From the NCBI RefSeq assembly GCF_000019965.1, contig NC_010571.1:4535001-4599000 (forward strand): a stretch of DNA of 64,000 nt. The letters run 5' to 3'. A model generated the notes under the pieces. The model had not been told where the DNA came from. It saw nothing but the letters and a program-made list of their open reading frames with translations, and did not search any database. Shown here piece by piece: positions 1-64,000 of the stretch. Every line of letters starts with the position of its first letter. The stretch's first letter is position 1. This DNA is from Opitutus terrae PB90-1. Its GTDB lineage: Bacteria > Verrucomicrobiota > Verrucomicrobiia > Opitutales > Opitutaceae. The translations under genes were made by a program, and so were the position numbers.

Positions 1-1
1 C

Positions 2-784
2 TGCAACACCAGCGTGGTCTGCACCAGCGCCACGCTCGCGATGGGCGGCGAGATCGCCCCGTTCGCCGCGCGGATCGGCGCCGACGACGCGCGCGCCGTC
101 GCGGTGAAATCGCCGTTCGACTTCGAACACCACATGCGCGTGTACGTGGCCACCGACGTCCCGCTGCCGTCGCCGCAGGAGGCACGGCTCGCGCTGGATG
201 CGCTGACCGACTACATCCGCTTCTGCACGGAGCGCGTCCGCGGCGGATCGCTCGTGCTGTTCACCAGCTATGCGGACATGCGGGCGATCGCCACGACCCT
301 CGAGCCGGTCTATCGCGCGGCCGGGCGGCCGTTCATGATGCAAGGGGCGGAGCTCTCGCGCACCGAACTCGCCCAACAGATGCGGCACCTCGGCAACGCG
401 GTGCTGTTTGGCACCGACAGCTTTTGGACCGGCGTCGACGTGCCGGGCGACGCGCTCGCGCAAGTGATCATCACCCGGCTGCCCTTCGATCCGCCGACGC
501 ACCCGATCACCGAGGCGCGGTGCGACCACATCCGCGACCGCGGCGGGAATCCGTTCAACGAACTCACGCTGCCCGACGCGTTGATCAAATTCCGCCAAGG
601 CGTGGGCCGGCTGATCCGCACGGCCACCGATCGCGGACTGATCACGATCCTCGACTCGCGCGTGCTGGCGAAGAGTTACGGCCGGCTCTTCGTCGAGTGC
701 CTGCCCAATCCAAATTTTATGCGTTTGAGCCGTCGCGATCGCGAGGAACGATTTCTGCCTTTCGCGAGTCCGCCGGCGCGCTAA
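2..784 (+). CDS. DinG-family ATP-dependent helicase, C-terminal part (5' end outside window)
   Basis: Partial gene: the frame is open from the first bases and ends with TAA at 782-784. The visible ~260 residues match the C-terminal helicase domain of the DinG/XPD (superfamily 2, DEAD_2/HELICc_2) family. The segment SFWTGVDVPG looks like motif V and QGVGRLIR like motif VI, whose arginines contact ATP. The stretch LPFDPPTHP is typical of bacterial DinG-like proteins. Such enzymes unwind DNA 5'-3' and act on R-loops and other repair intermediates. The N-terminal Walker A and Fe-S region lies outside the window, so the exact subfamily cannot be fixed. The PP2C gene starts 11 bases after the stop, so the two are probably co-transcribed. 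Confidence 0.85.
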   Translation, partial: CNTSVVCTSATLAMGGEIAPFAARIGADDARAVAVKSPFDFEHHMRVYVATDVPLPSPQEARLALDALTDYIRFCTERVRGGSLVLFTSYADMRAIATTLEPVYRAAGRPFMMQGAELSRTELAQQMRHLGNAVLFGTDSFWTGVDVPGDALAQVIITRLPFDPPTHPITEARCDHIRDRGGNPFNELTLPDALIKFRQGVGRLIRTATDRGLITILDSRVLAKSYGRLFVECLPNPNFMRLSRRDREERFLPFASPPAR

Positions 785-795
785 GCTGTCCGGCC

Positions 796-1518
796 ATGAC
801 GCTTCTCCGCTCCGCCGCGCTTTCCGATATCGGCCGCGTGCGCCGTCAGAACGAAGACCGGCTCGTCAACGATCCGGAAGCGCTGCTGTTCGGCGTGGCC
901 GATGGCGTCGGCGGATTGCCGGGCGGCGCGGAAGCGGCGCAGCGCACAATCGAGCAGATCGTCAGCAGCATTCGCGGGATCTCCGGCGCCGGCGTGCCCG
1001 ATCTCGCGGCGATCGTGCAGCACGCGAATTTTCAGGTGCGCGCCTTTGGGCTCGCGCTCAGCCCGAGCACCGGCATCGGCTCCACGCTCACGTTTGGCCT
1101 GATCCGCCACCAGGTGCTGCACATCGCACACGTCGGCGATTCGCGTTGCTACGGCTGGCGACCAAACGAGTTCGTCCAGCTCACGGAGGATCACTCGGTC
1201 GAGAATGAGGCGCGGCTGCGGCGTGCGCGTGGCGAGGTCGTCTATTACCAGGACGTCAATCGCAACGCGCTCACCCGCTGCATGGGGCAGCCCGGCATGC
1301 CCGAGGTCGATCTCATCGAACGCCCGCTGCGCGCCGGCGACCGCTATCTTTTTTGCACCGACGGCGTCACCCGACTCGTCCGCCAGCCGGAACTTGGCGA
1401 ACTCATCGGCGCCGCCGAGGAACCCGAGGCCGCGCTGCGCGAGATCATCGCGCTGGCGATCCGGCGGGGGGGACCCGACAACGCCACGGGCGTGATGCTG
1501 TTCATCGACGAGCCCTGA
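796..1518 (+). CDS. PP2C-family serine/threonine protein phosphatase
   Basis: A 240-residue protein whose size fits a stand-alone bacterial PP2C (PPM) phosphatase. Metal-binding motifs are visible in order: RRQNEDR near residue 15, GVADGVGG near residue 35, HVGDSR near 115, FCTDGV near 190 and GGPDNATG near 225. The conserved aspartates would coordinate two Mn/Mg ions for hydrolysis of phospho-Ser/Thr. I chose ATG 796 because it gives the canonical N-terminus (SDIGRVRRQNED), whereas the longer open frame upstream overlaps the helicase. The next gene begins one base after this stop, which suggests translational coupling. No partner kinase is visible in the window, so the substrate is unknown. 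Confidence 0.9.
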   Translation: MTLLRSAALSDIGRVRRQNEDRLVNDPEALLFGVADGVGGLPGGAEAAQRTIEQIVSSIRGISGAGVPDLAAIVQHANFQVRAFGLALSPSTGIGSTLTFGLIRHQVLHIAHVGDSRCYGWRPNEFVQLTEDHSVENEARLRRARGEVVYYQDVNRNALTRCMGQPGMPEVDLIERPLRAGDRYLFCTDGVTRLVRQPELGELIGAAEEPEAALREIIALAIRRGGPDNATGVMLFIDEP

Positions 1519-1519
1519 G

Positions 1520-1834
1520 ATGTCGCCGCGCGTCGCCCAATTTCAGGCGCTGGTGGATCGCCAGCCCGACAACGAGCTGTTTCGGTTCAGTCTCGCCCAG
1601 GCGTTCGTCGCTGAGCGCCAGGAAGTCGCCGCGCTGCCGCATCTCGATCGGTGCCTTGCCCGCAAGCCGGATTGGATGGTGGTGCGGATCCTGCGCGGCA
1701 AATGCCTGCTGAGCCTCGGTCGGCGCGCCGAAGCGCGTGCCGAGCTCGAAGCGGCGCTGCGGCTCGCGGTCGAACAGCAGCACGAGGAGCCGGAACGCGA
1801 GCTGCGCGCGCTGCTGGCAGATCTCGCGGACTAA
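1520..1834 (+). CDS. Small TPR-repeat protein
   Basis: A 104-residue protein with about two tetratricopeptide-like helical hairpins. The pattern FRFSLAQAFVAERQ...ALPHLDRCLA followed by ILRGKCLLSLGRRAEARAEL fits TPR spacing. There is no signal peptide or membrane segment, so it is probably a cytoplasmic protein-interaction module. It begins one base after the PP2C stop codon and may act with that phosphatase. The specific partner is unknown. Confidence 0.75.
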   Translation: MSPRVAQFQALVDRQPDNELFRFSLAQAFVAERQEVAALPHLDRCLARKPDWMVVRILRGKCLLSLGRRAEARAELEAALRLAVEQQHEEPERELRALLADLAD

Positions 1835-1860
1835 AAAAAGCCAGCTCCGAGGAGCTGGCT
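1833..1860 (-). terminator. Intrinsic terminator of the YugP-like protease gene
   Basis: An inverted repeat (AGCCAGCTCC at 1839-1848 and GGAGCTGGCT at 1851-1860) is flanked on the low-coordinate side by seven A residues. Read on the minus strand this is a strong GC hairpin followed by a T tract, 28 bases past the end of the minus-strand protease gene. The A-tract begins within the stop codon of the convergent TPR gene. Confidence 0.85.
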
Positions 1861-1887
1861 GGTGAGAGGTTGCTGGGGCCGACGCAA

Positions 1888-2592
1888 TTATTCGCGCCGT
1901 GACAGCAGATACAGCAGGTTCAACAGCGCGCCCACGAAGGCGGCGACGTAGGTGAGCGCCGCTGCATTCAGCGTCTCGTTGACCCCCGGCATCTCGTCGC
2001 GATCCAGGATCCCGAGCTCGACCAGCTGCGCCTTGGCGCGACGGCTTGCGTCGAATTCGACCGGCAGCGTGATGAGCTGGAACAGCGAGAGCACCGCGTA
2101 GCAGATGATCGCAATGTCCAGCACGATGCCGGTCAGGCCGCGGACGAAGAAGAAGCTGCCAAGAATCACGAACGGCAGGATCTGCGACACGAACTGTGTC
2201 GCCGGCACGAGCGCCATCCGGAACTTCAGCATCGAGTAACCGATGTTGTGCTGGATCGCGTGGCCGGCTTCGTGCGCCGATACGCCAAGCGCGGCCAGGC
2301 TGGTGCCGCGATAGTTCTCGGACGAAAGCACGAGGCGCTTGTTCGTGGGATCGTAGTGATCGGTCAGGTGCCCGGAAGTCTCGACGATCTCCACGTCGTT
2401 GATGCCGGCGTGGGCCATGACGGCCGCGGCCGCCTCGCGACCGGTGATCCGGCCGCGCGAGCCGATCCGCGCATTCTTGCCATAGGCGCTCGACACGCGG
2501 ATCTGCGCGTAGAGCGCGAAGACGAAGACCGCCACGAACAGCAAGATGAACAATCCCGGCGGCAGATAAACGAAGGCGAGTTGAGCTGTCAT
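1888..2592 (-). CDS. YugP-type membrane zinc metallopeptidase
   Basis: A 234-residue integral membrane protein with the zinc-protease signature HEAGH at residues 107-111 (SAHEAGHAIQHN), as in the YugP / 'neutral zinc metallopeptidase' family (Zn_peptidase_2). An N-terminal membrane segment covers about residues 8-30, and two or three more hydrophobic segments follow the active site (about 125-175 and 205-225). Family members are about 225-235 residues, so this is full length. The substrate is not established for the family. It is transcribed alone and ends at a good intrinsic terminator; the 353-base gap upstream holds a palindromic element. Confidence 0.88.
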   Translation of the reverse strand: MTAQLAFVYLPPGLFILLFVAVFVFALYAQIRVSSAYGKNARIGSRGRITGREAAAAVMAHAGINDVEIVETSGHLTDHYDPTNKRLVLSSENYRGTSLAALGVSAHEAGHAIQHNIGYSMLKFRMALVPATQFVSQILPFVILGSFFFVRGLTGIVLDIAIICYAVLSLFQLITLPVEFDASRRAKAQLVELGILDRDEMPGVNETLNAAALTYVAAFVGALLNLLYLLSRRE

Positions 2593-2945
2593 AGTTGAGT
2601 GAAGAGTGAGAGTGAGTTTGCGACGGACACCAACTTAATCAACCCACAGGTATTTCCAGCGGAATCCGCCGCGATGGAAACGAGTGCCGGGCGTTCCACT
2701 CACCCGCCGCGGCAGGCGTTCGCTGCCGGACCCGCAGAAGGAGGCGGATAGATTGGCCCGCGGAGGGACGCGAATGAGCGCGAATCGCTGAGTAACGGAA
2801 AGACGATCCGGGCTAGCCCGGGAAATTTCATGAACAGGAGTGAAGCTCAGTCCGGAATTTCCGTCCGCCTGCGGCGGAGCGACCTTGTCGCGGCTCGCCC
2901 CGACAGAGTCGGCCCGGAGGGCGGATATTTCATGAAATATCCGGG
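2593..2945. other. Intergenic gap with palindromic element
   Basis: A 353-base gap between the YugP-like gene (start at 2592) and the tamA stop (2946). I see no credible coding frame in it. Its tamA-proximal third is the inverted-repeat element described separately at 2814-2949. The protease promoter presumably lies in 2593-2800, but no clear -35/-10 pair is visible. Confidence 0.6.
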
Positions 2946-2949
2946 CTAG
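2814..2949. repeat. REP/MITE-like element with terminal inverted repeats
   Basis: A roughly 136-base unit. Its left end reads TAGCCCGGGAAATTTCATGA from 2814. Its right end reads, as reverse complement, TAGCCCGGATATTTCATGAA from 2949, so the ends form an imperfect ~20-base terminal inverted repeat. The right end also contains a perfect 22-base palindrome at 2922-2943, and the left end adjoins a 14-base palindrome at 2808-2821. The interior has further small dyads. The element overlaps the last four bases of tamA, so it supplies the tamA stop region. Confidence 0.65.
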
Positions 2950-5063
2950 AACGGGAACCCGACCGAGAACAGCAGCGTGCCGCCGGGATCGCGCGGCCGG
3001 GGATCGAGGTTGCGGCCATACTCCATCCGCAACGGGCCGATGAGCGTCTGGTAGCGGACGCCCACGCCGACGGCGAAGAGCTGTTCGGCGAACGGATAGT
3101 CGGCCAGCCGAACGGCCATCCCGAGCGCGTCGCCAAAAACCACCAACGACCATTTGGCCGTCAGTGCCTGCTCGATCTCCGCATTCAGCAACAGATAGGT
3201 TTTGGCGCCGATGAACCGCCCGTCCGCGCCGCGCGGAGCCGCCTCGCCTTCGCGAAAGCCGCGGATGCTGTTGTCGCCGCCGGGAAAGAACCGCTTGTTC
3301 ACCGGCAGGTCCGAATCGTTGTTCTGCGACCCGAACGTCGTGATGGCGCCGTGATTCAGCCCCAGGTGCACCCAGCGGCCGCGGCCCCACGGACGGTGCC
3401 ACGATCCGCCGAACTCCAGCCGCTGGTAATCCACCGTGCCGCCGAGATAGTGGCTCGCTGTTTCCGTTTGCACAAACCAGCGATACCCGCGCCGCGGTCG
3501 CAACGGATTGTCGCGCCGGTCGCGCACCAGATTGAGTTCCACGCTCGCCGCCGTCACCTGCTGCTCGTCCGCCGTGCGCGTGGCCAGGTTGTTGTCCTGA
3601 TTACGCAGCGATTGGAACGTGTAGCCGAGCGTCGCGTTGGCGCCCAGCCAGCGCACCGGTGCCGCGACGGAAAAGTTCGCGCCGTATTCCTGCCGCAGAA
3701 ACGAGGTCTCCTGCCGCTGAAGTCCGAACACGCGGCCGGTGCCGTCGAGCGATTCGCCGAACAGCTCGGGCACGGTGTAGCTGTACTCGCCGCGGCTGCT
3801 CTTCATCGACTGCACCAGCAGCAACCGGCTCTGGTGCGCGCGGCCGAACAGGTTGAACTGCCGCAACTCGATCCCGCCGCGCAGTTGTTCGTAGCTGCCG
3901 TAGCCGAGGAGCAGACTCGCCTCGAGCTCGCGTCCCTCCTGCACGCGGAAAACCGGATCGCGCACCGGACCCTCACTCGGCTCATACCGCACGTCCACGC
4001 GGTCGAAGACGCCGAGCCGCCCCAACCGGAACCGCGCCTGATCGAGCGCCAGCGGGTTGAGCGGTTCGCCGGGCGTCGCCCGCACGCGGCGCTCCACGAC
4101 GGCCGGCACCGTTTTTTGCAGGCCTTCGAAACGCACGTGTCCGATCGTGACGCGCGCGCCGGGTGCGATCGTCGCGATCACCGTCACCGGCTTCACGCCC
4201 TCCGCGGCCGGCCGCGCGTCGCGGCGCATTTGGACGCGCACGTCAGGATAACCGCGTTGGTAGAAATGATTCCGAATCGCCTCGGCGATATCCTGCTCGA
4301 GGTAGTGCGTCCACGGGTGCTGCTCGAACCGCTCCAGCGACAGCGTTGTCAACTCGTCGGCCGCGCCGGCGGTCTGCACGTCGCGTACTTCCCACCGCGC
4401 GCCTTCGTCCACGATCACCGTCACGTCGACGTCGCCCGTTTGGTCATCGATGCGCAGGTCGTCGGTGCGCACGGTGGCGTCGGCATAGCCGAGTCGCCGC
4501 AGTTCGTTTTGCAGCCCTTCGACCGAGCGGCGCAAGCGCGCCGGCGAATAGACCTGGGCCGCGCCGCCGCGGATGAGCACGCGCTCTCCGAGGAAGAACT
4601 CCCGCGCAGCTTCGTCCGGCACCGCGTGCAGGCCTTGGAAGCGCACCTCGTCGAACCGGTACCGGCGGCCGCGCTTCACGTCCAAGTTCAATTCGGTCGC
4701 GCGCACCGATCGCGGCAGGGAGGACTGCAGCGTCGCGTCGAACGGGTGCGTTTCCGCCCTGCCCTCCGGAGTGGTGATGCGCGCCTGGATCTCGGGGTGC
4801 AGGAACCCCTGTTCGACCAGCGCGGACATGAGCAGAAATTCGGCGTCCTCGATCGCGCCCGCGTCGAGCGTCGCCCCTCGTTCGGCCCCCAGCAGGCGTT
4901 CGAGCGCGCGCCGCTGCTCGCGGTTGCGCAGCCAGCCGAGGCCGTTGACCTCGATCTTCGCCGGTTCCTGCGACCGTTCCGCGGCCAGGATCGGCGCCAA
5001 TCCAGGCAACAACCCCGCGCAAAGCGCGACGCAGAGCACCCGCCAGAGCCGGCTATTTCTCAT
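2946..5063 (-). CDS. tamA: TamA-like outer-membrane Omp85 protein (POTRA + beta-barrel)
   Basis: A 705-residue protein with a signal peptide (about 1-28), a series of POTRA-like modules (about 35-345, e.g. the VRFQGLHAVP and VRFEGLQK segments), and a C-terminal Omp85/surface-antigen barrel (about 370-705). It ends LLFSVGFPF, and the terminal Phe is typical for recognition by the BAM machinery. The late barrel motif GGDNSIRGF matches the conserved RGF/Y loop of Omp85 proteins. Its ATG overlaps the 3' end of tamB by 11 bases, which supports TamA (translocation and assembly module) rather than BamA. TamA/TamB spans the envelope and acts in outer-membrane protein insertion and lipid transport. 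Confidence 0.85.
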   Translation of the reverse strand: MRNSRLWRVLCVALCAGLLPGLAPILAAERSQEPAKIEVNGLGWLRNREQRRALERLLGAERGATLDAGAIEDAEFLLMSALVEQGFLHPEIQARITTPEGRAETHPFDATLQSSLPRSVRATELNLDVKRGRRYRFDEVRFQGLHAVPDEAAREFFLGERVLIRGGAAQVYSPARLRRSVEGLQNELRRLGYADATVRTDDLRIDDQTGDVDVTVIVDEGARWEVRDVQTAGAADELTTLSLERFEQHPWTHYLEQDIAEAIRNHFYQRGYPDVRVQMRRDARPAAEGVKPVTVIATIAPGARVTIGHVRFEGLQKTVPAVVERRVRATPGEPLNPLALDQARFRLGRLGVFDRVDVRYEPSEGPVRDPVFRVQEGRELEASLLLGYGSYEQLRGGIELRQFNLFGRAHQSRLLLVQSMKSSRGEYSYTVPELFGESLDGTGRVFGLQRQETSFLRQEYGANFSVAAPVRWLGANATLGYTFQSLRNQDNNLATRTADEQQVTAASVELNLVRDRRDNPLRPRRGYRWFVQTETASHYLGGTVDYQRLEFGGSWHRPWGRGRWVHLGLNHGAITTFGSQNNDSDLPVNKRFFPGGDNSIRGFREGEAAPRGADGRFIGAKTYLLLNAEIEQALTAKWSLVVFGDALGMAVRLADYPFAEQLFAVGVGVRYQTLIGPLRMEYGRNLDPRPRDPGGTLLFSVGFPF

Positions 5064-8000
5064 CCGTCTCCTCGCCTCCCTTCTGATAAAAGCGCCATTT
5101 GATTCCGCCGTAGTAGTCGTCGAACTCGTCGTACTCGCCCGTGAGCGACCAGCGCGGGTTCAACCGGTACTCGATGTTGTAGGTTTCCCGACCCTGTTCG
5201 GACACGTTTTCACCGCTGGTGATCGTGAGCCGCTCCACGCCCTCCGGATCGCCGCTCAAACTGCCCAGCAGGCTCTGGCCGAAGAACGCGCCAAAGCGCG
5301 CGGCCCGCTGCCGGTCGGTCGTGGCGACTTCATTGTTGGGCGGCTGTCCCGCCATCACGAGCAGCAGCACCTGCTCGGACTCGAGCGGCGGACTCGACGA
5401 GAACGTCAGGTTCGGCGAGGTCACCGGCCCGGTGATTTCCATCCGCAGATCGTAGCCGTAGCGGCGGGTCGCAGCGGTCACCCAGATCTGTGGCTGCAAC
5501 TGCTCGGCCGTGAGCCGCACCTGGCCTTGCCGCACGTCGAAACTGGCGAAGGGCAGCCGGATCGCGCCTTCATCGATCAGCGCTTCGCCCGTGGCGCGTG
5601 GTTCACCCAGCGTGCCGCCCAGCTGGAAACGCGCCGTGGCCGTGCCGTTGAACACCGGCGTGCGCAGGCGCAGAAACCGCTCGCCCTCGACCCGCACGCT
5701 CAGCCGCCACGCGTTGAGCGGCGGCGTCTCGATCGCGAAATAAGGCGGCCGGCCGCCGGCGGATTTGGTGCCGCTCGGAATGAGCGCCCGCACGTCGGAC
5801 AGAAACAGGCTGTCGCGCAGCCGCACGGTTCCGCCGATCTGCGGCGGACCGCTCGGGGGCGTGGTGAGCGTGAGGTCCAAATCGCCGCGCACGAGCAACC
5901 CGGCTTGGCGCACGAAGGGCAGGTTTTCGCCGCGCAGCGAAAAATCGAATTGCGGCGGTCCGCGTGGCGGCAGTTCAGCGCGACCGCGCAGCGTCACCAA
6001 CTGGCCGCCAATTCGGCCGGTGACGTTTTCCACCACGGCGCTCCGGCCCTCGAGCCGCACGTCGGCGTTGATTTCCTGCACGACCCCCAATGGCCCGAGC
6101 GGGCGCAGCATCGCGTCGCGCAGGCGGACGAAACCGCGGAGCCCCTGCGTTCCGTTCAGCGTCACCTCGAGGCTGGCGCGACCTTTCGGGGCGAGGTAGG
6201 TCGGAAAATACTGCGCGGCCACGGCGACATCCGCATCGGGGATCGAGAGGCGGAATTCTCCGCGTTGCATGAATCGCGCGGGCTCACGCACGAGTTCGCG
6301 CCAATCCGCCGCCTCGAACGGCAGCCAGCCCTGCGCCTGCACCGCCTGGTCCTCGACGGCCAGCTGCAATCGGTCCAGCCGCACGCCATGTTCCTCGCCC
6401 GTCAGATGGAAATCCACGCCTTCGATCTTGGGCCAGCGCCACGGGAAGCGGCCCGCGATCGGCGCGAGTCGCTGCGCCCGGAATCGCACTTCACCGCGTG
6501 GCTGCGCGAACGAGCCGCTCAGCTGAGCCCGTGCCTCCGGCTCGATAATCTGCACGCCGATCAATTGGGCCAGCTGTTCCCACAATCGAGGGTTGGGCGT
6601 GGTCATCGCGTTCACGGTAAATGCCGCGTCGGTGTCCACCTTCACCAGCGGTTGGGCCGCCGGCTGCACTACCACCGGCAGCCGCGCACTGACATTCACG
6701 ATCTCGGATTCGCCTTCGCCGATGCGCAGTGAGGTCACCTCGAGCTTTTCTTCGTCGCCCTGCAGTCGCGCGGAGATCTGGGCCGAGCGCCCCTCGCCCA
6801 GCGGCAGCGTCACGGCGCCGGCCGCGGCAAATTCCGCCGGACCGTCCTTCCAGCGCGCGCTCACTTCGAGTCCGTCCACCGTCCAGTCCGGTGCAGGAAG
6901 GTCCACCAGGTCACGCAGCCACTGCGACTTCAACCCGCGCAGCGACGCGGCCAGCTGACCTGCCGAATCCCCGCGCGTGAATTCCGCTTTCACGGCCGCG
7001 GCCGGACCGGTCCATTGGAAAGGTTCGAGCCGCAGGATCGGCCGCCACGTAAACACCGCGGGGTGAGCCAACGAAAGTCGTTCCTCCGAACCTTCGCGCC
7101 ACCGCAGCTCCGACAAGCGCACCTGCTGCAGATCCGCCGAACCCCCGGCCGAGATCGTTGTGGTCCCGGCCTGCGCCTCCGCCGTGAACGCCTCGAGCTG
7201 TTCACCGCGACCTTGCCAACGCAGTTCGGCGCGGAGCGGCCGAAGCTTGGACGCGCGGAGCCCGGTGATGGTGGCGTGACCTTCGTGCGTCAGGTCACGC
7301 GCCGGTCCGGCCGCGTGCACGTCGAGGTCCAAGGTATCGAACACAAGATGCTCCGGCTGCCAGCGACCGAGCGACTCGCGGGAAATCCGTCCGGACGCGC
7401 TCGCGTCCTTCAGTTCACGCGCACGGAAATTCCAGCCGCCGCGCCCGCGCAGCTCGTCGCCGTTCGCCGCCACGGCGTGGGCTTCGGCGATTTCCAGCTC
7501 GGGCCAGGTCATCTGTCCGCGGGCGGCGAACCCGCGCCAGGTCGTACCACCGATCGCGAGATCCTCCCCCTGGCCGGCGAATTCGATCCGCGCGAACCCC
7601 GCGTCATCCGGTCGGACGCTGCCTTCACCGGTCACGTGGCCGCGCCCTTCGAACCACGGCAGGTTCTCCAATTTGAGGGCAAACGAGAACGCTGATCCCT
7701 CGGTATGCAGCCGGCCATCGCGACCGATCGCGACGGGCGCGCGAAGCTGCGCCTGGGCACCGGGCAGGGAGACCTGAAGCGTCTCGGCGACGAACTCGCG
7801 GGTGTTCCCATGCCCGCGCGCCTCGATCGCCAACGGCGGCGCGGGCGACTTGGTGCGCGGCTCACTCCGGAAGGCCACGTTCGCGACCCATTGTCCGCCG
7901 CCCCACTCCACGCGCGCATCGCCGCTCACCCGATCGTAATGCTGACCGAGCCGGATTTTCTCAGCGGGCAGGTTCCAGTTCTCCGCAACGAGCCGCGCCT

Positions 8001-8700
8001 TTTCCGGCGCCCAGCCGGTCGCAGGAAACTGAACGCTGATCGGCGCGCGTTGATCGAGCCACGTCACGTCGCCCTCGAGCGTCGCCCCGACGCTCTGCAT
8101 GGTCGCGGTGGCGCCGAGCTGCTCCGCCCGCGCCACCGCGCGCCAAGGTTGCGCCGCCGGCACGGCAACGTCGACCGCCGCGTGCAACGCGCGATATCCA
8201 ACATCCGGGCACGCCAGGGTCCGCCCTTGCCACACCACCGGGCCAAACGTCAGCGCGCCGTTTGGCCATTCGACGCGGCCCGCTCCGGTCTGCGCGTCCG
8301 GCAGCCACGTGGAAAGTCCCTCCGCCACCCGCTCCAGCCGCGCCCGCAGCGGGACCCAACCGCGCGGAGTCGTGGAGGGCGACGTGGAGCGTCGCTCCGT
8401 CACTTTCACGGACCAGTCGCCGGCGCGCACCGGACCGATGCCTCCAGTCATCCGCCGCCAAAGCCAGAGAACCGGCGTGTCCGCTTCGACGCGGCTCACG
8501 TGCACCTCGACCGGCGCGCGAGCAAAGGTCGCCTGCTCCAGCCGGAACCGGCTGTAGCCGATCCGCTCGTAGCGTTCAACCTGGAGACCGAAGCGCGGTC
8601 CGATTCCCGCGAGCGCCACTCCGAGCCACCAAGGCACGGTCAGCACCACGGCGATCACCACCGCCGCCACGCTCCCGATGATGATCGCGAGAAGTCGCAT
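5053..8700 (-). CDS. tamB: TamB-like translocation/assembly module protein
   Basis: A 1215-residue protein with one N-terminal membrane anchor (about 5-30) and a very long beta-rich periplasmic region typical of AsmA/TamB 'bridge' proteins. It ends in the conserved TamB C-terminal domain (DUF490): segments such as GYDLRMEITGPVTSPN and SEQVLLLVMAG near residues 1075-1120 are characteristic. In the known family the protein forms a hydrophobic groove between the membranes and docks on TamA. The downstream tamA overlaps it by 11 bases, so the pair is one operon. The ATG at 8700 directly precedes the hydrophobic anchor. Confidence 0.88.
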   Translation of the reverse strand: MRLLAIIIGSVAAVVIAVVLTVPWWLGVALAGIGPRFGLQVERYERIGYSRFRLEQATFARAPVEVHVSRVEADTPVLWLWRRMTGGIGPVRAGDWSVKVTERRSTSPSTTPRGWVPLRARLERVAEGLSTWLPDAQTGAGRVEWPNGALTFGPVVWQGRTLACPDVGYRALHAAVDVAVPAAQPWRAVARAEQLGATATMQSVGATLEGDVTWLDQRAPISVQFPATGWAPEKARLVAENWNLPAEKIRLGQHYDRVSGDARVEWGGGQWVANVAFRSEPRTKSPAPPLAIEARGHGNTREFVAETLQVSLPGAQAQLRAPVAIGRDGRLHTEGSAFSFALKLENLPWFEGRGHVTGEGSVRPDDAGFARIEFAGQGEDLAIGGTTWRGFAARGQMTWPELEIAEAHAVAANGDELRGRGGWNFRARELKDASASGRISRESLGRWQPEHLVFDTLDLDVHAAGPARDLTHEGHATITGLRASKLRPLRAELRWQGRGEQLEAFTAEAQAGTTTISAGGSADLQQVRLSELRWREGSEERLSLAHPAVFTWRPILRLEPFQWTGPAAAVKAEFTRGDSAGQLAASLRGLKSQWLRDLVDLPAPDWTVDGLEVSARWKDGPAEFAAAGAVTLPLGEGRSAQISARLQGDEEKLEVTSLRIGEGESEIVNVSARLPVVVQPAAQPLVKVDTDAAFTVNAMTTPNPRLWEQLAQLIGVQIIEPEARAQLSGSFAQPRGEVRFRAQRLAPIAGRFPWRWPKIEGVDFHLTGEEHGVRLDRLQLAVEDQAVQAQGWLPFEAADWRELVREPARFMQRGEFRLSIPDADVAVAAQYFPTYLAPKGRASLEVTLNGTQGLRGFVRLRDAMLRPLGPLGVVQEINADVRLEGRSAVVENVTGRIGGQLVTLRGRAELPPRGPPQFDFSLRGENLPFVRQAGLLVRGDLDLTLTTPPSGPPQIGGTVRLRDSLFLSDVRALIPSGTKSAGGRPPYFAIETPPLNAWRLSVRVEGERFLRLRTPVFNGTATARFQLGGTLGEPRATGEALIDEGAIRLPFASFDVRQGQVRLTAEQLQPQIWVTAATRRYGYDLRMEITGPVTSPNLTFSSSPPLESEQVLLLVMAGQPPNNEVATTDRQRAARFGAFFGQSLLGSLSGDPEGVERLTITSGENVSEQGRETYNIEYRLNPRWSLTGEYDEFDDYYGGIKWRFYQKGGEETDEK

Positions 8701-8738
8701 GAGGAAAAGACATGCGCACCTCCCGCGCCACCGGCCGG

Positions 8739-10817
8739 TCAGGCGGCGGGCGCCAGACCGCTCCGCCGCAAGAGGGCGTTTAGGTCAGGCTCCCGACCCA
8801 TGAACCGCCGAAACAGTTCCGCCGGATCCGCGGAATTTCCCCGGCTGAGGACGTGTTCGATGAACGCCGCCCCCGTGCCGGCGTTGAACAAACCCTCCCG
8901 TTGGAAGCGCGTGAAGGCGTCCGCATCGAGCACCTCGGCCCATTTGTAGGAATAGTAGCCCGCGGCATAGCCCACGGGATCGGCAAAGACGTGCGTGAAG
9001 CGTTTCACCACCGTCGGCGCCGGCGGCTCCGTCGGCACCAGGCACTCCGCGATCGCCGCGCGCGCCAGCGGCTCGATGTCCGCGGCCGCCACGAAATCCG
9101 CGGTCCGCATGTGCAGCGCGAGATCCATCCGGGCGAGCGACAGCTGCCGCATCGTCGCGCAGGCGCTGCGGAAATTCCGCGCCGCGGTCATCTTGGCGAA
9201 CAGATCGTCGGGAATCGGCGCGCCGGTCTGATCGTGCCGGGCAAACAGATCGAGCCCCTCGCGCTCCCAGCACCAATTCTCCATGAGCTGTGACGGCAGC
9301 TCGACGAAATCCCAGGCGACGTTGACGCCGTTAAGCGACTTGATCTCCACCTCGCCGAGCAGGTGGTGCAGCAGGTGGCCGAACTCGTGGAAGATGGTCT
9401 CCACCTCCCGATGCGTCAGCAGCGCCGGCCGGTCGGCGGTCGGCGGCGTGAGGTTGCCGCAAATCAGTCCGAGATGCGGCGCGCGCTGACCGGCCGCCGT
9501 GGGCCCACCGGTGATCAAGTAGTTCATCCACGCCCCGCCCCGCTTCGATTCGCGCGGGTGCCAGTCGGCGTAGAACGAACCGACGTGCCGGCCGGTACGG
9601 TCATGCACGTCGTAGAATTTCACCTCGGGATGCCACACCTCCACGGTGTCATCGGCCGCGACGCCGGCGATGCTGGGGCGAACCGTGATCTCGAGTCCGA
9701 ATACTCGCCGCGCAAGCTCGAACAGGCCCGGGATCACGCGATTCATCGGGAAATACGGTCGCAGCGCCTCCTCGTCGAAGGCGTAGCGCGCCTGCCGCAA
9801 TCGCTCCGCCCAGAACGCGAGCTCCCAAGGCGCGAGTGGACGGACGGGCTGCCGGGTTTGCTGCGCCCGGAACTCCTCCAACTCGCGGCATTCGCGCTGA
9901 AACGCCGTCGCCGCCCGCTGTTGGAGGTCCGCCAAGAAGGCCTCGGCACGCGCGCCGCTCTTCGCCATTCGCCGCTCCAGCACGAGATCGGCGAAATGCG
10001 GTTTGCCCAGCAACGCCGCCTTCTCGGCGCGCAGCCGTAGAATCCGCGTGATCAGAGCGGTGTTGTCATACGGCGATTCGGCGCCGACGCCCACCGCGGC
10101 CGACCAGACTTCGCGGCGCAGTGACTCGTCTTCGGCGTAGGTCATCAGCGGTTCCTGCGAAGGCTGGTGCAGCGTGAAGAGCCAACCTGTTTCGCCTTTT
10201 GCGGCGGCCTTCTCGCGCGCCGTCGTCCGCGCGTGTTCGGGCAGGCCTTTCAACCGCGACTCGTCCGTGACCACGAGCTGCCACGCGTTCGTCGCGTCGA
10301 GCACGTTCTCGGAGTATTTCTGCGTGAGCTCCGCCAGTTCGGCCTGCAGCGCCTCGAGCCGTTGCCGCTGCGCTTCCGGCAGGTCCGCGCCCGCCTGCCG
10401 AAAATCGGCCTGGGTCTCGTCCACAAACCGCCGTGCCACGCCCTGCAACGCCCGACCGTTGGACGAATTCGCAAACGCTCCCAGCCGTCGCCACAGCTCG
10501 AGGTTGAGCGGAATCCGCGCGAAAAACGAAGTGACGCGCGGCAGCATCGCGTTGTGCGCCGCGCGCACCGCCGGCGAATCCGCGACGGATTGCAGATGCG
10601 TGACCTTGCCCCAGGCTTCGTTGATCTCCTCGGTGGCATGCTCCAGCGCCAGGAAGGTGTTTTCGTAGGTAACCTCGCCCAGCGGCGTGGCGGCGATCCG
10701 GTCGATCGCCACCTGCGCACGATCGAGGGCCTCGCTGATCGCCGATTCGATATGCTGCGGATCGAGCCGGGACCACCGGATGTGAAACCGCCGGTCGAGG
10801 AAGGGATTGTCAGCCAT
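8739..10817 (-). CDS. M3-family oligopeptidase (oligopeptidase A / Dcp-like)
   Basis: A 692-residue cytoplasmic zinc metallopeptidase of family M3. The active-site HEFGH is at residues 477-481 with the expected downstream glutamate region (NGVNVAWDFVELPSQLMENW). Length and N-terminus (MADNPFLDRRFHIRW) fit oligopeptidase A, which degrades short peptides, including cleaved signal peptides. I prefer ATG 10817 over an upstream in-frame TTG at 10859, because the TTG extension adds 14 unconserved-looking residues and would sit four bases after the previous gene. It follows the TonB receptor gene and precedes tamB on the same strand. No signal peptide. Confidence 0.92.
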   Translation of the reverse strand: MADNPFLDRRFHIRWSRLDPQHIESAISEALDRAQVAIDRIAATPLGEVTYENTFLALEHATEEINEAWGKVTHLQSVADSPAVRAAHNAMLPRVTSFFARIPLNLELWRRLGAFANSSNGRALQGVARRFVDETQADFRQAGADLPEAQRQRLEALQAELAELTQKYSENVLDATNAWQLVVTDESRLKGLPEHARTTAREKAAAKGETGWLFTLHQPSQEPLMTYAEDESLRREVWSAAVGVGAESPYDNTALITRILRLRAEKAALLGKPHFADLVLERRMAKSGARAEAFLADLQQRAATAFQRECRELEEFRAQQTRQPVRPLAPWELAFWAERLRQARYAFDEEALRPYFPMNRVIPGLFELARRVFGLEITVRPSIAGVAADDTVEVWHPEVKFYDVHDRTGRHVGSFYADWHPRESKRGGAWMNYLITGGPTAAGQRAPHLGLICGNLTPPTADRPALLTHREVETIFHEFGHLLHHLLGEVEIKSLNGVNVAWDFVELPSQLMENWCWEREGLDLFARHDQTGAPIPDDLFAKMTAARNFRSACATMRQLSLARMDLALHMRTADFVAAADIEPLARAAIAECLVPTEPPAPTVVKRFTHVFADPVGYAAGYYSYKWAEVLDADAFTRFQREGLFNAGTGAAFIEHVLSRGNSADPAELFRRFMGREPDLNALLRRSGLAPAA

Positions 10818-10862
10818 GCCCGCAAACACCCGCGCGGACTGGCGGATGTCAAACTGCAAACA

Positions 10863-12728
10863 TCACCACGTATAGCCGGCGCTGAACGATGTCTGCCGAC
10901 GCGCGGCAGGCACCGCCGGGACTTCCTGAAAGGTCGAATCCCAGAGGTTGTCGACTTGCACCGATAGCGACAACCGGCGCAACGCCGCCGGCCGATACGT
11001 GACTCCGAGCGAGCTGATGAGCGGGTGGTCACCGCCGCGGGTCCGCAGCAGATTGGCCGCCTGCACGCGCACTTCGTTGTCGAGCCGGAGCTCAATTTCG
11101 CGCGTGAGCCGCGCGGTGACCGCGGCCGTCAGCCGCTGACGGGCATAGTTGAGCGCATAGAAACTCGCGTCCACCAACGCGCCCCCATAGTCCGCGTCCT
11201 TCGTCAACCAGGTGTAGCCCAACACCACGTCGAACCGCTGCCACGAGCGTTGCGCCACCACCTCGAATCCCGTGGTCGCGATATCCACCGCACTGGCCGT
11301 GCGCGCGGTCACGCCGCGACGAAATGTCCAGTCGACGAGATCGTCGTCGCGCCGATAAAAAACGGCGGCCTGCCCTCGCCAGCCGGCGGCGGCGAGTTGC
11401 GCGCCCGCCTCAAGGTTGTGACTGGTCTCGCGACCGAGGTCCGGGTTGCCGCGAAACAAACCGGCGGCGGCGCTGGAGTTCAGCGCCGTGTAGGTCGGCA
11501 CCTGGCTGGTCTTGGCGTAGCTCAGATAGAGTTTCTGCCACGGGCCCGACGATTCGCGCGCGAGTTCGAGGATGGGCGAGAGTTCCCCGCTGCCGCGGTT
11601 CGTGTCGTCGTAGCTGGCCCCCGCCCTGGCCACGAGCTTCGCTCCGCCGCCCAAGGCCCGGGACCATTCCGGCACGAGCGCGAGCTTGTAGAGCTGCCGA
11701 GTGTTGAACCGCCCGAAAATGAGCGAGGTGGACTTGAGTTCGTCGTGCCACGCCTCCGCGCGATAATTGAGGGCAAACGCATCGAGCGACTGGCGGCCGC
11801 TCAGCGCGGCACTCTGCACCCACGTCGTGTGGCGGAAATAAGGCTGCACCGGTCCGATCAGCCGGTTGTAAACATACTCGTCCTTGTTTCGCCGGTAGGC
11901 AGCGCCCGCCTCGAAGAAATCCCCGCCGCCGAAATCCCGCCGGTGATTCAACGCAATCAGGATCGTTTCGAGATCGTCGGTTTCGTTCGAGTTGAAGGGG
12001 GTGTAGAGATTGGGCCAGCCGAAGAACTTCGCCTGATAGCCGGCGAACAGATCCGTCTGCGCGCCGGCGCCGGCCAGCTGCAAACGCGCGTTGACGCGGT
12101 TCAACACGTGATCGCCATACGGCACGGAGCCGTCCGAGTCCGAATGTGCCCATGCCACGTCGGCGGCGAGTTGCCGTCCGCCGAGTTTCACGTCGCTCAC
12201 GTAGCCCTGATAAAACTCGCCCTGTGTGAGCCCATCCTGGCCCGCGCCAACCGCCACGGCGCCCGCGGTGCGGATCGGCCGCCAGCCGTGCAGCACAGAG
12301 CCGACAGTGGCATTGGTCGCGCTGAGGCCCAGGTCCGCGCCCGTGACGATCTGCGGCGCGCCCAGCATGGCCGGAGCGACGGGAATCTCCGCGAAATAAT
12401 GCCCGGTCTGCGGATCGAAGAGCGTGACCGCACCGAGCGTGAACCCGGTATTTTCGAAGATGCCGCCGCGGATCGCGATGTCGGCCTGCCCTTCGGCAAA
12501 GTTGCGCGCCTGCACGTCGACGCGCGGTTCGAACCGCAGCGCCGAGACCGGCATCGCGAAGGTCGCCACGGGCGCCTGATTGGCGACGCGTTGGGAATAC
12601 ACGGTCAGCAGCGGCAGGGACCTGTCCGGCGCGTCCGCGAGCAGGCAGGTCGCAAGGGCCAGCCAGCCGAAGCCGACGAGAACGGGTGCGGGGCGGGTCG
12701 TGATTGAGAAGGTGGAGGAAGGGCGCAT
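10863..12728 (-). CDS. TonB-dependent outer-membrane receptor
   Basis: A 621-residue protein with a signal peptide (about 1-31), a plug domain (about 40-150) and a C-terminal beta-barrel ending FSAGYTW, with an aromatic last residue. Barrel strands with alternating aromatic residues and loops are seen throughout, e.g. GYTWLTKDADYGGALVDASFY, and the NLWDSTFQEVPA segment resembles the last strands of BtuB/CirA-like receptors. It would import a scarce ligand with energy from TonB-ExbBD. The size resembles vitamin-B12/colicin-type receptors, but the substrate cannot be read from sequence. No riboswitch-like structure was recognised in the short upstream gap. The M3 peptidase gene follows. Confidence 0.88.
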   Translation of the reverse strand: MRPSSTFSITTRPAPVLVGFGWLALATCLLADAPDRSLPLLTVYSQRVANQAPVATFAMPVSALRFEPRVDVQARNFAEGQADIAIRGGIFENTGFTLGAVTLFDPQTGHYFAEIPVAPAMLGAPQIVTGADLGLSATNATVGSVLHGWRPIRTAGAVAVGAGQDGLTQGEFYQGYVSDVKLGGRQLAADVAWAHSDSDGSVPYGDHVLNRVNARLQLAGAGAQTDLFAGYQAKFFGWPNLYTPFNSNETDDLETILIALNHRRDFGGGDFFEAGAAYRRNKDEYVYNRLIGPVQPYFRHTTWVQSAALSGRQSLDAFALNYRAEAWHDELKSTSLIFGRFNTRQLYKLALVPEWSRALGGGAKLVARAGASYDDTNRGSGELSPILELARESSGPWQKLYLSYAKTSQVPTYTALNSSAAAGLFRGNPDLGRETSHNLEAGAQLAAAGWRGQAAVFYRRDDDLVDWTFRRGVTARTASAVDIATTGFEVVAQRSWQRFDVVLGYTWLTKDADYGGALVDASFYALNYARQRLTAAVTARLTREIELRLDNEVRVQAANLLRTRGGDHPLISSLGVTYRPAALRRLSLSVQVDNLWDSTFQEVPAVPAARRQTSFSAGYTW

Positions 12729-12769
12729 CGGTTAAGGCGGACCGCCAGCTTGGCTTAACAAGCCGGCGC

Positions 12770-12796
12770 AAGAAAACCCCGGCGCGGGGGCCGGGG
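12770..12796 (-). terminator. Intrinsic terminator of the ferredoxin gene
   Basis: A stem of CCCCGGC (12777-12783) and GCCGGGG (12790-12796) with a six-base loop. On the minus strand it is followed by TTTTCT. It lies 27 bases past the end of the minus-strand ferredoxin gene and before the TonB receptor start. Confidence 0.7.
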
Positions 12797-12822
12797 TGAA
12801 TCAAAAGCGAAGGGCGGGGCGC

Positions 12823-13059
12823 TTATTCGTCGCCGTCCTGGCCGATGGCCTCGACCGGACAGCCCTCAAGCGCCTCCATGCATTGGGCCACTTCCTCTTC
12901 GGTCGTCGGCTGCTTGAAGACGTAGGAGTAGCCTCCCTCGTCATGTCGCTGGAAAGAGCCCGGAGCCGTTTCCCGACACAGGTCGCAGTCGATGCATTGC
13001 TGATCGACGTAGAACTTGCCCGGTGCGTTCTGGGGCCATTTGTCCGCTTTATTGGCCAT
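12823..13059 (-). CDS. Small single-cluster ferredoxin
   Basis: A 78-residue protein with the iron-sulfur pattern C-x2-C-x2-C (CIDCDLC, about residues 21-27) and a distal Cys-Pro (EGCPVEAI) near the C-terminus, as in monocluster [4Fe-4S] ferredoxins. A further cysteine lies in VAQCMEAL. The acidic C-terminus (GQDGDE) is typical of electron carriers that dock to basic partners. I chose ATG 13059 (MANKADKW); the longer frame upstream contributes 39 residues with no ferredoxin character. It is monocistronic and divergent from the rhomboid gene. The redox partner is unknown. Confidence 0.88.
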   Translation of the reverse strand: MANKADKWPQNAPGKFYVDQQCIDCDLCRETAPGSFQRHDEGGYSYVFKQPTTEEEVAQCMEALEGCPVEAIGQDGDE

Positions 13060-13180
13060 GGTTGGCGCGAACAAAGAGTAATTGCGCACCCTGTCAAGCG
13101 GGCTCCCCGGCGGCCAAAACCGCGTAAAACTGCCGGTGGCGACTTGTGTTTGCCGGGGGCTATTCCTAGCTTGCAACGCG

Positions 13181-14074
13181 ATGCTGTCCGACCGCCCCTA
13201 TATGCGCGACGATTACCCGCGCAACCGCACGACGGTGCTGACCTGGCTGATTTCCGCCATTGTCGCGATGTTCGTGCTACAGCACCTGTTGTGGCGGTTG
13301 TTCAACGCCGACACCCTGCTGGACCAGTTGCTGGGGCTGAGCGTCGCGAACCTCAAGGCGGGCCGGATCTGGACGCTCGTCACGTACAGCTTCCTGCACT
13401 CGAAGGCGAACTTCCTGCACATCATCGCCAATCTGCTCGGGCTGTATTTCGTCGGCCGGGTGTTGCTGCCGGTGCTGGGATCGCGGCGCTTCCTCGGACT
13501 CTACGCCGCGGCCGTGGGCCTGGGCGGCGCGCTGTGGCTGGGCACGCATTGGAGCGCCGGCACCGGCACGCTGATCGGCGCGTCCGCCGGCGTGCTCGGG
13601 CTGTTCATGCTGTTTGCCTGTCTGAACCCGAACCAGCCGATGACGTTCCTGCTGTTCTTCATCGTGCCGGTCACGTTGCGGCCCAAATATGTCGCCGCCG
13701 GTTTGCTGGCTTTTGAGCTGCTGGGCTTCGGTTTCTACGAGGTGATGGGCGCGGTTTCGCCGTTCGGCGCTCCCTTGGCCCATTCCGCTCACTTGGGGGG
13801 GATGCTCGCCGGTTGGGTGTTCTTCCGCACCTTCCACGCCAGCCGCGGCTGGTTCCGGCCCTCCCGCCCGGACGTCGAATTGCCGCGTTGGATGCAAAAG
13901 ACCCCCAAAGCCGCGCCGCCCCCCGTTTACCAGGTCGACGTCACCAAACGCGAGGACCTGCGCGCGGAGGTGGATCGCATCCTCGATAAAATCAACAGTC
14001 ATGGTTTCGGGGCGCTGACCGAGGAGGAAAAACGGCTGCTGGATGAGGCGCGTGACCTGCTCAGCCGCCGTTGA
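13181..14074 (+). CDS. Rhomboid intramembrane serine protease with cytosolic C-terminal tail
   Basis: A 297-residue protein with about six membrane segments. The catalytic serine lies in GASAG (Ser135) and the catalytic histidine in SAHLGG (His204), the Ser-His dyad of rhomboids. It cleaves transmembrane helices within the membrane. Beyond the last helix is an ~80-residue soluble tail ending VDRILDKINSHGFGALTEEEKRLLDEARDLLSRR, a conserved-looking helical motif seen at the end of many Bacteroidota and Verrucomicrobiota rhomboids. ATG 13181 is preferred because the extended N-terminus from 13082 looks non-coding. Divergent from the ferredoxin gene. Confidence 0.92.
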   Translation: MLSDRPYMRDDYPRNRTTVLTWLISAIVAMFVLQHLLWRLFNADTLLDQLLGLSVANLKAGRIWTLVTYSFLHSKANFLHIIANLLGLYFVGRVLLPVLGSRRFLGLYAAAVGLGGALWLGTHWSAGTGTLIGASAGVLGLFMLFACLNPNQPMTFLLFFIVPVTLRPKYVAAGLLAFELLGFGFYEVMGAVSPFGAPLAHSAHLGGMLAGWVFFRTFHASRGWFRPSRPDVELPRWMQKTPKAAPPPVYQVDVTKREDLRAEVDRILDKINSHGFGALTEEEKRLLDEARDLLSRR

Positions 14075-14169
14075 CCGGTCGCGCCGCGTGATCAAGTCCG
14101 GCGCCGCGCGTGCCGACTAGCAGTAAGCGCACGAAACAATTGCCCATTTCGCCTATCTAGAAACCAGTC

Positions 14170-16401
14170 ATGTTGCACCGTCCTCTTTTCCGCCGTCTGG
14201 CGCTCGCCTCCGGGGCGCTGATTTCGTTGCTCGCCGTCACGTCGACGAACGCCGCGAGCGATCGCAAGTTCGTCACCACCCCCACGCTGTCGGTCGAGGC
14301 CCGCACGCTCGTCAACCTGCTCGAACAGGCCCACTACAACCGCGATGCGGTCGATCCCGCCGACTACGGCCAGGTCGTGGAAAACTACATGGGCGACCTG
14401 GACGGCCAGCGGCTCTTCTTCCTCGCCACCGACAAGCAGAAGTTCAACGAGCAGTTCGGCGGCAAGGCCATTTACTGGAACCTTTATTCGCTCGGCAATA
14501 TCGACGCGGCGTACGAGATTTTCCGCCTCTACGAGGATCGCGCGCACGCGCGGATCAATTGGATTTTTGAGGAGCTCAACAAGGAGTTCGATCTCTCGGG
14601 CCAGGACACCTACCGCGTGGATCGCAGCAAATCCGAATGGGCGGCGACACCGGCCGCCGCCGACGCGCTCTGGCGCCAGCGGTTGAAGTTCGAGCTCATC
14701 TCCGAGCTCATGAACAAGAAGTCGATGGACGAGGCCAAGCAGACCGTCCGCAAGCGCTATGAGCGGATGCTGAAGAACGTGGCCGACCTCGAGCTCAACG
14801 ATGTGGCGGAGTTGTTCCTCTCGAACATCGCCCGGATCTACGATCCGCATTCGACCTATTTCTCGGCCGACACCTTTGAGGACTTCGGCATTCAGATGAA
14901 GCTCCAGCTCGTCGGCATCGGCGCCCTGCTCGGGATCGAGGAGGACTACTGTTTCGTGAAGGAAATCGTTCCGGGCGGTCCCGCCGACCTGGGGAAGCAG
15001 CTCAAACCGAACGACAAGATCATCGCCGTGGCCCAGCCCGGAAGCGAGCCCGTCGAGATCATCGGCATGAAGCTCCGCAAGGTGGTCGAGATGATCCGCG
15101 GCACCAAGGGCTCGCAGGTGAAGCTGATCGTCGAGCCGGCGGACGCCACCGATGCCTCGACGCGGAAGGAGATCACGATCGTGCGCGACGTGGTGAAACT
15201 GAATTCCGCGCGCGCCCGCGCGGCGGTGTTCCAAGTGCCCGACGCCACCGGGCAGACCACCGTGCCCCTCGGCGTGATCACGCTGCCCGCCTTTTACGGC
15301 CCCGCCGACAGCGAGGATCCCGAGGCCGAGAAGACCAGCGCGACGAAGGATGTCGCCCGGCTGATCGAACAGCTGAAGGACGCCGGCATCAAGGGCCTCG
15401 TGCTCGATCTCCGCCACAACGGCGGCGGCTATCTGAGCGAAGCCGTCGATCTCACGGGTCTGTTCATCTCGCGCGGTCCTGTCGTGCAGGTGAAGAACTA
15501 CGCCGGCGAAATTCAGATCGACAACGACAACGATCCCGCCGTCGCCTACCAGGGCCCGCTCGCCGTCCTCGTCGACCGCTTCAGCGCCTCCGCGTCGGAG
15601 ATCGTCACCGGGGCGTTGCAGAATTACGGCCGCGCGATCGTGATCGGCGACACCTCCACGCATGGCAAGGGCAGCGTCCAGACCGTGCTGGAGATGAAGA
15701 ACCTCGTGCCGCAACTGGCGCGCACCGGCGAGAAGAGCGGCGCCGCCAAGTTCACGGTGCAGAAATACTATCTGCCGAACGGCTCCTCCACGCAGCTCAA
15801 AGGCGTCGTCCCGGACATCGTCCTGCCGTCGATCGACGAATTTCTCCCCATTGGCGAAGGCAGCCTGCCGCACGCGCTCGTCTGGGATGAGATCCCGACG
15901 AGCTTCTTCGACGGTTCGCCGCTTGATGCAAAAGTGCTCACCACGCTGCGCGAAGCCAGCCAGCGCCGGCAGGCGCAGCTCGATGAGTTCGCTTATCTCC
16001 GGAAGAACGTCGACTGGTTCAAGGTTCGCCAGGAGCAGAAACTCGTGTCGTTGAATTTGCAGGCGCGGCAGCAGCAAAAGGAAACCGACGAGACCTTCCG
16101 CAAGGAAATGAAAACCAAGAAGGAGGAGCTCGCGAAGTCGGACTTCCCCTTCCGTGAATTCCGTCTGGGCCCACCGCCACCGCCGAAGATCAAGGCCGAG
16201 CCCAAGGAGGGCGACCTCCCGGAAGCCGTCGAGGACGAGCTTAGCACGGACGAGAGTGACGAGAGCTACGCCAAGGTCGACGTGCACCTGCGCGAGTCGC
16301 TGCGCGTCCTGAACGATGCCGTCGAGCTCGGCGAAAGCCCGCAATACTGGGCCAGCAACCACCCGCCGCTCACCTTGGCGGCCGTCAATCGCAAGGGCTG
16401 A
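14170..16401 (+). CDS. prc: Tail-specific protease Prc/Tsp (family S41A)
   Basis: A 743-residue exported protease with a signal peptide (about 1-28), the N-terminal Tsp domain (about 35-230), a PDZ domain (about 235-330) and the S41 catalytic domain. Ser474 (FSASASE) and Lys500 (HGKGSVQ) match the Ser-Lys dyad. The C-terminal Tsp-type extension is rich in Lys/Glu and Pro (about 600-743). Length and architecture fit Prc/Tsp rather than the shorter CtpA/B. Such enzymes degrade periplasmic proteins from nonpolar C-termini and trim cell-wall hydrolases. Contrast with the inactive-looking S41 homologue at 44103. Confidence 0.93.
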   Translation: MLHRPLFRRLALASGALISLLAVTSTNAASDRKFVTTPTLSVEARTLVNLLEQAHYNRDAVDPADYGQVVENYMGDLDGQRLFFLATDKQKFNEQFGGKAIYWNLYSLGNIDAAYEIFRLYEDRAHARINWIFEELNKEFDLSGQDTYRVDRSKSEWAATPAAADALWRQRLKFELISELMNKKSMDEAKQTVRKRYERMLKNVADLELNDVAELFLSNIARIYDPHSTYFSADTFEDFGIQMKLQLVGIGALLGIEEDYCFVKEIVPGGPADLGKQLKPNDKIIAVAQPGSEPVEIIGMKLRKVVEMIRGTKGSQVKLIVEPADATDASTRKEITIVRDVVKLNSARARAAVFQVPDATGQTTVPLGVITLPAFYGPADSEDPEAEKTSATKDVARLIEQLKDAGIKGLVLDLRHNGGGYLSEAVDLTGLFISRGPVVQVKNYAGEIQIDNDNDPAVAYQGPLAVLVDRFSASASEIVTGALQNYGRAIVIGDTSTHGKGSVQTVLEMKNLVPQLARTGEKSGAAKFTVQKYYLPNGSSTQLKGVVPDIVLPSIDEFLPIGEGSLPHALVWDEIPTSFFDGSPLDAKVLTTLREASQRRQAQLDEFAYLRKNVDWFKVRQEQKLVSLNLQARQQQKETDETFRKEMKTKKEELAKSDFPFREFRLGPPPPPKIKAEPKEGDLPEAVEDELSTDESDESYAKVDVHLRESLRVLNDAVELGESPQYWASNHPPLTLAAVNRKG

Positions 16402-16422
16402 ACCGTCCCGCCCCGCGCGCCC

Positions 16423-17277
16423 TCAGCGGTGCGCGATCACGTAGCGATCGCGCCCGGTCAAATCGGGCAGCGATTCGACCTGATTGAATCCGGCCTCGCG
16501 CGCCAGCGCGCACAAGGCCGGATGCTGCGCGATTCCGGTCTCGAGTGCGATCAATCCGCCGGCGGCGAGAAACTGCGTCGCGCCCGCCAGGATTTTGCGC
16601 AGGTCGGCCAGCCCATCCGGTCCGCCCGAGGTGAGTGCGAGGTGCGGCTCGTGCTCGCGCACCTCTGGCTGGGTTTGCGCCGTTTCTTCGGCGGAAAGAT
16701 AGGGCGGATTGGCCACGATCAGCTCGAACGCCGCGCCGTCCGGCAACCCCGCATACCAGTCCGACTGCAACCAAGTGACGCGCGACGGCAGTCCGGTCGC
16801 GGCCGCGTTTTCGGCGGCCAGCGCGAGCGCGTCCTCGCTGTGGTCCAACCCGGTGACCTGGGCGTCGGTGAACCGGCTCGCCAGCGCCAGCGCGATCGCG
16901 CCGCTGCCCGTCCCCAGATCCAGGATGCGCGCCGGGGGCGCGGTGTCCGCGTAACGGGCCACCACCAGCTCGACCAGCCGCTCCGTTTCCGGCCGCGGGA
17001 TCAGCGCGCGGCGATCCGTTTTCAGTTTCAGCCCGAAAAACTCCGTTTCCCCGAGCACGTATTGCAGCGGCTCGCGCTGGCCGCGACGGCGCACCAGCGG
17101 CCGGATCCGTTCGAGCTCGGCCTCGGAAAGCGGACGCTCGAACTGCAGGTAGAGTTGCATCCGGCCCAGCCCCAGGCCGTGCCCGACCAGCAATTCGGCA
17201 TTCAGCCGCGGATGCTCCAGCCCGCGGGCGGCGAAGAATTCCGTGGTCTTCTTGATGATCTCGAGGACCGTCAGCAT
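16423..17277 (-). CDS. prmC: Release factor N5-glutamine methyltransferase PrmC
   Basis: A 284-residue SAM-dependent methyltransferase with the N-terminal helical RF-binding domain (about 1-75), the SAM motif ILDLGTGSGAIALALA (about 118-133) and the NPPY catalytic motif at 190-193. NPPY binds the amide of the target glutamine in the GGQ motif of release factors. Its start codon lies one base after the stop of prfA, so the enzyme and its substrate are translationally coupled, a widespread arrangement. Full length for the family (about 280). Confidence 0.95.
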   Translation of the reverse strand: MLTVLEIIKKTTEFFAARGLEHPRLNAELLVGHGLGLGRMQLYLQFERPLSEAELERIRPLVRRRGQREPLQYVLGETEFFGLKLKTDRRALIPRPETERLVELVVARYADTAPPARILDLGTGSGAIALALASRFTDAQVTGLDHSEDALALAAENAAATGLPSRVTWLQSDWYAGLPDGAAFELIVANPPYLSAEETAQTQPEVREHEPHLALTSGGPDGLADLRKILAGATQFLAAGGLIALETGIAQHPALCALAREAGFNQVESLPDLTGRDRYVIAHR

Positions 17278-17278
17278 G

Positions 17279-18430
17279 TCACTCGTCGTCGCCGCCGGCC
17301 GCGCGGCGGATCGCGCCGGGCAAGGCGATTCCGGTCAGCGCCGCGAGCTTCTCCTCGTAATCGGCCTTGTGCAGCGCCGCGATGATCGGGTCGATGCCGC
17401 CCTCGAGGACCTGCGGCAGATTGTAGAGCGTGAGCCCGATGCGATGATCGGTCAGCCGGTTCTGCGGGAAATTGTACGTGCGAATCCGTTCACTGCGGTC
17501 GCCGGAGCCGATCTGGCTGCGGCGCGTGGCCGCGTATTTCGCGCGTTCCTCCTCCTCGCGCCGCTGCAGCAGCCGTGAGCGCAGCACGGTCAGCGCTTTC
17601 GCCTTGTTCTTGATCTGCGACCGTTCATCGGCGCAGGTGACGATCAGCCCCGTGGGCTTGTGCACGATCTGCACCGCCGAATCCGTCGTGTTCACCCCCT
17701 GCCCGCCCGGCCCGCTCGCCCGCGTCACCGTGATCTCGAGTTCCTGCGGGTCGATCTGCACGTCGACCTCCTCGGCTTCCGGGAGCACCGCCACGGTGAC
17801 CGTCGAGGTATGAATGCGCCCGTTCGCCTCGGTGACCGGCACGCGTTGCACGCGATGCACGCCGCTCTCGAATTTCAGGCGCTTGTAGACGTCCGTGCCG
17901 CTGATCAGGAAGATGACCTCCTTGAACCCGCCGCGCTCCGACATGCTGCTGCTCATCGGCTGGATCTTCCAGCCCTGCCCGTCGGCATAACGCGAATACA
18001 TCCGAAACAGGTCGGCCGCAAACAGGCTGGCCTCGTCGCCCCCGGTTCCGGCCCGGATTTCCATCACGGTGTTGCGCGAATCCGTCGGGTCCGGCGGAAT
18101 CATCGCCAGCAGCACGGCCTGCCGCAGCGCGGCGCGGCGCCGTTCGAGCTCGGGCAGCTCCGCCTGGGCGAGCTCACGCAAATCCGGATCCGCCGCGGGA
18201 TCCTTGCCCAGGGCCGCCGCCTCGGCCGCTTCCCGGCCCAGCCGGTCGTACTCCTGATAGTCGGCCACGAGTTGCTGCAACTTCTGCTGTTCGCGGGAGA
18301 CCTCGGCGGCCCGCCGGGCATTGGCGTAAAACGTCGGCTCCGCCATCTGCGCATCGAGTTCGTCGAGGCGACGCTGAAACGGAGCAAGGTCGGGAAGTTC
18401 GTCCATGGATTCGAGGGCGTGGGCGGTCAT
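17279..18430 (-). CDS. prfA: Peptide chain release factor 1
   Basis: A 383-residue class I release factor. The universally conserved GGQ is at 242-244 ([15 protein letters not shown]), and the domain-3/4 segments [20 protein letters not shown] and [18 protein letters not shown] are typical of RF1, which reads UAA and UAG. It is methylated at the GGQ glutamine by the product of the adjacent prmC. Two starts are possible, ATG 18430 or ATG 18406 ([14 protein letters not shown]); the second gives a length closer to E. coli RF1. Neither has a clear Shine-Dalgarno sequence. Confidence 0.95.
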
Positions 18431-18514
18431 TTGCGAATTGCGCGGACCGCCGCTTGCGGCTTCGCTGACGGCATCGTCTCGCCGGGCGCACCCGCCTAGC
18501 GTCGCTGATCAGCA

Positions 18515-19543
18515 ATGGCCACCACGCTCTTCACTCAAAACACCATCGCGTGCATCTGGGATTTCGACAAGACCTTAATCCCGGAGTATATGCAGTCGCC
18601 GCTTTTTCGGCGCTACGGCATCGACGAGGCCACGTTCTGGGAGGAGACGAACAAACTCGCCGAGCACTACCGCCGCCGCGGCTACAAGCTTTCGCCGGAG
18701 ATCAGCTATCTCAATCATTTGCTGACCTACGTGCTGGCCGGTCCGCTCGCCGGACTGAACAACAAGATCCTGCACGAGTGCGGCCGCGAGATTCACTTTT
18801 ATCCCGGGCTGCCGGAATTTTTCGATCGCGCCAAGAAATTCGTGAGCGAACGCGCCGAGTATCAGAAGCACGACATCAAGCTGGAGCATTACGTGGTGAG
18901 CACCGGCATCGCGCCCATGGTCCGCGGCAGTGCGATCGCCAGCCGGCTCGACGGCATCTGGGCGTGCGAGTTCATTGAAAATCCCCTCCAGCCCGGCTTC
19001 CTCCGGCAGAAGGAGCTGCCGCTCGACGACGCTGCGGCGGCGATCGCGCAGATCGGGATGGTGATCGACAACACCACCAAGACTCGCGCGCTCTTCGAGA
19101 TCAACAAGGGCACCAACAAGGATCCGGCGATCGACGTGAACTCGAAGATGGCGGCCGAGGACCGGCGCGTGCCGTTTCAAAACATGATCTACATCGCCGA
19201 TGGCCCGAGCGATGTCCCGAGTTTTTCCGTGGTGAAGAGTAATGGTGGCAAGGCCTACGCGGTCTACAATCCGGACAAACCGGAAGAGTTCGCGCAGAAC
19301 GACCGGCTGCTCCAGTCCGGCCGGATCCACGGCTACGGTCCCGCCGACTATACCGAGAAGAGCAGCACGTCGCAGTGGCTGCGCATGCACATCCACCAGA
19401 TCTGCGACCGGATCGTCACCGACCGCGAGGCGGCCGTCGCGCTGAAAGCCTCGAAGCCTCCGCGGCACCTCAACGCCACTGCCGAGGAACTGGCCGCCCG
19501 GCGAGCGGCGAAGGCGCCGAAGCAGGCGTCGTTTCTCGAGTAG
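18515..19543 (+). CDS. HAD-superfamily phosphatase
   Basis: A 342-residue HAD-fold protein. Motif I is DFDKT (Asp16, Asp18, Thr20), where Asp16 is the nucleophile. A Lys-containing segment follows mid-protein, and motif IV is seen in YIADGPSDVPSF (about residues 228-239), whose two Asp bind Mg. The insert between motif I and the core is long and helical (about 25-120). It resembles phosphoserine-phosphatase-like HAD proteins, but the substrate is unknown. No signal peptide. Transcribed away from prfA; the gap to the convergent FecR gene carries a terminator belonging to the opposite strand. Confidence 0.85.
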   Translation: MATTLFTQNTIACIWDFDKTLIPEYMQSPLFRRYGIDEATFWEETNKLAEHYRRRGYKLSPEISYLNHLLTYVLAGPLAGLNNKILHECGREIHFYPGLPEFFDRAKKFVSERAEYQKHDIKLEHYVVSTGIAPMVRGSAIASRLDGIWACEFIENPLQPGFLRQKELPLDDAAAAIAQIGMVIDNTTKTRALFEINKGTNKDPAIDVNSKMAAEDRRVPFQNMIYIADGPSDVPSFSVVKSNGGKAYAVYNPDKPEEFAQNDRLLQSGRIHGYGPADYTEKSSTSQWLRMHIHQICDRIVTDREAAVALKASKPPRHLNATAEELAARRAAKAPKQASFLE

Positions 19544-19658
19544 CTCGTCGGCGCTCTGGCGTGAGCGCTGAATCTGCGCCGCGCCGATGCCCGGGCCACG
19601 GGTGGTCAGAAATGCCGCCGGCGGTCGGCTGTTCCTCCCCGAACGACTGCTCGCGCGC

Positions 19659-19692
19659 AAAAAAAAGCGCGCTGCGTCGTTCGCAGCGCGCT
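19659..19692 (-). terminator. Intrinsic terminator of the FecR-domain gene
   Basis: A perfect 11-base stem (AGCGCGCTGCG at 19666-19676 with CGCAGCGCGCT at 19682-19692) and a five-base loop. On the minus strand it is followed by eight T residues. It sits 25 bases past the stop of the minus-strand FecR-domain gene. Confidence 0.92.
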
Positions 19693-19717
19693 GGCAGTCG
19701 GACAATCTAAACTCGCA

Positions 19718-21076
19718 TCAACCGACCGGGAGGCCCGAGCCGCTGACCGGCGGGAGGTCCGGCGTGACGATCGGAGGCGGCGGAGGAGGAGCAACCGGAG
19801 GAGCATCCGGCGCGGCGGGCGTCGGCGCCGCCGGCTGGGTCACGTTTTGCGTGACTTCCGTTGCCTGCTGCGTCGCCTGCGTGGCCGTGTCCGTCGCAGT
19901 TGACGCTGCCTGTTGAACGTCAGCTGAAGAAACTTGGGTTTGGAGAGCCGTCGCCGTCGTGCCGGACGCTGCCGCCGCGGCCGCGACGATCTCAGTCGAA
20001 ACCGCCGCCGATTGGCCCTGTGCGACCGCCGCCGTCACCACCGCTGCTGCAACGGTCGCAGCCTGCGTCGGAGCCGCGGTCGTCACCGAGGAGGCGATCG
20101 CCGCCGCTTGCGTCGGAGCGGCAGTCGTCGCCGCCGAGGCGATCGCGGCCGCCTGGGTCGGAGCCACCGTCGTCGCCGCTGCCGCCACCGCCGCCGCCTG
20201 CGCCGGAGCCGCTGCCGCGGCTGCACTGGTCACCGCCGCCGCCGCCGTGGAGGAACCCGCCGCCGAGGAACCTGTGGCGGTCACGGCCGTGACGATCTGC
20301 GTCGTGAAGCTGGCCGCTTCCGCCGGGATCGCAGTCGCAGCCACGCTTATTACCTGCGCCGCGAGGGACGCGGCCGTGTCGGCCGACATGCCACTGGCAA
20401 GATTGTTCTGAACCACCGTGGCGAGCGTGGTGACCGCGGTTTCCACTACCCCGGCCACTTCCGGATTGCTTGCGATCGCCGAGGCGAGCGATACCGGCGG
20501 CTGCGGAGTGCCACCGGGAGGCGTGATGCTGATCTGGCCCGCGCTGATCAAATAGCTGGAGCCGTCCGCCGACGTGAACGTCACCGCGTCCGCCGTGGAG
20601 GCAATCGTGAAGCCATCCGCCGAAACCGTGGCGCTGAAAGCCGTGCCGCGGGCCGCGGCGACGCCCTTCGGCGTGCGCACTCCGTAACGGTTGATCGCTT
20701 TCCGCGCGGGATCGATGGTCGAGACGATGCCGCCCTTCTTGAGGTCGAGCAGCGCCTCTTGCGAGGCCACCTCGGTACCGCGGGTGACCACGTGCAATTT
20801 CTCCATCTTGACGACGGAGTTCGGCTCGATGGCCGCCACTGCGCCAGGGATTGCCTCGACGAAAACCTGCGTGTTCGCCGACGTGGTGATCACCGCGCCC
20901 TGCGGGATAAGCATGCCCGCCGTCACGGGCTTGGCGGCAGCTTCACCAGGGAGCTGCACCTCAGCCGCACCGGTCATACGGACGACCTTGGCCTCGTAGG
21001 CGTACACGCCGGATGCAAAGCTACCTGCTAACAGAGATGTAACCAGAAGTTTTGTGAGCTTGTTCAGGATGTTCAT
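19718..21076 (-). CDS. Exported FecR-domain protein with Ala-rich repeat tail
   Basis: A 452-residue secreted or periplasmic protein with a signal peptide (about 1-26, ending GVYAYEA). A FecR domain covers about residues 30-190 (beta-rich; GVRTPKGVAAARGTAFSA resembles the conserved 'TPxGxAxVRGT' segment). A low-complexity tail follows. It holds at least four imperfect ~15-residue repeats of the type APTQAAAIASAATTA, then a Thr/Gln segment and a Pro-rich end (APPVAPPPPPPIVTP). There is no cytoplasmic sigma-binding part, so it is not a classical anti-sigma factor. The CHASE2 cyclase gene lies just upstream on the same strand, a pairing suggesting envelope sensing. The function of the Ala tail is unknown. 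Confidence 0.8.
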   Translation of the reverse strand: MNILNKLTKLLVTSLLAGSFASGVYAYEAKVVRMTGAAEVQLPGEAAAKPVTAGMLIPQGAVITTSANTQVFVEAIPGAVAAIEPNSVVKMEKLHVVTRGTEVASQEALLDLKKGGIVSTIDPARKAINRYGVRTPKGVAAARGTAFSATVSADGFTIASTADAVTFTSADGSSYLISAGQISITPPGGTPQPPVSLASAIASNPEVAGVVETAVTTLATVVQNNLASGMSADTAASLAAQVISVAATAIPAEAASFTTQIVTAVTATGSSAAGSSTAAAAVTSAAAAAAPAQAAAVAAAATTVAPTQAAAIASAATTAAPTQAAAIASSVTTAAPTQAATVAAAVVTAAVAQGQSAAVSTEIVAAAAAASGTTATALQTQVSSADVQQAASTATDTATQATQQATEVTQNVTQPAAPTPAAPDAPPVAPPPPPPIVTPDLPPVSGSGLPVG

Positions 21077-21328
21077 AAGCTGGAGGAGTCGGAACCGGCT
21101 TACCGGGAGTTCGGGAAGTATCTCTTGATGTCAGATGGAGGCAATTCCTATTTTCGCATCCGGCTTTTCCCGAAGGCATTCTAATATTTTCGCGTGGGCC
21201 TCGCGGTACTCCAGGCCGCGGCCCTTGGAATGACGTAAGTTTCTCCTCTGAGCCGTCGCAAACCGGCCGAATCGGGCCTCCAAGTGAGGTCCGTTGCCCC
21301 CGCCGTCGGGCCCCGCTGCCAGCTCGTG
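21077..21328 (-). other. Gap between cyclase and FecR-domain genes
   Basis: A 252-base stretch without a credible gene. It contains visibly AT-richer DNA around 21140-21200 (e.g. TTCTAATATTTTCGC), which could hold the promoter and leader of the FecR-domain gene. No consensus promoter or terminator could be fixed. Confidence 0.4.
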
Positions 21329-23287
21329 TTATGACGCAGATCCGAGCAGCTCAAACACCCTCACCGGCTGCGCCTTTCCCTTCACCGGAAGCGAGCCGCA
21401 GGGGCGCAACTGGAACGCCTCCGCGAGCAGCGGCTGAAGATTTTCCCCCGCGAGGATCCGCGTGTGCAGCTCTTTGTTCAGACTCTCCAACCGCGAAGCG
21501 AGATTCACTGCGTCGCCGATGGCAGCAAACTCCATCCGGCGGGGCGAGCCGATGTTGCCGATCAGCACGACGCCGTGATTCAGCCCGACGCCCATGGCCA
21601 ACGGAGGTTTTTGTTCGCCCTGCCATTTGGCGTTCAGCTGCGCGAGCGTGGCCTGCATCGCGAGGGCTGCACGCGCCGCCCGCTGCGCGTCGATCGCCAC
21701 GCCTTCGCTCGCCAGATCACCCCAGACAGCCATCACCGCGTCGCCGATGAACTTGTGCAGCGTGCCCCCCTCCGCGTGAATGCACTCCACCATCGCCTCG
21801 AGATATTCGTTGAGCTGCGCAATCAGCAGATCGTCGCGGAGCGATTCCGTCAGGCTCGTGAAATTGCGCAGGTCCGAGAACAGGATCGTCACCGGCCGCC
21901 GTTCGCTGCTCACGGTCGCGATGTTGCGGCCTGATCGCATCATCCTCTCGAGCAGAACCGGCGACAAATAGGTCCCGAACATCTGCTTCACCTGTTCCCG
22001 GGCACGTTGCTCCGCCAGGGCACGCCGAAAGATCACGGTGAACTGCAACGCCAGAAATCCGCCGATTGGCCCGAGCAGCGGGAGCCAGAGGCTGAACTTG
22101 ATCCACGCCGCAAACGCGAGCACCGCATAGCACGCGACCACCAGCACGGTGAAGGTGGCCTCGACGGCGATCGGCCGCCGCAGCCCCAGCGCGAGCCCGC
22201 CATAGCCGACCAAGAGAGCGCCCAGCCAAACGGCCCAACCCGGCGCCACCCGTGCATAGTCGCCGGTCAGCACGTTGTTGACCACGTTCGCGTGCACCAG
22301 CACCAGCGGCGCCGCGGGATTGCGCGGCGTCGGCCCGATGTCCGCCTTGCCGGTCACCACCTGGCCGATGAACACGATCCGTCCGTCCAAGCGCGGCGGC
22401 GGCCGCACGGACGGGACATTGTTCACCAGCTGATCGGTCAACGTGATCATCAACTCGCCGTAGCCATAAGTCGGGAAATCCGGGCCCGCCTCGTTCTGAT
22501 CATACCGGTAGTTCAGCAGAAACCGTCCGTCCCTGGCGATGGGCACGCGCAGCTCGCCGCGATCTTTCGTCGGCAGATAGATCGCGTCCCCCAGCCGAAC
22601 CCGCACCGCGTCGGCGGGCGCGTCGAAGTAGGTCAGCAGCGCCTGCAACGCGAGCGAGGGGTAAACCGCCTCGCCCACCCGCACCAGCAGCGGAATCCGC
22701 CGCCGCAAGCCGTCCTCGCCTGCCGGCGTATCCGCGAATCCATACCAGCTTTCCTTCCTCAGCGCGGGAAACGGCCGGAGCGCGTCCGCGTCGCCGAGCA
22801 GCCGCGTGATCTCGCCTTCCACGTGCCGCAGCGGTTCGGTCGGGCCGCGCTCGGCCTCCGCGCCAGCCTCGGCCGGATCCGGGTTCGTCACGCTCGCGGT
22901 GACGACCTTCACGCCGCTGCGGCGCGCGATGTTGGCCGCGCGCGCCATCGCCGCATCGCCGCCGCCTTCCCGACTCGCATCGAGAATGACGTCCCAGATC
23001 ACCGCCGCGGGTTTCGCCAACGTCAGCAGATTGATCAACTCGCCGTGCACCGCCCGGTCGGGCGGCCAGGCCACGAGGTTCATCTCCGTGGCGTCGCCGA
23101 ACAACACCACCGCAATCCGCGGATCGGGCGGCGGCTGAAAATGCACCCGCACGTTCGTGCGCCAGTCCAGCGTGCGCCATTCCACCCGCTCCACCACGTC
23201 CAGCTGGGTCAACAGCCACGCCAGGCCAAAGCACAGCAGCGGAGACGCGGCGAACCGCCGCCAACCATGAAGCGCTGGAGTCTTCAT
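21329..23287 (-). CDS. CHASE2-domain adenylate/guanylate cyclase
   Basis: A 652-residue membrane class III nucleotide cyclase. An N-terminal helix (about 12-28) is followed by a large extracytoplasmic CHASE2 sensor (about 30-330), about three transmembrane helices (about 345-425) and a C-terminal cyclase domain (about 460-640). Metal-binding aspartates appear in ILFSDLRNFT and KFIGDAVMAVWG, and the Asn/Arg transition-state pair in NLASRLESLN. The Lys before FIGD favours ATP, so cAMP is the likelier product. The ligand is unknown. The FecR-domain protein gene follows on the same strand 252 bases downstream. Confidence 0.9.
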   Translation of the reverse strand: MKTPALHGWRRFAASPLLCFGLAWLLTQLDVVERVEWRTLDWRTNVRVHFQPPPDPRIAVVLFGDATEMNLVAWPPDRAVHGELINLLTLAKPAAVIWDVILDASREGGGDAAMARAANIARRSGVKVVTASVTNPDPAEAGAEAERGPTEPLRHVEGEITRLLGDADALRPFPALRKESWYGFADTPAGEDGLRRRIPLLVRVGEAVYPSLALQALLTYFDAPADAVRVRLGDAIYLPTKDRGELRVPIARDGRFLLNYRYDQNEAGPDFPTYGYGELMITLTDQLVNNVPSVRPPPRLDGRIVFIGQVVTGKADIGPTPRNPAAPLVLVHANVVNNVLTGDYARVAPGWAVWLGALLVGYGGLALGLRRPIAVEATFTVLVVACYAVLAFAAWIKFSLWLPLLGPIGGFLALQFTVIFRRALAEQRAREQVKQMFGTYLSPVLLERMMRSGRNIATVSSERRPVTILFSDLRNFTSLTESLRDDLLIAQLNEYLEAMVECIHAEGGTLHKFIGDAVMAVWGDLASEGVAIDAQRAARAALAMQATLAQLNAKWQGEQKPPLAMGVGLNHGVVLIGNIGSPRRMEFAAIGDAVNLASRLESLNKELHTRILAGENLQPLLAEAFQLRPCGSLPVKGKAQPVRVFELLGSAS

Positions 23288-23383
23288 TCGCGCGGCGACC
23301 CTGCCAATTCACCGCGCAACAACCAAGCGCTTTTCTCCGCGGCCGGCTTGACGGGGCGCTAGTCAGGTTGGGAAACGCGGCAC

Positions 23384-23445
23384 GGGCATCCTGCGCGTGG
23401 ACGGCACTCCGCGCCACAGCCATGGGCGAGACGCCCATGCCACGC
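23384..23445. repeat. Interspersed palindrome, 'GGGCGAGACGCCC' family
   Basis: The core CATGGGCGAGACGCCCATG at 23421-23439 is an inverted repeat, followed by CCACG. A second, decayed arm (CACGGGCATCCTGCGCGTG, from 23391) lies upstream. The element fills most of the gap between the cyclase start and the stop of the lysozyme-like gene. Related copies occur at 30485, 39306 and 57753. Confidence 0.75.
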
Positions 23446-23474
23446 TACGCTACGGAAACCGGCCGCGTTTTTCT

Positions 23475-23936
23475 TTACTCCACGCTGACGAGCCGCGAGC
23501 GATTCATCTCCTGGGCCAGATTGTTCACCCGCGACGCATAGTCGTGGGCCGAGGCCGAGGCGCGTCCGCGCACCGCCGCGGTGAGTCCGCCGTTCCACGC
23601 CAGCGCAATCATGTACGGGGTCGGCGCCACGCCGTTGCGCAGCAACCCGCGCTTCAACCACTCGTAATGCCGCACCGCGACATCCTCCGCCGCGTAGCGA
23701 TTCAGCGCTTCGGCAAAGGGCGCCTTGGTGTGCATGCGCCACGTGCTGCGGCGAAACTGATACGGCCCCAGCTCGCCATATTTGCCCGGCCGGGACGTAT
23801 CATGCGGGTTCTCCACCGCCTGGATCGCCCGCAATATCTCGGCGCGCCCGACCGCGCGCGCGTCGTCCGCCCAGCCGACCGCAAAGAGGGTCGCCAGCAG
23901 GAAAAGCAGCCTGGAGTTGAAGCGGACGTGTTGCAC
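23475..23936 (-). CDS. Small exported lysozyme-fold (transglycosylase-like) protein
   Basis: A 153-residue protein starting at GTG 23936. I chose this start because AGGAG lies nine to five bases upstream and it gives a clean signal peptide (QHVRFNSRLLFLLATLFAVGWADDARA). The mature part has a lysozyme-like helical pattern: AILRAIQAVENP, then GKYGELGPYQFRRSTW with a candidate catalytic Glu, then ALAWNGG, which resembles the AYNGG-type motif of lytic transglycosylases. It could cut peptidoglycan glycan strands, but it is shorter than typical SLT enzymes, so activity is inferred. The gene appears monocistronic, with a palindromic repeat just downstream. Confidence 0.7.
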   Translation of the reverse strand: MQHVRFNSRLLFLLATLFAVGWADDARAVGRAEILRAIQAVENPHDTSRPGKYGELGPYQFRRSTWRMHTKAPFAEALNRYAAEDVAVRHYEWLKRGLLRNGVAPTPYMIALAWNGGLTAAVRGRASASAHDYASRVNNLAQEMNRSRLVSVE

Positions 23937-23939
23937 GCG

Positions 23940-23945
23940 CGCTCC
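23940..23945 (-). promoter_or_regulatory. Ribosome-binding site deciding a GTG start
   Basis: On the minus strand the bases GGTCAGGAGCGCGC immediately precede the GTG at 23936. AGGAG is a good Shine-Dalgarno match at normal spacing and supports this start over an earlier in-frame GTG at 24032. Most other genes in this window lack so clear a site. Confidence 0.6.
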
Positions 23946-24293
23946 TGACCCAAACTGGCCCAAAAAGGTTCGTCGCAGCCGGAAATTTTTCCCGGGAATT
24001 CGGGGGAACCCCGACGTCGTTGCACAATGCACGCCTCGCGTCAGACCGGCCTAGGCATCGCCGGGCCGGCCGGGGCGGATATGCCGATGAGCGGTAAGCT
24101 GCGACGGGTGTGCACTTCCGCGTTTCTGCCAGTGCTCGACACCACACGCTACCGCCGCGGATCGGCGTTAAGACGAGCGAGTGCGTTGCGAGGGTGATCG
24201 CTACACGATTTTTTAAGACGCAGCCTGATTTCGCGGACGATGGGGCCCTGGGCACGTTGGCGCGCACGGGACGATCCCCGTTGCTGCCCCATC

Positions 24294-24851
24294 GTGAGTC
24301 TACCCGAATCCGAACACGCCCGCTGGTTTACCGAAGAAGTGCAGCCGCACGAATCCTCGCTGCGTTCCTATCTGCGGGGGTTGTTTCCCACGCTGACGGA
24401 TGTCGACGACGTGGTCCAAGAATCCTACGCCCGGCTGATTCGCGCGCGCCAAGCGGGTCGGGTCACCTACGCGAAGGCCTTCCTGTTCACCACGGCGCGG
24501 AATGCGGCGCTCGACCTCTTCCGGCGCCGGAAGGTCGTGGCGATCGACGCGGTAGGCGATTTGTCCGACTTGTCCGTCTTGGAGGAAAGGCCGGACGCGG
24601 CGGACGCGGCGGATCACCAGGAACGGCTCGATCTCCTGGCAGAAGCCGTGCGCCTGCTGCCCGACCGCTGCCGCCAAGTCGTTACGCTCCGCCTGCTGTA
24701 TGGACTCTCGCACAAGGAAATCGCCGCCGAGCTCCGCATCTCCGAGCACACGGTCAAGGCACAGCTCGCCAAAGCCATGCGGCGTTGCACCCACTTTTTC
24801 GAGGTGCACGGACTGATTCCCGGCCCGCTCGCGCCCATCGCCGAACCGTGA
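24294..24851 (+). CDS. ECF RNA polymerase sigma factor (FecI-like)
   Basis: A 185-residue sigma-70-family ECF factor. Region 2 is seen in LRGLFPTLTDVDDVVQESYARLIRAR and AFLFTTARNAALDLFRR (about 25-80). Region 4 is seen in LPDRCRQVVTLRLLYGLSHKEIAAEL plus the recognition helix ISEHTVKAQLAKAM (about 115-165). The start is uncertain: GTG 24294 gives the conserved-looking SLPESEHARWF, while ATG 24240 adds 18 residues. The next gene (FecR type) starts by a GTGA overlap, and a TonB receptor with an STN domain follows. That is the FecI-FecR-FecA signalling order, so it probably directs transcription of the receptor gene. Confidence 0.9.
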   Translation: MSLPESEHARWFTEEVQPHESSLRSYLRGLFPTLTDVDDVVQESYARLIRARQAGRVTYAKAFLFTTARNAALDLFRRRKVVAIDAVGDLSDLSVLEERPDAADAADHQERLDLLAEAVRLLPDRCRQVVTLRLLYGLSHKEIAAELRISEHTVKAQLAKAMRRCTHFFEVHGLIPGPLAPIAEP

Positions 24852-25894
24852 AAACGCGTCGCGCATCTTCTCCCGCAGCGGAAGCCATCGAGGCCGAGGC
24901 GGCGGCCTGGCTCGCCCGGCTCGATGGCGGGATCACGCCCGACGAACGCGCCGAGTTCTTTCGCTGGCGCGAAGCCGACTCGCGCCACGCGGCGGCCTTC
25001 GCGCGACTGGAGCAGACGTGGCGCGCCCTGCACGAGCTGCGCAGCTACCGTCCGCTCGCGCGCCTTCATCCCGATCGCGATTTGCTCGCGCCGCCACCGC
25101 GAGGAGTTTTCCGCCGCCGTTTTCCGATGATCGCACTCGCCGCCGCCGCGGCCGTCATCATCGGATGGACGCTCTGGTCGTGGGCGCCCCGCTCGCTGCA
25201 GAACGGCGGTTCGGGCGCCACGCAGATCTTCGCCACGACCAGCGGCGGCTACGAGCGGCTCACGCTGTCGGACGGTTCCGTGGTCGAACTCAACGGTCAA
25301 AGCGAGGTGCGCGTCGCCTATCGGCCCGAAGAACGCCGGATCCAGCTCACGCGCGGCGAAGCCCACTTCATCGTGGCCAAGAATCACGCGCGGCCCTTCA
25401 TCGTGACTGCGGACAAGGTCGCCGTGCGCGCGGTGGGCACCGCCTTCGACGTCCGACTCGCCGACCGCGCGACCGAGGTGCTCGTAACCGAAGGCCGGGT
25501 TCAGCTCGATCATCCAGGCTCGCGGAACCCGCCCGCGACCGGCGCAGTCGCCGCTCCCGCCACGCTCGACGCCGGCTGGCGCGCCGTCGTCGGTCACGCC
25601 AGCGGGGAGCCTCTCGCGCTCGAGCAGCTTTCCGCCGCCGCCATCAGCGAAGCGCTCGCCTGGCAACGGCCGCGGCTCGTGTTCACCGAAACGCCGCTGC
25701 GCGAGGTGATCGCCCGGTTCAACCAGCACAATCGCGTGCAGCTCGCGCTCGCCGATCCCGAGCTCGGATCGCTGCCCGTCGGCGGCAGCTTTCGCGCGGA
25801 AAATGTCGACGCCTTCGTGCGCCTGCTCACGAGCAATGGCGAACTCGTCGCGGAGCCGGCCGGCGATGTCATCGTGCTTCGGCGCGTTCGCTGA
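24848..25894 (+). CDS. FecR-family anti-sigma factor / transmembrane regulator
   Basis: A 348-residue single-pass protein. The N-terminal cytoplasmic part (about 1-90) has the sigma-interaction motif seen in FecR proteins (EAAAWLARLDGGITPDERAEFFRWREADSRHAAAF). A transmembrane helix spans about 92-114. The periplasmic FecR domain (about 125-240, with RLTLSDGSVVELNGQSEV and VRAVGTAFDVRL) is followed by a C-terminal STN-like module (about 270-348). It starts at GTG 24848 within the sigma gene's stop (GTGA, four-base overlap), so the two are translationally coupled. It would pass the receptor's ligand-bound signal to the sigma factor. Confidence 0.92.
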   Translation: MKTRRASSPAAEAIEAEAAAWLARLDGGITPDERAEFFRWREADSRHAAAFARLEQTWRALHELRSYRPLARLHPDRDLLAPPPRGVFRRRFPMIALAAAAAVIIGWTLWSWAPRSLQNGGSGATQIFATTSGGYERLTLSDGSVVELNGQSEVRVAYRPEERRIQLTRGEAHFIVAKNHARPFIVTADKVAVRAVGTAFDVRLADRATEVLVTEGRVQLDHPGSRNPPATGAVAAPATLDAGWRAVVGHASGEPLALEQLSAAAISEALAWQRPRLVFTETPLREVIARFNQHNRVQLALADPELGSLPVGGSFRAENVDAFVRLLTSNGELVAEPAGDVIVLRRVR

Positions 25895-26042
25895 AGCCGG
25901 CCGCCGACATGGCGCTGTCGCCAGTTTTCGCCTACGCTCGATCGCTGGAGTCCGCCCCACGCCCACCGGCCGGCGTAGCCCGTCGCGACGCGTGGCTCGT
26001 CTCATCGTGTGACTGGTTTTCCCCCACGCCCGCCAGTCGCGC

Positions 26043-28535
26043 ATGACGCCCTCACCCTTCACCCACCCCCGACGGCCACGTCCGTTTCGATTCGGTTCCG
26101 CAGTCATTCTCGGCTGGTTGCTGCTGCTCGCGGCCGGCTTGCACGCGGCGACCGCCCCGCACAAGCACTACGAGATCCCGGCCGGCGACGCCGCCCAGAC
26201 GCTGAAACAGTTCGTCGAGCAGTCGGGCGAGCAGGTCATCTTTCTCGTCGACAAGGTCCGCGGCGTCACGACGCGCGCAGTGCGCGGTGAATTCGACGCC
26301 CGCGCGGCCCTCGATCGCATGCTCGAAGGCACGGAACTTTACGTGATCCAGGACGAGCCGAGCCGCGCGCTCGTCGTCAATCGTGGCGCCCGCAAGCCGC
26401 GCCCGCCGCCGCATCCGCCTCCCCAGCCGGGCCCCGGGGCCCGCCACGAGCGCACCCCGCCGGGCAGCACCGCCAACGCCCCGCCCGACGAGGTCGTGCG
26501 ACTCCCCACCTTCACCATCGCCTCCGCCCGCGACGACAGCTACGTGGGCAAGGAGGCGCTGAGCACCACGCGCACCGGCGTGGAATTGCTCGACCTGCCG
26601 CAGTCGGTGAAGGTGATCAACCGCGCGTTTCTCGACGATCTCAGTCCGGGGCTGCTCATCGATACGCTGAAATACGTCGGCGGCGGCCAGGCCGGAAACA
26701 TCAACTTCGCCGACGACCGGTTCACGCTGCGCGGATTCGCCAGCCCGGCCGACATCGGCGACTTCGTCGACGGGTTTCGCGGCAAGACCGATTCGAACAC
26801 CGAAAGCGCGATCATCGAGCGGCTGGAGATCATCAAAGGCCCTTCCGCCATCTTCGTGGCCAACGGCCCGGTCGGCGGTGTCATCAACAAGGTGATCAAG
26901 GGGCCGGTTTCGTATCACCTCGGCTCGCTCCGGCTGCAGACCGGGCTGTTCGACGCCCATCGCGCGGAGCTCGACCTCGGCGGCCCGATCACCGCCGACG
27001 GCAAATGGCTCTATCGCTTCGTCGCGGCCGGTCAGTATTCCAACGGCTGGTATGACCGCACCTACGCGCACCGGCTGGCGCTGGCGCCGTCGCTCGCCTA
27101 CGTGTTCAGCGCCACCTCTCGGCTCACCGTCAAATACAACTATCTCCTCTACCGGTTTTCCTCCTACAACGGACTGCCGTTCGATGAGCGCACCGGCCGG
27201 ATGCTCGCGCTCGAGCGGCAGCAACACTTCGGCGAAGCGGCACCGCTCAACGGGCGAAAGGACGTCGTCCATCGCGTCTTCGCCGAATACACCAACCGGC
27301 TGAACGAGCATCTCGCGCTGCGGCTCGCCGGTTTCGCCAACTACAACAACGCCGCGCGCATCGAATCGGTCAACGGCAGCTCGATCCCGGTGACGTTCGC
27401 GCCCGGCCAACTGATCCCCCGCAGCACCACCGCCCAGGATCGCCGGCACTATCGGTACCAGCTGCAGCTCGATACCGTCAGTACGTTCTCCACCGGGCCG
27501 CTCGCCCACCGGCTTCTCGTCGGCGGCGAACTCGCCGACGCGCCCGACATCGTCGCGAGTTTCGCGGGCACCAGTAGTCCGATCGATCCCGACCACCTCC
27601 ATTTTCCCGGCATCGTCGCGGTCGACACCGCCGCGCCCAGCAGCTATCTCAAAACCAACAACCGGCAAGCCAAGGCGTTCGTGCTCGAGACCGTGAGCCT
27701 CGCCGAAGGCCGGCTGCAGCTCTCGGCCGGCGCCTCGCACGTGCGAGCCGGCACCTGGTCCGAAAACCGGCTCGCTCACACGACGACGCCCAAGCTCCGT
27801 CTCAACCAGGCGCTCCATCAATATGGCGTCGTGCTCAAACCCCGTCCCGGGCTCGCCGTGTTTTACGGCTACAACGAAAACTTCGCGCCGAATTTTCTGA
27901 ACGGGCGCGTGCTGCCCAGCCAGCTGGGCCAGCAGCACGAGGTCGGCCTCAAGACCGACCTCTTCACCGGCCGGCTGCAGATGAATCTGGCCTGGTTCGA
28001 CATCAGCCAGGCGAACGTGCCGGTCCTCTCTTTTCCGCAAACTACGCCGCCGACCTTCGTGCTCGTGCCCGGCCAGACGTCGCGCGGATTCGACGGCGAC
28101 ATCACGTTTCAGGCCGCTCGTAACCTTGATCTGATTTTCACCTTCGCCGACCTGAACGCCGACGCGCGCTCGCAGGCGAACTCCGCCGCGCCCGTGCTGA
28201 TCAACCCCGTCAACAATGTCGCCGAGCGCACGCTGGGGCTGTGGGCGCGCTACAAATTCACGAACGACCGGCTCGACGGTCTCTCTCTCGGACTGGGGCT
28301 CAGCCACCTTTCGCGCCGCGCGATCACCAGCAACAACAACGCCGTGGTCTACGGGTGGCTCGATCCGTTCACGCTGGTGGATCTCGCGCTCGCCTACGAG
28401 CGCGGCGCGTTTCGCTACGCGCTGAACATCGACAACGTTTTCAACACCGAGTACGAGGCCAGCGTACGCAACCCGAGCATCCTCGTCCCGGGCATGGACA
28501 CCAACCTGAAGGCGTCGGTTACGTGGAAGTTCTAG
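26043..28535 (+). CDS. TonB-dependent siderophore-type transducer receptor with STN domain
   Basis: An 830-residue outer-membrane receptor. It has a signal peptide (about 1-37), an STN signalling domain (about 40-115, HYEIPAGDAAQTLKQFVEQSGEQVIF), a Pro-rich linker (about 118-150, RKPRPPPHPPPQPGPG), a plug domain (about 165-290, with LPQSVKVINRAFLDDL and IERLEIIKGPSAIF) and a 22-strand-type barrel ending ASVTWKF. The STN domain contacts FecR, so this is the receptor-transducer of the upstream ECF/FecR pair. Siderophore-type receptors typically show this plug, but the actual ligand (iron chelate or glycan) is unknown. The Pro-rich linker is unusually long and charged. Confidence 0.92.
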   Translation: MTPSPFTHPRRPRPFRFGSAVILGWLLLLAAGLHAATAPHKHYEIPAGDAAQTLKQFVEQSGEQVIFLVDKVRGVTTRAVRGEFDARAALDRMLEGTELYVIQDEPSRALVVNRGARKPRPPPHPPPQPGPGARHERTPPGSTANAPPDEVVRLPTFTIASARDDSYVGKEALSTTRTGVELLDLPQSVKVINRAFLDDLSPGLLIDTLKYVGGGQAGNINFADDRFTLRGFASPADIGDFVDGFRGKTDSNTESAIIERLEIIKGPSAIFVANGPVGGVINKVIKGPVSYHLGSLRLQTGLFDAHRAELDLGGPITADGKWLYRFVAAGQYSNGWYDRTYAHRLALAPSLAYVFSATSRLTVKYNYLLYRFSSYNGLPFDERTGRMLALERQQHFGEAAPLNGRKDVVHRVFAEYTNRLNEHLALRLAGFANYNNAARIESVNGSSIPVTFAPGQLIPRSTTAQDRRHYRYQLQLDTVSTFSTGPLAHRLLVGGELADAPDIVASFAGTSSPIDPDHLHFPGIVAVDTAAPSSYLKTNNRQAKAFVLETVSLAEGRLQLSAGASHVRAGTWSENRLAHTTTPKLRLNQALHQYGVVLKPRPGLAVFYGYNENFAPNFLNGRVLPSQLGQQHEVGLKTDLFTGRLQMNLAWFDISQANVPVLSFPQTTPPTFVLVPGQTSRGFDGDITFQAARNLDLIFTFADLNADARSQANSAAPVLINPVNNVAERTLGLWARYKFTNDRLDGLSLGLGLSHLSRRAITSNNNAVVYGWLDPFTLVDLALAYERGAFRYALNIDNVFNTEYEASVRNPSILVPGMDTNLKASVTWKF

Positions 28536-28612
28536 GGCCCGGCCTCCCAGGCCGCTGATTTTGTCATTGCTCCCGACGGCGCGCCCGCGGCAATCCGTCA
28601 GGCTCGTTTCCG

Positions 28613-31159
28613 ATGCTGCGCCTTCACCTGCCACCCAATCTCGCCGCAGCCGCCGGCCGCAACGCGGTCGCGCTCAAGGTGGATCTCGATCTGCGCACGC
28701 CGCCGGCGCCGGAATTGCTGCCGATCCTGGCGCTGCTGCAACGCTGGTGCGGCACGCCCACGCCGCCGAAATTTTTGCAGCTCACCCGCGCCCAGCTCCG
28801 CGAACTGGCCGACGCCACCGGCGATCAGCCCGTATTCTGGGAAAACGGCCAGCCTACGACGTGGCAGCATGACGAATTCATCGTCGAACCCATCTCTCCC
28901 GTCGCTGATCTCCGCTCTTCGAGTTCCGATATCCACGCTCCAAACCCGAAACTCCAAACCCCAAACTCCAAACTCTCCGGCTCGGGTTCAGCCTCGCCGC
29001 CGATCACCGTCGATGGCTCCGAGCACTTTTTGGCGATGTCGCTGCCGTCGCGCGAGCACCCCGCCTACGCGGAGATCGCCGAGTTGCTGAAGTCGAACGG
29101 GTTTCTGCTCGAACCCTCGAACCGCAAGTGGTGGCTGCGCGATCGGCACAAAACGCTGAACTTCCTCGCCACGCATGGCGCACGGCTGCGGGAGGAGTTC
29201 GGCGCGCAGTTCACCGCCAATTTTCAAAAAAACACCGCGCGGATCCTGCCAGCCGAGATCACCTGCGAGGCCACGCCGGTCGGCGCCGACTTCAACGTCA
29301 CGGTGGCGCTCCGCGCCGGCTCCGCCTCGGACGACGCGCTCCGCTCCGCGCTCACCGCGAGTCGCGGTTACGTGGAAGCCGACGGCAAGGTGTTCCTGCT
29401 CGATGCGGCGAAGGTGCGCCAGCTCGACGCGGCCCAGCATGCGCTCGCCGGCACGCCCGCCGGAGGCAGCATCACGCGGCGCACGCACCGGGTCACCGCC
29501 GCACGCGCCGCCGAGGCGGAGGGGCTCCTGGAAACCCTCTCGCCCGATTTCCAGCCGCCGGCCGAATGGCGGACGCGCAGCGAGGCGCTGCGCCAGCTCA
29601 CCCGGCTCCAGCCGGCACCGTTGCCCGCGACGCTCGAGTCGCAGCTTCGCCCGTATCAGCGGCTCGGCGCCGCATGGCTGTGGCACCTCTACCGGCACGA
29701 ACTCGGCGGCATTCTGGCGGACGAAATGGGCCTCGGCAAAACCCTACAGGCGCTCGCGCTCCTCACCGCCGTCAACCGCGCGGCTCCCACCGCTCGCACC
29801 TCGCTCGTCGTGTGCCCGGCGTCGCTGCTCGAAAACTGGCGCCGCGAATCCGCGCGTTTCGCCCCGAGCCTCCGCGTGTTTGTCCATCACGGCGCCCAGC
29901 GACTCGCCGAACCCGCCGCGTTCGCGCGGCACGATCTCGTGGTCACCTCCTACGGCACGCTGACCCGCGACTGGGAGCTGTTCACCAGGGTGCGGTTTGA
30001 AACGATCATCGCCGACGAAGCGCAGCACATCAAAAACCGCCGCTCGCAAAACGCCGCCGCACTCCGCTCGCTCTTGGCGCGCAGCCGTTTCCTGCTCACC
30101 GGTACGCCGCTGGAAAACTCGCTCGACGACCTTCGCTCGCTCTTCGAATTCCTGCTCCCGGGCTACGTCGATCCGCTGCCGCCCGGCGTCCGCGCCGACG
30201 AACGCGCCTGGTTCGACGAACGGCTCCGCGCCCGCGTCGCGCCTTATCTCTTGCGCCGCACCAAGTCCGCCGTGGCGCCCGAACTGCCCGCGAAACTGGA
30301 ACAGATCCTCTGGTGCGAGCTCTCGCCCGCGCAGGCCAGTCTCTATCGCGCAACGCAGCAGCGGTTGGAGCGCGAGTTGTTCGATCTCGAAGCTGGCGGC
30401 GCGAGCGAAGCGAAGCTGCGTTTCGCCGCGCTCACGCAGCTGCTGCGCCTCCGCCAGATCTGCTGCGACCCGCGACTGGTCGAGTGGCATGGGCGTCCCG
30501 CCCATGATCACGGGCGAGACGCCCGTGCCACGCCTGACGCTCCGGGCCCTCAACTCTCAACCCTCAACTCTCAACTTTCCCTTCCGCCCCCAACCCTCAA
30601 CGCTCAACCTTCCGCTCCGCTCTCGGCTCCGCCGCCCTTCCCCGACTCCGCCAAGCTCGATGCGTTTCGCGAACTGCTCGCCGAAGCCGTCGACGACGGG
30701 CACCGGGTGCTCGTGTTCTCGCAATTCACCTCGCTGCTCGCGCTCCTGCGCGAGGAGCTCGCCGTTCAGGAAACGGCGCACTGCTATCTGGATGGCTCGA
30801 TGCCGCCCCGCGCGCGTCAGGCCGAGGTCGATCGGTTTCAAAACTCGCCCGACATCCCCGTTTTCCTCATCTCGCTCAAAGCCGGTGGCACCGGCCTGAA
30901 TCTCACCGCGGCGGACACCGTCGTGCACTTCGATCCCTGGTGGAACCCCGCCGCCGAGGCGCAGGCGACCGATCGCGCGCACCGCATCGGCCAGAGCCGG
31001 ATCGTCACCAGCTACAAGTTGATCGCCAGCGGCACCGTCGAGGAGAAGGTGCTCGCGCTGCAGGAGGAGAAACGCGCGTTGCTCGCCGGCGTGTTCGAAG
31101 CCAGCGACGCCGTCGCCGCCCAGCTCAGCCTCTCCGATCTGAAAGCGCTGCTGCACTGA
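28613..31159 (+). CDS. SNF2-family helicase with repeat-derived insertions
   Basis: An 848-residue Swi2/Snf2-type ATPase. The P-loop is ILADEMGLGKT (about 368-378), the DEAQ box is IIADEAQHIKN (about 464-474), and the C-terminal helicase domain has LISLKAGGTGLNLT and ATDRAHRIGQ. Such proteins translocate on DNA and remodel protein-DNA complexes; bacterial ones often associate with transcription recycling. Two stretches are foreign in composition. One (about residues 98-125) encodes SSSSDIHAPNPKLQTPN-type low complexity. The other (about 624-675) encodes GRPAHDHGRDARATPD followed by LSTLNSQLSLPPP. Both correspond to repeat DNA families found between genes elsewhere, and both lie outside the core motifs. 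Confidence 0.9.
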   Translation: MLRLHLPPNLAAAAGRNAVALKVDLDLRTPPAPELLPILALLQRWCGTPTPPKFLQLTRAQLRELADATGDQPVFWENGQPTTWQHDEFIVEPISPVADLRSSSSDIHAPNPKLQTPNSKLSGSGSASPPITVDGSEHFLAMSLPSREHPAYAEIAELLKSNGFLLEPSNRKWWLRDRHKTLNFLATHGARLREEFGAQFTANFQKNTARILPAEITCEATPVGADFNVTVALRAGSASDDALRSALTASRGYVEADGKVFLLDAAKVRQLDAAQHALAGTPAGGSITRRTHRVTAARAAEAEGLLETLSPDFQPPAEWRTRSEALRQLTRLQPAPLPATLESQLRPYQRLGAAWLWHLYRHELGGILADEMGLGKTLQALALLTAVNRAAPTARTSLVVCPASLLENWRRESARFAPSLRVFVHHGAQRLAEPAAFARHDLVVTSYGTLTRDWELFTRVRFETIIADEAQHIKNRRSQNAAALRSLLARSRFLLTGTPLENSLDDLRSLFEFLLPGYVDPLPPGVRADERAWFDERLRARVAPYLLRRTKSAVAPELPAKLEQILWCELSPAQASLYRATQQRLERELFDLEAGGASEAKLRFAALTQLLRLRQICCDPRLVEWHGRPAHDHGRDARATPDAPGPQLSTLNSQLSLPPPTLNAQPSAPLSAPPPFPDSAKLDAFRELLAEAVDDGHRVLVFSQFTSLLALLREELAVQETAHCYLDGSMPPRARQAEVDRFQNSPDIPVFLISLKAGGTGLNLTAADTVVHFDPWWNPAAEAQATDRAHRIGQSRIVTSYKLIASGTVEEKVLALQEEKRALLAGVFEASDAVAAQLSLSDLKALLH
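28924..28979 (+). repeat. Low-complexity 'CCAAACTCCAAACTC' tract inside the SNF2 gene
   Basis: Reiterated CCAAACCCGAAACTCCAAAC-type heptamers and octamers lie within the helicase reading frame. They encode an Asn/Pro/Lys/Leu-rich loop between the N-terminal domain and the next conserved block. The composition is unlike the flanking GC-rich coding sequence. Confidence 0.65.
30485..30533. repeat. 'GGGCGAGACGCCC' palindrome inserted in-frame in the SNF2 gene
   Basis: Two inverted arms (GGCATGGGCGTCCCGCCCAT, then CACGGGCGAGACGCCCGTGC) form an almost complete ~46-base palindrome around a central TGATCA. In the helicase frame it reads WHGRPAHDHGRDARAT. It is the best preserved copy of the family in this window. 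Confidence 0.85.
30549..30614 (+). repeat. 'CTCAACTCTCAACC' tract inside the SNF2 gene
   Basis: Iterated CTCAACTCTCAACC units begin 16 bases after the palindrome and encode LSTLNSQLS. They resume at 30590-30609 (CCAACCCTCAACGCTCAACC). The in-frame run keeps the helicase open. Similar tracts lie at 28924 and 35086. Confidence 0.7.
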
Positions 31160-31261
31160 CGTCCGCCCCGCGCGGTTGACGGTCCTGCCTCGCCGGAAAT
31201 TTTCCGCATCGAAATTCCCGCGGCGGCGTCTTTGCTCTCTCCGCCCCCTCTACCTTTCTGC

Positions 31262-32548
31262 ATGAAGTCCCCTGGCCTTTCCCGTCGCGATTTCCTTAAA
31301 ACCGCCTCGCTCGCCACCGCCGCACTTTCGCTGCCGCGTCTCGTCCGGGCCCAGACTCCGCCGCCCAGCGAGCAACTGACGATCGGCCTGATCGGCAACG
31401 GACTCATCTGCGGCCACCATTTCGGCGTGCTCACCGGTCGCGATGATTGCCGGATCGTCGCCGTCTGTGACGTCAACCTGCCGAAGGCGCGCACCATGCG
31501 CGATCGCGCGGAGAAACACTACGGCGCCAACGCCAAGAGCGGCCGCGCCCGCGGGATCGACGTTTACCAGCATCACGAGGACCTGCTCGCCCGCGACGAC
31601 ATCGACGTGGTGTTCGTCACCACGCCGGATCACTGGCACGCCGCGATCGCCGGCGCCGCGATGGTGGCCGGCAAGGACGTTTACTGCGAAAAGCCGCTGA
31701 CGCTCACGGTGCCCGAAGGCCGCGCGCTCGTGAACATCGCCCGCCGCTACGGGCGCGTGCTCCAGACCGGCACCCAGCAACGCTCCAACGCCGCTTTCCG
31801 CAAGGCCGCCGAGATCGTCCGCAACCGGCTGATCGGCGACATCAAGTTGATCCGCACGCGGCTCGGCACCTTCCCGCCCGCGCTGCCGCTGCCGGAGCAG
31901 CCCGTGCCGGCCGAGTTCGACTACGATCGCTGGCTGGGGCCCACGCCGTGGCGTCCGTTCAACGAGAAGCGCGTGCTCGGCGACTACGGTGGCGGCTGGC
32001 GCTGCTTCACGGAATACGGCGGTCGCAAGAACGGCGACTGGGGTGCGCACCACTTCGACATCATCCAATGGGCGCTCGGCATGGATGCGTCCGGTCCGGT
32101 CGAATTTATTCCGCGCGGTTTTCAAGGCACGCCGCACCAGACGCACGTCTATGCGGACGGTGTTCGCGTCGAACGCGTCGACGAGGGCCTGAAAGCGATG
32201 ATCGAGTTCCAAGGCACGCGTGGCACCGTCTGGGTCTCGCGCGACGACTATTTGGAAACCGATCCGCCCGAGCTCGCCACGCGCGCGCTCCGCGCCGAGG
32301 ACCAGCACCTCTACGTCAGCGACAATCACCACACGGATTTTTTCAACTGCGTGCGCACTCGGCAGCGTCCGATCGCCGACGTCGAGATCGGTCACCGCAG
32401 CGCCACGGTCGGACACCTCAACAACATCGCGCAGCAACTCGCCCGCCCGGTCCGTTGGGATCCCGCCCGCGAGGAAATCATCGGCGATCCGGTCGCCAGC
32501 GCACTCCTCGATCGCTCCCGTCGCGCACCCTACGGCGCCCTGCTCTAA
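31262..32548 (+). CDS. Tat-exported Gfo/Idh/MocA-family oxidoreductase (1 of 4)
   Basis: A 428-residue protein with a twin-arginine signal (SRRDFLKTASLATAALSLP, about 7-30), then an N-terminal Rossmann fold (TIGLIGNG, about 42-49; VVFVTTPDHWH near 115) and the family EKP motif (VYCEKPLTL, about 140). The C-terminal alpha/beta domain contains NGDWGAHHFDIIQWALGM with a conserved His pair. Family members oxidise or reduce sugars and cyclitols with NAD(P). The Tat signal implies a folded, cofactor-loaded enzyme in the periplasm, as for the Zymomonas glucose-fructose oxidoreductase. The start at ATG 31262 gives the correct signal. The HEAT-repeat lipoprotein gene follows 16 bases later, so the two are probably one transcript. 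Confidence 0.92.
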   Translation: MKSPGLSRRDFLKTASLATAALSLPRLVRAQTPPPSEQLTIGLIGNGLICGHHFGVLTGRDDCRIVAVCDVNLPKARTMRDRAEKHYGANAKSGRARGIDVYQHHEDLLARDDIDVVFVTTPDHWHAAIAGAAMVAGKDVYCEKPLTLTVPEGRALVNIARRYGRVLQTGTQQRSNAAFRKAAEIVRNRLIGDIKLIRTRLGTFPPALPLPEQPVPAEFDYDRWLGPTPWRPFNEKRVLGDYGGGWRCFTEYGGRKNGDWGAHHFDIIQWALGMDASGPVEFIPRGFQGTPHQTHVYADGVRVERVDEGLKAMIEFQGTRGTVWVSRDDYLETDPPELATRALRAEDQHLYVSDNHHTDFFNCVRTRQRPIADVEIGHRSATVGHLNNIAQQLARPVRWDPAREEIIGDPVASALLDRSRRAPYGALL

Positions 32549-32564
32549 CCCTTCGCGCATCGCC

Positions 32565-34859
32565 ATGTTCTCCTCTCGCTCCTCCTTCCTTGCGTTGGGT
32601 CTGGCCTTCGCGCTCGCCGGCTGCAGCACGCGCACGACGACGCCCGCGCCCCTTGCCGCCCTCGATTACGCCGGCGACCAGCAGGCGCTCGTCGCGCTCG
32701 ATCAGGAAATCGCCGCCGCCGGCCAGGATGCCGCCAAGCTTTCCGCTCTCGCCGCGCGGCTGGTCCGGACGCTCGGCGACGCGCAAGCGACCTTCGCCGC
32801 GCGTCAGGCTGCGGCGCAACGGCTCGCGCTGTTTCCCGCGTCCGTGCTGACCAGCAGCGAACACGCGCCCGTGTTCACCGCGCTGCTCGCCGACGCGAAA
32901 AACTACCATCTCGCCCGGCTCGCGCTCGACCTCGTGCCCGGCGACAGCATCGACGCGCTCTATCTGCACGCGTTCGAGACCGCGCCCGCTCCCGCACAGC
33001 TCGGGCTCGTGCAATCGCTCGGCAACCGTCGCACGGCGAGCGCCGTGCCGCTGCTGTCGCGCTTGCTCGACGCGTCCGACAGCGCGCTCGCCAACGCCGC
33101 CGCCAAAGCGCTCGGCCAGATCGGCACCAGCGACGCGCTCACCGCGCTGCAGCACGCGCCCAATCCCGCCGCGCCTGAGCTGATCGCCGCCCGACTGGCC
33201 GCGATCGATCGGATCGGCGGCGAAGCCGCCGCGCGCGAGGCCCGTGCGATCTCCACGAATCTCGGCGTCCCCGCGCATCTCCGCGCCGCCGCTTTGCGCA
33301 CGCTCCTCTTCGCCGAACCCCAAACCGCGCCGGAGCGCTTCGTCAACGCCATCAGCAGCGGCGACGCGGAAGTGCAGCCCGTGGTGATCGAAGCCATCGC
33401 GACGCATCCCTCTCCCGCACTGGTCGACGCGCTCACCGCTCGACTCGCGTCCTGGAATCCCATCACGCAGTCCGCGGTCATCACTGCGCTCGCGCGGCGC
33501 GGCGACGCTGCCGCGGTCGCCGCGATCTCCACCGCCACGCAGAGTTCCGATCCGATCGTGCGCACCGCTGCGATCGAGGCGCTCGGCCAGCTCCCCGGCT
33601 CGCCTGACACCGCCGTGCTCCTCGCGCGACTCGCCACCGGCGATTGCGTCGATGAGGCCAAGCTCGCACGCCAAAGCCTCGCGCGGCTCAACGGCCCGGG
33701 CGTGGCCGACGCCGTGCTCGGCGGCGCGCGCGAGGGCGAACCCGCGTTGCGCGAAGTGTTCCTCGACCAGATCGCCGCGCGCAACATGACCGCCGCCGTC
33801 CCGCTCCTGCTGGGCACGCGCAGCGATCCGAATCCGAAGCTCCGCGCCGCCGCGCTCGGCTCGCTCGCCGAACTCGCGCCCGCTTCCGAGCAGCCCGCAA
33901 TCCTCGATTGGGCCGTGGCCGCGACCGATTCCTCCGAGCAGTCGCGCGCGCTTCGTGCGTTGGCCAACGTCACGCTGCGCAATCCGGACGTTGCGGGCCG
34001 CGCCCGCCCGGTGATCGCCGCCATCGAAAAGGCGCCCGCCGAGATCGCCGCGCGGCTGGTCCCGGTGCTGCCGCGGATCGGCGGCGCCGACAGCGCCAAA
34101 TGCGCCGCGCAGCTCGCGCTTCGCGATCAACCGGCTCTCGCCACCGCCGCCGCGACGACGCTTTCGCGATGGACCGACGCTTCCGGCCTGCCCCACCTCG
34201 TCACCGTCGCGGAGAAAAGCCCGCTCGAGGAAACGCGGCGCGGCGCGGTGCGCGGTGCGGTCACCTATCTTAACCGCTCACGCAGTCTGTCGTCCGACGA
34301 ACTGTCCGCGTTCGTCGCCCGGCTGCTCGCCGTGGCGAAGGATGACGCCACGCGCGCAAATCTCGTTTACCTGCTCACGCGCTGTCGCGACGACGCGGCA
34401 CTCGCGCTCGCCGAAAAACTGAAAGCGGAGCCCGCGATCGCCGAGACGGCCAATGATGCCGTGCTCGCGATCCGCGCTAACCGCGCGGGCGCGCCGGTGC
34501 TGACCGCCACGGCCAACCAGGACGACGTCGCCCGGCTCGTCGACGGCAAGCCCAACACCCGCTGGGCCGCGCAATCCAAACTCGGCCAGTCCGTGCAGGT
34601 CGACTTCCACTCGACCCGACCGGTGCGCCAGGTCGTGCTTGACGGCGCCGGCAACCAGTGGGGTTATCCGGATCAAGTCGAGATCATCGTCACCGACGAT
34701 CCACAGCACCCGACGCCCGCCGTCGCCACCGCCGCCGGCGAGCCGGGGAAGACAACGATCAATCTGCCTGCCGGCACGCGCGGCCGTTACCTGATCGTCC
34801 GCCACTCGACCGATAAGCCCGACGGATGGTGGAGCATGGCCGAACTGCTAATCGACTGA
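32565..34859 (+). CDS. HEAT-repeat lipoprotein with C-terminal discoidin-like domain
   Basis: A 764-residue predicted lipoprotein: the lipobox LALAGCS places the acylated Cys at residue 20. Residues about 40-630 are a solenoid of HEAT-like helical hairpins (AVPLLSRLLDASDSALANAAAKALGQIG is a typical unit). The last ~120 residues form a beta-sandwich resembling F5/8 type C (discoidin) domains (DDVARLVDGKPNTRWAA...VQVDFHSTRPVRQVVLDG), which often bind carbohydrate. ATG 32565 is 16 bases after the upstream oxidoreductase stop. Plausibly it scaffolds or presents a glycan substrate to the neighbouring oxidoreductase at the membrane. No enzymatic motif is visible. Confidence 0.8.
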   Translation: MFSSRSSFLALGLAFALAGCSTRTTTPAPLAALDYAGDQQALVALDQEIAAAGQDAAKLSALAARLVRTLGDAQATFAARQAAAQRLALFPASVLTSSEHAPVFTALLADAKNYHLARLALDLVPGDSIDALYLHAFETAPAPAQLGLVQSLGNRRTASAVPLLSRLLDASDSALANAAAKALGQIGTSDALTALQHAPNPAAPELIAARLAAIDRIGGEAAAREARAISTNLGVPAHLRAAALRTLLFAEPQTAPERFVNAISSGDAEVQPVVIEAIATHPSPALVDALTARLASWNPITQSAVITALARRGDAAAVAAISTATQSSDPIVRTAAIEALGQLPGSPDTAVLLARLATGDCVDEAKLARQSLARLNGPGVADAVLGGAREGEPALREVFLDQIAARNMTAAVPLLLGTRSDPNPKLRAAALGSLAELAPASEQPAILDWAVAATDSSEQSRALRALANVTLRNPDVAGRARPVIAAIEKAPAEIAARLVPVLPRIGGADSAKCAAQLALRDQPALATAAATTLSRWTDASGLPHLVTVAEKSPLEETRRGAVRGAVTYLNRSRSLSSDELSAFVARLLAVAKDDATRANLVYLLTRCRDDAALALAEKLKAEPAIAETANDAVLAIRANRAGAPVLTATANQDDVARLVDGKPNTRWAAQSKLGQSVQVDFHSTRPVRQVVLDGAGNQWGYPDQVEIIVTDDPQHPTPAVATAAGEPGKTTINLPAGTRGRYLIVRHSTDKPDGWWSMAELLID

Positions 34860-34871
34860 GTCGATCAGCGC

Positions 34872-34931
34872 GTAGGGGCGCAGCTTGCTGCGCCCTTAGA
34901 TTTCGAAGGGCGTCGCAGCCGACGCCCCTAC
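34872..34931. repeat. Interspersed palindrome, 'GTAGGGGCG...CGCCCCTAC' family, copy A
   Basis: Begins GTAGGGGCGCAGCTTGCTGC and ends GACGCCCCTAC, so the ends are complementary over about nine bases. Inner sub-hairpins occur (GGGCGCAGCTTGCTGCGCCC). It lies just past the lipoprotein stop. Confidence 0.75.
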
Positions 34932-34965
34932 CATCGGGGATTACGGAAAGAAGTTACGGCGGTCA

Positions 34966-35040
34966 GGTAGGGCGCGGATTCCGCTCCGCGCCGCGAGCAC
35001 CTCTGGTCATCGCGGCGGCGAGGGGACTCGCCGCCCTACC
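34966..35040. repeat. Interspersed palindrome, 'GGTAGGGCG...CGCCCTACC' family, copy B
   Basis: Begins GGTAGGGCGCGGATTCCGCT and ends GACTCGCCGCCCTACC. Inner hairpins are GCGCGGATTCCGCTCCGCGC and GGCGGCGAGGGGACTCGCCGCC. It sits 34 bases from copy A in the same gap between convergent genes. Confidence 0.8.
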
Positions 35041-35085
35041 CCGTGTCCCTTCTCCGGGTAAGTTTCAATGGCCCTTCGGTTTCCT

Positions 35086-35127
35086 CTCTCAGCTCTGGAC
35101 TCTCAGCTCTGGACTCTCAGCTCTCGC
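35086..35127 (+). repeat. Tandem repeat, 14-base unit x3
   Basis: Three consecutive copies of CTCTCAGCTCTGGA (35086-35099, 35100-35113, 35114-35127, the last one diverged). The array ends at the base before the TAG (35128-35130) of the minus-strand oxidoreductase. Confidence 0.85.
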
Positions 35128-36438
35128 CTAGATTCCCAACCCCCACGGCCCGCGCATCGAGCGCGCGCACATTCGGTTCGCGACTAAATCGTCGATGAAG
35201 GCTTCGCGCGCCGGATCCCACCGCAGCTTCCGTCCGAGCAGCATCGCGATGTTGCCGAGATTGCAGACGGTCGTGCCCCGATGCCCGGTCTCGACGTCCG
35301 AAATGGGTCTCGCGCGACTGCGGAGGCACTGGAGAAAGTTGTCGTGATGATTGTCGCTCGTCGGCAGCTTGATCGCGCCTTCGCGCGCCGCCGCGGCTTT
35401 CAACAACGCCGGATCTGAGGCCGTGCTGGTGGAGCGCGACACGTCGATCCAGCCGCGTTCGCCGAAAAAACGCACGTTGCCATCGAACACGCCGTCATAG
35501 CGCGTGCGACAGCGCAGCGGCACGCCGTTCGCATAGCGGCACGTGAAGTCGACCTTCGTCGCCGTGGTGAACAGACCGCTCGTCGGAAACTCGCCCTGGC
35601 CTTCGATCTCCACCGGGCCCGAGTCGTCCATGCCCAGCGCCCACTGCGCGATGTCGATGTAGTGCGCGCCCCAATTGGTCACCTGTCCGGCGGCGTAATC
35701 GAGAATGAAACGGAAGTTGTAGTGACAACCCTGTCGGTTGAACGGGGTCCACGGCGCCGGCCCCAGCCACAGGTCCCAATCGAGCCCGGCCGGCACCGGC
35801 TCGGGCTCCCACGTCGCGCCGGTGAATTTGTTGTTCGCCGGAATCAACACCTCGATGCGCTCGAGCCGACCGAGCCCGCCGTTGCGGATGAACTCCGCCG
35901 CATCGTGAAACCGCCGCGTCGAGCGCTGTTGCGTGCCGGTCTGGATCACGCGGCCGTGCTTCCGCGCGGCATTCACCAGCTCGCGGCCTTCGCGGATCGT
36001 CAGCGTGAGCGGTTTTTCCACGTACACGTCCTTGCCCTGCCGGATCGCCTCGATCGCGTTCAGCGCATGCCAGTTGTCCGGCGTGCAAACCCACACCGCG
36101 TCCAGATCCGCCCGCGCTGCCAGCTCACGAAAGTCGCCAAACATCCGACAACCGTTGTCGCCGTAAAACGCGTTGACCTTCGCCGCCGTCGCCTCGAGCC
36201 GCACCCGATCGACGTCGCAGAGTGCGGCGATCCGCACTTCGGGAAATCCCAGCAGCGTGTCGATGTGGCCCTGCGCGATGTTGCCCGTGCCGATCACCCC
36301 GACGGCGATCTGATTGCTCGGCGCCGTCGCGCCGAATAGCCGGGATGACAGCACGCCGGGCATCGTTGCCACCGCCCCCGCCGCCATCGCACGCTTGAGA
36401 AATTCCCGCCGGCTCAACGGCACCGCAGGCGTTCTCAT
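35128..36438 (-). CDS. Tat-exported Gfo/Idh/MocA-family oxidoreductase (2 of 4)
   Basis: A 436-residue protein with the Tat signal SRREFLKRAMAAGAVATMPG (about 9-28), Rossmann motif VGVIGTGNIAQGH (about 46-58), VCTPDNWHAL, EKP motif (VYVEKPLTL, about 137) and the C-terminal motif TNWGAHYIDIAQWALGM. It is close in pattern to copy 1 (both have TGTQQRS and the RWDPAREE/A tail), so the two are probably recent paralogues. The ATG overlaps the stop of an upstream small HEAT protein (ATGA), so they are co-translated. Cofactor NAD(P) and a sugar-type substrate are inferred from the family. Confidence 0.92.
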   Translation of the reverse strand: MRTPAVPLSRREFLKRAMAAGAVATMPGVLSSRLFGATAPSNQIAVGVIGTGNIAQGHIDTLLGFPEVRIAALCDVDRVRLEATAAKVNAFYGDNGCRMFGDFRELAARADLDAVWVCTPDNWHALNAIEAIRQGKDVYVEKPLTLTIREGRELVNAARKHGRVIQTGTQQRSTRRFHDAAEFIRNGGLGRLERIEVLIPANNKFTGATWEPEPVPAGLDWDLWLGPAPWTPFNRQGCHYNFRFILDYAAGQVTNWGAHYIDIAQWALGMDDSGPVEIEGQGEFPTSGLFTTATKVDFTCRYANGVPLRCRTRYDGVFDGNVRFFGERGWIDVSRSTSTASDPALLKAAAAREGAIKLPTSDNHHDNFLQCLRSRARPISDVETGHRGTTVCNLGNIAMLLGRKLRWDPAREAFIDDLVANRMCARSMRGPWGLGI

Positions 36439-37025
36439 GTCGAGGCCCTCCCCGCCAGTCGCTCCACCGCCCGCTCCGCGCCCGCGCGCACCTCGGGCGT
36501 TTCCTTCTCGTCCAGCGCGATCGCCGTCAGCCGCTCCACCGCCGCAGTATCGTTCCGCGTCACGATGCTACCGATGACGCCCAACTTGGCGCGTCCGCGG
36601 AGCCAGCCCAGCGCCTCGCGGTAAGCGCCCCCCACGGCAGGATCATCGAGCCCGTCGAGCGCGAGCCGCGCGTCATCCGCGCTGTCGTCGCGCCGCAGCA
36701 GGGCCGCCGCCGCCGGCACGCACTGCGCCGAACCAATCCAGCCGAGCGTCCGGCAAATGAACTGCCGGCCGGCCACCGTCAGCTCGGCCTGGCCGAGCGC
36801 CGTGATCAGCCTCGCCTCCAGTTCCGGCCACTGCGACCGGTCGGCGTTCAGCACCATCTGTTGCACGGTGCTCGCAAAGCTCCGGTCACCCCCGAATTCC
36901 AACCGCACGATCTCGCGCCACGGATCCGGCGTCGCGGTGAACCAGCGATCACGTTCCTGCAGGTCGGGCCGCTCCACGCTTTGCACGCCTTCGGAGGTGT
37001 TTTCCTGAGGGGAATCGTCAACCAT
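36435..37025 (-). CDS. Small HEAT-like helical protein coupled to the oxidoreductase
   Basis: A 196-residue all-helical protein with HEAT/ARM-like repeats (FICRTLGWIGSAQCVPAAAALLRRDDSADDARLALDGL, and DDPAVGGAYREALGWLRGRAKLGVIG). No signal peptide or lipobox is visible from ATG 37025 (MVDDSPQENTSE), so it is probably cytoplasmic. Its stop overlaps the oxidoreductase start by four bases (ATGA), which indicates translational coupling. Since the oxidoreductase has a Tat signal, the protein could serve as a cytoplasmic chaperone or regulator for it, but that is speculative. Confidence 0.7.
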   Translation of the reverse strand: MVDDSPQENTSEGVQSVERPDLQERDRWFTATPDPWREIVRLEFGGDRSFASTVQQMVLNADRSQWPELEARLITALGQAELTVAGRQFICRTLGWIGSAQCVPAAAALLRRDDSADDARLALDGLDDPAVGGAYREALGWLRGRAKLGVIGSIVTRNDTAAVERLTAIALDEKETPEVRAGAERAVERLAGRAST

Positions 37026-37278
37026 GATGCGCGTAAAGAATCGGTTCCAACAAACCACACGCGGGCACCCGCGCACGAAAATTCGCAACTTTCGCCCGCG
37101 CGATGCGTGAAGCGCCTTACGTGCGCTCGCACAATCCCGCGATTGGTCGCACATTTCCGCGAATGCCCGTTTCGTTTCGATCTCTTCGCTCGACGTCCGT
37201 CGCCGCGCGCACATCGTGTGGCCCCTCCGCGCTCGTCGCTCACTTGGCGGGCGAAACGGACGTCCTCCCCTTTACCCT

Positions 37279-38613
37279 ATGAGCTCTCCTACTCTGTCCC
37301 GTCGCGACTTCCTCAAAGCCGCCTCGCTCGCTTCGGCCGCGGTCACGTTCCCCAACATCCTGCGCTCGCAGAACGGCCAGTCGCCGAACAACAAACTCAA
37401 CATCGCCTTCTGCGGTGTCGGTGGTCGCGGTTACGACGCCGTCAACGGGCTCAAGGGCGAGAACATGGTCGCGTTCTGCGACGTGGATGACGAACGCGCC
37501 ACGAAGGCGTTCGAGGAGTTCCCGAATGTCCCGCGGTTCCGCGACTATCGCCAGATGCTCGACAAGCTCGGCAACCAGATCGACGCGGTCACGGTGTCCA
37601 CGCCCGACCACATGCATTTCCCGATCGCGGTCGCCGCGCTGCAGCTGGGCAAGCACGTGTTCGTGGAGAAGCCGATGACCCACACGATCGCCGAGGCGCG
37701 CAAGCTCGGCCAACTCGCCCGCGAGAAGAAGGTCGCCACCATCATGGGCAACCAGGGCCACGCCAACGAAGGCCTGCGGTTGATCAAGGAATGGCATCAG
37801 GCGGGAATCCTGGGCGAAGTTCGCGAAATCCACAGCTGGACCGATCGCCCGATCTGGCCGCAAGGCGTGGGCAAGCCGGACCACAGCAAGATGCTGCCGG
37901 TGGTGCCGCCCACGCTCGACTGGGATCTCTGGCTCGGCGTCGCCGAACCGCGCGAATACGATCCGGCCTACATGCCGTTCAACTGGCGCGGCTATTGGGA
38001 CTTTGGCACCGGCGCGCTCGGCGACATGGGTTGCCACATCATGGACGGCGCCTACTGGGCGCTCGAACTCACGCAGCCCACGGCCGTCGAGGCGATCAGC
38101 GCGCGACAGACCGAGGTCAGCCCGCCAACGGCGTCGATCGTCGCCTACGAATTTCCCGCCCGCGGCCAGATGCCGGCGGTGAAGTGGACGTGGTACGACG
38201 GCGGGCTGCAGCCGTTGCTCCCGCCGGAATTCGAGGAGACGCGCAAGCTGCAGAACAACGGCACGCTCATCGTCGGCAGCAGGGCCACGGTGTTCGCCGA
38301 CACTTACTACGCCAGCGCCCGCATCATTCCGGAGACGAAGATGCGTGAGCTCGCGCCCTCGCTGCCGACGAAGACAATCCCGCGCGTCGAGGGCGGCCAC
38401 TTCGCCGAGTGGGTCCGCGCCTGCAAGGGCGGCAAGCCCGCGGGCTCGAACTTCGAATACGCATCGCAGCTCACGGAAGCGGTCCTGCTCAGCAACGTCG
38501 CGATTCGCGCGCGCCGTCGGATCGAGTGGGACGCCGCGACGATGAAGATCACCAATCTTCCCGCGGCCAACCAATACGTCTCCAAGTCCTACCGCGCCGG
38601 GTTCGGCGTCTGA
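37279..38613 (+). CDS. Tat-exported Gfo/Idh/MocA-family oxidoreductase (3 of 4)
   Basis: A 444-residue protein with the Tat signal SRRDFLKAASLASAAVTFPN (about 7-26), Rossmann segment IAFCGVGGRGYDAV, VSTPDHMHFPIAV, EKP motif (VFVEKPMTH) and MGNQGHANEG, then GALGDMGCHIMDGAYWALEL in the C-terminal domain. This sub-pattern (NQGHANEG, GDMGCHIMD) differs from copies 1 and 2, pointing to a different substrate. It starts at ATG 37279, 253 bases from the divergent HEAT/oxidoreductase pair, so that gap likely holds both promoters. A palindromic repeat follows the stop. Confidence 0.92.
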   Translation: MSSPTLSRRDFLKAASLASAAVTFPNILRSQNGQSPNNKLNIAFCGVGGRGYDAVNGLKGENMVAFCDVDDERATKAFEEFPNVPRFRDYRQMLDKLGNQIDAVTVSTPDHMHFPIAVAALQLGKHVFVEKPMTHTIAEARKLGQLAREKKVATIMGNQGHANEGLRLIKEWHQAGILGEVREIHSWTDRPIWPQGVGKPDHSKMLPVVPPTLDWDLWLGVAEPREYDPAYMPFNWRGYWDFGTGALGDMGCHIMDGAYWALELTQPTAVEAISARQTEVSPPTASIVAYEFPARGQMPAVKWTWYDGGLQPLLPPEFEETRKLQNNGTLIVGSRATVFADTYYASARIIPETKMRELAPSLPTKTIPRVEGGHFAEWVRACKGGKPAGSNFEYASQLTEAVLLSNVAIRARRRIEWDAATMKITNLPAANQYVSKSYRAGFGV

Positions 38614-38689
38614 GCCTGCGCGCCGTCGCAGTATGAGCACCGACGCCGACAGCGAATTGCCCAAAGAAGTGACCGGGGAATGCCTCAAT

Positions 38690-38750
38690 GGTAGGGCGCG
38701 ACCGCTGGGCGCGCCGAACAGCCAGCGGCGGGCAGCGGTCCCGCCCGACC
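38690..38750. repeat. Interspersed palindrome, 'GGTAGGGCG' family, copy C
   Basis: Starts GGTAGGGCGCGACCGCTGGG and ends GCGGTCCCGCCCGACC, with a decayed right end. It lies in the gap between an oxidoreductase gene and the DoxX-type gene. Confidence 0.65.
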
Positions 38751-38841
38751 CGACGCGGCCTCGCTTCCATTGGTATTCCTCCATCACCCTCCGGTTGTCA
38801 GCCGCCGGCCATCTTCTCTAGCCTGTCATCGCCTATTCTCC

Positions 38842-39300
38842 ATGAGTGACCTATCCACCCCCGCCAAGCGCGTCGGCTGCGAATACGCCGCCGCCTTCGC
38901 CCTGCTCCGCCTGTTCCTCGGCCTGCGCACGCTGTTCGCCGGCATCGAAAAGTTCGAGCTGAAGGGCACCTACACCTTCGCGAACTACTACCAGAACATG
39001 GGCCGCATGGCCGAGGGCATCACCGGCGCGTCGTTCATGCCGCTGTGGGCCACCAAGCTCTTCGCGCACTCGCTCGGCTACGTGCTCGTCGTGCTCGGCA
39101 TCGCGCTGCTCCTCGGGCTCAAAACTCGGCTGACGCTGTTCCTGAGCGGGCTCGTCTACGTGGCGCTCTCGTTCGGCCTCATGGCGGTGCAGGAGCAGCA
39201 GGGCATCGCTTGGCTCGGCATCCACGTGATCATGTTCGTCGGCGCGCTGCTGCTGGTGCGGCACAACCGTTTCGCGCTCTGGCCCGACAAGTTCGAATGA
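38842..39300 (+). CDS. DoxX-like small integral membrane protein
   Basis: A 152-residue protein with about four membrane helices (about 12-30, 58-80, 83-103, 110-135). It begins MSDLSTPAKRVGCEYAAAFALLRLFLGLRTLFAGIEKF, and the R-x-x-x-G...G-x-E-K-F arrangement is typical of DoxX/DoxD proteins. In other bacteria DoxX-type proteins accept electrons or couple redox enzymes to quinones. Lying 50 bases before an exported oxidoreductase, it could take reducing equivalents out of the periplasmic reactions, an inference from position only. The start at ATG 38842 avoids a non-coding extension. Confidence 0.75.
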   Translation: MSDLSTPAKRVGCEYAAAFALLRLFLGLRTLFAGIEKFELKGTYTFANYYQNMGRMAEGITGASFMPLWATKLFAHSLGYVLVVLGIALLLGLKTRLTLFLSGLVYVALSFGLMAVQEQQGIAWLGIHVIMFVGALLLVRHNRFALWPDKFE

Positions 39301-39305
39301 GGCGC

Positions 39306-39330
39306 GTGCCACGGGCGTCTCGCCCGTGCC
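39306..39330. repeat. Short 'GGGCGTCTCGCCC' palindrome
   Basis: GTGCCACGGGCGTCTCGCCC followed by GTGCC is the opposite orientation of the element at 30510-30533. It lies between the DoxX-like stop and the next oxidoreductase start, starting six bases past the stop codon. Confidence 0.75.
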
Positions 39331-39350
39331 GTCCTGCAAGTATCGTCCCC

Positions 39351-40742
39351 ATGCCCGACCTCTCCCCTTCTCTCTCCCGTCGCGATTTCCTCGTCGCCGG
39401 CGCCAAGCTCGGCGCCGCCGCCCTCGCCGCACCCTACATCGCCCGAGCGCAGGGTTCCGCCGGCAGCGGTTCCAAGACGCTCAACGTCGCGATCATCGGC
39501 TGCGGCGAACAGGGCCGCGTGCTGCTCAACGCCGCGCTGAAGATTCCCGACATCCGGTTCCGCGCTGTCTGCGACATCTGGCCCTACAATCGCACCTACG
39601 GCGAACGGCTGCTGAAAAAATTCGGCCACGAGGCGCAACCTTTCGAGGACTATCGCGAGATGCTCTCCAGCGTCACCGACCTCGATGCGATTCTCGTCGC
39701 CACGCCGGACTTCGTGCACGCCGAGCACACGATCGCTGGACTGCGCGGCGGCAAGCACGTCTATTGCGAGAAGCTGATGTCCAACACGGTCGACGGCGCG
39801 CGCTCGATGGTGCATGCCGCCCGCGAGACCAGCAAGCTCCTGCAGATTGGCCACCAGCGGCGCAGCAATCCGCGCTATCAGCATGCCTTGAACAAGATCG
39901 TCCGCGAGAACCGGCTGCTCGGTCGCGTCACCAACGCCAGCGGCCAGTGGAATCGCGCCGTCACCGACGATCTCGGTTTCCCCGCCAACCGCGGGCTCAC
40001 CGAGGCGCAGCTGCACAAATACGGCTACGCGAACATGCACGAGTTCCGGAACTGGCGCTGGTTCAAACGCTACGCCGGCGGCCCGATCTCCGACCTCGGC
40101 GCGCACCAGATCGATATCTTCAACTGGTTCCTCGGGGCGAATCCCAGCGCCGTCATCGCTGGCGGCGGCGTCGACTACTACACGACGCACGAATGGTATG
40201 ACAACGTCACCGCGCTCTACGAATTCCGCACGAAGGAAGGCACGGTCCGCGCGAACTACGGCGTGCTCACGACCACCAGTGCCGGCGGCGGCTACCATGA
40301 ATACTTCATGGGCGACGAGGGCGCGCTGAAGATTTCGGAGAACCCGAAATACACCAAGCTCTACCGCGAGGCCCGCGCCCCGGAATGGGATCAGTGGGTC
40401 ACGAAGGGTGTGATCGTCCGCCCGGAGTCCGGCGAAGGCGCGCCCGATCCGCTCCTGCCGTGGGAAAAGCCGCGGCCCAAGGTCGTCATGGCCGCGCCGC
40501 GCGCCAACCTCGTCGATGTCCGCGAAACCGCCGCGCTGTCCGCATGGGACATCCCGGTCACGCTCGACAAGGCGATCCACCAGCCGCACCTCGAGAACTT
40601 CTTCGATGCGATCCGCAATGGCACGCCGCTCAATTGTCCGGCCGACTCCGCCTTCGCCACTGCCGTCACGGTGCTGAAGGTGAACGAAGCCGTCGCCGCG
40701 CAAAAGATGCTGACGTTTGCGCCCGAAGATTTCGTGGCATAA
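39351..40742 (+). CDS. Tat-exported Gfo/Idh/MocA-family oxidoreductase (4 of 4), EKL variant
   Basis: A 463-residue protein with the Tat signal SRRDFLVAGAKLGAAALAAP (about 9-28) and Rossmann segment VAIIGCGEQGRVLL. The expected EKP motif is replaced by EKL (VYCEKLMSNT, about residue 140). The C-terminal domain has GGPISDLGAHQIDIFNWFLG. At 463 residues it is longer than the three paralogues and carries a loop with two Trp and a Pro-rich segment (about 345-375). In the family the EKP lysine is catalytic or cofactor-binding and the proline gives a cis peptide; here the lysine remains. A discoidin-like secreted protein gene follows 51 bases downstream. Confidence 0.9.
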   Translation: MPDLSPSLSRRDFLVAGAKLGAAALAAPYIARAQGSAGSGSKTLNVAIIGCGEQGRVLLNAALKIPDIRFRAVCDIWPYNRTYGERLLKKFGHEAQPFEDYREMLSSVTDLDAILVATPDFVHAEHTIAGLRGGKHVYCEKLMSNTVDGARSMVHAARETSKLLQIGHQRRSNPRYQHALNKIVRENRLLGRVTNASGQWNRAVTDDLGFPANRGLTEAQLHKYGYANMHEFRNWRWFKRYAGGPISDLGAHQIDIFNWFLGANPSAVIAGGGVDYYTTHEWYDNVTALYEFRTKEGTVRANYGVLTTTSAGGGYHEYFMGDEGALKISENPKYTKLYREARAPEWDQWVTKGVIVRPESGEGAPDPLLPWEKPRPKVVMAAPRANLVDVRETAALSAWDIPVTLDKAIHQPHLENFFDAIRNGTPLNCPADSAFATAVTVLKVNEAVAAQKMLTFAPEDFVA

Positions 40743-40793
40743 TCGTGTGCGTCCGGCGCACGGCAAAACCGCAACCATCGATCTCTTTCTCCC

Positions 40794-41453
40794 ATGATTC
40801 GTCCCCTGCTCTCCCTCCTCGTCACGCTCTCCGCGCTCGGCGTCGCGCAAGCCGCCGACGAAGTCCCGCTGAAGCTCGAGCTGCCGCGTCCGCTCTTCGT
40901 CGGCACGCCGCGCCCGCTCAAGCTGGCGAATCTGGAAAAGCCGCGGCAGGGCCGCCGGCCCGACTTCATGGTGCCCGCCGGCACCGAGCTGCTCTCCAAG
41001 GGCAAGCCCGTCACGAGCAGCGACCCGCTGCCCGTCATCGGCGAACTCAGCTACGTCACGGACGGCGACAAGTCCGGTTCCGAGGGCAGCTACGTGGAGC
41101 TCGGGCCCGGCGTCCAATGGGTGGAGGTCGATTTGGAAAAGCCCGCGAAGCTCGCCGCGATCGTGGTGTGGCACTTCCACTCGCAGGCGCGCGCGTATCA
41201 CGATTTCATCGTCCAGGTATCGGACGACCCTGAGTTCAAGCAAGGCGTCACCACGCTCTACAACAACGACGACGACAACTCGGCCGGGCTCGGCGCCGGC
41301 AAGGATCCCGCGTACATCGAGACCTACGAAGGCCGGTTGGTCGATGCCAAGGGCACGACCGGTCGCTATGTCCGACTCACCAGCAACGGCAACACGTCGG
41401 ACGAGCTGAATCACTACATCGAGGTCGAGGTCTACGGTCAGCCCGCGAGCTGA
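40794..41453 (+). CDS. Secreted discoidin-like protein
   Basis: A 219-residue protein with a signal peptide (about 1-20, ending GVAQAADE). The mature domain looks like a galactose-binding/discoidin beta-sandwich: the segment GSYVELGPGVQWVEVDLEKPAKLAAIVVWHFHSQ and the ending TGRYVRLTSNGNTSDELNHYIEVEVYG. It resembles the C-terminal module of the HEAT lipoprotein at 32565. It is the last gene of the oxidoreductase cluster on this strand and precedes a strong terminator. A glycan-binding role is plausible but unproven. Confidence 0.75.
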   Translation: MIRPLLSLLVTLSALGVAQAADEVPLKLELPRPLFVGTPRPLKLANLEKPRQGRRPDFMVPAGTELLSKGKPVTSSDPLPVIGELSYVTDGDKSGSEGSYVELGPGVQWVEVDLEKPAKLAAIVVWHFHSQARAYHDFIVQVSDDPEFKQGVTTLYNNDDDNSAGLGAGKDPAYIETYEGRLVDAKGTTGRYVRLTSNGNTSDELNHYIEVEVYGQPAS

Positions 41454-41482
41454 GCCCGCACACGACCGCGATCGTTTTCGTC

Positions 41483-41514
41483 AGGGCGCCGTTCGTCGGC
41501 GCCCTTTTTGTTTT
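41483..41514 (+). terminator. Intrinsic terminator of the oxidoreductase-discoidin unit
   Basis: A stem of AGGGCGCC (41483-41490) and GGCGCCCT (41498-41505) with a seven-base loop, followed by TTTTGTTTT. It lies 30 bases past the discoidin-like gene stop on the plus strand. Confidence 0.92.
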
Positions 41515-41650
41515 GGAACACCCCCGCCGACCGGCGCAACGTGTACGCCTCCCTCGCCTCGCCGTCTTGAGTTCTGCGCGCTGGTGGGCAAACCTCCGAT
41601 GCGCAACCCCGGGGTGGCTCGCTTCCGGCCTCGCTGCTGCGCTCGTCCGC

Positions 41651-43243
41651 ATGTCTTCGCTCTTCCAACGCTGGCTCCCCCTGACGCTCATCGCGGTGGC
41701 GGCGTTGGCGCTGCGCACGTGGCAGCTTTCAGCGCGGCCGATGCATGCGGACGAAGCCAACCAGGCCGTCAAGCTTGGCCAGCTGCTCGAGACCGGCCGC
41801 TATGCCTTCGATCCGCGCGATCATCACGGTCCCACGCTCTACTACGCCGCGGTGCCGATCGCGATGCTCCGCGGTGAGCAGTCGCTGGCTACCTTGACCG
41901 AGACGACCGTCCGGCTCACGCCCGCGCTCGCCGGAACCTTGAGCGTGCTGTTGCTCGCGCTGCTGCTTTGGCCCGAGCGCACCGAGCGCGAACCAGCCGC
42001 GGTCGGGGACACAGCCGTGCCCGCAACTCCCGCTTCGCCCTGGCCAGCACTCGCCGCGGCCACGTTTCTCGCCGTCTCGCCGCCCGCGGTCTACTACAGC
42101 CGTTACTTCATCCAGGAAACGCTGCTCGTCACGTTCACGCTCGGCGCCTTCGTCTGCGCACAACGCTGGTGGCGGCGCCCGCGCATAAGCTGGGCGATCG
42201 CGGCGGGAATCTGCGTGGGGCTGATGCAGGCGACCAAGGCCACGGCGCCGCTGTTCCTGGTGGCCGCTGCGGTGGCGTTCGCGGCGGTTCGGCCGCGCGG
42301 CACCCCCACCTCGCTCCGCGGTCGCGGCTGGCGCGATCTCGCCCTCGCGCTCGTCACCGCCGCCCTTGTCGCCGCCGCATTTTACTCCTCGTTCGGCACG
42401 CACTGGAGCGGATTGCGTGACGCGATTCTCACCTACACGTCCGCTGCCGATCGCGCCGCGTCGGGGGCCGGACACGAGAAGCCGTGGTGGTATTACCTGC
42501 AGCTGCTCGGCTGGCAGCGCACCGGCGGACTGTTCTGGCACGAGATCGCGTTCACCGCCCTCGCCTGCTGTGGCGCCGCACTGGCTTTCCTCAAACCGGC
42601 CAGCTGGATCTTCCGCGCCGCCGCGCTCTACACGCTCTGGCTCGTGCTGACGTTCTCCGCGATCCCCTACAAAACCCCGTGGCACGTCATCCACCTGATC
42701 CCGGGTCTCGCCGTGCTCGCCGCCGGCGCGTTGGCTGCGCTCGCCGCCTCCGCTGCGACGAGCTCGCGCGCGCCGGTCGAAGGCGCCACGGCCGCCGGCA
42801 TCGAAAACGCCCGCCGGTTTCGGCGACTCACGAGCCGCGTCGTCATCGGTTTCGTCTTTCTCGCCGTGCTGCAGACGCTGTACGCGCAAACCCGGCTCGC
42901 CGTGTTCCAGCGGCCCGCCGACGCACGCAATCCTTACGCCTACGTGCACAGCTCGCCGGACGTGCAGAAAGTCCCCGCGCTCGCTGGCTCGGCGCTCGCA
43001 TTCGCGTCCGACGGCGTGATCCGCGTGATCTCCGAGGAATACTGGCCGCTTCCGTGGTATCTGCGCGAGTTCAAGCACGTGGGTTATTGGTCCACGCCGC
43101 CGGACGATTGTGATGCCGCGCTGGTCATCGCCTCCGAAGCGCTGGCCGACGAGGTTCGCGCGCGGCTGCATGGCCGTTATCGCGAATCGCTCCTCGGCCT
43201 GCGCCCGGGTTTTCTACTCGTGGTTTTCACGCGCGAATCATGA
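41651..43243 (+). CDS. Agl23-like (TIGR03663-type) multipass membrane protein
   Basis: A 530-residue multipass protein of the PMT/ArnT-like GT-C superfamily. The first luminal loop begins after a helix with the motif RPMHADEANQAV, whose DE pair is at the catalytic position of GT-C enzymes, followed by YAFDPRDHHGPTLYY. About nine to eleven hydrophobic segments follow. The features match the archaeal/bacterial 'flippase activity-associated' Agl23 family. Its stop overlaps the start of a GT2 glycosyltransferase gene (ATGA), so the two act together, probably transferring sugar from a polyprenyl-phosphate donor. ATG 41651 was chosen because the region upstream overlaps a terminator. Confidence 0.82.
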   Translation: MSSLFQRWLPLTLIAVAALALRTWQLSARPMHADEANQAVKLGQLLETGRYAFDPRDHHGPTLYYAAVPIAMLRGEQSLATLTETTVRLTPALAGTLSVLLLALLLWPERTEREPAAVGDTAVPATPASPWPALAAATFLAVSPPAVYYSRYFIQETLLVTFTLGAFVCAQRWWRRPRISWAIAAGICVGLMQATKATAPLFLVAAAVAFAAVRPRGTPTSLRGRGWRDLALALVTAALVAAAFYSSFGTHWSGLRDAILTYTSAADRAASGAGHEKPWWYYLQLLGWQRTGGLFWHEIAFTALACCGAALAFLKPASWIFRAAALYTLWLVLTFSAIPYKTPWHVIHLIPGLAVLAAGALAALAASAATSSRAPVEGATAAGIENARRFRRLTSRVVIGFVFLAVLQTLYAQTRLAVFQRPADARNPYAYVHSSPDVQKVPALAGSALAFASDGVIRVISEEYWPLPWYLREFKHVGYWSTPPDDCDAALVIASEALADEVRARLHGRYRESLLGLRPGFLLVVFTRES

Positions 43244-43932
43244 CCCCGCGCTTCTCGCTCGTCGTTCCGCTCTACAACGAAGCCGGCAATGTCCTGCCGC
43301 TTCTTGCCGCCGCAAACGACGTGCTCGCGACTTTCCGCGGTGGTCACGAAATCATCCTGGTCGACGACGGCAGCACCGACGCGACGCCCGCCGACATCGC
43401 CGCCGCCTGCGCGCGGTGGCCGACGGTGCGCTCGATCCGACACCCACAGAACCAGGGGCAAGCCGCCGCGTTGCTCACCGGCCTGCACGCCGCACGCGGC
43501 GAGTTGATTCTCACGATGGACGGCGACGGGCAGAACGATCCGCACGATTTCCCGAAACTGCTCGCGCCCGTCGAGGCCGGCGCGCTCGATCTCGCCTGCG
43601 GCTGGCGCGTCGATCGCCACGATTCATGGACACGACGCGTGATCTCCCGCGTCGGCAACGCGGTCCGTCGCGTGGTGCTCGGCGATCACCTGCACGACGG
43701 CGGCTGCCAACTACGGGTTTTCCGCCGCGAGATCATCGCGGCGCTGTTTCCCGTGGATCTCCTGCAATCCTTCCTGCCCGCCATCGCCGTCGCATTAGGT
43801 TTTCGTGTCGGCGAGTTCCCCGTGCGGCATCACGCGCGCCGACGCGGTCGCGCCAAGTTCGGCCTGCGCAAGCTCTGGTGGCGCCCCTTCGTCGCCATGC
43901 TGGCCGTGCGCCGGCGAACAAGAACGACGTAA
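43240..43932 (+). CDS. GT2 glycosyltransferase (DPM1-like)
   Basis: A 230-residue family-2 glycosyltransferase with the N-terminal motif VVPLYNEAGNV, the nucleotide-binding DDGSTDAT (about 41-48) and the catalytic-metal motif MDGDGQNDP (about 92-100). The closest resemblance is to dolichyl/undecaprenyl-phosphate sugar transferases, since the family QxxRW-like position is occupied by CQLRVFRREI. It lacks the C-terminal membrane helices seen in many such enzymes. It overlaps the upstream Agl23-like gene by four bases, so it likely makes the lipid-linked donor that the GT-C partner uses. Confidence 0.9.
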   Translation: MTPRFSLVVPLYNEAGNVLPLLAAANDVLATFRGGHEIILVDDGSTDATPADIAAACARWPTVRSIRHPQNQGQAAALLTGLHAARGELILTMDGDGQNDPHDFPKLLAPVEAGALDLACGWRVDRHDSWTRRVISRVGNAVRRVVLGDHLHDGGCQLRVFRREIIAALFPVDLLQSFLPAIAVALGFRVGEFPVRHHARRRGRAKFGLRKLWWRPFVAMLAVRRRTRTT

Positions 43933-44102
43933 CGGCCCCGTGCCGGCGGCATCTCATCCGCATGTGCCTCGAAATCCTACCCCCGACAACTCAAAGCCCG
44001 AAACAAATCCGAAGCACGAAGCACTAGCTCGACTTCTCTATTGAGCGCCGTTCCTGTCTTTTGCAGATTGGCGGCGTGATTCCAGCTCATCTGCGGCTCA
44101 GC
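43933..44102 (+). other. Gap with Lys/Asn-codon-type low-complexity tract
   Basis: About 170 bases without a gene. The part 43984-44026 (AACTCAAAGCCCGAAACAAA, TCCGAAGCACGAAGC) resembles the AC-rich low-complexity tracts seen at 28924 and 30549. Visibly lower G+C than the genes before it. Confidence 0.45.
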
Positions 44103-45401
44103 ATGCGCGCGACTGCCACGATCCTCGGGTTACTCGGCATGAGTTGCGCGCTCTGCGCCGCGGACATAGCGAACAGGCTGTCCCCGCGGGACCGTAGTCT
44201 CGGTTTCCGAATGCTTGAACAGGTCAGGCGTGACATCGAAGAGAACCATTTTGATCCAGCTCTGAAAGGCGTGAACCTTAGCGAGCGCTTCAACGCAGCC
44301 CGTGGCGAGATCGAGGCCGCGAAGGACAACGGTGACGTTTTCCGAGCCATCGCCTCGGCAGTGAGATCACTGAAAGATTCCCGGACACAGTTTGTTCCGC
44401 CGGGCCGCGCTGCGACGTACAACTATGGCTGGGACGCCACGCCGTGCGGGCGCGAATGTATTATCAACGATGTCGATCCAGCAGGTCCCGCCGCCGGCCT
44501 TCTGGCCCCGGGCGATCGGCTCCTGGCCATCAACGGCGCAGCCATTGACCGAGCGACATGGCCGGCTTGGACTTACTATCTGCAGGCGATCGAACCACAC
44601 GCGAAGCTGCGTCTCGTCGTTGCTGCGCCGGAGCAACCTCCCCGCGAAGTGGAGGTAGTGACGCTCGTCACCCCGCGTGCAGCCATCGTCGACCTTTCGC
44701 GCGTGGTTCAGCAAATTCTGGATGAGCGCGACGAACTCGAGCGTGAGACCCGTAGCACCTTCAAGGTCTACGATAACGTGTTGGTTTGGCGACTGAAGAC
44801 CTTCACGTACGACGAAAACGATATTCGTTCGGGATTGAGGCGAGCCCGTGGGCACCAATCATTGATTCTCGATCTGCGCGGCAACGGTGGTGGCAACGAG
44901 CCAACGATGGAGCGGTTGATTGGCGGCTTCTTCGACCGCGACGTCGGAATCGGTACTTTGAAGAAGCGCGCTGGCAGGCAGCCACTAACCGCCAAGTCTT
45001 CTGGCCGCGACGTTTGGGCAGGCCGCCTCTTGGTCCTGGTGGACGGTGAGACAGGCGGTGCTGCGGAAATATTTGCCGCCACCATCCAACGCGAGGGCCG
45101 TGGACTGCTCGTGGGCGACCATACCGCTGGAGTAGCGCAACAAGGGAATTACTACTCACACTCCATCGGAGCCAATCGGCTCACATTGTTTGGCGTGTTC
45201 GTCGCAACCGCTGAATTTGAACTGGCTGACGGGCGGACCATTGAAGGCAGCGGCTTGACGCCGGATTTCTTGATCATCCGAAAGCCTGCTGATGTCGCCG
45301 CTCAGAACGATCCTGTGCTGGCGATGGCGCTAAAACAGTTCGGTGTCACGCGATCGGCTGCTGGGCTCGGCCGTGACTATCTCGGCGTGATTGAGCAGTA
45401 G
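44103..45401 (+). CDS. S41-family pseudo-protease (catalytic Ser and Lys absent)
   Basis: A 432-residue exported protein with a signal peptide (about 1-20, ILGLLGMSCALCAAD), an N-terminal helical part, a PDZ-like domain (about 105-190, NDVDPAGPAAGLLAPGDRLLAING) and an S41-type core (HQSLILDLRGNGGGNEPTMERLIG). Where active S41 enzymes have Ser (TASAAEIFA) it reads TGGAAEIFA with Gly319; where they have Lys (GKG) it reads TAGVAQ with Val344. The 25-residue spacing is normal, so both catalytic residues are substituted, not shifted. Probably a non-catalytic binding protein. Base composition is lower than its neighbours: 30 of 60 bases G/C at 44221-44280 against 42 of 60 at 43141-43200, suggesting recent acquisition. 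Confidence 0.85.
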   Translation: MRATATILGLLGMSCALCAADIANRLSPRDRSLGFRMLEQVRRDIEENHFDPALKGVNLSERFNAARGEIEAAKDNGDVFRAIASAVRSLKDSRTQFVPPGRAATYNYGWDATPCGRECIINDVDPAGPAAGLLAPGDRLLAINGAAIDRATWPAWTYYLQAIEPHAKLRLVVAAPEQPPREVEVVTLVTPRAAIVDLSRVVQQILDERDELERETRSTFKVYDNVLVWRLKTFTYDENDIRSGLRRARGHQSLILDLRGNGGGNEPTMERLIGGFFDRDVGIGTLKKRAGRQPLTAKSSGRDVWAGRLLVLVDGETGGAAEIFAATIQREGRGLLVGDHTAGVAQQGNYYSHSIGANRLTLFGVFVATAEFELADGRTIEGSGLTPDFLIIRKPADVAAQNDPVLAMALKQFGVTRSAAGLGRDYLGVIEQ

Positions 45402-45500
45402 TCGAGCGGATCCAATATCTCTGGGATTCAGATTCGGGGCCCGGCGTGATGGGGCGCGCACCCAGCCCTATCTGCATCTCAAGGTTCGGACTCTCGCCGC

Positions 45501-46862
45501 CTACACCGCGTGTGCGTCGATGAACGCCCGGATCGCCGCCGGCGTGGCGGGCAACTCGTGCTTCACGATCGGCACGGACTTCAGCGCTTCGAGCGTCGGG
45601 TGCGTCGGCTCAACCTTGATCGCTTTGCGAATCGTTTCCGGAAACTTCGCCGGGCTCGCCGTCGAGAGCACGATGCTCACGCGGTCGGGGTTGTGCTCCT
45701 TGAACGCGCACGCCGTGTGCGGATCCGCCACGTAGCCGTAGTCGCGATGCACCCGCGCGATGATTCCGGGAATCTCCGCGTCAGTGCAGCGCGAGGCGGA
45801 GAAGGTGCCGCGATCGAAGTTTTCAAACCGATAGACCCCGGTGGTCTTGAACGTCTGCATCACCTCGCGCAACCGCGTCGCGTCCCGGCCCAGACTGAAG
45901 TAAAGGAAGCGCTCGAAGTTCGACGCGACCTGGATGTCCATCGATGGCGCCAGACTCGGGTGCACGTCGCCGAGCCGGTATTCGCCGGTCGTGAACAGCC
46001 GGTAGAGAATGTCGTTCTGGTTCGTCGCGACCTTGAAGCCGCGGATCGGCACGCCCATCTGCTGGAGCAGCCAGCCCGCGAGCACGTTGCCGAAATTGCC
46101 CGTCGGCACGACGAACTCGACGTTGCCGCGATCGCCCGCCGGCAGCTTCAGCCACGCGTGCAGGTAGTACACGCATTGCGCCAGCACGCGCGCGAGGTTG
46201 ATCGAGTTCACCGCGGAGAGCCGGTGGCCCGTGCGGAACCGCTGGTCGCCGAAGATCTCCTTCAACGCCGACTGCGCGTCATCGAACGTGCCATCCACCG
46301 CGAGCGCGAACACATTGCTCGCGCCGGTGCAGGCCATCTGCCGCTCCTGCAGTGGCGAGACGCGGCCATTCGGATACAGGATGAAGATGGCGGTACCCGG
46401 TTTGCCCAACAGACCGTGGATCGCCGCCGCGCCGGTGTCGCCCGACGTGGCGCCAAGCACGTTGATCGATTCGTGCCGCACCGCGCACTGGTGCTCGTAG
46501 AGATTACCCAGCAGCTGGAGGGCAAAATCCTTGAACGCGAGCGTCGGGCCGTGGAACAGCTCGAGCACGTGGAGATTCGGCGCGAGCTGTTTCAGCGGCG
46601 CGATCTCCGGATGCGAGAACTTGGTGTAGGATTTCTGGACGATCGCGCGCAACGTCCCCGGCTCGATATCCGTGGCGAAGATGCGCAGGAACTCGAAGCA
46701 GAGGTCGGCGTAGCCCAGCCCCTCGAAGCGGTTCAACTCACCGGAAAGGTCCGGCAGTGTTTCGGGCAGATACAGGCCGCCGTCCGGCGCGAGTCCGGTG
46801 GCCACGGCCTCGGAAAATCGCAGCGGCTGGGTCTGTCCTCGGGTCGAGAGAAAGCGCATCAT
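45501..46862 (-). CDS. thrC: Threonine synthase
   Basis: A 453-residue fold-type II PLP enzyme. The PLP lysine is seen in FHGPTLAFKDFALQLLG (about residues 100-116), and the phosphate-binding NVLGATSGDTGAAAI and the later VPTGNFGNVLAGW fit threonine synthase class 1. It converts O-phosphohomoserine to threonine. Two adjacent ATGs (46862 and 46859) are possible, both directly against a palindromic repeat. No Shine-Dalgarno sequence is visible, so translation may depend on coupling with lysC upstream, whose stop lies 64 bases away. Part of serA-plsY-lysC-thrC. Confidence 0.95.
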   Translation of the reverse strand: MMRFLSTRGQTQPLRFSEAVATGLAPDGGLYLPETLPDLSGELNRFEGLGYADLCFEFLRIFATDIEPGTLRAIVQKSYTKFSHPEIAPLKQLAPNLHVLELFHGPTLAFKDFALQLLGNLYEHQCAVRHESINVLGATSGDTGAAAIHGLLGKPGTAIFILYPNGRVSPLQERQMACTGASNVFALAVDGTFDDAQSALKEIFGDQRFRTGHRLSAVNSINLARVLAQCVYYLHAWLKLPAGDRGNVEFVVPTGNFGNVLAGWLLQQMGVPIRGFKVATNQNDILYRLFTTGEYRLGDVHPSLAPSMDIQVASNFERFLYFSLGRDATRLREVMQTFKTTGVYRFENFDRGTFSASRCTDAEIPGIIARVHRDYGYVADPHTACAFKEHNPDRVSIVLSTASPAKFPETIRKAIKVEPTHPTLEALKSVPIVKHELPATPAAIRAFIDAHAV

Positions 46863-46922
46863 GGTAGGGCGCGTTGTCCCCAACGCGCCGTTCAGGCCGG
46901 CGGGTTGCAGGCAACCCGCCCT
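46863..46922. repeat. Interspersed palindrome filling the lysC-thrC gap, copy D
   Basis: Starts GGTAGGGCGCGTTGTCCCCA and ends CAGGCAACCCGCCCTC, with sub-hairpins GGCGCGTTG/CAACGCGCC and GGCGGGTTGC/GCAACCCGCC. It occupies the whole 64-base gap between the lysC stop and the thrC start, abutting the first thrC ATG. Confidence 0.85.
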
Positions 46923-46926
46923 CGGC

Positions 46927-48144
46927 TCAGAGTTTGTCGAGTGCGAACGCCGCGTGCGCGAGCCGCGCCGCATCGTCCGCCCGCGCGAGGTCGATCGCCA
47001 CGGTGATCTTGATCTCGGACGTGCTGATCAGGTCGATGTTGATCCCCGCCTCCGCCAGCACCTGGAAGAGCATTGCGGCCACGCCGCTGTGCGTCTTCAT
47101 GCCCACGCCTACCACGGAGAGCTTCGCGATCGGACCCTTCACGTCGACCGTGCCGCCGCCGATTTCCTTCAGCGCCGGCTCGATCGCGCGCACCGCCTTC
47201 TGGCTGTCGGTCTGCGGCACCGTGAACGTGAGGTTCGCCACGCCGCCGCGACCGATGTTCTGCACGATCATGTCGACGATCACGTTCGCCTCGGCCAGCG
47301 CCCGAAACACCCGCGCCGCGGAGCCGGGCCTGTCGACGATGTTGCTGACGGTGACCTTGGCCTGGTCCTTGTCGACGGCGACACCGCGCACGACGACCTT
47401 TTCCATGTAAGCGACTTCTTGTTTCACGATGGTTCCTGGATTGTGGTTAAAACTTGAGCGGACTTCGAACACGACGTCGTATTTGCTGGCGAACTCGACC
47501 GAGCGCGACTGCATGACCTTCGAGCCGGAGGAGGCGAGCTCGAGCATCTCGTCGTAGCTGATTTCGTTCAGCTTGACCGCGTTCTTCACCACGCGCGGAT
47601 CGGCGGTGTAGACGCCGTCGACGTCGGTGTAGATCTCGCACTTGTCCGCCTGCACCGCCGCCGCCAGCGCGATCGCCGTGAGGTCGGAGCCGCCGCGGCC
47701 CAGCGTCGTGATCTGGCCATCCTCGTTGATGCCCTGAAAACCGGCCACGATGACCACCTTGCCGTCGTTCAGGTCCCTTTCGATGGGAGCGGCGTTGATC
47801 GTCTTGATCTTCGCTTTGGTGTGATGCTTGTCCGTGAAAATGCCGGCCTGCGCGCCCGTGTAGCTCACGGCCTTCACGCCGACGCCGTGCAGCGCCATCG
47901 CGGTCAACGCGATCGTCTCCTGTTCGCCGGTCGCGAGCAGCATGTCCATCTCGCGTTCGCTGGGCTCGGCGCACACCGCTTTGGCGCGCGCGATGAGCTC
48001 GTTGGTCACACCGGAACGGGCCGAGACGACGACAACGAGTTCGTTGCCTTCTTCCCGCACGGCCTTGATGCGCTCCGCGACCTTCTTGATCCGCTCGACG
48101 TCACCGACCGAGGTGCCGCCATATTTTTGGACGATGCGTGCCAT
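46927..48144 (-). CDS. lysC: Aspartate kinase
   Basis: A 405-residue aspartokinase. The kinase motif KYGGTSVGD (residues 7-15) opens the amino-acid-kinase domain (about 1-240), which includes TDVDGVYTADPRVV. Two ACT regulatory domains follow (about 260-405; VVRGVAVDKDQAKVTVSNI and AKLSVVGVGMKTHSGVAAML). It phosphorylates aspartate, the first step to lysine, methionine and threonine, and ACT domains of this class bind lysine and/or threonine for feedback. ATG 48144 is chosen; the frame stays open further upstream into plsY but only as a non-coding extension. Confidence 0.96.
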   Translation of the reverse strand: MARIVQKYGGTSVGDVERIKKVAERIKAVREEGNELVVVVSARSGVTNELIARAKAVCAEPSEREMDMLLATGEQETIALTAMALHGVGVKAVSYTGAQAGIFTDKHHTKAKIKTINAAPIERDLNDGKVVIVAGFQGINEDGQITTLGRGGSDLTAIALAAAVQADKCEIYTDVDGVYTADPRVVKNAVKLNEISYDEMLELASSGSKVMQSRSVEFASKYDVVFEVRSSFNHNPGTIVKQEVAYMEKVVVRGVAVDKDQAKVTVSNIVDRPGSAARVFRALAEANVIVDMIVQNIGRGGVANLTFTVPQTDSQKAVRAIEPALKEIGGGTVDVKGPIAKLSVVGVGMKTHSGVAAMLFQVLAEAGINIDLISTSEIKITVAIDLARADDAARLAHAAFALDKL

Positions 48145-48179
48145 AGTGGTACTGGTTTTTCCGAAAAGGATTGGGCGCT

Positions 48180-48857
48180 TCAGGATCTGGCCGGCGGGCT
48201 TTTTTTTCCGCTCTTGTTTTCCGTGCCATTCAGCAGCCGCCCGATATTCGTCCGGTGGCGGATGACCACGAACGCCGCGATCACGATCGAGAGCCCGAGG
48301 AGCAACCCCGGCAGCGTCAGCAGGAAGGCCGCCGCCACGAGCGCGAGCGCGGCCACGATCGAGGCCAGCGAGACGTAGCGCGTCGCATAGAACACGGTCA
48401 CCCACGCCAGCGCGGCGATCACCGTCGCGCCCGGCATGAGGATGAGAATGCCGCCCGCCGACGTCGCGACGCCCTTGCCCCCCCGGAACCGTGTGAAGCA
48501 TGAGAACCCATGCCCGAGCAGCGCGCCGATCAGACCCGCCACGCCCAGTTGCGTCCACGCCGATCCCGCCACCGTGCCGCTCGCCGCCAAGCTCGTTTCG
48601 TCGAGCGCGAAGGTGACCGACACGTCGGTGTGGCTGAGCAGCGCCCACCACGAAGCCGCGGCGCCCTTCAACGCATCGAGCGCGAACACGAGCGTGCCCG
48701 GCCGCGGCCCGAGCACGCGCCGCACGTTGGTCGCGCCGGGGTTCTTGCTGCCAACCTCGAAAATATTCACCCCGTGCGATCGCGCGACCAGATAGCCGAA
48801 CGGCAGCGAACCGAGCAGATATCCGAGGATGAGCGCGATGAGCAGCGGCAGCAGCAT
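48180..48857 (-). CDS. plsY: Glycerol-3-phosphate acyltransferase PlsY
   Basis: A 225-residue membrane enzyme with about five helices and the three PlsY motifs: GSLPFGYL and GSKNPGATN near the N-terminus (about 16-45), the central GHGFSCFTRFRGGKGVATS (about 110-130), and RHRTNIGRLLNG near the end. It transfers the acyl group from acyl-phosphate to glycerol-3-phosphate in phospholipid synthesis. Between motifs 1 and 2 there is a long loop (about 75-100, including SHTDVSVTFALDETSLAASGTVAG) that is longer than in typical PlsY. The gap to lysC is 35 bases. Confidence 0.95.
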   Translation of the reverse strand: MLLPLLIALILGYLLGSLPFGYLVARSHGVNIFEVGSKNPGATNVRRVLGPRPGTLVFALDALKGAAASWWALLSHTDVSVTFALDETSLAASGTVAGSAWTQLGVAGLIGALLGHGFSCFTRFRGGKGVATSAGGILILMPGATVIAALAWVTVFYATRYVSLASIVAALALVAAAFLLTLPGLLLGLSIVIAAFVVIRHRTNIGRLLNGTENKSGKKSPPARS

Positions 48858-48891
48858 GGGCGTGCAGATTACTCGCTCGCGAACGCCCGTG

Positions 48892-49013
48892 ACAGGGCGG
48901 GATCTCCCGATCCCGCCACCGCCCGTACCGACAAGCCACGTAGCGCGGTCAGGCTGACCGCGCTGAGCGAAGCGCCACGGGCAATCCCGGCGCGGTCAGG
49001 AGACCCCGCCCTA
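48892..49013. repeat. Composite interspersed palindromes between serA and plsY
   Basis: Three inverted sub-elements: GGGCGGGATCTCCCGATCCC (48894-48913), AGCGCGGTCAGGCTGACCGC (48942-48961), and a terminal CGCGGTCAGGAGACCCCGCC followed by CTAC to 49013. The outer ends match the GTAGGG/CCCTAC type seen at 34872 and 46863. The element fills most of the 193-base gap between the two genes. Confidence 0.75.
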
Positions 49014-49050
49014 CATTGCGTCATCACGGCGCGTCGCGTGTTCGCCATCC

Positions 49051-50640
49051 TCACAATTGCACGAACTTCGCCTGCTTGATCGCAGGGTGACCCTTGATGA
49101 TCTTCCGCGCGTTGTCGCTCGGCTCGGTGTCGACGCGCACCACCATGTAGGCGGTGCCGCCCGGGATCAGTCGGCTCAGCGACATGTCGGCGATGTTCAC
49201 GCCATCCTGGCCGAGGATCGTGCCGATCTCGCCCACCATGCCGGGCTGGTCGAGGTTTTCGAGCACGAGCAGCTTCCCCTCGGCGGCGACCTCGACCTCG
49301 CGGCCGTTGACGCTGACAATGCGGGCCTGGTTCTGCTTGCCCATGCGTGTGCCGGAGGCGCGGTAGATCGCGCCGTCGGGCCCGACCGCCTCGACCTGGA
49401 TCAGTTCGCTGTAGCCGGAGTCACCGGTCGATTTTACGACCTCGACCTTCACGCCCAGCCGCTCGAGCAACACCGGCGCGTTGACGAAATTCACTTCCTC
49501 GCCGCTGATCCGCCGCAGGTAGCCGCGCTGCACGGAGCGGGTAATCGCATTCGCGTCGAGGTCGACGATCTTGCCCCAATACGTGATCTTCAACAGGTCG
49601 ATCTGCGCGGGGGAAATCTGCTGCACCAGCGTGCCGAGCTTCGTGCCGAGATCGATGTAGGGCCCGAGCACCTTCACCGTGTTCGCATCGAGCGAGGGCA
49701 CGTTCACCGCATTGCGGATCACGCCGCCGTTCAACACGTCGGCGATCTGCTCCGCGATCTCGATGCCGACCGATTCCTGCGCCTCCGCCGTCGACGCGCC
49801 CAGGTGCGGCGTGAGCACGACGTTCGGCAGCGAGCGGAATTCGCTATCCTTCGCCAGCGGCTCGTCCTCGTACACGTCGAGGCCCGCCGCGCCGACCTTG
49901 CCTGACTTGAGCGCCGCGAGCAGCGCCGTCTCCTTGATGATGCCACCGCGCGCGCAGTTGAAGATCCGGACGCCCTTCTTGCACTTCTCCAAGGCCGCTT
50001 CGTCGATCATGTATTTCGTGTCGTCCGTCAGCGGCATGTGCACGGTGATGTAGTCCGACTGCTGCAGGAGTTCATCGAGCGTGACTGATTCGATCTGCAT
50101 CGCCTTCGCGCGGCTGGGCGCGAGGTAGGGATCGTAGGCCAGCACGCGCATGCCGAACGCCTGGGCTCGCTTCGCCACCTCGGAACCGATCCGGCCGAGC
50201 CCGACGATGCCGAGCGTTTTGCGCAGCAGTTCGATGCCCGAGAAACTCTTCCGGTCCCAATTGCCCGCGCGCATCGACGCCGCGGCCTGTGGCACCGGCC
50301 GCGCCCCGCACAGCAGGTGCGTGAAGGTCAGCTCCGCGGTCGCGATCGTGTTGCCCGACGGCGTGTTCATCACGATGACGCCGCGCTCCGTCGCCGCGTC
50401 GACGTCGACGTTGTCCACGCCGACGCCGGCCCGCCCGACCACTTTCAGCAGCGGCGCCGCCGCGATCACCTTGGCCGTGATCTTCGTCTCCGAACGCACC
50501 GCAATCGCGTGCACGTCCTTGACCAACTCCAGCACTTTTTCCGGAGAGGAACCGTAAGCCTCGATCACTTCGAAACCCGGCTGCTGACGCAGATAGGCGA
50601 CTCCTTTGGGTGAGATCTTGTCGGCGACGAGGACTTTCAT
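49051..50640 (-). CDS. serA: D-3-phosphoglycerate dehydrogenase
   Basis: A 529-residue enzyme of the long (type I) form. The NAD-binding fold contains GLGRIGSEVAKRA (about 147-159), the catalytic region includes NCARGGIIKE (about 230) and the terminal histidine segment is TPHLGASTAEAQ (about 280). The C-terminal part has the allosteric substrate-binding domain (about 315-445) and an ACT domain (about 455-529). It makes phosphohydroxypyruvate, the first serine step. It heads the serA-plsY-lysC-thrC block on this strand. Confidence 0.96.
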   Translation of the reverse strand: MKVLVADKISPKGVAYLRQQPGFEVIEAYGSSPEKVLELVKDVHAIAVRSETKITAKVIAAAPLLKVVGRAGVGVDNVDVDAATERGVIVMNTPSGNTIATAELTFTHLLCGARPVPQAAASMRAGNWDRKSFSGIELLRKTLGIVGLGRIGSEVAKRAQAFGMRVLAYDPYLAPSRAKAMQIESVTLDELLQQSDYITVHMPLTDDTKYMIDEAALEKCKKGVRIFNCARGGIIKETALLAALKSGKVGAAGLDVYEDEPLAKDSEFRSLPNVVLTPHLGASTAEAQESVGIEIAEQIADVLNGGVIRNAVNVPSLDANTVKVLGPYIDLGTKLGTLVQQISPAQIDLLKITYWGKIVDLDANAITRSVQRGYLRRISGEEVNFVNAPVLLERLGVKVEVVKSTGDSGYSELIQVEAVGPDGAIYRASGTRMGKQNQARIVSVNGREVEVAAEGKLLVLENLDQPGMVGEIGTILGQDGVNIADMSLSRLIPGGTAYMVVRVDTEPSDNARKIIKGHPAIKQAKFVQL

Positions 50641-50902
50641 GGAGGGAAAAACATTCGAGGGAAAAGTGGCCCCTCGCCGCTAGCAAGGAAAACGTTTCGC
50701 AACCCCACGCACCCAGCCGCCGGGTCCGCCGGCACAGTCGCCAGATGGAGCCCGCCATCCCCGGCCAACTGCTTGGGGCGCGCCCGCCCTCGGTCGCTCG
50801 GGAGCGCCGGCATCTTGCCCGCCTCGGTCCGATCTTGCCGATGGCTGGCGATTCCCCCGTTCCCGGATTGCGCCACCCCGGCCGTCGCCCTTTCGTCGTG
50901 GC
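50641..50902. other. Divergent gap between serA and the HD-domain gene
   Basis: 262 bases without a credible gene, presumably carrying both promoters. 50797-50845 (GGGAGCGCCGGCATCTTGCC, then CGCCTCGGTCCGATCTTGCC) has the look of an interspersed 'AGILPA'-encoding repeat. No clear promoter or terminator seen. Confidence 0.4.
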
Positions 50903-51553
50903 ATGAGTTCACCTGTCGGTCCTTCCGCCCCGTCCAACCTTTCCGCAGCCGCCGCGCGGCTCGCGCGCCAGATCGAATTCATCGTCGAGGTGGACAAGTT
51001 GAAGGATATCTTCCGGCAAACGGTCACCACCCAGACCCGGCGCGCGGAAAACGACGCCGAGCACTCCTGGCATCTCTGCCTGTGCGTCATCGTCCTGGCC
51101 GAGCACGCCAACTGCGGCGCCGCGCTGGACGTCCTGCGCGTGCTGAAAATGGTGATTGTCCACGATCTCGTGGAAATCGACGCCGGTGACACCTTCGCTT
51201 ACGACACCGCTGGCATGGCCCATCAGCACGAGCGCGAAGCGATCGCCGCCGAACGGATCTTCGGGCTGCTGCCGCCGGATCAAGCGCGCGAGTTTCGCGG
51301 CTTGTGGGACGAGTTCGAAGCGCGCGAGACGCCGGAAGCCAAATTCGCCGCCGCGGTCGATCGGTTCCAGCCCATGCTGCTCAATTGCCGGACCCAGGGC
51401 GCCGCGTGGAACCGGCACGGGATCACGCAGGACCGCGTCATCGCGCGCAACCAGCACATTGCCGCCGGCTGCAGCGAACTTTGGACCTACGCCGAGCGCA
51501 TGGTCCAAGCCGCCGTCGACGCCGGCCACCTGCAACCGAAACCCGCCGCGTGA
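50903..51553 (+). CDS. HD-domain hydrolase (YfbR-like nucleotidase type)
   Basis: A 216-residue protein with the HD-fold metal motif. A His comes early in NDAEHSWHLCL (about residues 51-61), HD is seen in VIVHDLVEIDAGDTFAYD (about 85-102), and a late Asp in VDRFQPM. The pattern matches HD-domain proteins of the YfbR/5'-deoxynucleotidase type, which hydrolyse deoxynucleoside monophosphates. A metal-dependent phosphohydrolase role is likely, but the substrate is inferred. The convergent dGTPase gene is another HD enzyme of dNTP metabolism, so the two may share a pathway. Confidence 0.82.
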   Translation: MSSPVGPSAPSNLSAAAARLARQIEFIVEVDKLKDIFRQTVTTQTRRAENDAEHSWHLCLCVIVLAEHANCGAALDVLRVLKMVIVHDLVEIDAGDTFAYDTAGMAHQHEREAIAAERIFGLLPPDQAREFRGLWDEFEARETPEAKFAAAVDRFQPMLLNCRTQGAAWNRHGITQDRVIARNQHIAAGCSELWTYAERMVQAAVDAGHLQPKPAA

Positions 51554-51578
51554 TTCGCGACTGCGCGCTTCGTCCCAT

Positions 51579-51717
51579 TACTCTTTCTCGGTTTCGTTCT
51601 CGTTCTCGTTCTCTCGGGATTGGGCTCGAAGGCAGAGATGCCGAGATACGCCGGCGGGGCGGTCCAGAAGAGAGAGGGAAAGAGAGAACGAGAACGAGTA
51701 AGAGACCGAGAACGAGT
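51579..51717. repeat. Large imperfect inverted repeat with TCTCGTTCTC arms
   Basis: The left arm at 51579-51615 (CTCTTTCTCGG, then GTTCTCGTTCTCGTTCTCTC) and the right arm at 51682-51717 (GAGAGAACGAGAACGAG..., then ACCGAGAACGAG) are complementary over about 37 bases with a few mismatches. A ~65-base loop lies between them. It occupies the gap between the convergent HD and dGTPase genes. Confidence 0.8.
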
Positions 51718-51770
51718 CAGAGGGAGATGGGAAGGGAGCCCCCCGACAGCAGAAGCCCGGCGCCGCAGAG

Positions 51771-53039
51771 CTAGCTCAAATCCCGAATCGATCCGAACAC
51801 CGGATCAAACAGCCGGCGGTAGGTCCGCACGATCATGCCGTCGGTCAACCCTGCGAGATAGTCGCACAGCTGCCGCGCCTTGCCACGCTGCGTCGCTTCG
51901 GCGTCGATCAGCCGGCCCACGCGCGGCGGCAGGATCTTGATGACGCGCTGGCGCGGCTCGACGTAGTTGCGCCACACGGCCTCCCACAGCTCGAACATCA
52001 CCCGCCGCGCCTTGTGCTCGATCTGCTGCAGCTGCGGGCTTTCGAAGATGATGTCGTTGGCCATCTTTTTGAAAAACAGCGCCTCGTTCTCCGCCTCTTT
52101 CGACACGATCAGCTCGAATCGGTAGCGGTTGGTTTTCGCCGCCATGAAATTGTCGCGCTCACGCAACCGGCACGCCCGGATGAAACGGCCGATTTTTTGG
52201 GAAAACACGTTCTCCAGCCGATCGGCGCGAATCGCGTCGAACAGATCGTCGAGCAGCGCCTGCCGCGCGGCGTCGATCGGTTCGCCCGCCGCCCACGTCT
52301 CGATCTTCTCGTAGGTCAGGAAGCCCGCCTTCACCCCGTCGACGATGTCGTTGAGCGAATAGGCCGCATCGTCGGCCCAATCCATGATCTGGCACTCGAT
52401 GCTCTTGAAGCTGTTCAGCTTCTCGCCCGCCATCAGCTCGGCCGGAATCGGCCGCCCACCGAAGACGTAGGTCCGCTCCGCCACCTGCGGGTCGTAGAGA
52501 AAATGATTCGGCGGCGGCGCGGGAAACTCGGCGAACAGTTTCTTGTATTTCAGCACGCCATCCAGCAGCGCGCGGGTCGGCTGCATGCCGCGCACGCTCG
52601 TCTCGTTCTGATACATCGTGCTCGTCAGCAGGTGCAGCGTCTGCGCGTTGCCCTCGAAGCCGCCCCACTTCACCATCAACTCCTGCAGCGTGCGTTCGCC
52701 CGAATGCCCGAACGGCGGATGCCCCAAGTCGTGCGCCAGGCAAACCGCCTCGACGAGATCGCCGTCGATGTGGAAGTCCGGCTTCAGCGGCGCGCCCCGC
52801 GTGAAAAGATAGTGGCAGATCGAGCGGCCGATCTGCGCCACTTCCATCGAGTGGGTCAGCCGCGTCCGGTAGAAATCATACTCGCCCGACAGGAAGACCT
52901 GCGTCTTCGACTGTAGCTTCCGAAACGCGTGCGCATGAATGATCCGGTCGCGATCGATCTGAAATGCGTTGCGGTAGTCGGTCTTGCGCTCGCCGCCGTA
53001 GGTCTCGACGTCGAACGCGTTGTAGAAGCGGTTCGCCAT
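51771..53039 (-). CDS. dgt: Deoxyguanosinetriphosphate triphosphohydrolase (dGTPase)
   Basis: A 422-residue HD-superfamily enzyme. The N-terminal motif RTRLTHSMEVAQIGR (about 58-72) supplies the first His, AHDLGHPPFGHSGE (about 101-114) the HD pair with the dGTPase signature, and MDWADDAAYSLND the downstream Asp. It hydrolyses dGTP (or dNTPs) to the nucleoside and triphosphate. ATG 53039 was selected because the longer frame upstream (to 53810) overlaps the next gene on the other strand. The N-terminus FYNAFDVETYGGERKTDYRNAFQIDRDRIIHAHAFRKL is typical of the family. Confidence 0.92.
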   Translation of the reverse strand: MANRFYNAFDVETYGGERKTDYRNAFQIDRDRIIHAHAFRKLQSKTQVFLSGEYDFYRTRLTHSMEVAQIGRSICHYLFTRGAPLKPDFHIDGDLVEAVCLAHDLGHPPFGHSGERTLQELMVKWGGFEGNAQTLHLLTSTMYQNETSVRGMQPTRALLDGVLKYKKLFAEFPAPPPNHFLYDPQVAERTYVFGGRPIPAELMAGEKLNSFKSIECQIMDWADDAAYSLNDIVDGVKAGFLTYEKIETWAAGEPIDAARQALLDDLFDAIRADRLENVFSQKIGRFIRACRLRERDNFMAAKTNRYRFELIVSKEAENEALFFKKMANDIIFESPQLQQIEHKARRVMFELWEAVWRNYVEPRQRVIKILPPRVGRLIDAEATQRGKARQLCDYLAGLTDGMIVRTYRRLFDPVFGSIRDLS

Positions 53040-53246
53040 GGGCCGGAAGACATCAGCGCCCCGAGGGCGGCGACGCAAACCCGGAAACATGCCCGCCCTC
53101 AGTCTCCCCGGTGGACCCACCGTCCCGACGGGTTCATCCCTCGCGCGCATTCCGCGGCTGTCGAACCTCCCGGCGATCGATCGCTCGGACGCTGGACTCG
53201 TGCTCCCGTTTGCATTCCCCGCCGCAACCCATTCGCTGCCTGCGCC

Positions 53247-53777
53247 ATGGTTCACTACACTTTCGCCGACGAGTTTCGGAAACTCTACGAGCTGGCCGTC
53301 GCGCTCTATGCGCAGGGCAAACGCGGAGCCGACTCTTTCTTCAATGCCGACCAGCACGCTTTTCTGCTGAGCAACGGGATCACGCCGCAGTATCTCTACG
53401 ATTACGCCGAGGACCATAACAACTCCGCCGGCGAACCCGGCTACGATCGGGCGCTCGCGATCGAAAGCGTCCGCCGCGACTATTTTCTGAACGTCCAGGG
53501 CGGCCACCCGTCCACCACCGTGCTCGACGAATCCAAGTTGCCGGCGAAAACCGAGCAGGTGCGGGATATCGAGTGGCTGCCACGCATCATCCCCAAGGCG
53601 AAAGCCAAACTTCGTGGCGAGCTCCCGCCCTCGTTGATGTATTGCTGCGGCGGTGATCGGAAATTCTTCCAGGCCCACGACATCTTTCCGGCCGAATTTC
53701 TCAGCCTGGTCTGGCGGCACGAGAACAACGACGCGGCGATCGTCGATTGGGTGGTCCGCCGCAGCCGCAGCAAGTAG
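53247..53777 (+). CDS. Conserved hypothetical protein
   Basis: A 176-residue protein that I do not recognise. It begins MVHYTFADEFRKLYELAVALYAQGKRG and ends NNDAAIVDWVVRRSRSK. It has no signal peptide or membrane helix and looks alpha-helical, with two Cys close together (MYCCGG). Pattern features include HPSTTVLDESKLPAKTEQVRDIEWLPRIIPKAKAKLRGELPPSL. It is divergent from dgt and convergent with folC. Codon usage is like that of neighbouring genes and the frame is long, so it is probably real. Function unknown. Confidence 0.7.
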   Translation: MVHYTFADEFRKLYELAVALYAQGKRGADSFFNADQHAFLLSNGITPQYLYDYAEDHNNSAGEPGYDRALAIESVRRDYFLNVQGGHPSTTVLDESKLPAKTEQVRDIEWLPRIIPKAKAKLRGELPPSLMYCCGGDRKFFQAHDIFPAEFLSLVWRHENNDAAIVDWVVRRSRSK

Positions 53778-53888
53778 GCCCGGGGCGATGAGCGCGAGGC
53801 GGGCGGACATGACTTCCGCGGCGGTTGCGGCTGTTCTGAAGGTCCGCGGGGCTCGGCGCCGAATTTTACCGGCACTTGCCGGTCATCG

Positions 53889-55211
53889 TCAGCCCGCGTC
53901 CGTCCCCGCGCCGATCCGCGGCAGTACTTCGCCGAGCAAATAGATCGAGCCAGTGATGACAATGCTGTCATCTGGTCCGCCGAGCGCGCAGTGGTCGCCG
54001 CCCGGAAAAATTTCGGCCACCGTGGTCCGCGCCACACGCCCGGGGAATCCAGCCGGAATGAGCGCGGCGAGTTCCTCGTAGCTGCTCGCGCGCGGCTGGT
54101 TCGGCACCACGAGATGGACCTCGCCCGCGTGCCGGCAAATCGCCGCCATGAGCGGCTGCGCCCGCTCCGCCCCCAGCACGCCCACAACGACGATCGGCGC
54201 GCGGCCGGTCTCTGCCCTCAGCCGCGCCAGGTTCGCGTCCAACACGGACGCGCCTTCCGCGTTGTGCGACGCGTCGAGGATCACGCGCCGGCCACCCACC
54301 AAGACCCGCTGCCAGCGGCCCGGCCAGCGCACATGCCACAGCCCGTGCGCGATCGCCCGTTCGGAGATTCTCCAGCGTGAATCGAGTTCGCGCGCCGCCA
54401 ACGTCGCCGTCGCGGCGTTCCACCGCTGGTAGTCGCCCGCGAGATTGGTTTCCGGATAAACCGCCAGGTTCTCGCCGTAGACTTCGCGCACGGAGATCAC
54501 CCGCGCCTCCATTTCCTCCGCCCGCGCCCGGATCACCGTCTCGGCCGCCGGCGGCACGCGTCCGATCACCACCGGACGCTCCGGTTTGATGATGCCCGCC
54601 TTGGCCCGCGCGATTTCCTCGAGCGTGTGCCCCAACCATTCGCAGTGATCAAAGCCGATCGAGGTGATCACGGTCATCTCCGGATCCACGAGGTTGGTCG
54701 CATCGAACTCCCCTCCGAGGCCCACCTCCATCACCGCGATGTCGCACCGCTGCCGGCCGAACTGCAGCAGCGCCATCGCCGTCATGTATTCAAAAAAGCT
54801 CGGCCGATCGCCGGGGCCTTCGCGCGCTGCGATCCGATCCGCGAGCACATCCAGTTCGCGCACATAGCCGACGATCTCCGCCGGCGCGAGCGGCTGGCGA
54901 TTCACCTGCACGCGCTCGCCGACGTGAACGAGATGCGGCGAGGTAAACAGACCCACGCGCCAGCCCGCGGCCCGCAAAATCGCCTCGAGCATCGCGGCCA
55001 CCGAGCCCTTGCCGTTCGTGCCCGCGACGTGCACGCAGCGCAGCGCCCGCTCCGGGTGGCCCAATTCGGCCGCGAGTAGCCGCATGCGGTCGAGCCCGAG
55101 CTTCGAACCGCCCGCCTTCAGTCCGCAAAGGTACTCCGCCACGGCCTCAAAACCCGCCGCCGCGTCCGGCTGCGCGCCGCGGCCGGATTCAGGATTTGGC
55201 GACGGAGGCAC
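53889..55211 (-). CDS. folC: Folylpolyglutamate/dihydrofolate synthase
   Basis: A 440-residue Mur-ligase-family enzyme. The P-loop VAGTNGKGSVAAMLE (about 62-76) is followed by TSPHLVHVGERVQVN, MEVGLGGEFDATN and TSIGFDHCEWLGHTLEEIARAKAGIIK. The C-terminal domain has RRVILDASHNAEG. It adds glutamate to dihydropteroate or folates. The start is a GTG at 55211, inside the end of accD (23-base overlap), since no later ATG would keep the N-terminal region; a GTG at 55142 is an alternative. Gene order accD-folC on one strand is common in many bacteria. Confidence 0.93.
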   Translation of the reverse strand: MPPSPNPESGRGAQPDAAAGFEAVAEYLCGLKAGGSKLGLDRMRLLAAELGHPERALRCVHVAGTNGKGSVAAMLEAILRAAGWRVGLFTSPHLVHVGERVQVNRQPLAPAEIVGYVRELDVLADRIAAREGPGDRPSFFEYMTAMALLQFGRQRCDIAVMEVGLGGEFDATNLVDPEMTVITSIGFDHCEWLGHTLEEIARAKAGIIKPERPVVIGRVPPAAETVIRARAEEMEARVISVREVYGENLAVYPETNLAGDYQRWNAATATLAARELDSRWRISERAIAHGLWHVRWPGRWQRVLVGGRRVILDASHNAEGASVLDANLARLRAETGRAPIVVVGVLGAERAQPLMAAICRHAGEVHLVVPNQPRASSYEELAALIPAGFPGRVARTTVAEIFPGGDHCALGGPDDSIVITGSIYLLGEVLPRIGAGTDAG

Positions 55212-56064
55212 TCGCAGGCGTCTGCTTCACATACAACGCGAGCAGAATCTGGTGCAGCCGCTCGCGCATCTCGGTCCGCGGCACGATCTGATCGATCAGG
55301 CCATGCTTCAGCAGGAACTCCGATGTCTGGAAGCCCGGCGGCAGCGTTTGCTTCGTGGTGTCCTTGATCACTCGCGGCCCCGCGAAACCGATCAACGCCC
55401 CGGGTTCCGCGAGGATCACGTCGCCGAGCGTCGCGTAGCTGGCGGACACACCGCCGGTGGTCGGATGCGTCAACACCGAGATGTAGGGCAGCCTGGCGGC
55501 TGCCAGCCGGCCGAGCGCGGCGCTCGTCTTGGCCATCTGCATCAGCGACAGGATGCCTTCTTGCATCCGCGCCCCGCCGGAGGTGCTGAAAATGATGCAG
55601 GGAATCTTCTGCGCGATCGCGGTCTCGATCGCGCGCGTGATCTTCTCGCCGGCCGCCGAGCCGAGCGTGCCGCCGCAAAACCGAAAATCCATCACCGCGA
55701 GCGACACCGGCACGCCGTGGATCTTACCCGCACCCGTGACGACGGCCTCCGGCAGCCCACTCTCCTTTTCGTACTTCTTGATTCGGGCCGGATAGGGGGC
55801 GGAGTCGACGAACTGCAGCGGATCGGCTGACCGAACCTCGATGTTGGACTCCACGAACGAGCCTGGATCCAGCAGATAGCCGAGTCGTTCGCGTGCCCCG
55901 ATGGGAAAATGATGGCCGCTCGCCGGCACGACCATCTGGTTGTCCGCGATATCCTTGGTGAAAACCGCTTCCCCGCTCACTGGGTCCTTGGTGTAGACCC
56001 CTTGCGGGATTTCCTTTTTGCGCGTCTTGCGAACCGTGTAGGTCGGTTTGTCGAAATGCGTCAT
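55189..56064 (-). CDS. accD: Acetyl-CoA carboxylase carboxyltransferase beta subunit lacking the zinc ribbon cysteines
   Basis: A 291-residue carboxyltransferase. The core fits E. coli AccD throughout (CGGTLGSAAGEKITRAIE, FSTSGGARMQEGILSLMQMAKTSAAL, GFAGPRVIKDTTKQTLPPGFQTSEFLL). The N-terminus aligns without gaps with E. coli AccD (IPQGVYTKD...HHFPIG against IPEGVWTKC...HHMRMT), but the four zinc-ligand cysteines C27, C30, C46 and C49 are Asp27, Ser30, Val46 and Ser49 here. The zinc ribbon is therefore absent. In E. coli this ribbon is implicated in CoA/DNA contacts, so binding may differ. It forms malonyl-CoA with AccA and is followed by folC. Confidence 0.93.
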   Translation of the reverse strand: MTHFDKPTYTVRKTRKKEIPQGVYTKDPVSGEAVFTKDIADNQMVVPASGHHFPIGARERLGYLLDPGSFVESNIEVRSADPLQFVDSAPYPARIKKYEKESGLPEAVVTGAGKIHGVPVSLAVMDFRFCGGTLGSAAGEKITRAIETAIAQKIPCIIFSTSGGARMQEGILSLMQMAKTSAALGRLAAARLPYISVLTHPTTGGVSASYATLGDVILAEPGALIGFAGPRVIKDTTKQTLPPGFQTSEFLLKHGLIDQIVPRTEMRERLHQILLALYVKQTPASASVAKS

Positions 56065-56069
56065 AGGCG

Positions 56070-56804
56070 TCAGCCGTGACCGAACGTGACGACGTCAAGG
56101 CTCACCGCACCGGCGCGCCGGAGAGTCTGCGCGCAGCTGTTGAGCGTGGAGCCAGTGGTGAAAACGTCATCGACCAGGAGATAATGATCGGCGGCACTTA
56201 TGACGGCGCCGGAAGCCAGTGCAAAGGCATTTTTGAGATTTAACTGCCGCGTGCGGCGGTCGTGCTGGGTTTGCGAAACGGTGTCCACGGTGCGACGCAG
56301 CAGCGGCCTCACGTGCGCCGCTCCGTCGACGGCGCGAAGCAGCGCCTGGGCGATCTGCTCGCTCTGGTTGAAGCCACGCTCGCGCAACTTGCGCGGGTGC
56401 AGCGGTACCGGCACGAGCGTCGCGCCGCGGGCGAGTTCGAGCACGTGCGGCGAACGCCGGAAAATCCTTTCGAGATCAACCAACACCTGCAGCCCGCGGT
56501 GATACTTCAGCTCATGCACCAGCCCGCGCGCCGGGCCTTTCAGCAACACCGCGGTGCGTCCTTCGCGAAACGCCGGTGCGAGACCCTCGCAATGCGGACA
56601 CATCCGCTCCCCCTCGACCACGCCGTAGAACGGATGCCCACAGGTCGAACAATGCGGCGGTCGCACGTAATCGAGCTGGGCCGAGCACGCCGGACACAGA
56701 TGCCGGAACTCAGCCTCGCTCGGCACGAGCCCGCGGCAATGCACGCAAAGCGGCGGGAACACCACATCGCTGAGTCCGCGCAGCCACTGGCTCATCCCGC
56801 TCAT
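56070..56804 (-). CDS. ComF-family phosphoribosyltransferase-like protein
   Basis: A 244-residue ComF/GntX-type protein. The N-terminal part has four Cys pairs (CVHC, CPAC, CSTC, CPHC), likely a zinc-binding double ribbon. The C-terminal part is a PRTase fold with the PRPP-binding motif YLLVDDVFTTGSTLNSC (about residues 208-224) and a conserved VPVPLHPRKLRERGFNQSE upstream. In competent bacteria ComF helps DNA uptake; elsewhere its role is unclear. ATG 56804 (MSGMSQWLRGL) is preferred; ATG 56795 and an earlier 56870 are possible. It follows truA and precedes accD. Confidence 0.88.
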   Translation of the reverse strand: MSGMSQWLRGLSDVVFPPLCVHCRGLVPSEAEFRHLCPACSAQLDYVRPPHCSTCGHPFYGVVEGERMCPHCEGLAPAFREGRTAVLLKGPARGLVHELKYHRGLQVLVDLERIFRRSPHVLELARGATLVPVPLHPRKLRERGFNQSEQIAQALLRAVDGAAHVRPLLRRTVDTVSQTQHDRRTRQLNLKNAFALASGAVISAADHYLLVDDVFTTGSTLNSCAQTLRRAGAVSLDVVTFGHG

Positions 56805-56862
56805 TGTTCTCGGCGCCGCGGCTGTCGTTTTTGTTCCAACGCGCCACGCGTGCGCGTCCCGG

Positions 56863-57684
56863 TCACTCATCGTTATCCACGTCGGTCGTTGCTGCGGTTG
56901 ACCGGCGGCCAGGCCGGTAGAACACCCGCACCAGAAACAGGCCCTGCGGCGGCGCCGTTTGCACCACCGCGGTCCGCTGCCGCGAGGCGAGAATTGCGCG
57001 CACGTCGTGCACCGTCAGCTTGCCCTCGCCCACCGCCACGAGCACGCCGACCAGACTGCGCACCATCTTGTAGAGAAACCCGTCGGCCTCCGCGATGATG
57101 CGGATGACTCGTCCGCGCCGGCGCACGTCGAGTCGACGCAGGTCGCGTACGGTGTCCACGCGCGCGGGCCCATTGAGCGCGGTGAACGCGCGAAAATCGT
57201 GCCGGCCGCGCAGCACGGCGGCGGCGGCGTTCATCGCCGCCAGATCGAGTGGCCGAAAGACCGGCCAGCTATAGGGTCGCGTGAACGGATCCGCGTCGCC
57301 GAGGTGGAGGCGATACGTGTAGCGCTTGCCGCTCGCCTGGAACCGCGCATGGAATTCCGGCGTCACCGCGCAAACCGTCTTGATCTGGATCGCGGACGGG
57401 AGCCGGGCACGCAACGCCGCGAGCAGCTTCTCCGGCCCGTGCCGCCAGTGCGCATCGAAATGAAACACCTGCCCAAGCGCGTGGACGCCCGCATCGGTGC
57501 GACCGCTGCCGTGAATGCGCACCTCGCGTCCGAACATTTCCCGCAGCCGCGCCTCGATCGCGTCCTGCACGCTCGCGCCGGAGACCTGGCTCTGCCAGCC
57601 CGCAAAATGTCCGCCATCATAGGCGCAGACGCATTTCCAGCGCGGTTCTGAACTGCTCGGGTGGGCCATCAGCGCGACGAGCAT
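56863..57684 (-). CDS. truA: tRNA pseudouridine(38-40) synthase
   Basis: A 273-residue TruA. The catalytic Asp64 lies in the family motif SGRTDAGVHALGQ, followed by the tRNA-binding segments KRYTYRLHLGD and RGRHDFRAFTALNG, and the terminal DGFLYKMVRSLVG. It isomerises U38-U40 in the anticodon stem of many tRNAs. The start is ATG 57684 or, 15 bases later, ATG 57669 (MAHPSSSE); the further upstream frame is repeat-derived. The C-terminal tail RRSTAATTDVDNDE is short and variable. It is the first gene of truA-comF-accD-folC. Confidence 0.94.
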   Translation of the reverse strand: MLVALMAHPSSSEPRWKCVCAYDGGHFAGWQSQVSGASVQDAIEARLREMFGREVRIHGSGRTDAGVHALGQVFHFDAHWRHGPEKLLAALRARLPSAIQIKTVCAVTPEFHARFQASGKRYTYRLHLGDADPFTRPYSWPVFRPLDLAAMNAAAAVLRGRHDFRAFTALNGPARVDTVRDLRRLDVRRRGRVIRIIAEADGFLYKMVRSLVGVLVAVGEGKLTVHDVRAILASRQRTAVVQTAPPQGLFLVRVFYRPGRRSTAATTDVDNDE

Positions 57685-57752
57685 GACGCGCGTCCGCGTC
57701 GCCGCAAGCCGCGTCACACGCGCCGACAGCACCTCACCGTTTCCTGCAAACC

Positions 57753-57776
57753 CACGAGCGAGACGCCCGTGCCACG
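57753..57776. repeat. 'GAGACGCCCGTGCC' palindrome fragment
   Basis: CACGAGCGAGACGCCCGTGC then CACG: one mismatch from the inverted-repeat family at 30510-30533. It lies in the divergent gap between truA and the HAD phosphatase gene. Confidence 0.7.
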
Positions 57777-57841
57777 TCACAGCGGCCTCTCGCCGACGGG
57801 CTTGTGTCCCGGCGCGCCGATCGCAACCCTGGCCGTTGCCC

Positions 57842-58504
57842 ATGGCCTCACCTCGCTATCGCCATATCATCTGGGACTGGAACGGCACGCTGCTCGACGA
57901 TCTCGATCTCTGCATTGAGATCATGAATGGGCTCCTGGCGCCGCGCGGGCTCGCCGTCCTCGATCGCGCGCGCCACCACGCACTCTTCGATTTTCCGGTC
58001 CGTGATTACTATCGCCGCCTGGGATTCGATACGCAGCGCGATCCGTTCGAACGGCTGAGCGTGGATTTTATCGACGTCTACGACCGCCGCCGCTGGGAGT
58101 GTCGGCTGCACGCCGAAGCCGAAGCGATGCTCCGCGCGGCGCGCACCGCCGGGATTTCCCAATCCATCCTTTCGGCCTACCGTCAGGAAACGTTGCAGGA
58201 GATCGTCCGACATCTCGGACTCGCCGACTATTTCATCCGAATGATTGGACTCGATAACATCTATGCCCACAGCAAGGTGGAACTCGGCCGCGCCTGGCTG
58301 CAGGAACTCGGCCTGCCCCGTGACCAGGTGGTCCTGGTGGGCGACACCCGGCACGATCATGAGGTCGCGCAAGCGCTCGAGGTAGACTGCGTGCTCGTCA
58401 CCTGGGGACATCATTCCTTGGAAAAGCTGCAGACCCCGGGCACGCGCGTAGTGCCGAACTTCTCCGCGCTGGCCACCGAACTGGGACTCGCCGTCACCGC
58501 ATAG
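57842..58504 (+). CDS. HAD-family hydrolase (phosphoglycolate phosphatase-like)
   Basis: A 220-residue HAD phosphatase. Motif I is IIWDWNGTLLDDL (Asp11 and an Asn at the second Asp position, DWNGT rather than DxDGT). Motif II is a serine in ILSAYR (about 115), and motif III/IV is in VLVGDTRHDHEVAQAL. The family includes Gph and similar broad-specificity phosphatases. The second motif-I acid being Asn is seen in a subset of HADs, including some phosphonoacetaldehyde- or beta-phosphoglucomutase-like members, so the reaction is uncertain. ATG 57842 avoids a repeat-derived extension. Downstream ruvX is convergent. Confidence 0.82.
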   Translation: MASPRYRHIIWDWNGTLLDDLDLCIEIMNGLLAPRGLAVLDRARHHALFDFPVRDYYRRLGFDTQRDPFERLSVDFIDVYDRRRWECRLHAEAEAMLRAARTAGISQSILSAYRQETLQEIVRHLGLADYFIRMIGLDNIYAHSKVELGRAWLQELGLPRDQVVLVGDTRHDHEVAQALEVDCVLVTWGHHSLEKLQTPGTRVVPNFSALATELGLAVTA

Positions 58505-58574
58505 CGTATTCACAATCCGGCGCCAACCGGTTCGGATGGCAGGCCCGCGCGGTGAGCGGGCCCGGCCTCGCCTC

Positions 58575-59012
58575 TCATTCCGCCGGATGGGGCAGCGGCG
58601 GCGGGAAGCGCTGGTCGAGAAAATCCTGCAGGATGAGCGTCGCGGCCCGCGAGTCGATCACCCCGCTCGCCCGCACTGCGCGGCGCTGCGTTTTGCTGAT
58701 GGTGGCCTCCGCTTCGTAGCTGGTCAGCCGTTCGTCGACGAGGTGTACGTCCACGCCCGCCAGCTCGGTGCGCAGTCGCGCCGCCACCGCTTCCGCCTCC
58801 TTCGCCTTGGGGCCGGCCGTGTCGTCCATGTTGAGCGGATGCCCGACGACGAGGTCGGTCACGCGCCGTTGCCGCGCCGTCGCGAGCAAGCTCTGCCAGC
58901 GTTTCGCCGGATCGGCCTCGACCAGCGCGGGCAAAGGCGTGGCCACGCCGAGCTCGTCGCCGTACGCCAATCCGATCCGGCGCGTGCCGTAGTCGATGCC
59001 CAGACAACGCAT
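58575..59012 (-). CDS. ruvX: Putative pre-16S rRNA nuclease / Holliday junction resolvase YqgF
   Basis: A 145-residue RNase-H-fold protein. The conserved Asp (GIDYGTRRIGLAYGD, Asp7), the VVGHPLNMDDTAGPKA segment, DERLTSYEAE (Glu) and VIDSRAATLILQDFL (Asp) are all present. E. coli YqgF processes the 5' end of 16S rRNA; the family is also annotated as RuvX resolvase. It is divergent from moeB, with 76 bases between the starts. Confidence 0.94.
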   Translation of the reverse strand: MRCLGIDYGTRRIGLAYGDELGVATPLPALVEADPAKRWQSLLATARQRRVTDLVVGHPLNMDDTAGPKAKEAEAVAARLRTELAGVDVHLVDERLTSYEAEATISKTQRRAVRASGVIDSRAATLILQDFLDQRFPPPLPHPAE

Positions 59013-59088
59013 GCCTCAGTCCGGCGCGGCGGCGTTCCGAGCGCAATTTCATTTGCGAGCGCGGCGGATCGCCGCGAACTGTTCGGCC

Positions 59089-60222
59089 ATGCCCGAATCA
59101 CTGCCTGAACTCTCGCCCGCCGAGCTGGCGCGTTATTCCCGGCACCTCCTGCTCGAGCAGGTCGGCCTCGCGGGTCAGCGCCGGATCGCCGCCGCGCGCG
59201 TGCTGGTGATCGGCGCCGGCGGCCTGGGCAGCCCCGCCGGCTTGTATCTCGCCGCCGCGGGCATCGGCACGCTCGGCATCGCCGACCTCGATCGTGTGGA
59301 GGCGCACAACCTTCAACGCCAGCTGCTGCATGACACCGCCAGCGTCGGCGAACCCAAGGTCTCCTCCGCCGCCCGGCGATTGCGCGGGTTGAACCCCCAC
59401 GTGCGCGTCGTGGAGCATGCATCGGGCGTGACCACCGAAAATGCGCCCGGGCTTTTCGCCAACTACGACGTGATCGTCGATGGCACCGACAATTTCGACG
59501 CGCGTTATATGAACAACGACGCGGCGTTCCACGCCGGGAAGCCGCTGGTGTTCGGGAGCGTCTTCAAATTCGAGGGGCAGGTCGCGGTATTCGATCCGGC
59601 GCACGACGGCCCATGCTATCGCTGTCTTTTCCCCGAGCCGCCAGCCAGCGGCAGTGTGCCGGGCTGCGGCGAAGCCGGAGTGCTGGGCGCGCTCTGTGGA
59701 GTCATCGGCAGCCTGCAAGCGCTCGAAACGATCAAGCTGGTGACCGGCGTGGGCGCTCCGCTCCGGGGCAAGCTGCTCACTTACGATGCGCTCACGCAAA
59801 CGTTCCAAACCTTGGCGCTAGCCAGGAATCCGTCGTGTCCACTCTGTGGCGACGGCGCGATCGCCCCGGCCGCGCAACTGCCGCCTCGCGCTCCCGACGC
59901 GCCGCGCGAGATTTCCGCCGCCGAGGCGCGGCACCGCCTCGATACCACGCCGGAGCAAACGCTGCTGCTCGACGTGCGCGAGCCGTGGGAGACCGAGATC
60001 GTGCGCATCGCGGGCGCGGAACATATTCCGATGCGACAGGTGCCGGCCCGGCTCAGCACGTTGCCGAAGGACCGCGATCTGCTGGTGCTCTGTCATCACG
60101 GCAGCCGCAGTCGCCAAGTGAGCGAGTTTCTCCGCGCGCAGGGATTTCCCCGCGCCATCAACGTCGCCGGCGGCATCGCCGCGTGGACCGACGAAGTCGA
60201 CCCCTCGCTCGTCCGCTATTGA
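59089..60222 (+). CDS. moeB: MoeB/ThiF-type adenylyltransferase with C-terminal rhodanese domain
   Basis: A 377-residue fusion. Residues about 1-245 form an E1-like adenylyltransferase: P-loop-like VLVIGAGGLGSPAG (about 38-51), DNFDARYMNNDA, and zinc-binding CYRC plus CPLC. Residues about 290-377 are a rhodanese with active-site Cys335 (LVLCHHGSRSRQ). This MOCS3-like architecture adenylates the C-terminus of a small sulfur carrier (MoaD or ThiS type) and can supply the sulfane sulfur. No MoaD/ThiS-like gene is next to it here. ATG 59089 was chosen after the non-coding upstream frame. Confidence 0.92.
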   Translation: MPESLPELSPAELARYSRHLLLEQVGLAGQRRIAAARVLVIGAGGLGSPAGLYLAAAGIGTLGIADLDRVEAHNLQRQLLHDTASVGEPKVSSAARRLRGLNPHVRVVEHASGVTTENAPGLFANYDVIVDGTDNFDARYMNNDAAFHAGKPLVFGSVFKFEGQVAVFDPAHDGPCYRCLFPEPPASGSVPGCGEAGVLGALCGVIGSLQALETIKLVTGVGAPLRGKLLTYDALTQTFQTLALARNPSCPLCGDGAIAPAAQLPPRAPDAPREISAAEARHRLDTTPEQTLLLDVREPWETEIVRIAGAEHIPMRQVPARLSTLPKDRDLLVLCHHGSRSRQVSEFLRAQGFPRAINVAGGIAAWTDEVDPSLVRY

Positions 60223-60241
60223 GGCGCACCGCGACGTGCGC

Positions 60242-60271
60242 CAACAACAAGAGCCCCGCGAAGCGGGGCTC
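60242..60271 (-). terminator. Terminator-like hairpin between moeB and the HTH gene
   Basis: A perfect nine-base stem (GAGCCCCGC at 60251-60259, GCGGGGCTC at 60263-60271) with a three-base loop. On the minus strand it is followed by TTGTTGTTG, a weak T tract. It likely ends the basic HTH gene and may also serve moeB in the other direction. Confidence 0.7.
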
Positions 60272-60298
60272 CGAAAACCTACAGCACCGGCGGGCGGA

Positions 60299-60679
60299 CT
60301 ACTTGCGGGCTTTGACCAACCCGAGCGCTTTCTTGATATTCTGTACGCTCGGCAGCGAAATCCCCACGGCCTTGGCGATCTCCGCGCCGGTCTTGCCGGA
60401 CTCCACCAGCGACTTCACTTTTGACTTCGTCTCGGCGGTGATGACCGCGCGCTTGCGGCGCTTCTTGCCACCCGCGGCTGGCTGCGCTTTCGCGGCGGCC
60501 CGGCCGCCTTTGCCGCGTTGCGCGGCACGCACGGCGGCCGCGAACGCGTCGACGCTTTCAAACCCATAACGGGACGGCAATGCGGCCAGCTCGCGATTGA
60601 GTTCCGCGGCGATGCTCTTCTCCAGGGCAGCAACTTTGGCTTTCGTGGCCGCCAGCGCTTTGATTTTGTCGGTTACCAT
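60299..60679 (-). CDS. Small basic HTH DNA-binding protein with coiled-coil N-terminus
   Basis: A 126-residue protein in three parts. Residues 1-45 (TDKIKALAATKAKVAALEKSIAAEL) look like a coiled coil. Residues about 60-85 form an Ala/Lys/Arg-rich linker with GKGGRAAAKAQPAAGGKKRRKRA. Residues about 85-126 contain a helix-turn-helix (SGKTGAEIAKAVGISLPSVQNIKKALGL), of the resolvase/Sigma-70 type. The combination of dimerisation helix, basic tail and HTH suggests a nucleoid-associated or local transcription regulator. ATG 60679 (MVTDKIK) is preferred over the longer frame. It is divergent from the MBL gene. Confidence 0.7.
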   Translation of the reverse strand: MVTDKIKALAATKAKVAALEKSIAAELNRELAALPSRYGFESVDAFAAAVRAAQRGKGGRAAAKAQPAAGGKKRRKRAVITAETKSKVKSLVESGKTGAEIAKAVGISLPSVQNIKKALGLVKARK

Positions 60680-60833
60680 AGGAACGGCAAACCTACGCGC
60701 ACCCGTCACTATAGCAAGTAGTCTATAGACGAATGAGTGGCGTTTATCATTCCCCGCCGCGAGCGGTGCATCCGTTGGCGCATCAAAAGAGGATCAGACT
60801 TGCACGACGCCCGCTCCCGGTGACTTTAGCGCC

Positions 60834-61652
60834 ATGGCCCGGATACCGCTCGAAGACAATTTCACCGATGTGATCGGCAAGGCGCAGCGCGGGCTGCACA
60901 TCACGGACGCGGACCTCGCGGGCCGCGCCGGCATCTCAACCGAGGATCTGGCCGCGCTCAAATCGGGTCGGCCGCTCGTCGCCGTGCTCCGGCGGGTGGC
61001 CCGCCACCTCCGGCTCAGTCCGGACGCTTTGGAGGCGCTGGCGACCAATGCCTGGTATCCGGCGCAACCCAATTTCCCGACCGGCTTTGCCGCTTTCAAC
61101 ACCCGTTACGATGACATGACGGTGAACAGCTACCTCGTGTGGGACGCACGCTCCAAGCAGGCCGCCGCGTTCGACACCGGCGCCGACAGCCAGGCCCTGG
61201 TCGATACGGCGGCAGCCGAGCACCTGTCGGTCCGGTATTTGTTCCTCACCCATACCCACGAAGATCACATTGCTGATCTGGCACGGTTGGTCGCCGCGAC
61301 CGGCGCCGAAGTTTGGAGCCACGAGAAAGAACCGCTGCCCGGCGCCAAGACGTTTCGGGAGAACGCGCATTTCCACCTCGGTCCGCTCGCGATCAAGACG
61401 CTGCTCACGCCCGGGCATTCGCCGGGACTGACCACCTTTTACGTGACCGGCCTCAGCTGGCCGCTCGCGGTCACGGGAGACGCGATCTTCGCCAGCTCGA
61501 TCGGAGGCAGCACGACCGATTTCGAGCAGCAATATCGTGCGACCCGCGACAAGGTCCTGAGTCTGCCGCGCGACACCGTTCTCGCGCCGGGGCACGGTCC
61601 GCTCACGACGGTCGCGCAGGAAAAACAGGCCAATCCTTTTTTTGCGCGTTAA
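60834..61652 (+). CDS. HTH-metallo-beta-lactamase-fold fusion protein
   Basis: A 272-residue protein. Residues about 8-70 form a Xre-like helix-turn-helix (AQRGLHITDADLAGRAGISTEDLAALKSGRP). Residues about 85-270 form a metallo-beta-lactamase-fold hydrolase: HTHEDH at 140-145, TPGHSPGLTTFYVTG, and a late GHGPLTT. Glyoxalase II-like MBL proteins hydrolyse thioesters. An HTH fused to such a domain suggests transcription control by a small metabolite, or a DNA-bound hydrolase. ATG 60834 is the natural start, 154 bases from the divergent HTH gene. Confidence 0.8.
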   Translation: MARIPLEDNFTDVIGKAQRGLHITDADLAGRAGISTEDLAALKSGRPLVAVLRRVARHLRLSPDALEALATNAWYPAQPNFPTGFAAFNTRYDDMTVNSYLVWDARSKQAAAFDTGADSQALVDTAAAEHLSVRYLFLTHTHEDHIADLARLVAATGAEVWSHEKEPLPGAKTFRENAHFHLGPLAIKTLLTPGHSPGLTTFYVTGLSWPLAVTGDAIFASSIGGSTTDFEQQYRATRDKVLSLPRDTVLAPGHGPLTTVAQEKQANPFFAR

Positions 61653-61739
61653 GTGCTGGCCGAACCAGAGCCGGCCTCGGCAGCGGTGACTTCCAGCTGC
61701 CGTTTTGCTGCCATTTTCCTTAACTGATTGATTATCAGT
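61653..61739. other. AT-richer gap between MBL gene and tRNA-Cys
   Basis: About 87 bases with no gene. CATTTTCCTTAACTGATTGATTATCAGTT-type sequence near 61711-61739 has a small TGATTGATTATCA dyad. It could end the tRNA transcript (minus strand), but no convincing T-tract hairpin is seen. Confidence 0.3.
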
Positions 61740-61814
61740 TGGAGGCGCGGGCCGGAATTGAACCGGCGCATAGAGGTTTTGCAGACCTCGGCCTTACCAC
61801 TTGGCTACCGCGCC
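61740..61814 (-). tRNA. tRNA-Cys (anticodon GCA), with encoded CCA
   Basis: Read on the minus strand: the acceptor stem GGCGCGG pairs with CCGCGCC, the anticodon loop CTGCAAA carries GCA, and a GGTTCAATTCC-type T-arm is present. TGG at 61740-61742 (plus strand) encodes CCA. Total 75 bases including CCA. It is the only tRNA seen in the window. Confidence 0.95.
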
Positions 61815-61844
61815 CTAGAAACTGAGATCCCGCCACTTACAGTT

Positions 61845-61958
61845 CGGTGCCCCTCGAGGAGACGTGCCGTAAGCTGGGAGAGTGGAACTTACTACGCGCG
61901 GCAAAAAGTCAACGGCAAGGAAAAACCCTGCCGATTCGGCCCCTTGCTCGGTTTCTAA
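61845..61958 (+). pseudogene. Possible integrase N-terminal remnant beside tRNA-Cys
   Basis: The frame ending at TAA 61956-61958 encodes AVSWESGTYYARQKVNGKEK, which resembles the N-terminal SAM-like/beta region of tyrosine recombinases (a 'GxYYARxxVNGK'-type segment), then stops. The upstream part overlaps the tRNA gene and cannot be a normal start. If real it is a decayed integrase of an element once inserted at this tRNA. The resemblance is short. Confidence 0.35.
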
Positions 61959-62109
61959 CTGCCCCTCCCCTTGGGCATCGAGCCGACAGAAAACCTCGGG
62001 CCTCACCCTTTCTGCCTACGACTGGCGCATGAGTATTTAACCCTAGTTTTTCGTTGAGGTTTACACTCCAGAAAAACCCGTTCCGTGCCGATACGTAACC
62101 GCCCAAGTC
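61959..62109 (+). other. Leader region of the lectin/beta-repeat gene
   Basis: 151 bases, visibly AT-richer than coding DNA (e.g. GAGTATTTAACCCTAGTTTT at 62030-62049). It presumably contains the promoter of the following surface-protein gene. No clear Shine-Dalgarno precedes the ATG (CCGCCCAAGTC). Confidence 0.4.
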
Positions 62110-64000
62110 ATGAAGGTCCACCGCGAGCCTCTCGTCCATCGCCGCCTTCTCCGCGGCTGGATCGCCGCGTTCGCAGCCTTTTTCCTGGCAGTTCAGGCGC
62201 GCGGACAACTGGTCGTCGTCAATGAAACCTTCAAAGATACGACCTTCGCTGCTGGAGCTTCCTGGGTGGTCGGCGGCACCAACTACACGCCGAACCTGAC
62301 CGCCGCGAGCGGCGTGGATTCCCCGGGCAACGGCTGGTTGCGACTCACGAGTGCAGGCGGTCAGCAAGCGACGTACGCGTATGACTCGCAGTCGTTCAAC
62401 GGCGCGGACGCCACGATCGCCGTAAAGTTCAGCTACGCAGCCTACGGCGGCTCCGGTGCGGACGGCATCACCTTCTTCCTGGCCGACGCGAGCAAGACGT
62501 TCTCCGTGGGCGCGTATGGTGGCAGTCTCGGTTACGCCCAGAAGACCCTCGTCGCCGGCGGCGAAGCAGACATTCAGGGCATGAACGGCGGCTACATCGG
62601 TCTGGGCATTGACGAGTTTGGCAACTACTCGAATGCCACCGAGGGCCGTATCGGCGGCATCGGTTCCAATCCGGGGAATGTTTCTGTACGCGGCCCTGGC
62701 TCCAGCTACAGCGGATACGACTACCTGGGCGGCACGGGCTCGCTGAGCACGCCGATCGCCTTCTCGGGCGCCAGCCGGCCGACGGGCGACAATGCCCGAA
62801 TCTTCCAGGTCGTCATCACCGCCACCAACCAGCTGACGGTGTTCATGCAGGCCGGCGAAACTGCGCCGATGGAGGCCCTCTACTCGATCGACCTTTCCGG
62901 CTATGCCCGGCCCGAAGACCTGATCCTGGGGTTCACCGGCAGCACGGGCGGTTCGACCAACATCCACGAAATCCAGGGCCTGTCGCTCACGAGCCTGAAG
63001 GCCGATCTTTGGACCAACAGCGGCGGTACGAGCACCTGGGCGAACGGTTCGAACTGGGATGGCACCGACGGCAACATTCCCGAGGTGGGCGCCGACATCC
63101 TGCTCAACAACCGTTACGTGAGCACGCCGCAGACGATCGATGTGGGTGGTACGCGCTCGATCCGCAGCCTCCAGATCGACGCGCCCTTCGCCTACACGCT
63201 CAACAACGGCGCCATCGAATTCAACGACCAAGGCGTGCTCGGGCCGTCGGGGATCTTCGTTTCCAAGGGCAACGGCTCCGCCAATCACACCGTGAATTCC
63301 GCGCTGGTGGCGCGGAACGCCATCACGATCACCAACAGCAGCACGGGCACGCTGCAGTTGAACGGCACGCTCGCCACCGACGGCAACGCGGTCACGCTCA
63401 GCGGCACGGGCAACACCGCGCTCGCGGGCGTGGTTTCCGGCGGCGGCAGCATCACAAAACTCGGCGCCGGCAACGCAACACTATCAGGCAACAACACCTA
63501 CTCCGGTGGCACGACGTTGCAGGCCGGCACGCTCACCGCCGGGCACAACAATGCCTTCGGCACCGGCGATATCACGATCAAGGGCGGCACGCTCGCCTCC
63601 AGCGCCGGGAACGTCGTCGCCAACGCCGTCGTCCTCAAGGGCAATGCCGGGGTGAGCAACATCACGACCAGCGGCACGCTCACTCAGACCGGAGGCAACT
63701 ACACGCTGTCGATGGCCAACGCCACGCAGTCCGGTGTTGTGAACCTGTCGAACAACACGACCTCGCGCAGCCTGACCGTCGCCGTCGGCAGCGGCACTTC
63801 GACGATCTCGGGCGTGATTCAGGACGGCGGTGGCAGCACGGCCGGCAATCTCACCAAGACGGGCTCAGGCACGTTGGTGCTCGGCGGGGCCAACACCTAC
63901 ACTGGCACGACCTCGATCGACGCCGGCACCCTGCAACTCGGCGCGAATGACCGGCTGGCGGATACGAGCAGCGTGAGCATCGCCGCGTCCGGCACACTCA
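62110..64000 (+). CDS. Lectin-domain autotransporter-type beta-strand-repeat surface protein (3' end outside window)
   Basis: A partial protein of 630 visible residues, open to the window end. A signal peptide (about 15-33, WIAAFAAFFLAVQARG) is followed by a bacterial L-type (legume) lectin-like domain (about 35-295), with the characteristic GADGITFFLAD and MNGGYIGLGIDEFGNY. Then come 'autotransporter-associated beta strand' repeats (from about 300), each with GNLTKTGSGTLVLGGANTYT-type units, e.g. TKLGAGNATLSGNNTYSGGTTLQAGTL. Such proteins are large, secreted or surface anchored, and common in Verrucomicrobiota. The lectin suggests polysaccharide binding. It is transcribed away from tRNA-Cys. 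Confidence 0.9.
   Translation, partial: MKVHREPLVHRRLLRGWIAAFAAFFLAVQARGQLVVVNETFKDTTFAAGASWVVGGTNYTPNLTAASGVDSPGNGWLRLTSAGGQQATYAYDSQSFNGADATIAVKFSYAAYGGSGADGITFFLADASKTFSVGAYGGSLGYAQKTLVAGGEADIQGMNGGYIGLGIDEFGNYSNATEGRIGGIGSNPGNVSVRGPGSSYSGYDYLGGTGSLSTPIAFSGASRPTGDNARIFQVVITATNQLTVFMQAGETAPMEALYSIDLSGYARPEDLILGFTGSTGGSTNIHEIQGLSLTSLKADLWTNSGGTSTWANGSNWDGTDGNIPEVGADILLNNRYVSTPQTIDVGGTRSIRSLQIDAPFAYTLNNGAIEFNDQGVLGPSGIFVSKGNGSANHTVNSALVARNAITITNSSTGTLQLNGTLATDGNAVTLSGTGNTALAGVVSGGGSITKLGAGNATLSGNNTYSGGTTLQAGTLTAGHNNAFGTGDITIKGGTLASSAGNVVANAVVLKGNAGVSNITTSGTLTQTGGNYTLSMANATQSGVVNLSNNTTSRSLTVAVGSGTSTISGVIQDGGGSTAGNLTKTGSGTLVLGGANTYTGTTSIDAGTLQLGANDRLADTSSVSIAASGTL

Follow-up and report, generated by a model that had tools for sequence, protein, structure and literature searches.

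Loss of the zinc-ribbon cysteines of AccD in Opitutus terrae, across the Opitutales and in several Bacteroidota lineages

The AccD of Opitutus terrae PB90-1, beta subunit of the acetyl-CoA carboxylase carboxyltransferase, has kept its N-terminal ribbon while all four cysteines that would hold zinc there have been replaced. This is not a one-species oddity, a possibility that our ligand survey of the Opitutales rules out: the loss is order-wide and stepwise, and it recurs in Bacteroidota. Our best reading, which we consider probable, is that of a working zinc-free AccD acting with AccA, in which the ribbon is held by loops and packing and from which zinc was shed during a wider sparing of the metal, after its loss from the ribosomal protein bL31.

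The gene lies in the window, by which we mean the whole stretch of 64,000 nucleotides analysed here, positions 4,535,001-4,599,000 of the single contig of 5,957,605 bases that makes up the O. terrae genome. Features are collected in Table 1. In profile searches, the AccD of the window matched TIGR00515 (accD) over residues 10-277 with 365.1 bits, the cut-off being 317.45. The GGAR motif of its core is present in all 95 Opitutales AccD rows covering that site. The neighbouring folC supports orthology of this AccD; the end of accD overlaps folC by 23 bases (window positions 55189-55211).

Table 1. Features of the accD region of O. terrae, in window coordinates.
Feature	Coordinates	Strand	Description	Evidence
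accD	55189..56064	-	291 aa, acetyl-CoA carboxylase carboxyltransferase beta subunit, cysteine-free N-terminal ribbon	TIGR00515; ungapped alignment to 2f9y_B
N-terminal ribbon	55894..56013	-	residues 18-57, without zinc ligands	alignment; predicted fold
first former zinc knuckle	55969..55986	-	residues 27-32, DPVSGE (x-Pro-x-Ser/Thr-Gly)	codons; loop survey; predicted fold
second former zinc knuckle	55912..55929	-	residues 46-51, VPASGH (x-Pro-x-Ser-Gly)	codons; loop survey; predicted fold
codons of the former ligand residues	D27 55984-55986; S30 55975-55977; V46 55927-55929; S49 55918-55920	-		
carboxyltransferase core	55237..55893	-	residues 58-276, conserved GGAR (163-166)	Pfam PF01039, 98.2 bits
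folC	53889..55211	-		TIGR01499, 333.4 bits (cut-off 162.65)
ComF-like gene	56070..56870	-	just upstream of accD	TIGR00201, 85.2 bits (below cut-off 233.55); NF008616, 93.8 bits (below 304)
truA		-	minus-strand order truA, ComF-like gene, accD, folC	TIGR00071, 184.4 bits

An earlier note on this DNA had claimed a gapless N-terminal match to E. coli AccD with Asp, Ser, Val and Ser at the ligand positions. This is confirmed by phmmer, in which residues 9-278 of the two proteins (E. coli 2f9y_B) align with zero gaps, C27, C30, C46 and C49 of E. coli facing D27, S30, V46 and S49 of O. terrae. None of the four cysteines of a C4 zinc ribbon is thus present. They are lost and not displaced, the latter being what the note had named as a way for its claim to fail: over residues 18-57, 96 of 98 Opitutales rows align with O. 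terrae AccD without a gap and the other two with a gap of one residue. Similar ligand patterns are found in other genomes, DTVS in L005 (83% identical) and DSVS in L007. A pattern common to several genomes, together with these gapless rows, speaks against both a sequencing slip and an alignment shift. We infer from the sequence that O. terrae AccD binds no zinc.

The genome contains three Carboxyl_trans matches, namely AccD, AccA and a subunit of methylmalonyl/propionyl type, whose best model is TIGR01117 with a score below that model's cut-off. Searching this genome for accD gave only the window gene and the latter subunit, no second AccD being found; a separate AccD serving as main subunit, the other way in which the claim could have failed, is therefore ruled out. 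The partners are all in place: AccA (TIGR00513, 457.3 bits, cut-off 319.3), AccB (134.8 bits, cut-off 115.2) and AccC (733.3 bits, cut-off 626.5), AccB and AccC adjoining each other. Scoring partial matches and fragments as present, AccD and AccA occur together in 84 of 103 Opitutales genomes and are both missing from 11, while AccD alone and AccA alone are found in four genomes each. This co-occurrence indicates that zinc-free AccD goes with AccA as a pair. Among the 11 genomes without either (G080, G146, G172, G406, G409, G420, G430, G442, G454, G455 and G463), ten have a match to a propionyl/methylmalonyl-type carboxyltransferase, an enzyme which may stand in there as acetyl-CoA carboxylase. 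As to O. terrae AccD itself, every sign that can be read from the sequence, including the kept core motif, is in favour of a functional beta subunit.

How far does the loss extend? A search of 113 Opitutales genomes yielded full or partial AccD sequences from 98, with all four ligands missing in 22, three in 74 and two in 2. The most frequent patterns at positions 27, 30, 46 and 49 are CSVS (49), CTVS (18), DSVS (9) and DTAS (5); CCVS, CSIS, DSAS, CSFS and HTDS were each seen twice, and DTVS, DTSS, DNAS, CTFS, CSAS, CTS- and HNDS once. Position 27 (window positions 55984-55986) holds the sole remaining ligand, C27, in the 74 sequences lacking three, and where the cysteine has changed, Asp (19) or His (3) stands instead. 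Three Opitutales with small genomes of 0.8-0.9 Mb (L270, L271 and L272, family code f70) display a divergent ribbon, HTDS or HNDS, with an Asp46 that is also found in the VTDS sequences of Bacteroidota. Outside the order, the ligands are kept in all 61 AccD read from other Verrucomicrobiota (61 of 161 genomes), 15 of them from the class of O. terrae, and in 65 of 67 named loci from other groups, the remaining two being Bacteroidota. In the latter phylum, 40 of 63 AccD are CCCC whereas some or all ligands are gone in 23, with patterns VTDS (11), T-SD (3), S-SD (3), VTCS (2), S-VE (2), S-DS (1) and CTFS (1). These 63 sequences come from 62 of 198 genomes (the 30 best matches and 32 lower ones picked by hand) and from G195, a non-random sample, so that 23 of 63 is no estimate of frequency. 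In the class of O. terrae, the accD matches of 18 genomes of genus code g25 (family f7; e.g. G021, G024 and G063) are all weak (E about 1e-15 to 1e-17); bL31 is zinc-free in all three of them in which it was read.

The loss in AccD occurs against a background of zinc-free bL31. In O. terrae the single bL31 found is of type B, as is bL36; the two genes adjoin (L316:1483-1734 and L316:1756-2034, both on the minus strand). The bL31 motif is missing in all 38 Opitutales genomes read among the 96 with a match (37 by script, L424 by eye). In 42 genomes from other Verrucomicrobiota, the four-Cys form is the sole bL31 of 37 (36 identified by script and L365 by eye), one genome has both forms and four have only a zinc-free one. 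Within Bacteroidota, zinc-free bL31 accompanies zinc-free AccD in 22 of 22 genomes read, while genomes with four-Cys AccD divide into 20 with zinc-free and 13 with four-Cys bL31 (two by eye) out of 33. In L439, L444, L463 and L433, also Bacteroidota, bL31 is roughly as long as the zinc form, lacks the Cys motif and is distinct from the longer type B. Altogether, zinc-free AccD coincides with zinc-free bL31 in 53 of the 53 genomes in which both were read (31 Opitutales and 22 Bacteroidota), a count uncorrected for kinship. The link is one-way: zinc-free bL31 is also found with four-Cys AccD, and its loss is the wider one. The four relatives of L284 that have kept four-Cys AccD (L288, L193, L308 and L203) already carry zinc-free bL31, as would be predicted by a ratchet in which zinc sparing begins with bL31.

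The loss could also be unrelated to zinc supply and have come once the ribbon no longer served in regulation, if AccD had earlier bound its own mRNA as is reported for E. coli. Such binding is described for the E. coli protein in a review (PMC3896788), and zinc-free bL31 is found beside four-Cys AccD in the 20 Bacteroidota genomes mentioned above. Moreover, the ComF-like protein encoded beside accD has retained four CxxC pairs, so that zinc sites have not been lost wholesale; a general loss of zinc sites is accordingly unsupported. This explanation nevertheless does not account for the zinc-free bL31 that accompanies zinc-free AccD in every one of the 53 genomes read for both, and we regard it as rather unlikely.

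A working AccD that has dispensed with zinc should be told apart from a ribbon in decay, in which a dispensable domain would lose first its ligands and then itself, zinc going without replacement. The stepwise disappearance of two, three and four ligands has indeed the look of erosion, and in 17 Opitutaceae the median dN/dS of the ribbon is slightly above that of the core (0.148 against 0.120; 127 usable pairs of 136, with dS near saturation, means 1.0-1.3). Yet the domain is present in every Opitutales row examined, nearly always gapless, and its residues other than the ligands vary less than in zinc-bearing relatives. With ligands omitted and partial rows dropped, the ratio of ribbon to core mean pairwise difference, computed over non-independent pairs, is 1.33 in Opitutales (94 rows) against 1.73 in the remaining Verrucomicrobiota (61 rows); for Bacteroidota it is 1.31 where AccD is zinc-free (21) and 1.58 where it has four Cys (40), named four-Cys rows giving 1.57 (65). 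Outside its ligands, the ribbon is thus more conserved in zinc-free than in zinc-bearing relatives. The same type of loop sequence, described below, moreover arose in a second phylum. Decay is for these reasons improbable; the ribbon is under purifying selection and retained at full length.

What has taken the place of the knuckles is a pair of similar loops. The motif x-P-x-[ST]-G occupies the first (residues 27-32) in 86 and the second (46-51) in 80 of the 98 Opitutales sequences. Allowing Cys at the fourth place (x-P-x-[STC]-G), both loops conform in 73 of the 98 Opitutales sequences and in 14 of the 23 from zinc-free Bacteroidota; among four-Cys rows they do so in 1 of 61 from other Verrucomicrobiota, none of 65 from named loci and 1 of 40 from Bacteroidota. 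In the remaining nine zinc-free Bacteroidota the first loop is one residue shorter and reads x-P-x-G-K/E. A proline in both loops is still more widespread (94 of 98 Opitutales and 23 of 23 zinc-free Bacteroidota), and is met in 26 of 61, 15 of 65 and 9 of 40 of the corresponding four-Cys rows. An independent-pairs test of loop residues against zinc loss offered at most four pairs on starred branches and seven on all branches, and stayed below significance; changes at K/R37 went both ways. By their sequences, both knuckles have converged on x-Pro-x-Ser/Thr-Gly, which is reminiscent of hairpin loops. We take DPVSGE to resemble the designed hairpin loop Asn-Pro-Ala-Thr-Gly-Lys, a loop on which no literature was found in open-licence papers.

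Structure prediction, one of the checks proposed for the N-terminus, retains the ribbon fold. Ten-residue means of AlphaFold pLDDT over residues 21-60 are 90, 94, 96 and 96 for O. terrae, and 85, 95, 96 and 95 for the four-Cys control L048, which was modelled with the same 76 sequences and displays the same strands and helix one residue on. The O. terrae model places a six-residue loop between strands 24-26 and 33-35 and another between bridges 45 and 52, and these turns are exactly the x-Pro-x-Ser/Thr-Gly loops. With VIA-align, the model superimposes on E. coli 2f9y_B from residue 23 to 282 (Z 35.8, rmsd 1.8, 254 aligned) and on S. aureus 2f9i_B from residue 20 (Z 37.3, rmsd 1.7, 260 aligned). 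As four-Cys sequences make up 60 of the other 75 rows in the alignment, the predicted fold may be inherited from them, and the prediction speaks for compatibility and is not a proof: the model is compatible with a ribbon fold retained without zinc. As in the C- variants of zinc ribbons, the motif is disrupted and the domain is kept.

Could this ribbon still hold a metal through other ligands, such as D27 or C27, H52 or further side chains? H52 indeed occurs without exception in Opitutales (94 of 94 rows) and in zinc-free Bacteroidota (21 of 21), and all 98 Opitutales rows have C, D or H at position 27. However, H52 is just as common in zinc-bearing rows (59 of 61), which argues that it has not been recruited, and most zinc-free Bacteroidota carry V, S or T at position 27. 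The changes from C46 to V or A, from C30 to S or T and from C49 to S also lead to weak zinc ligands. A substitute metal site is thus quite improbable.

The number of origins was addressed with trees built from the core alone (residues 60-275), the ribbon being excluded. They require seven state changes, and a tree constrained to unite every zinc-free row in a single clade is rejected (log-likelihood lower by 182, p-AU 6.3e-6); AccD thus has the multiple independent origins known for C- zinc-ribbon variants. Free core trees split the Opitutales, with two changes in one tree and three in another, but a tree in which the order is constrained as one clade has a log-likelihood 55.5 above the free tree (p-AU 0.98). 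Given this better fit, the order may have lost its ligands once, at its base, which is the simplest view and is preferred to several origins within Opitutales. The loss in Bacteroidota touches at least three separate sublineages (L181, L284 and the rest) and perhaps more, L284 (CTFS) grouping with the CCCC rows L288, L193 and L308 in a starred clade.

Transfer of the zinc-free N-terminus between Opitutales and Bacteroidota, as gene or as domain and without convergence of the loops, is suggested by their striking likeness across phyla (VPTTGE...DPLSGY and CPETGE...VPKSGY), but it is very improbable, being rejected on the core by the one-clade test and unsupported in the ribbon, where six zinc-free Bacteroidota sequences are each closer on average to four-Cys relatives of their own phylum than to Opitutales. 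Identity at non-signature ribbon positions, own phylum first, is 0.50 and 0.31 for L284, 0.62 and 0.34 for L181, 0.50 and 0.34 for L292 and 0.45 and 0.27 for L306, with a smaller margin in L187 (0.42 and 0.34) and L202 (0.42 and 0.35); this proximity to the own phylum indicates that the change happened in place.

Coming back to a zinc-free AccD at work with AccA, the ribbon would still fold at the same place on the AccA-AccD complex, two rigid, self-closing hairpin loops of six residues and the packing around them holding it in zinc's stead. The geometry of the knuckle would be kept, the turn being closed by Pro, by a Ser/Thr hydroxyl replacing the second thiolate and by Gly, with a hydrophobic V46 now at the third ligand position. 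The intermediate CCVS rows suggest that the second knuckle changed first, then C30 and finally C27, and zinc would have been shed from AccD amid a wider sparing, after the loss of zinc from bL31. The earlier note had proposed that this lineage holds its carboxyltransferase complex together without zinc or stabilises the ribbon otherwise, and the kept fold, length and selection, with the new shared loops, fit that proposal. The scoring of the ligands, recommended for Opitutaceae and Verrucomicrobiota and extended here to Bacteroidota, turned up a stepwise loss throughout the order and its recurrence in the latter phylum, which, along with the zinc-free bL31, makes the case less singular and better explained than the note had supposed.

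On the other side stand data from E. coli, in which the zinc finger of AccD binds accA and accD mRNA and is reported as required for catalysis, according to the same review (PMC3896788), which adds that type II systems may generally share such regulation by mRNA binding. In sequence terms, a whole order and several Bacteroidota lineages whose sole detected AccD lacks the ligands imply that there is no general need for the metal. We tentatively go a step further, in a proposal that we hold for possible rather than probable: the zinc knuckles of this housekeeping enzyme would have been converted, convergently in at least two phyla, into metal-free self-folding hairpins of six residues (x-Pro-x-Ser/Thr-Gly), at a later stage of a ratchet of zinc sparing that starts with bL31; AccD would need the shape of the ribbon and not its metal, and the E. 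coli requirement for a zinc finger in activity and mRNA binding would be specific to its lineage. The matching loops suggest a simple and testable rule for turning a zinc knuckle into a metal-free turn, and L284 with its four-Cys relatives L288, L193 and L308 provides natural pairs for probing the role of the ribbon. Moiramide B and other antibacterials are directed at AccD, and zinc-free forms offer a useful comparison for them.

The AccD zinc finger is treated as conditional by UniProt/HAMAP, and the zinc-free sequences have been publicly available for a long time. We found no zinc-free AccD in titles and opening lines of abstracts of open-licence papers, and one paper treats AccD as zinc-dependent (PMC7678824). 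Related events are documented elsewhere: ribosomal proteins such as bacterial S4 exist in C+ and C- forms produced by stepwise and repeated loss (PMC3087516), zinc-independent ribosomal paralogues are put to use under zinc limitation (PMC5912738) and loss of zinc chelation is described in treble-clef fingers (PMC4999995).

Compared with the C4 zinc-ribbon beta subunits of E. coli (2f9y_B, 8uz2) and S. aureus (2f9i_B), O. terrae AccD shares the predicted fold including the ribbon, the AccA partner and the core motif, and its alignment with the E. coli protein runs without gap from residue 9 to 278, but it has no zinc ligands and both its knuckles read x-Pro-x-Ser-Gly. In Bacteroidota, the zinc-free AccD (among them those of L068 Fulvivirga, L187 and L284) have lost the same ligand positions and share both loops in 14 of 23 cases; they differ from Opitutales by a separate origin on the core tree and, in the other nine, by the shorter first loop. 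Many ribosomal C- cases come with zinc-responsive regulation or with a co-existing four-Cys paralogue, whereas the search of the O. terrae genome gave a single AccD. As in the C- variants of S4 and of type B bL31 and bL36, an ancestral four-Cys motif has been lost stepwise and repeatedly from a protein that is still used. Unlike them, AccD is a subunit of a metabolic enzyme without a four-Cys paralogue in its genome, and two phyla share similar loops in place of its knuckles.
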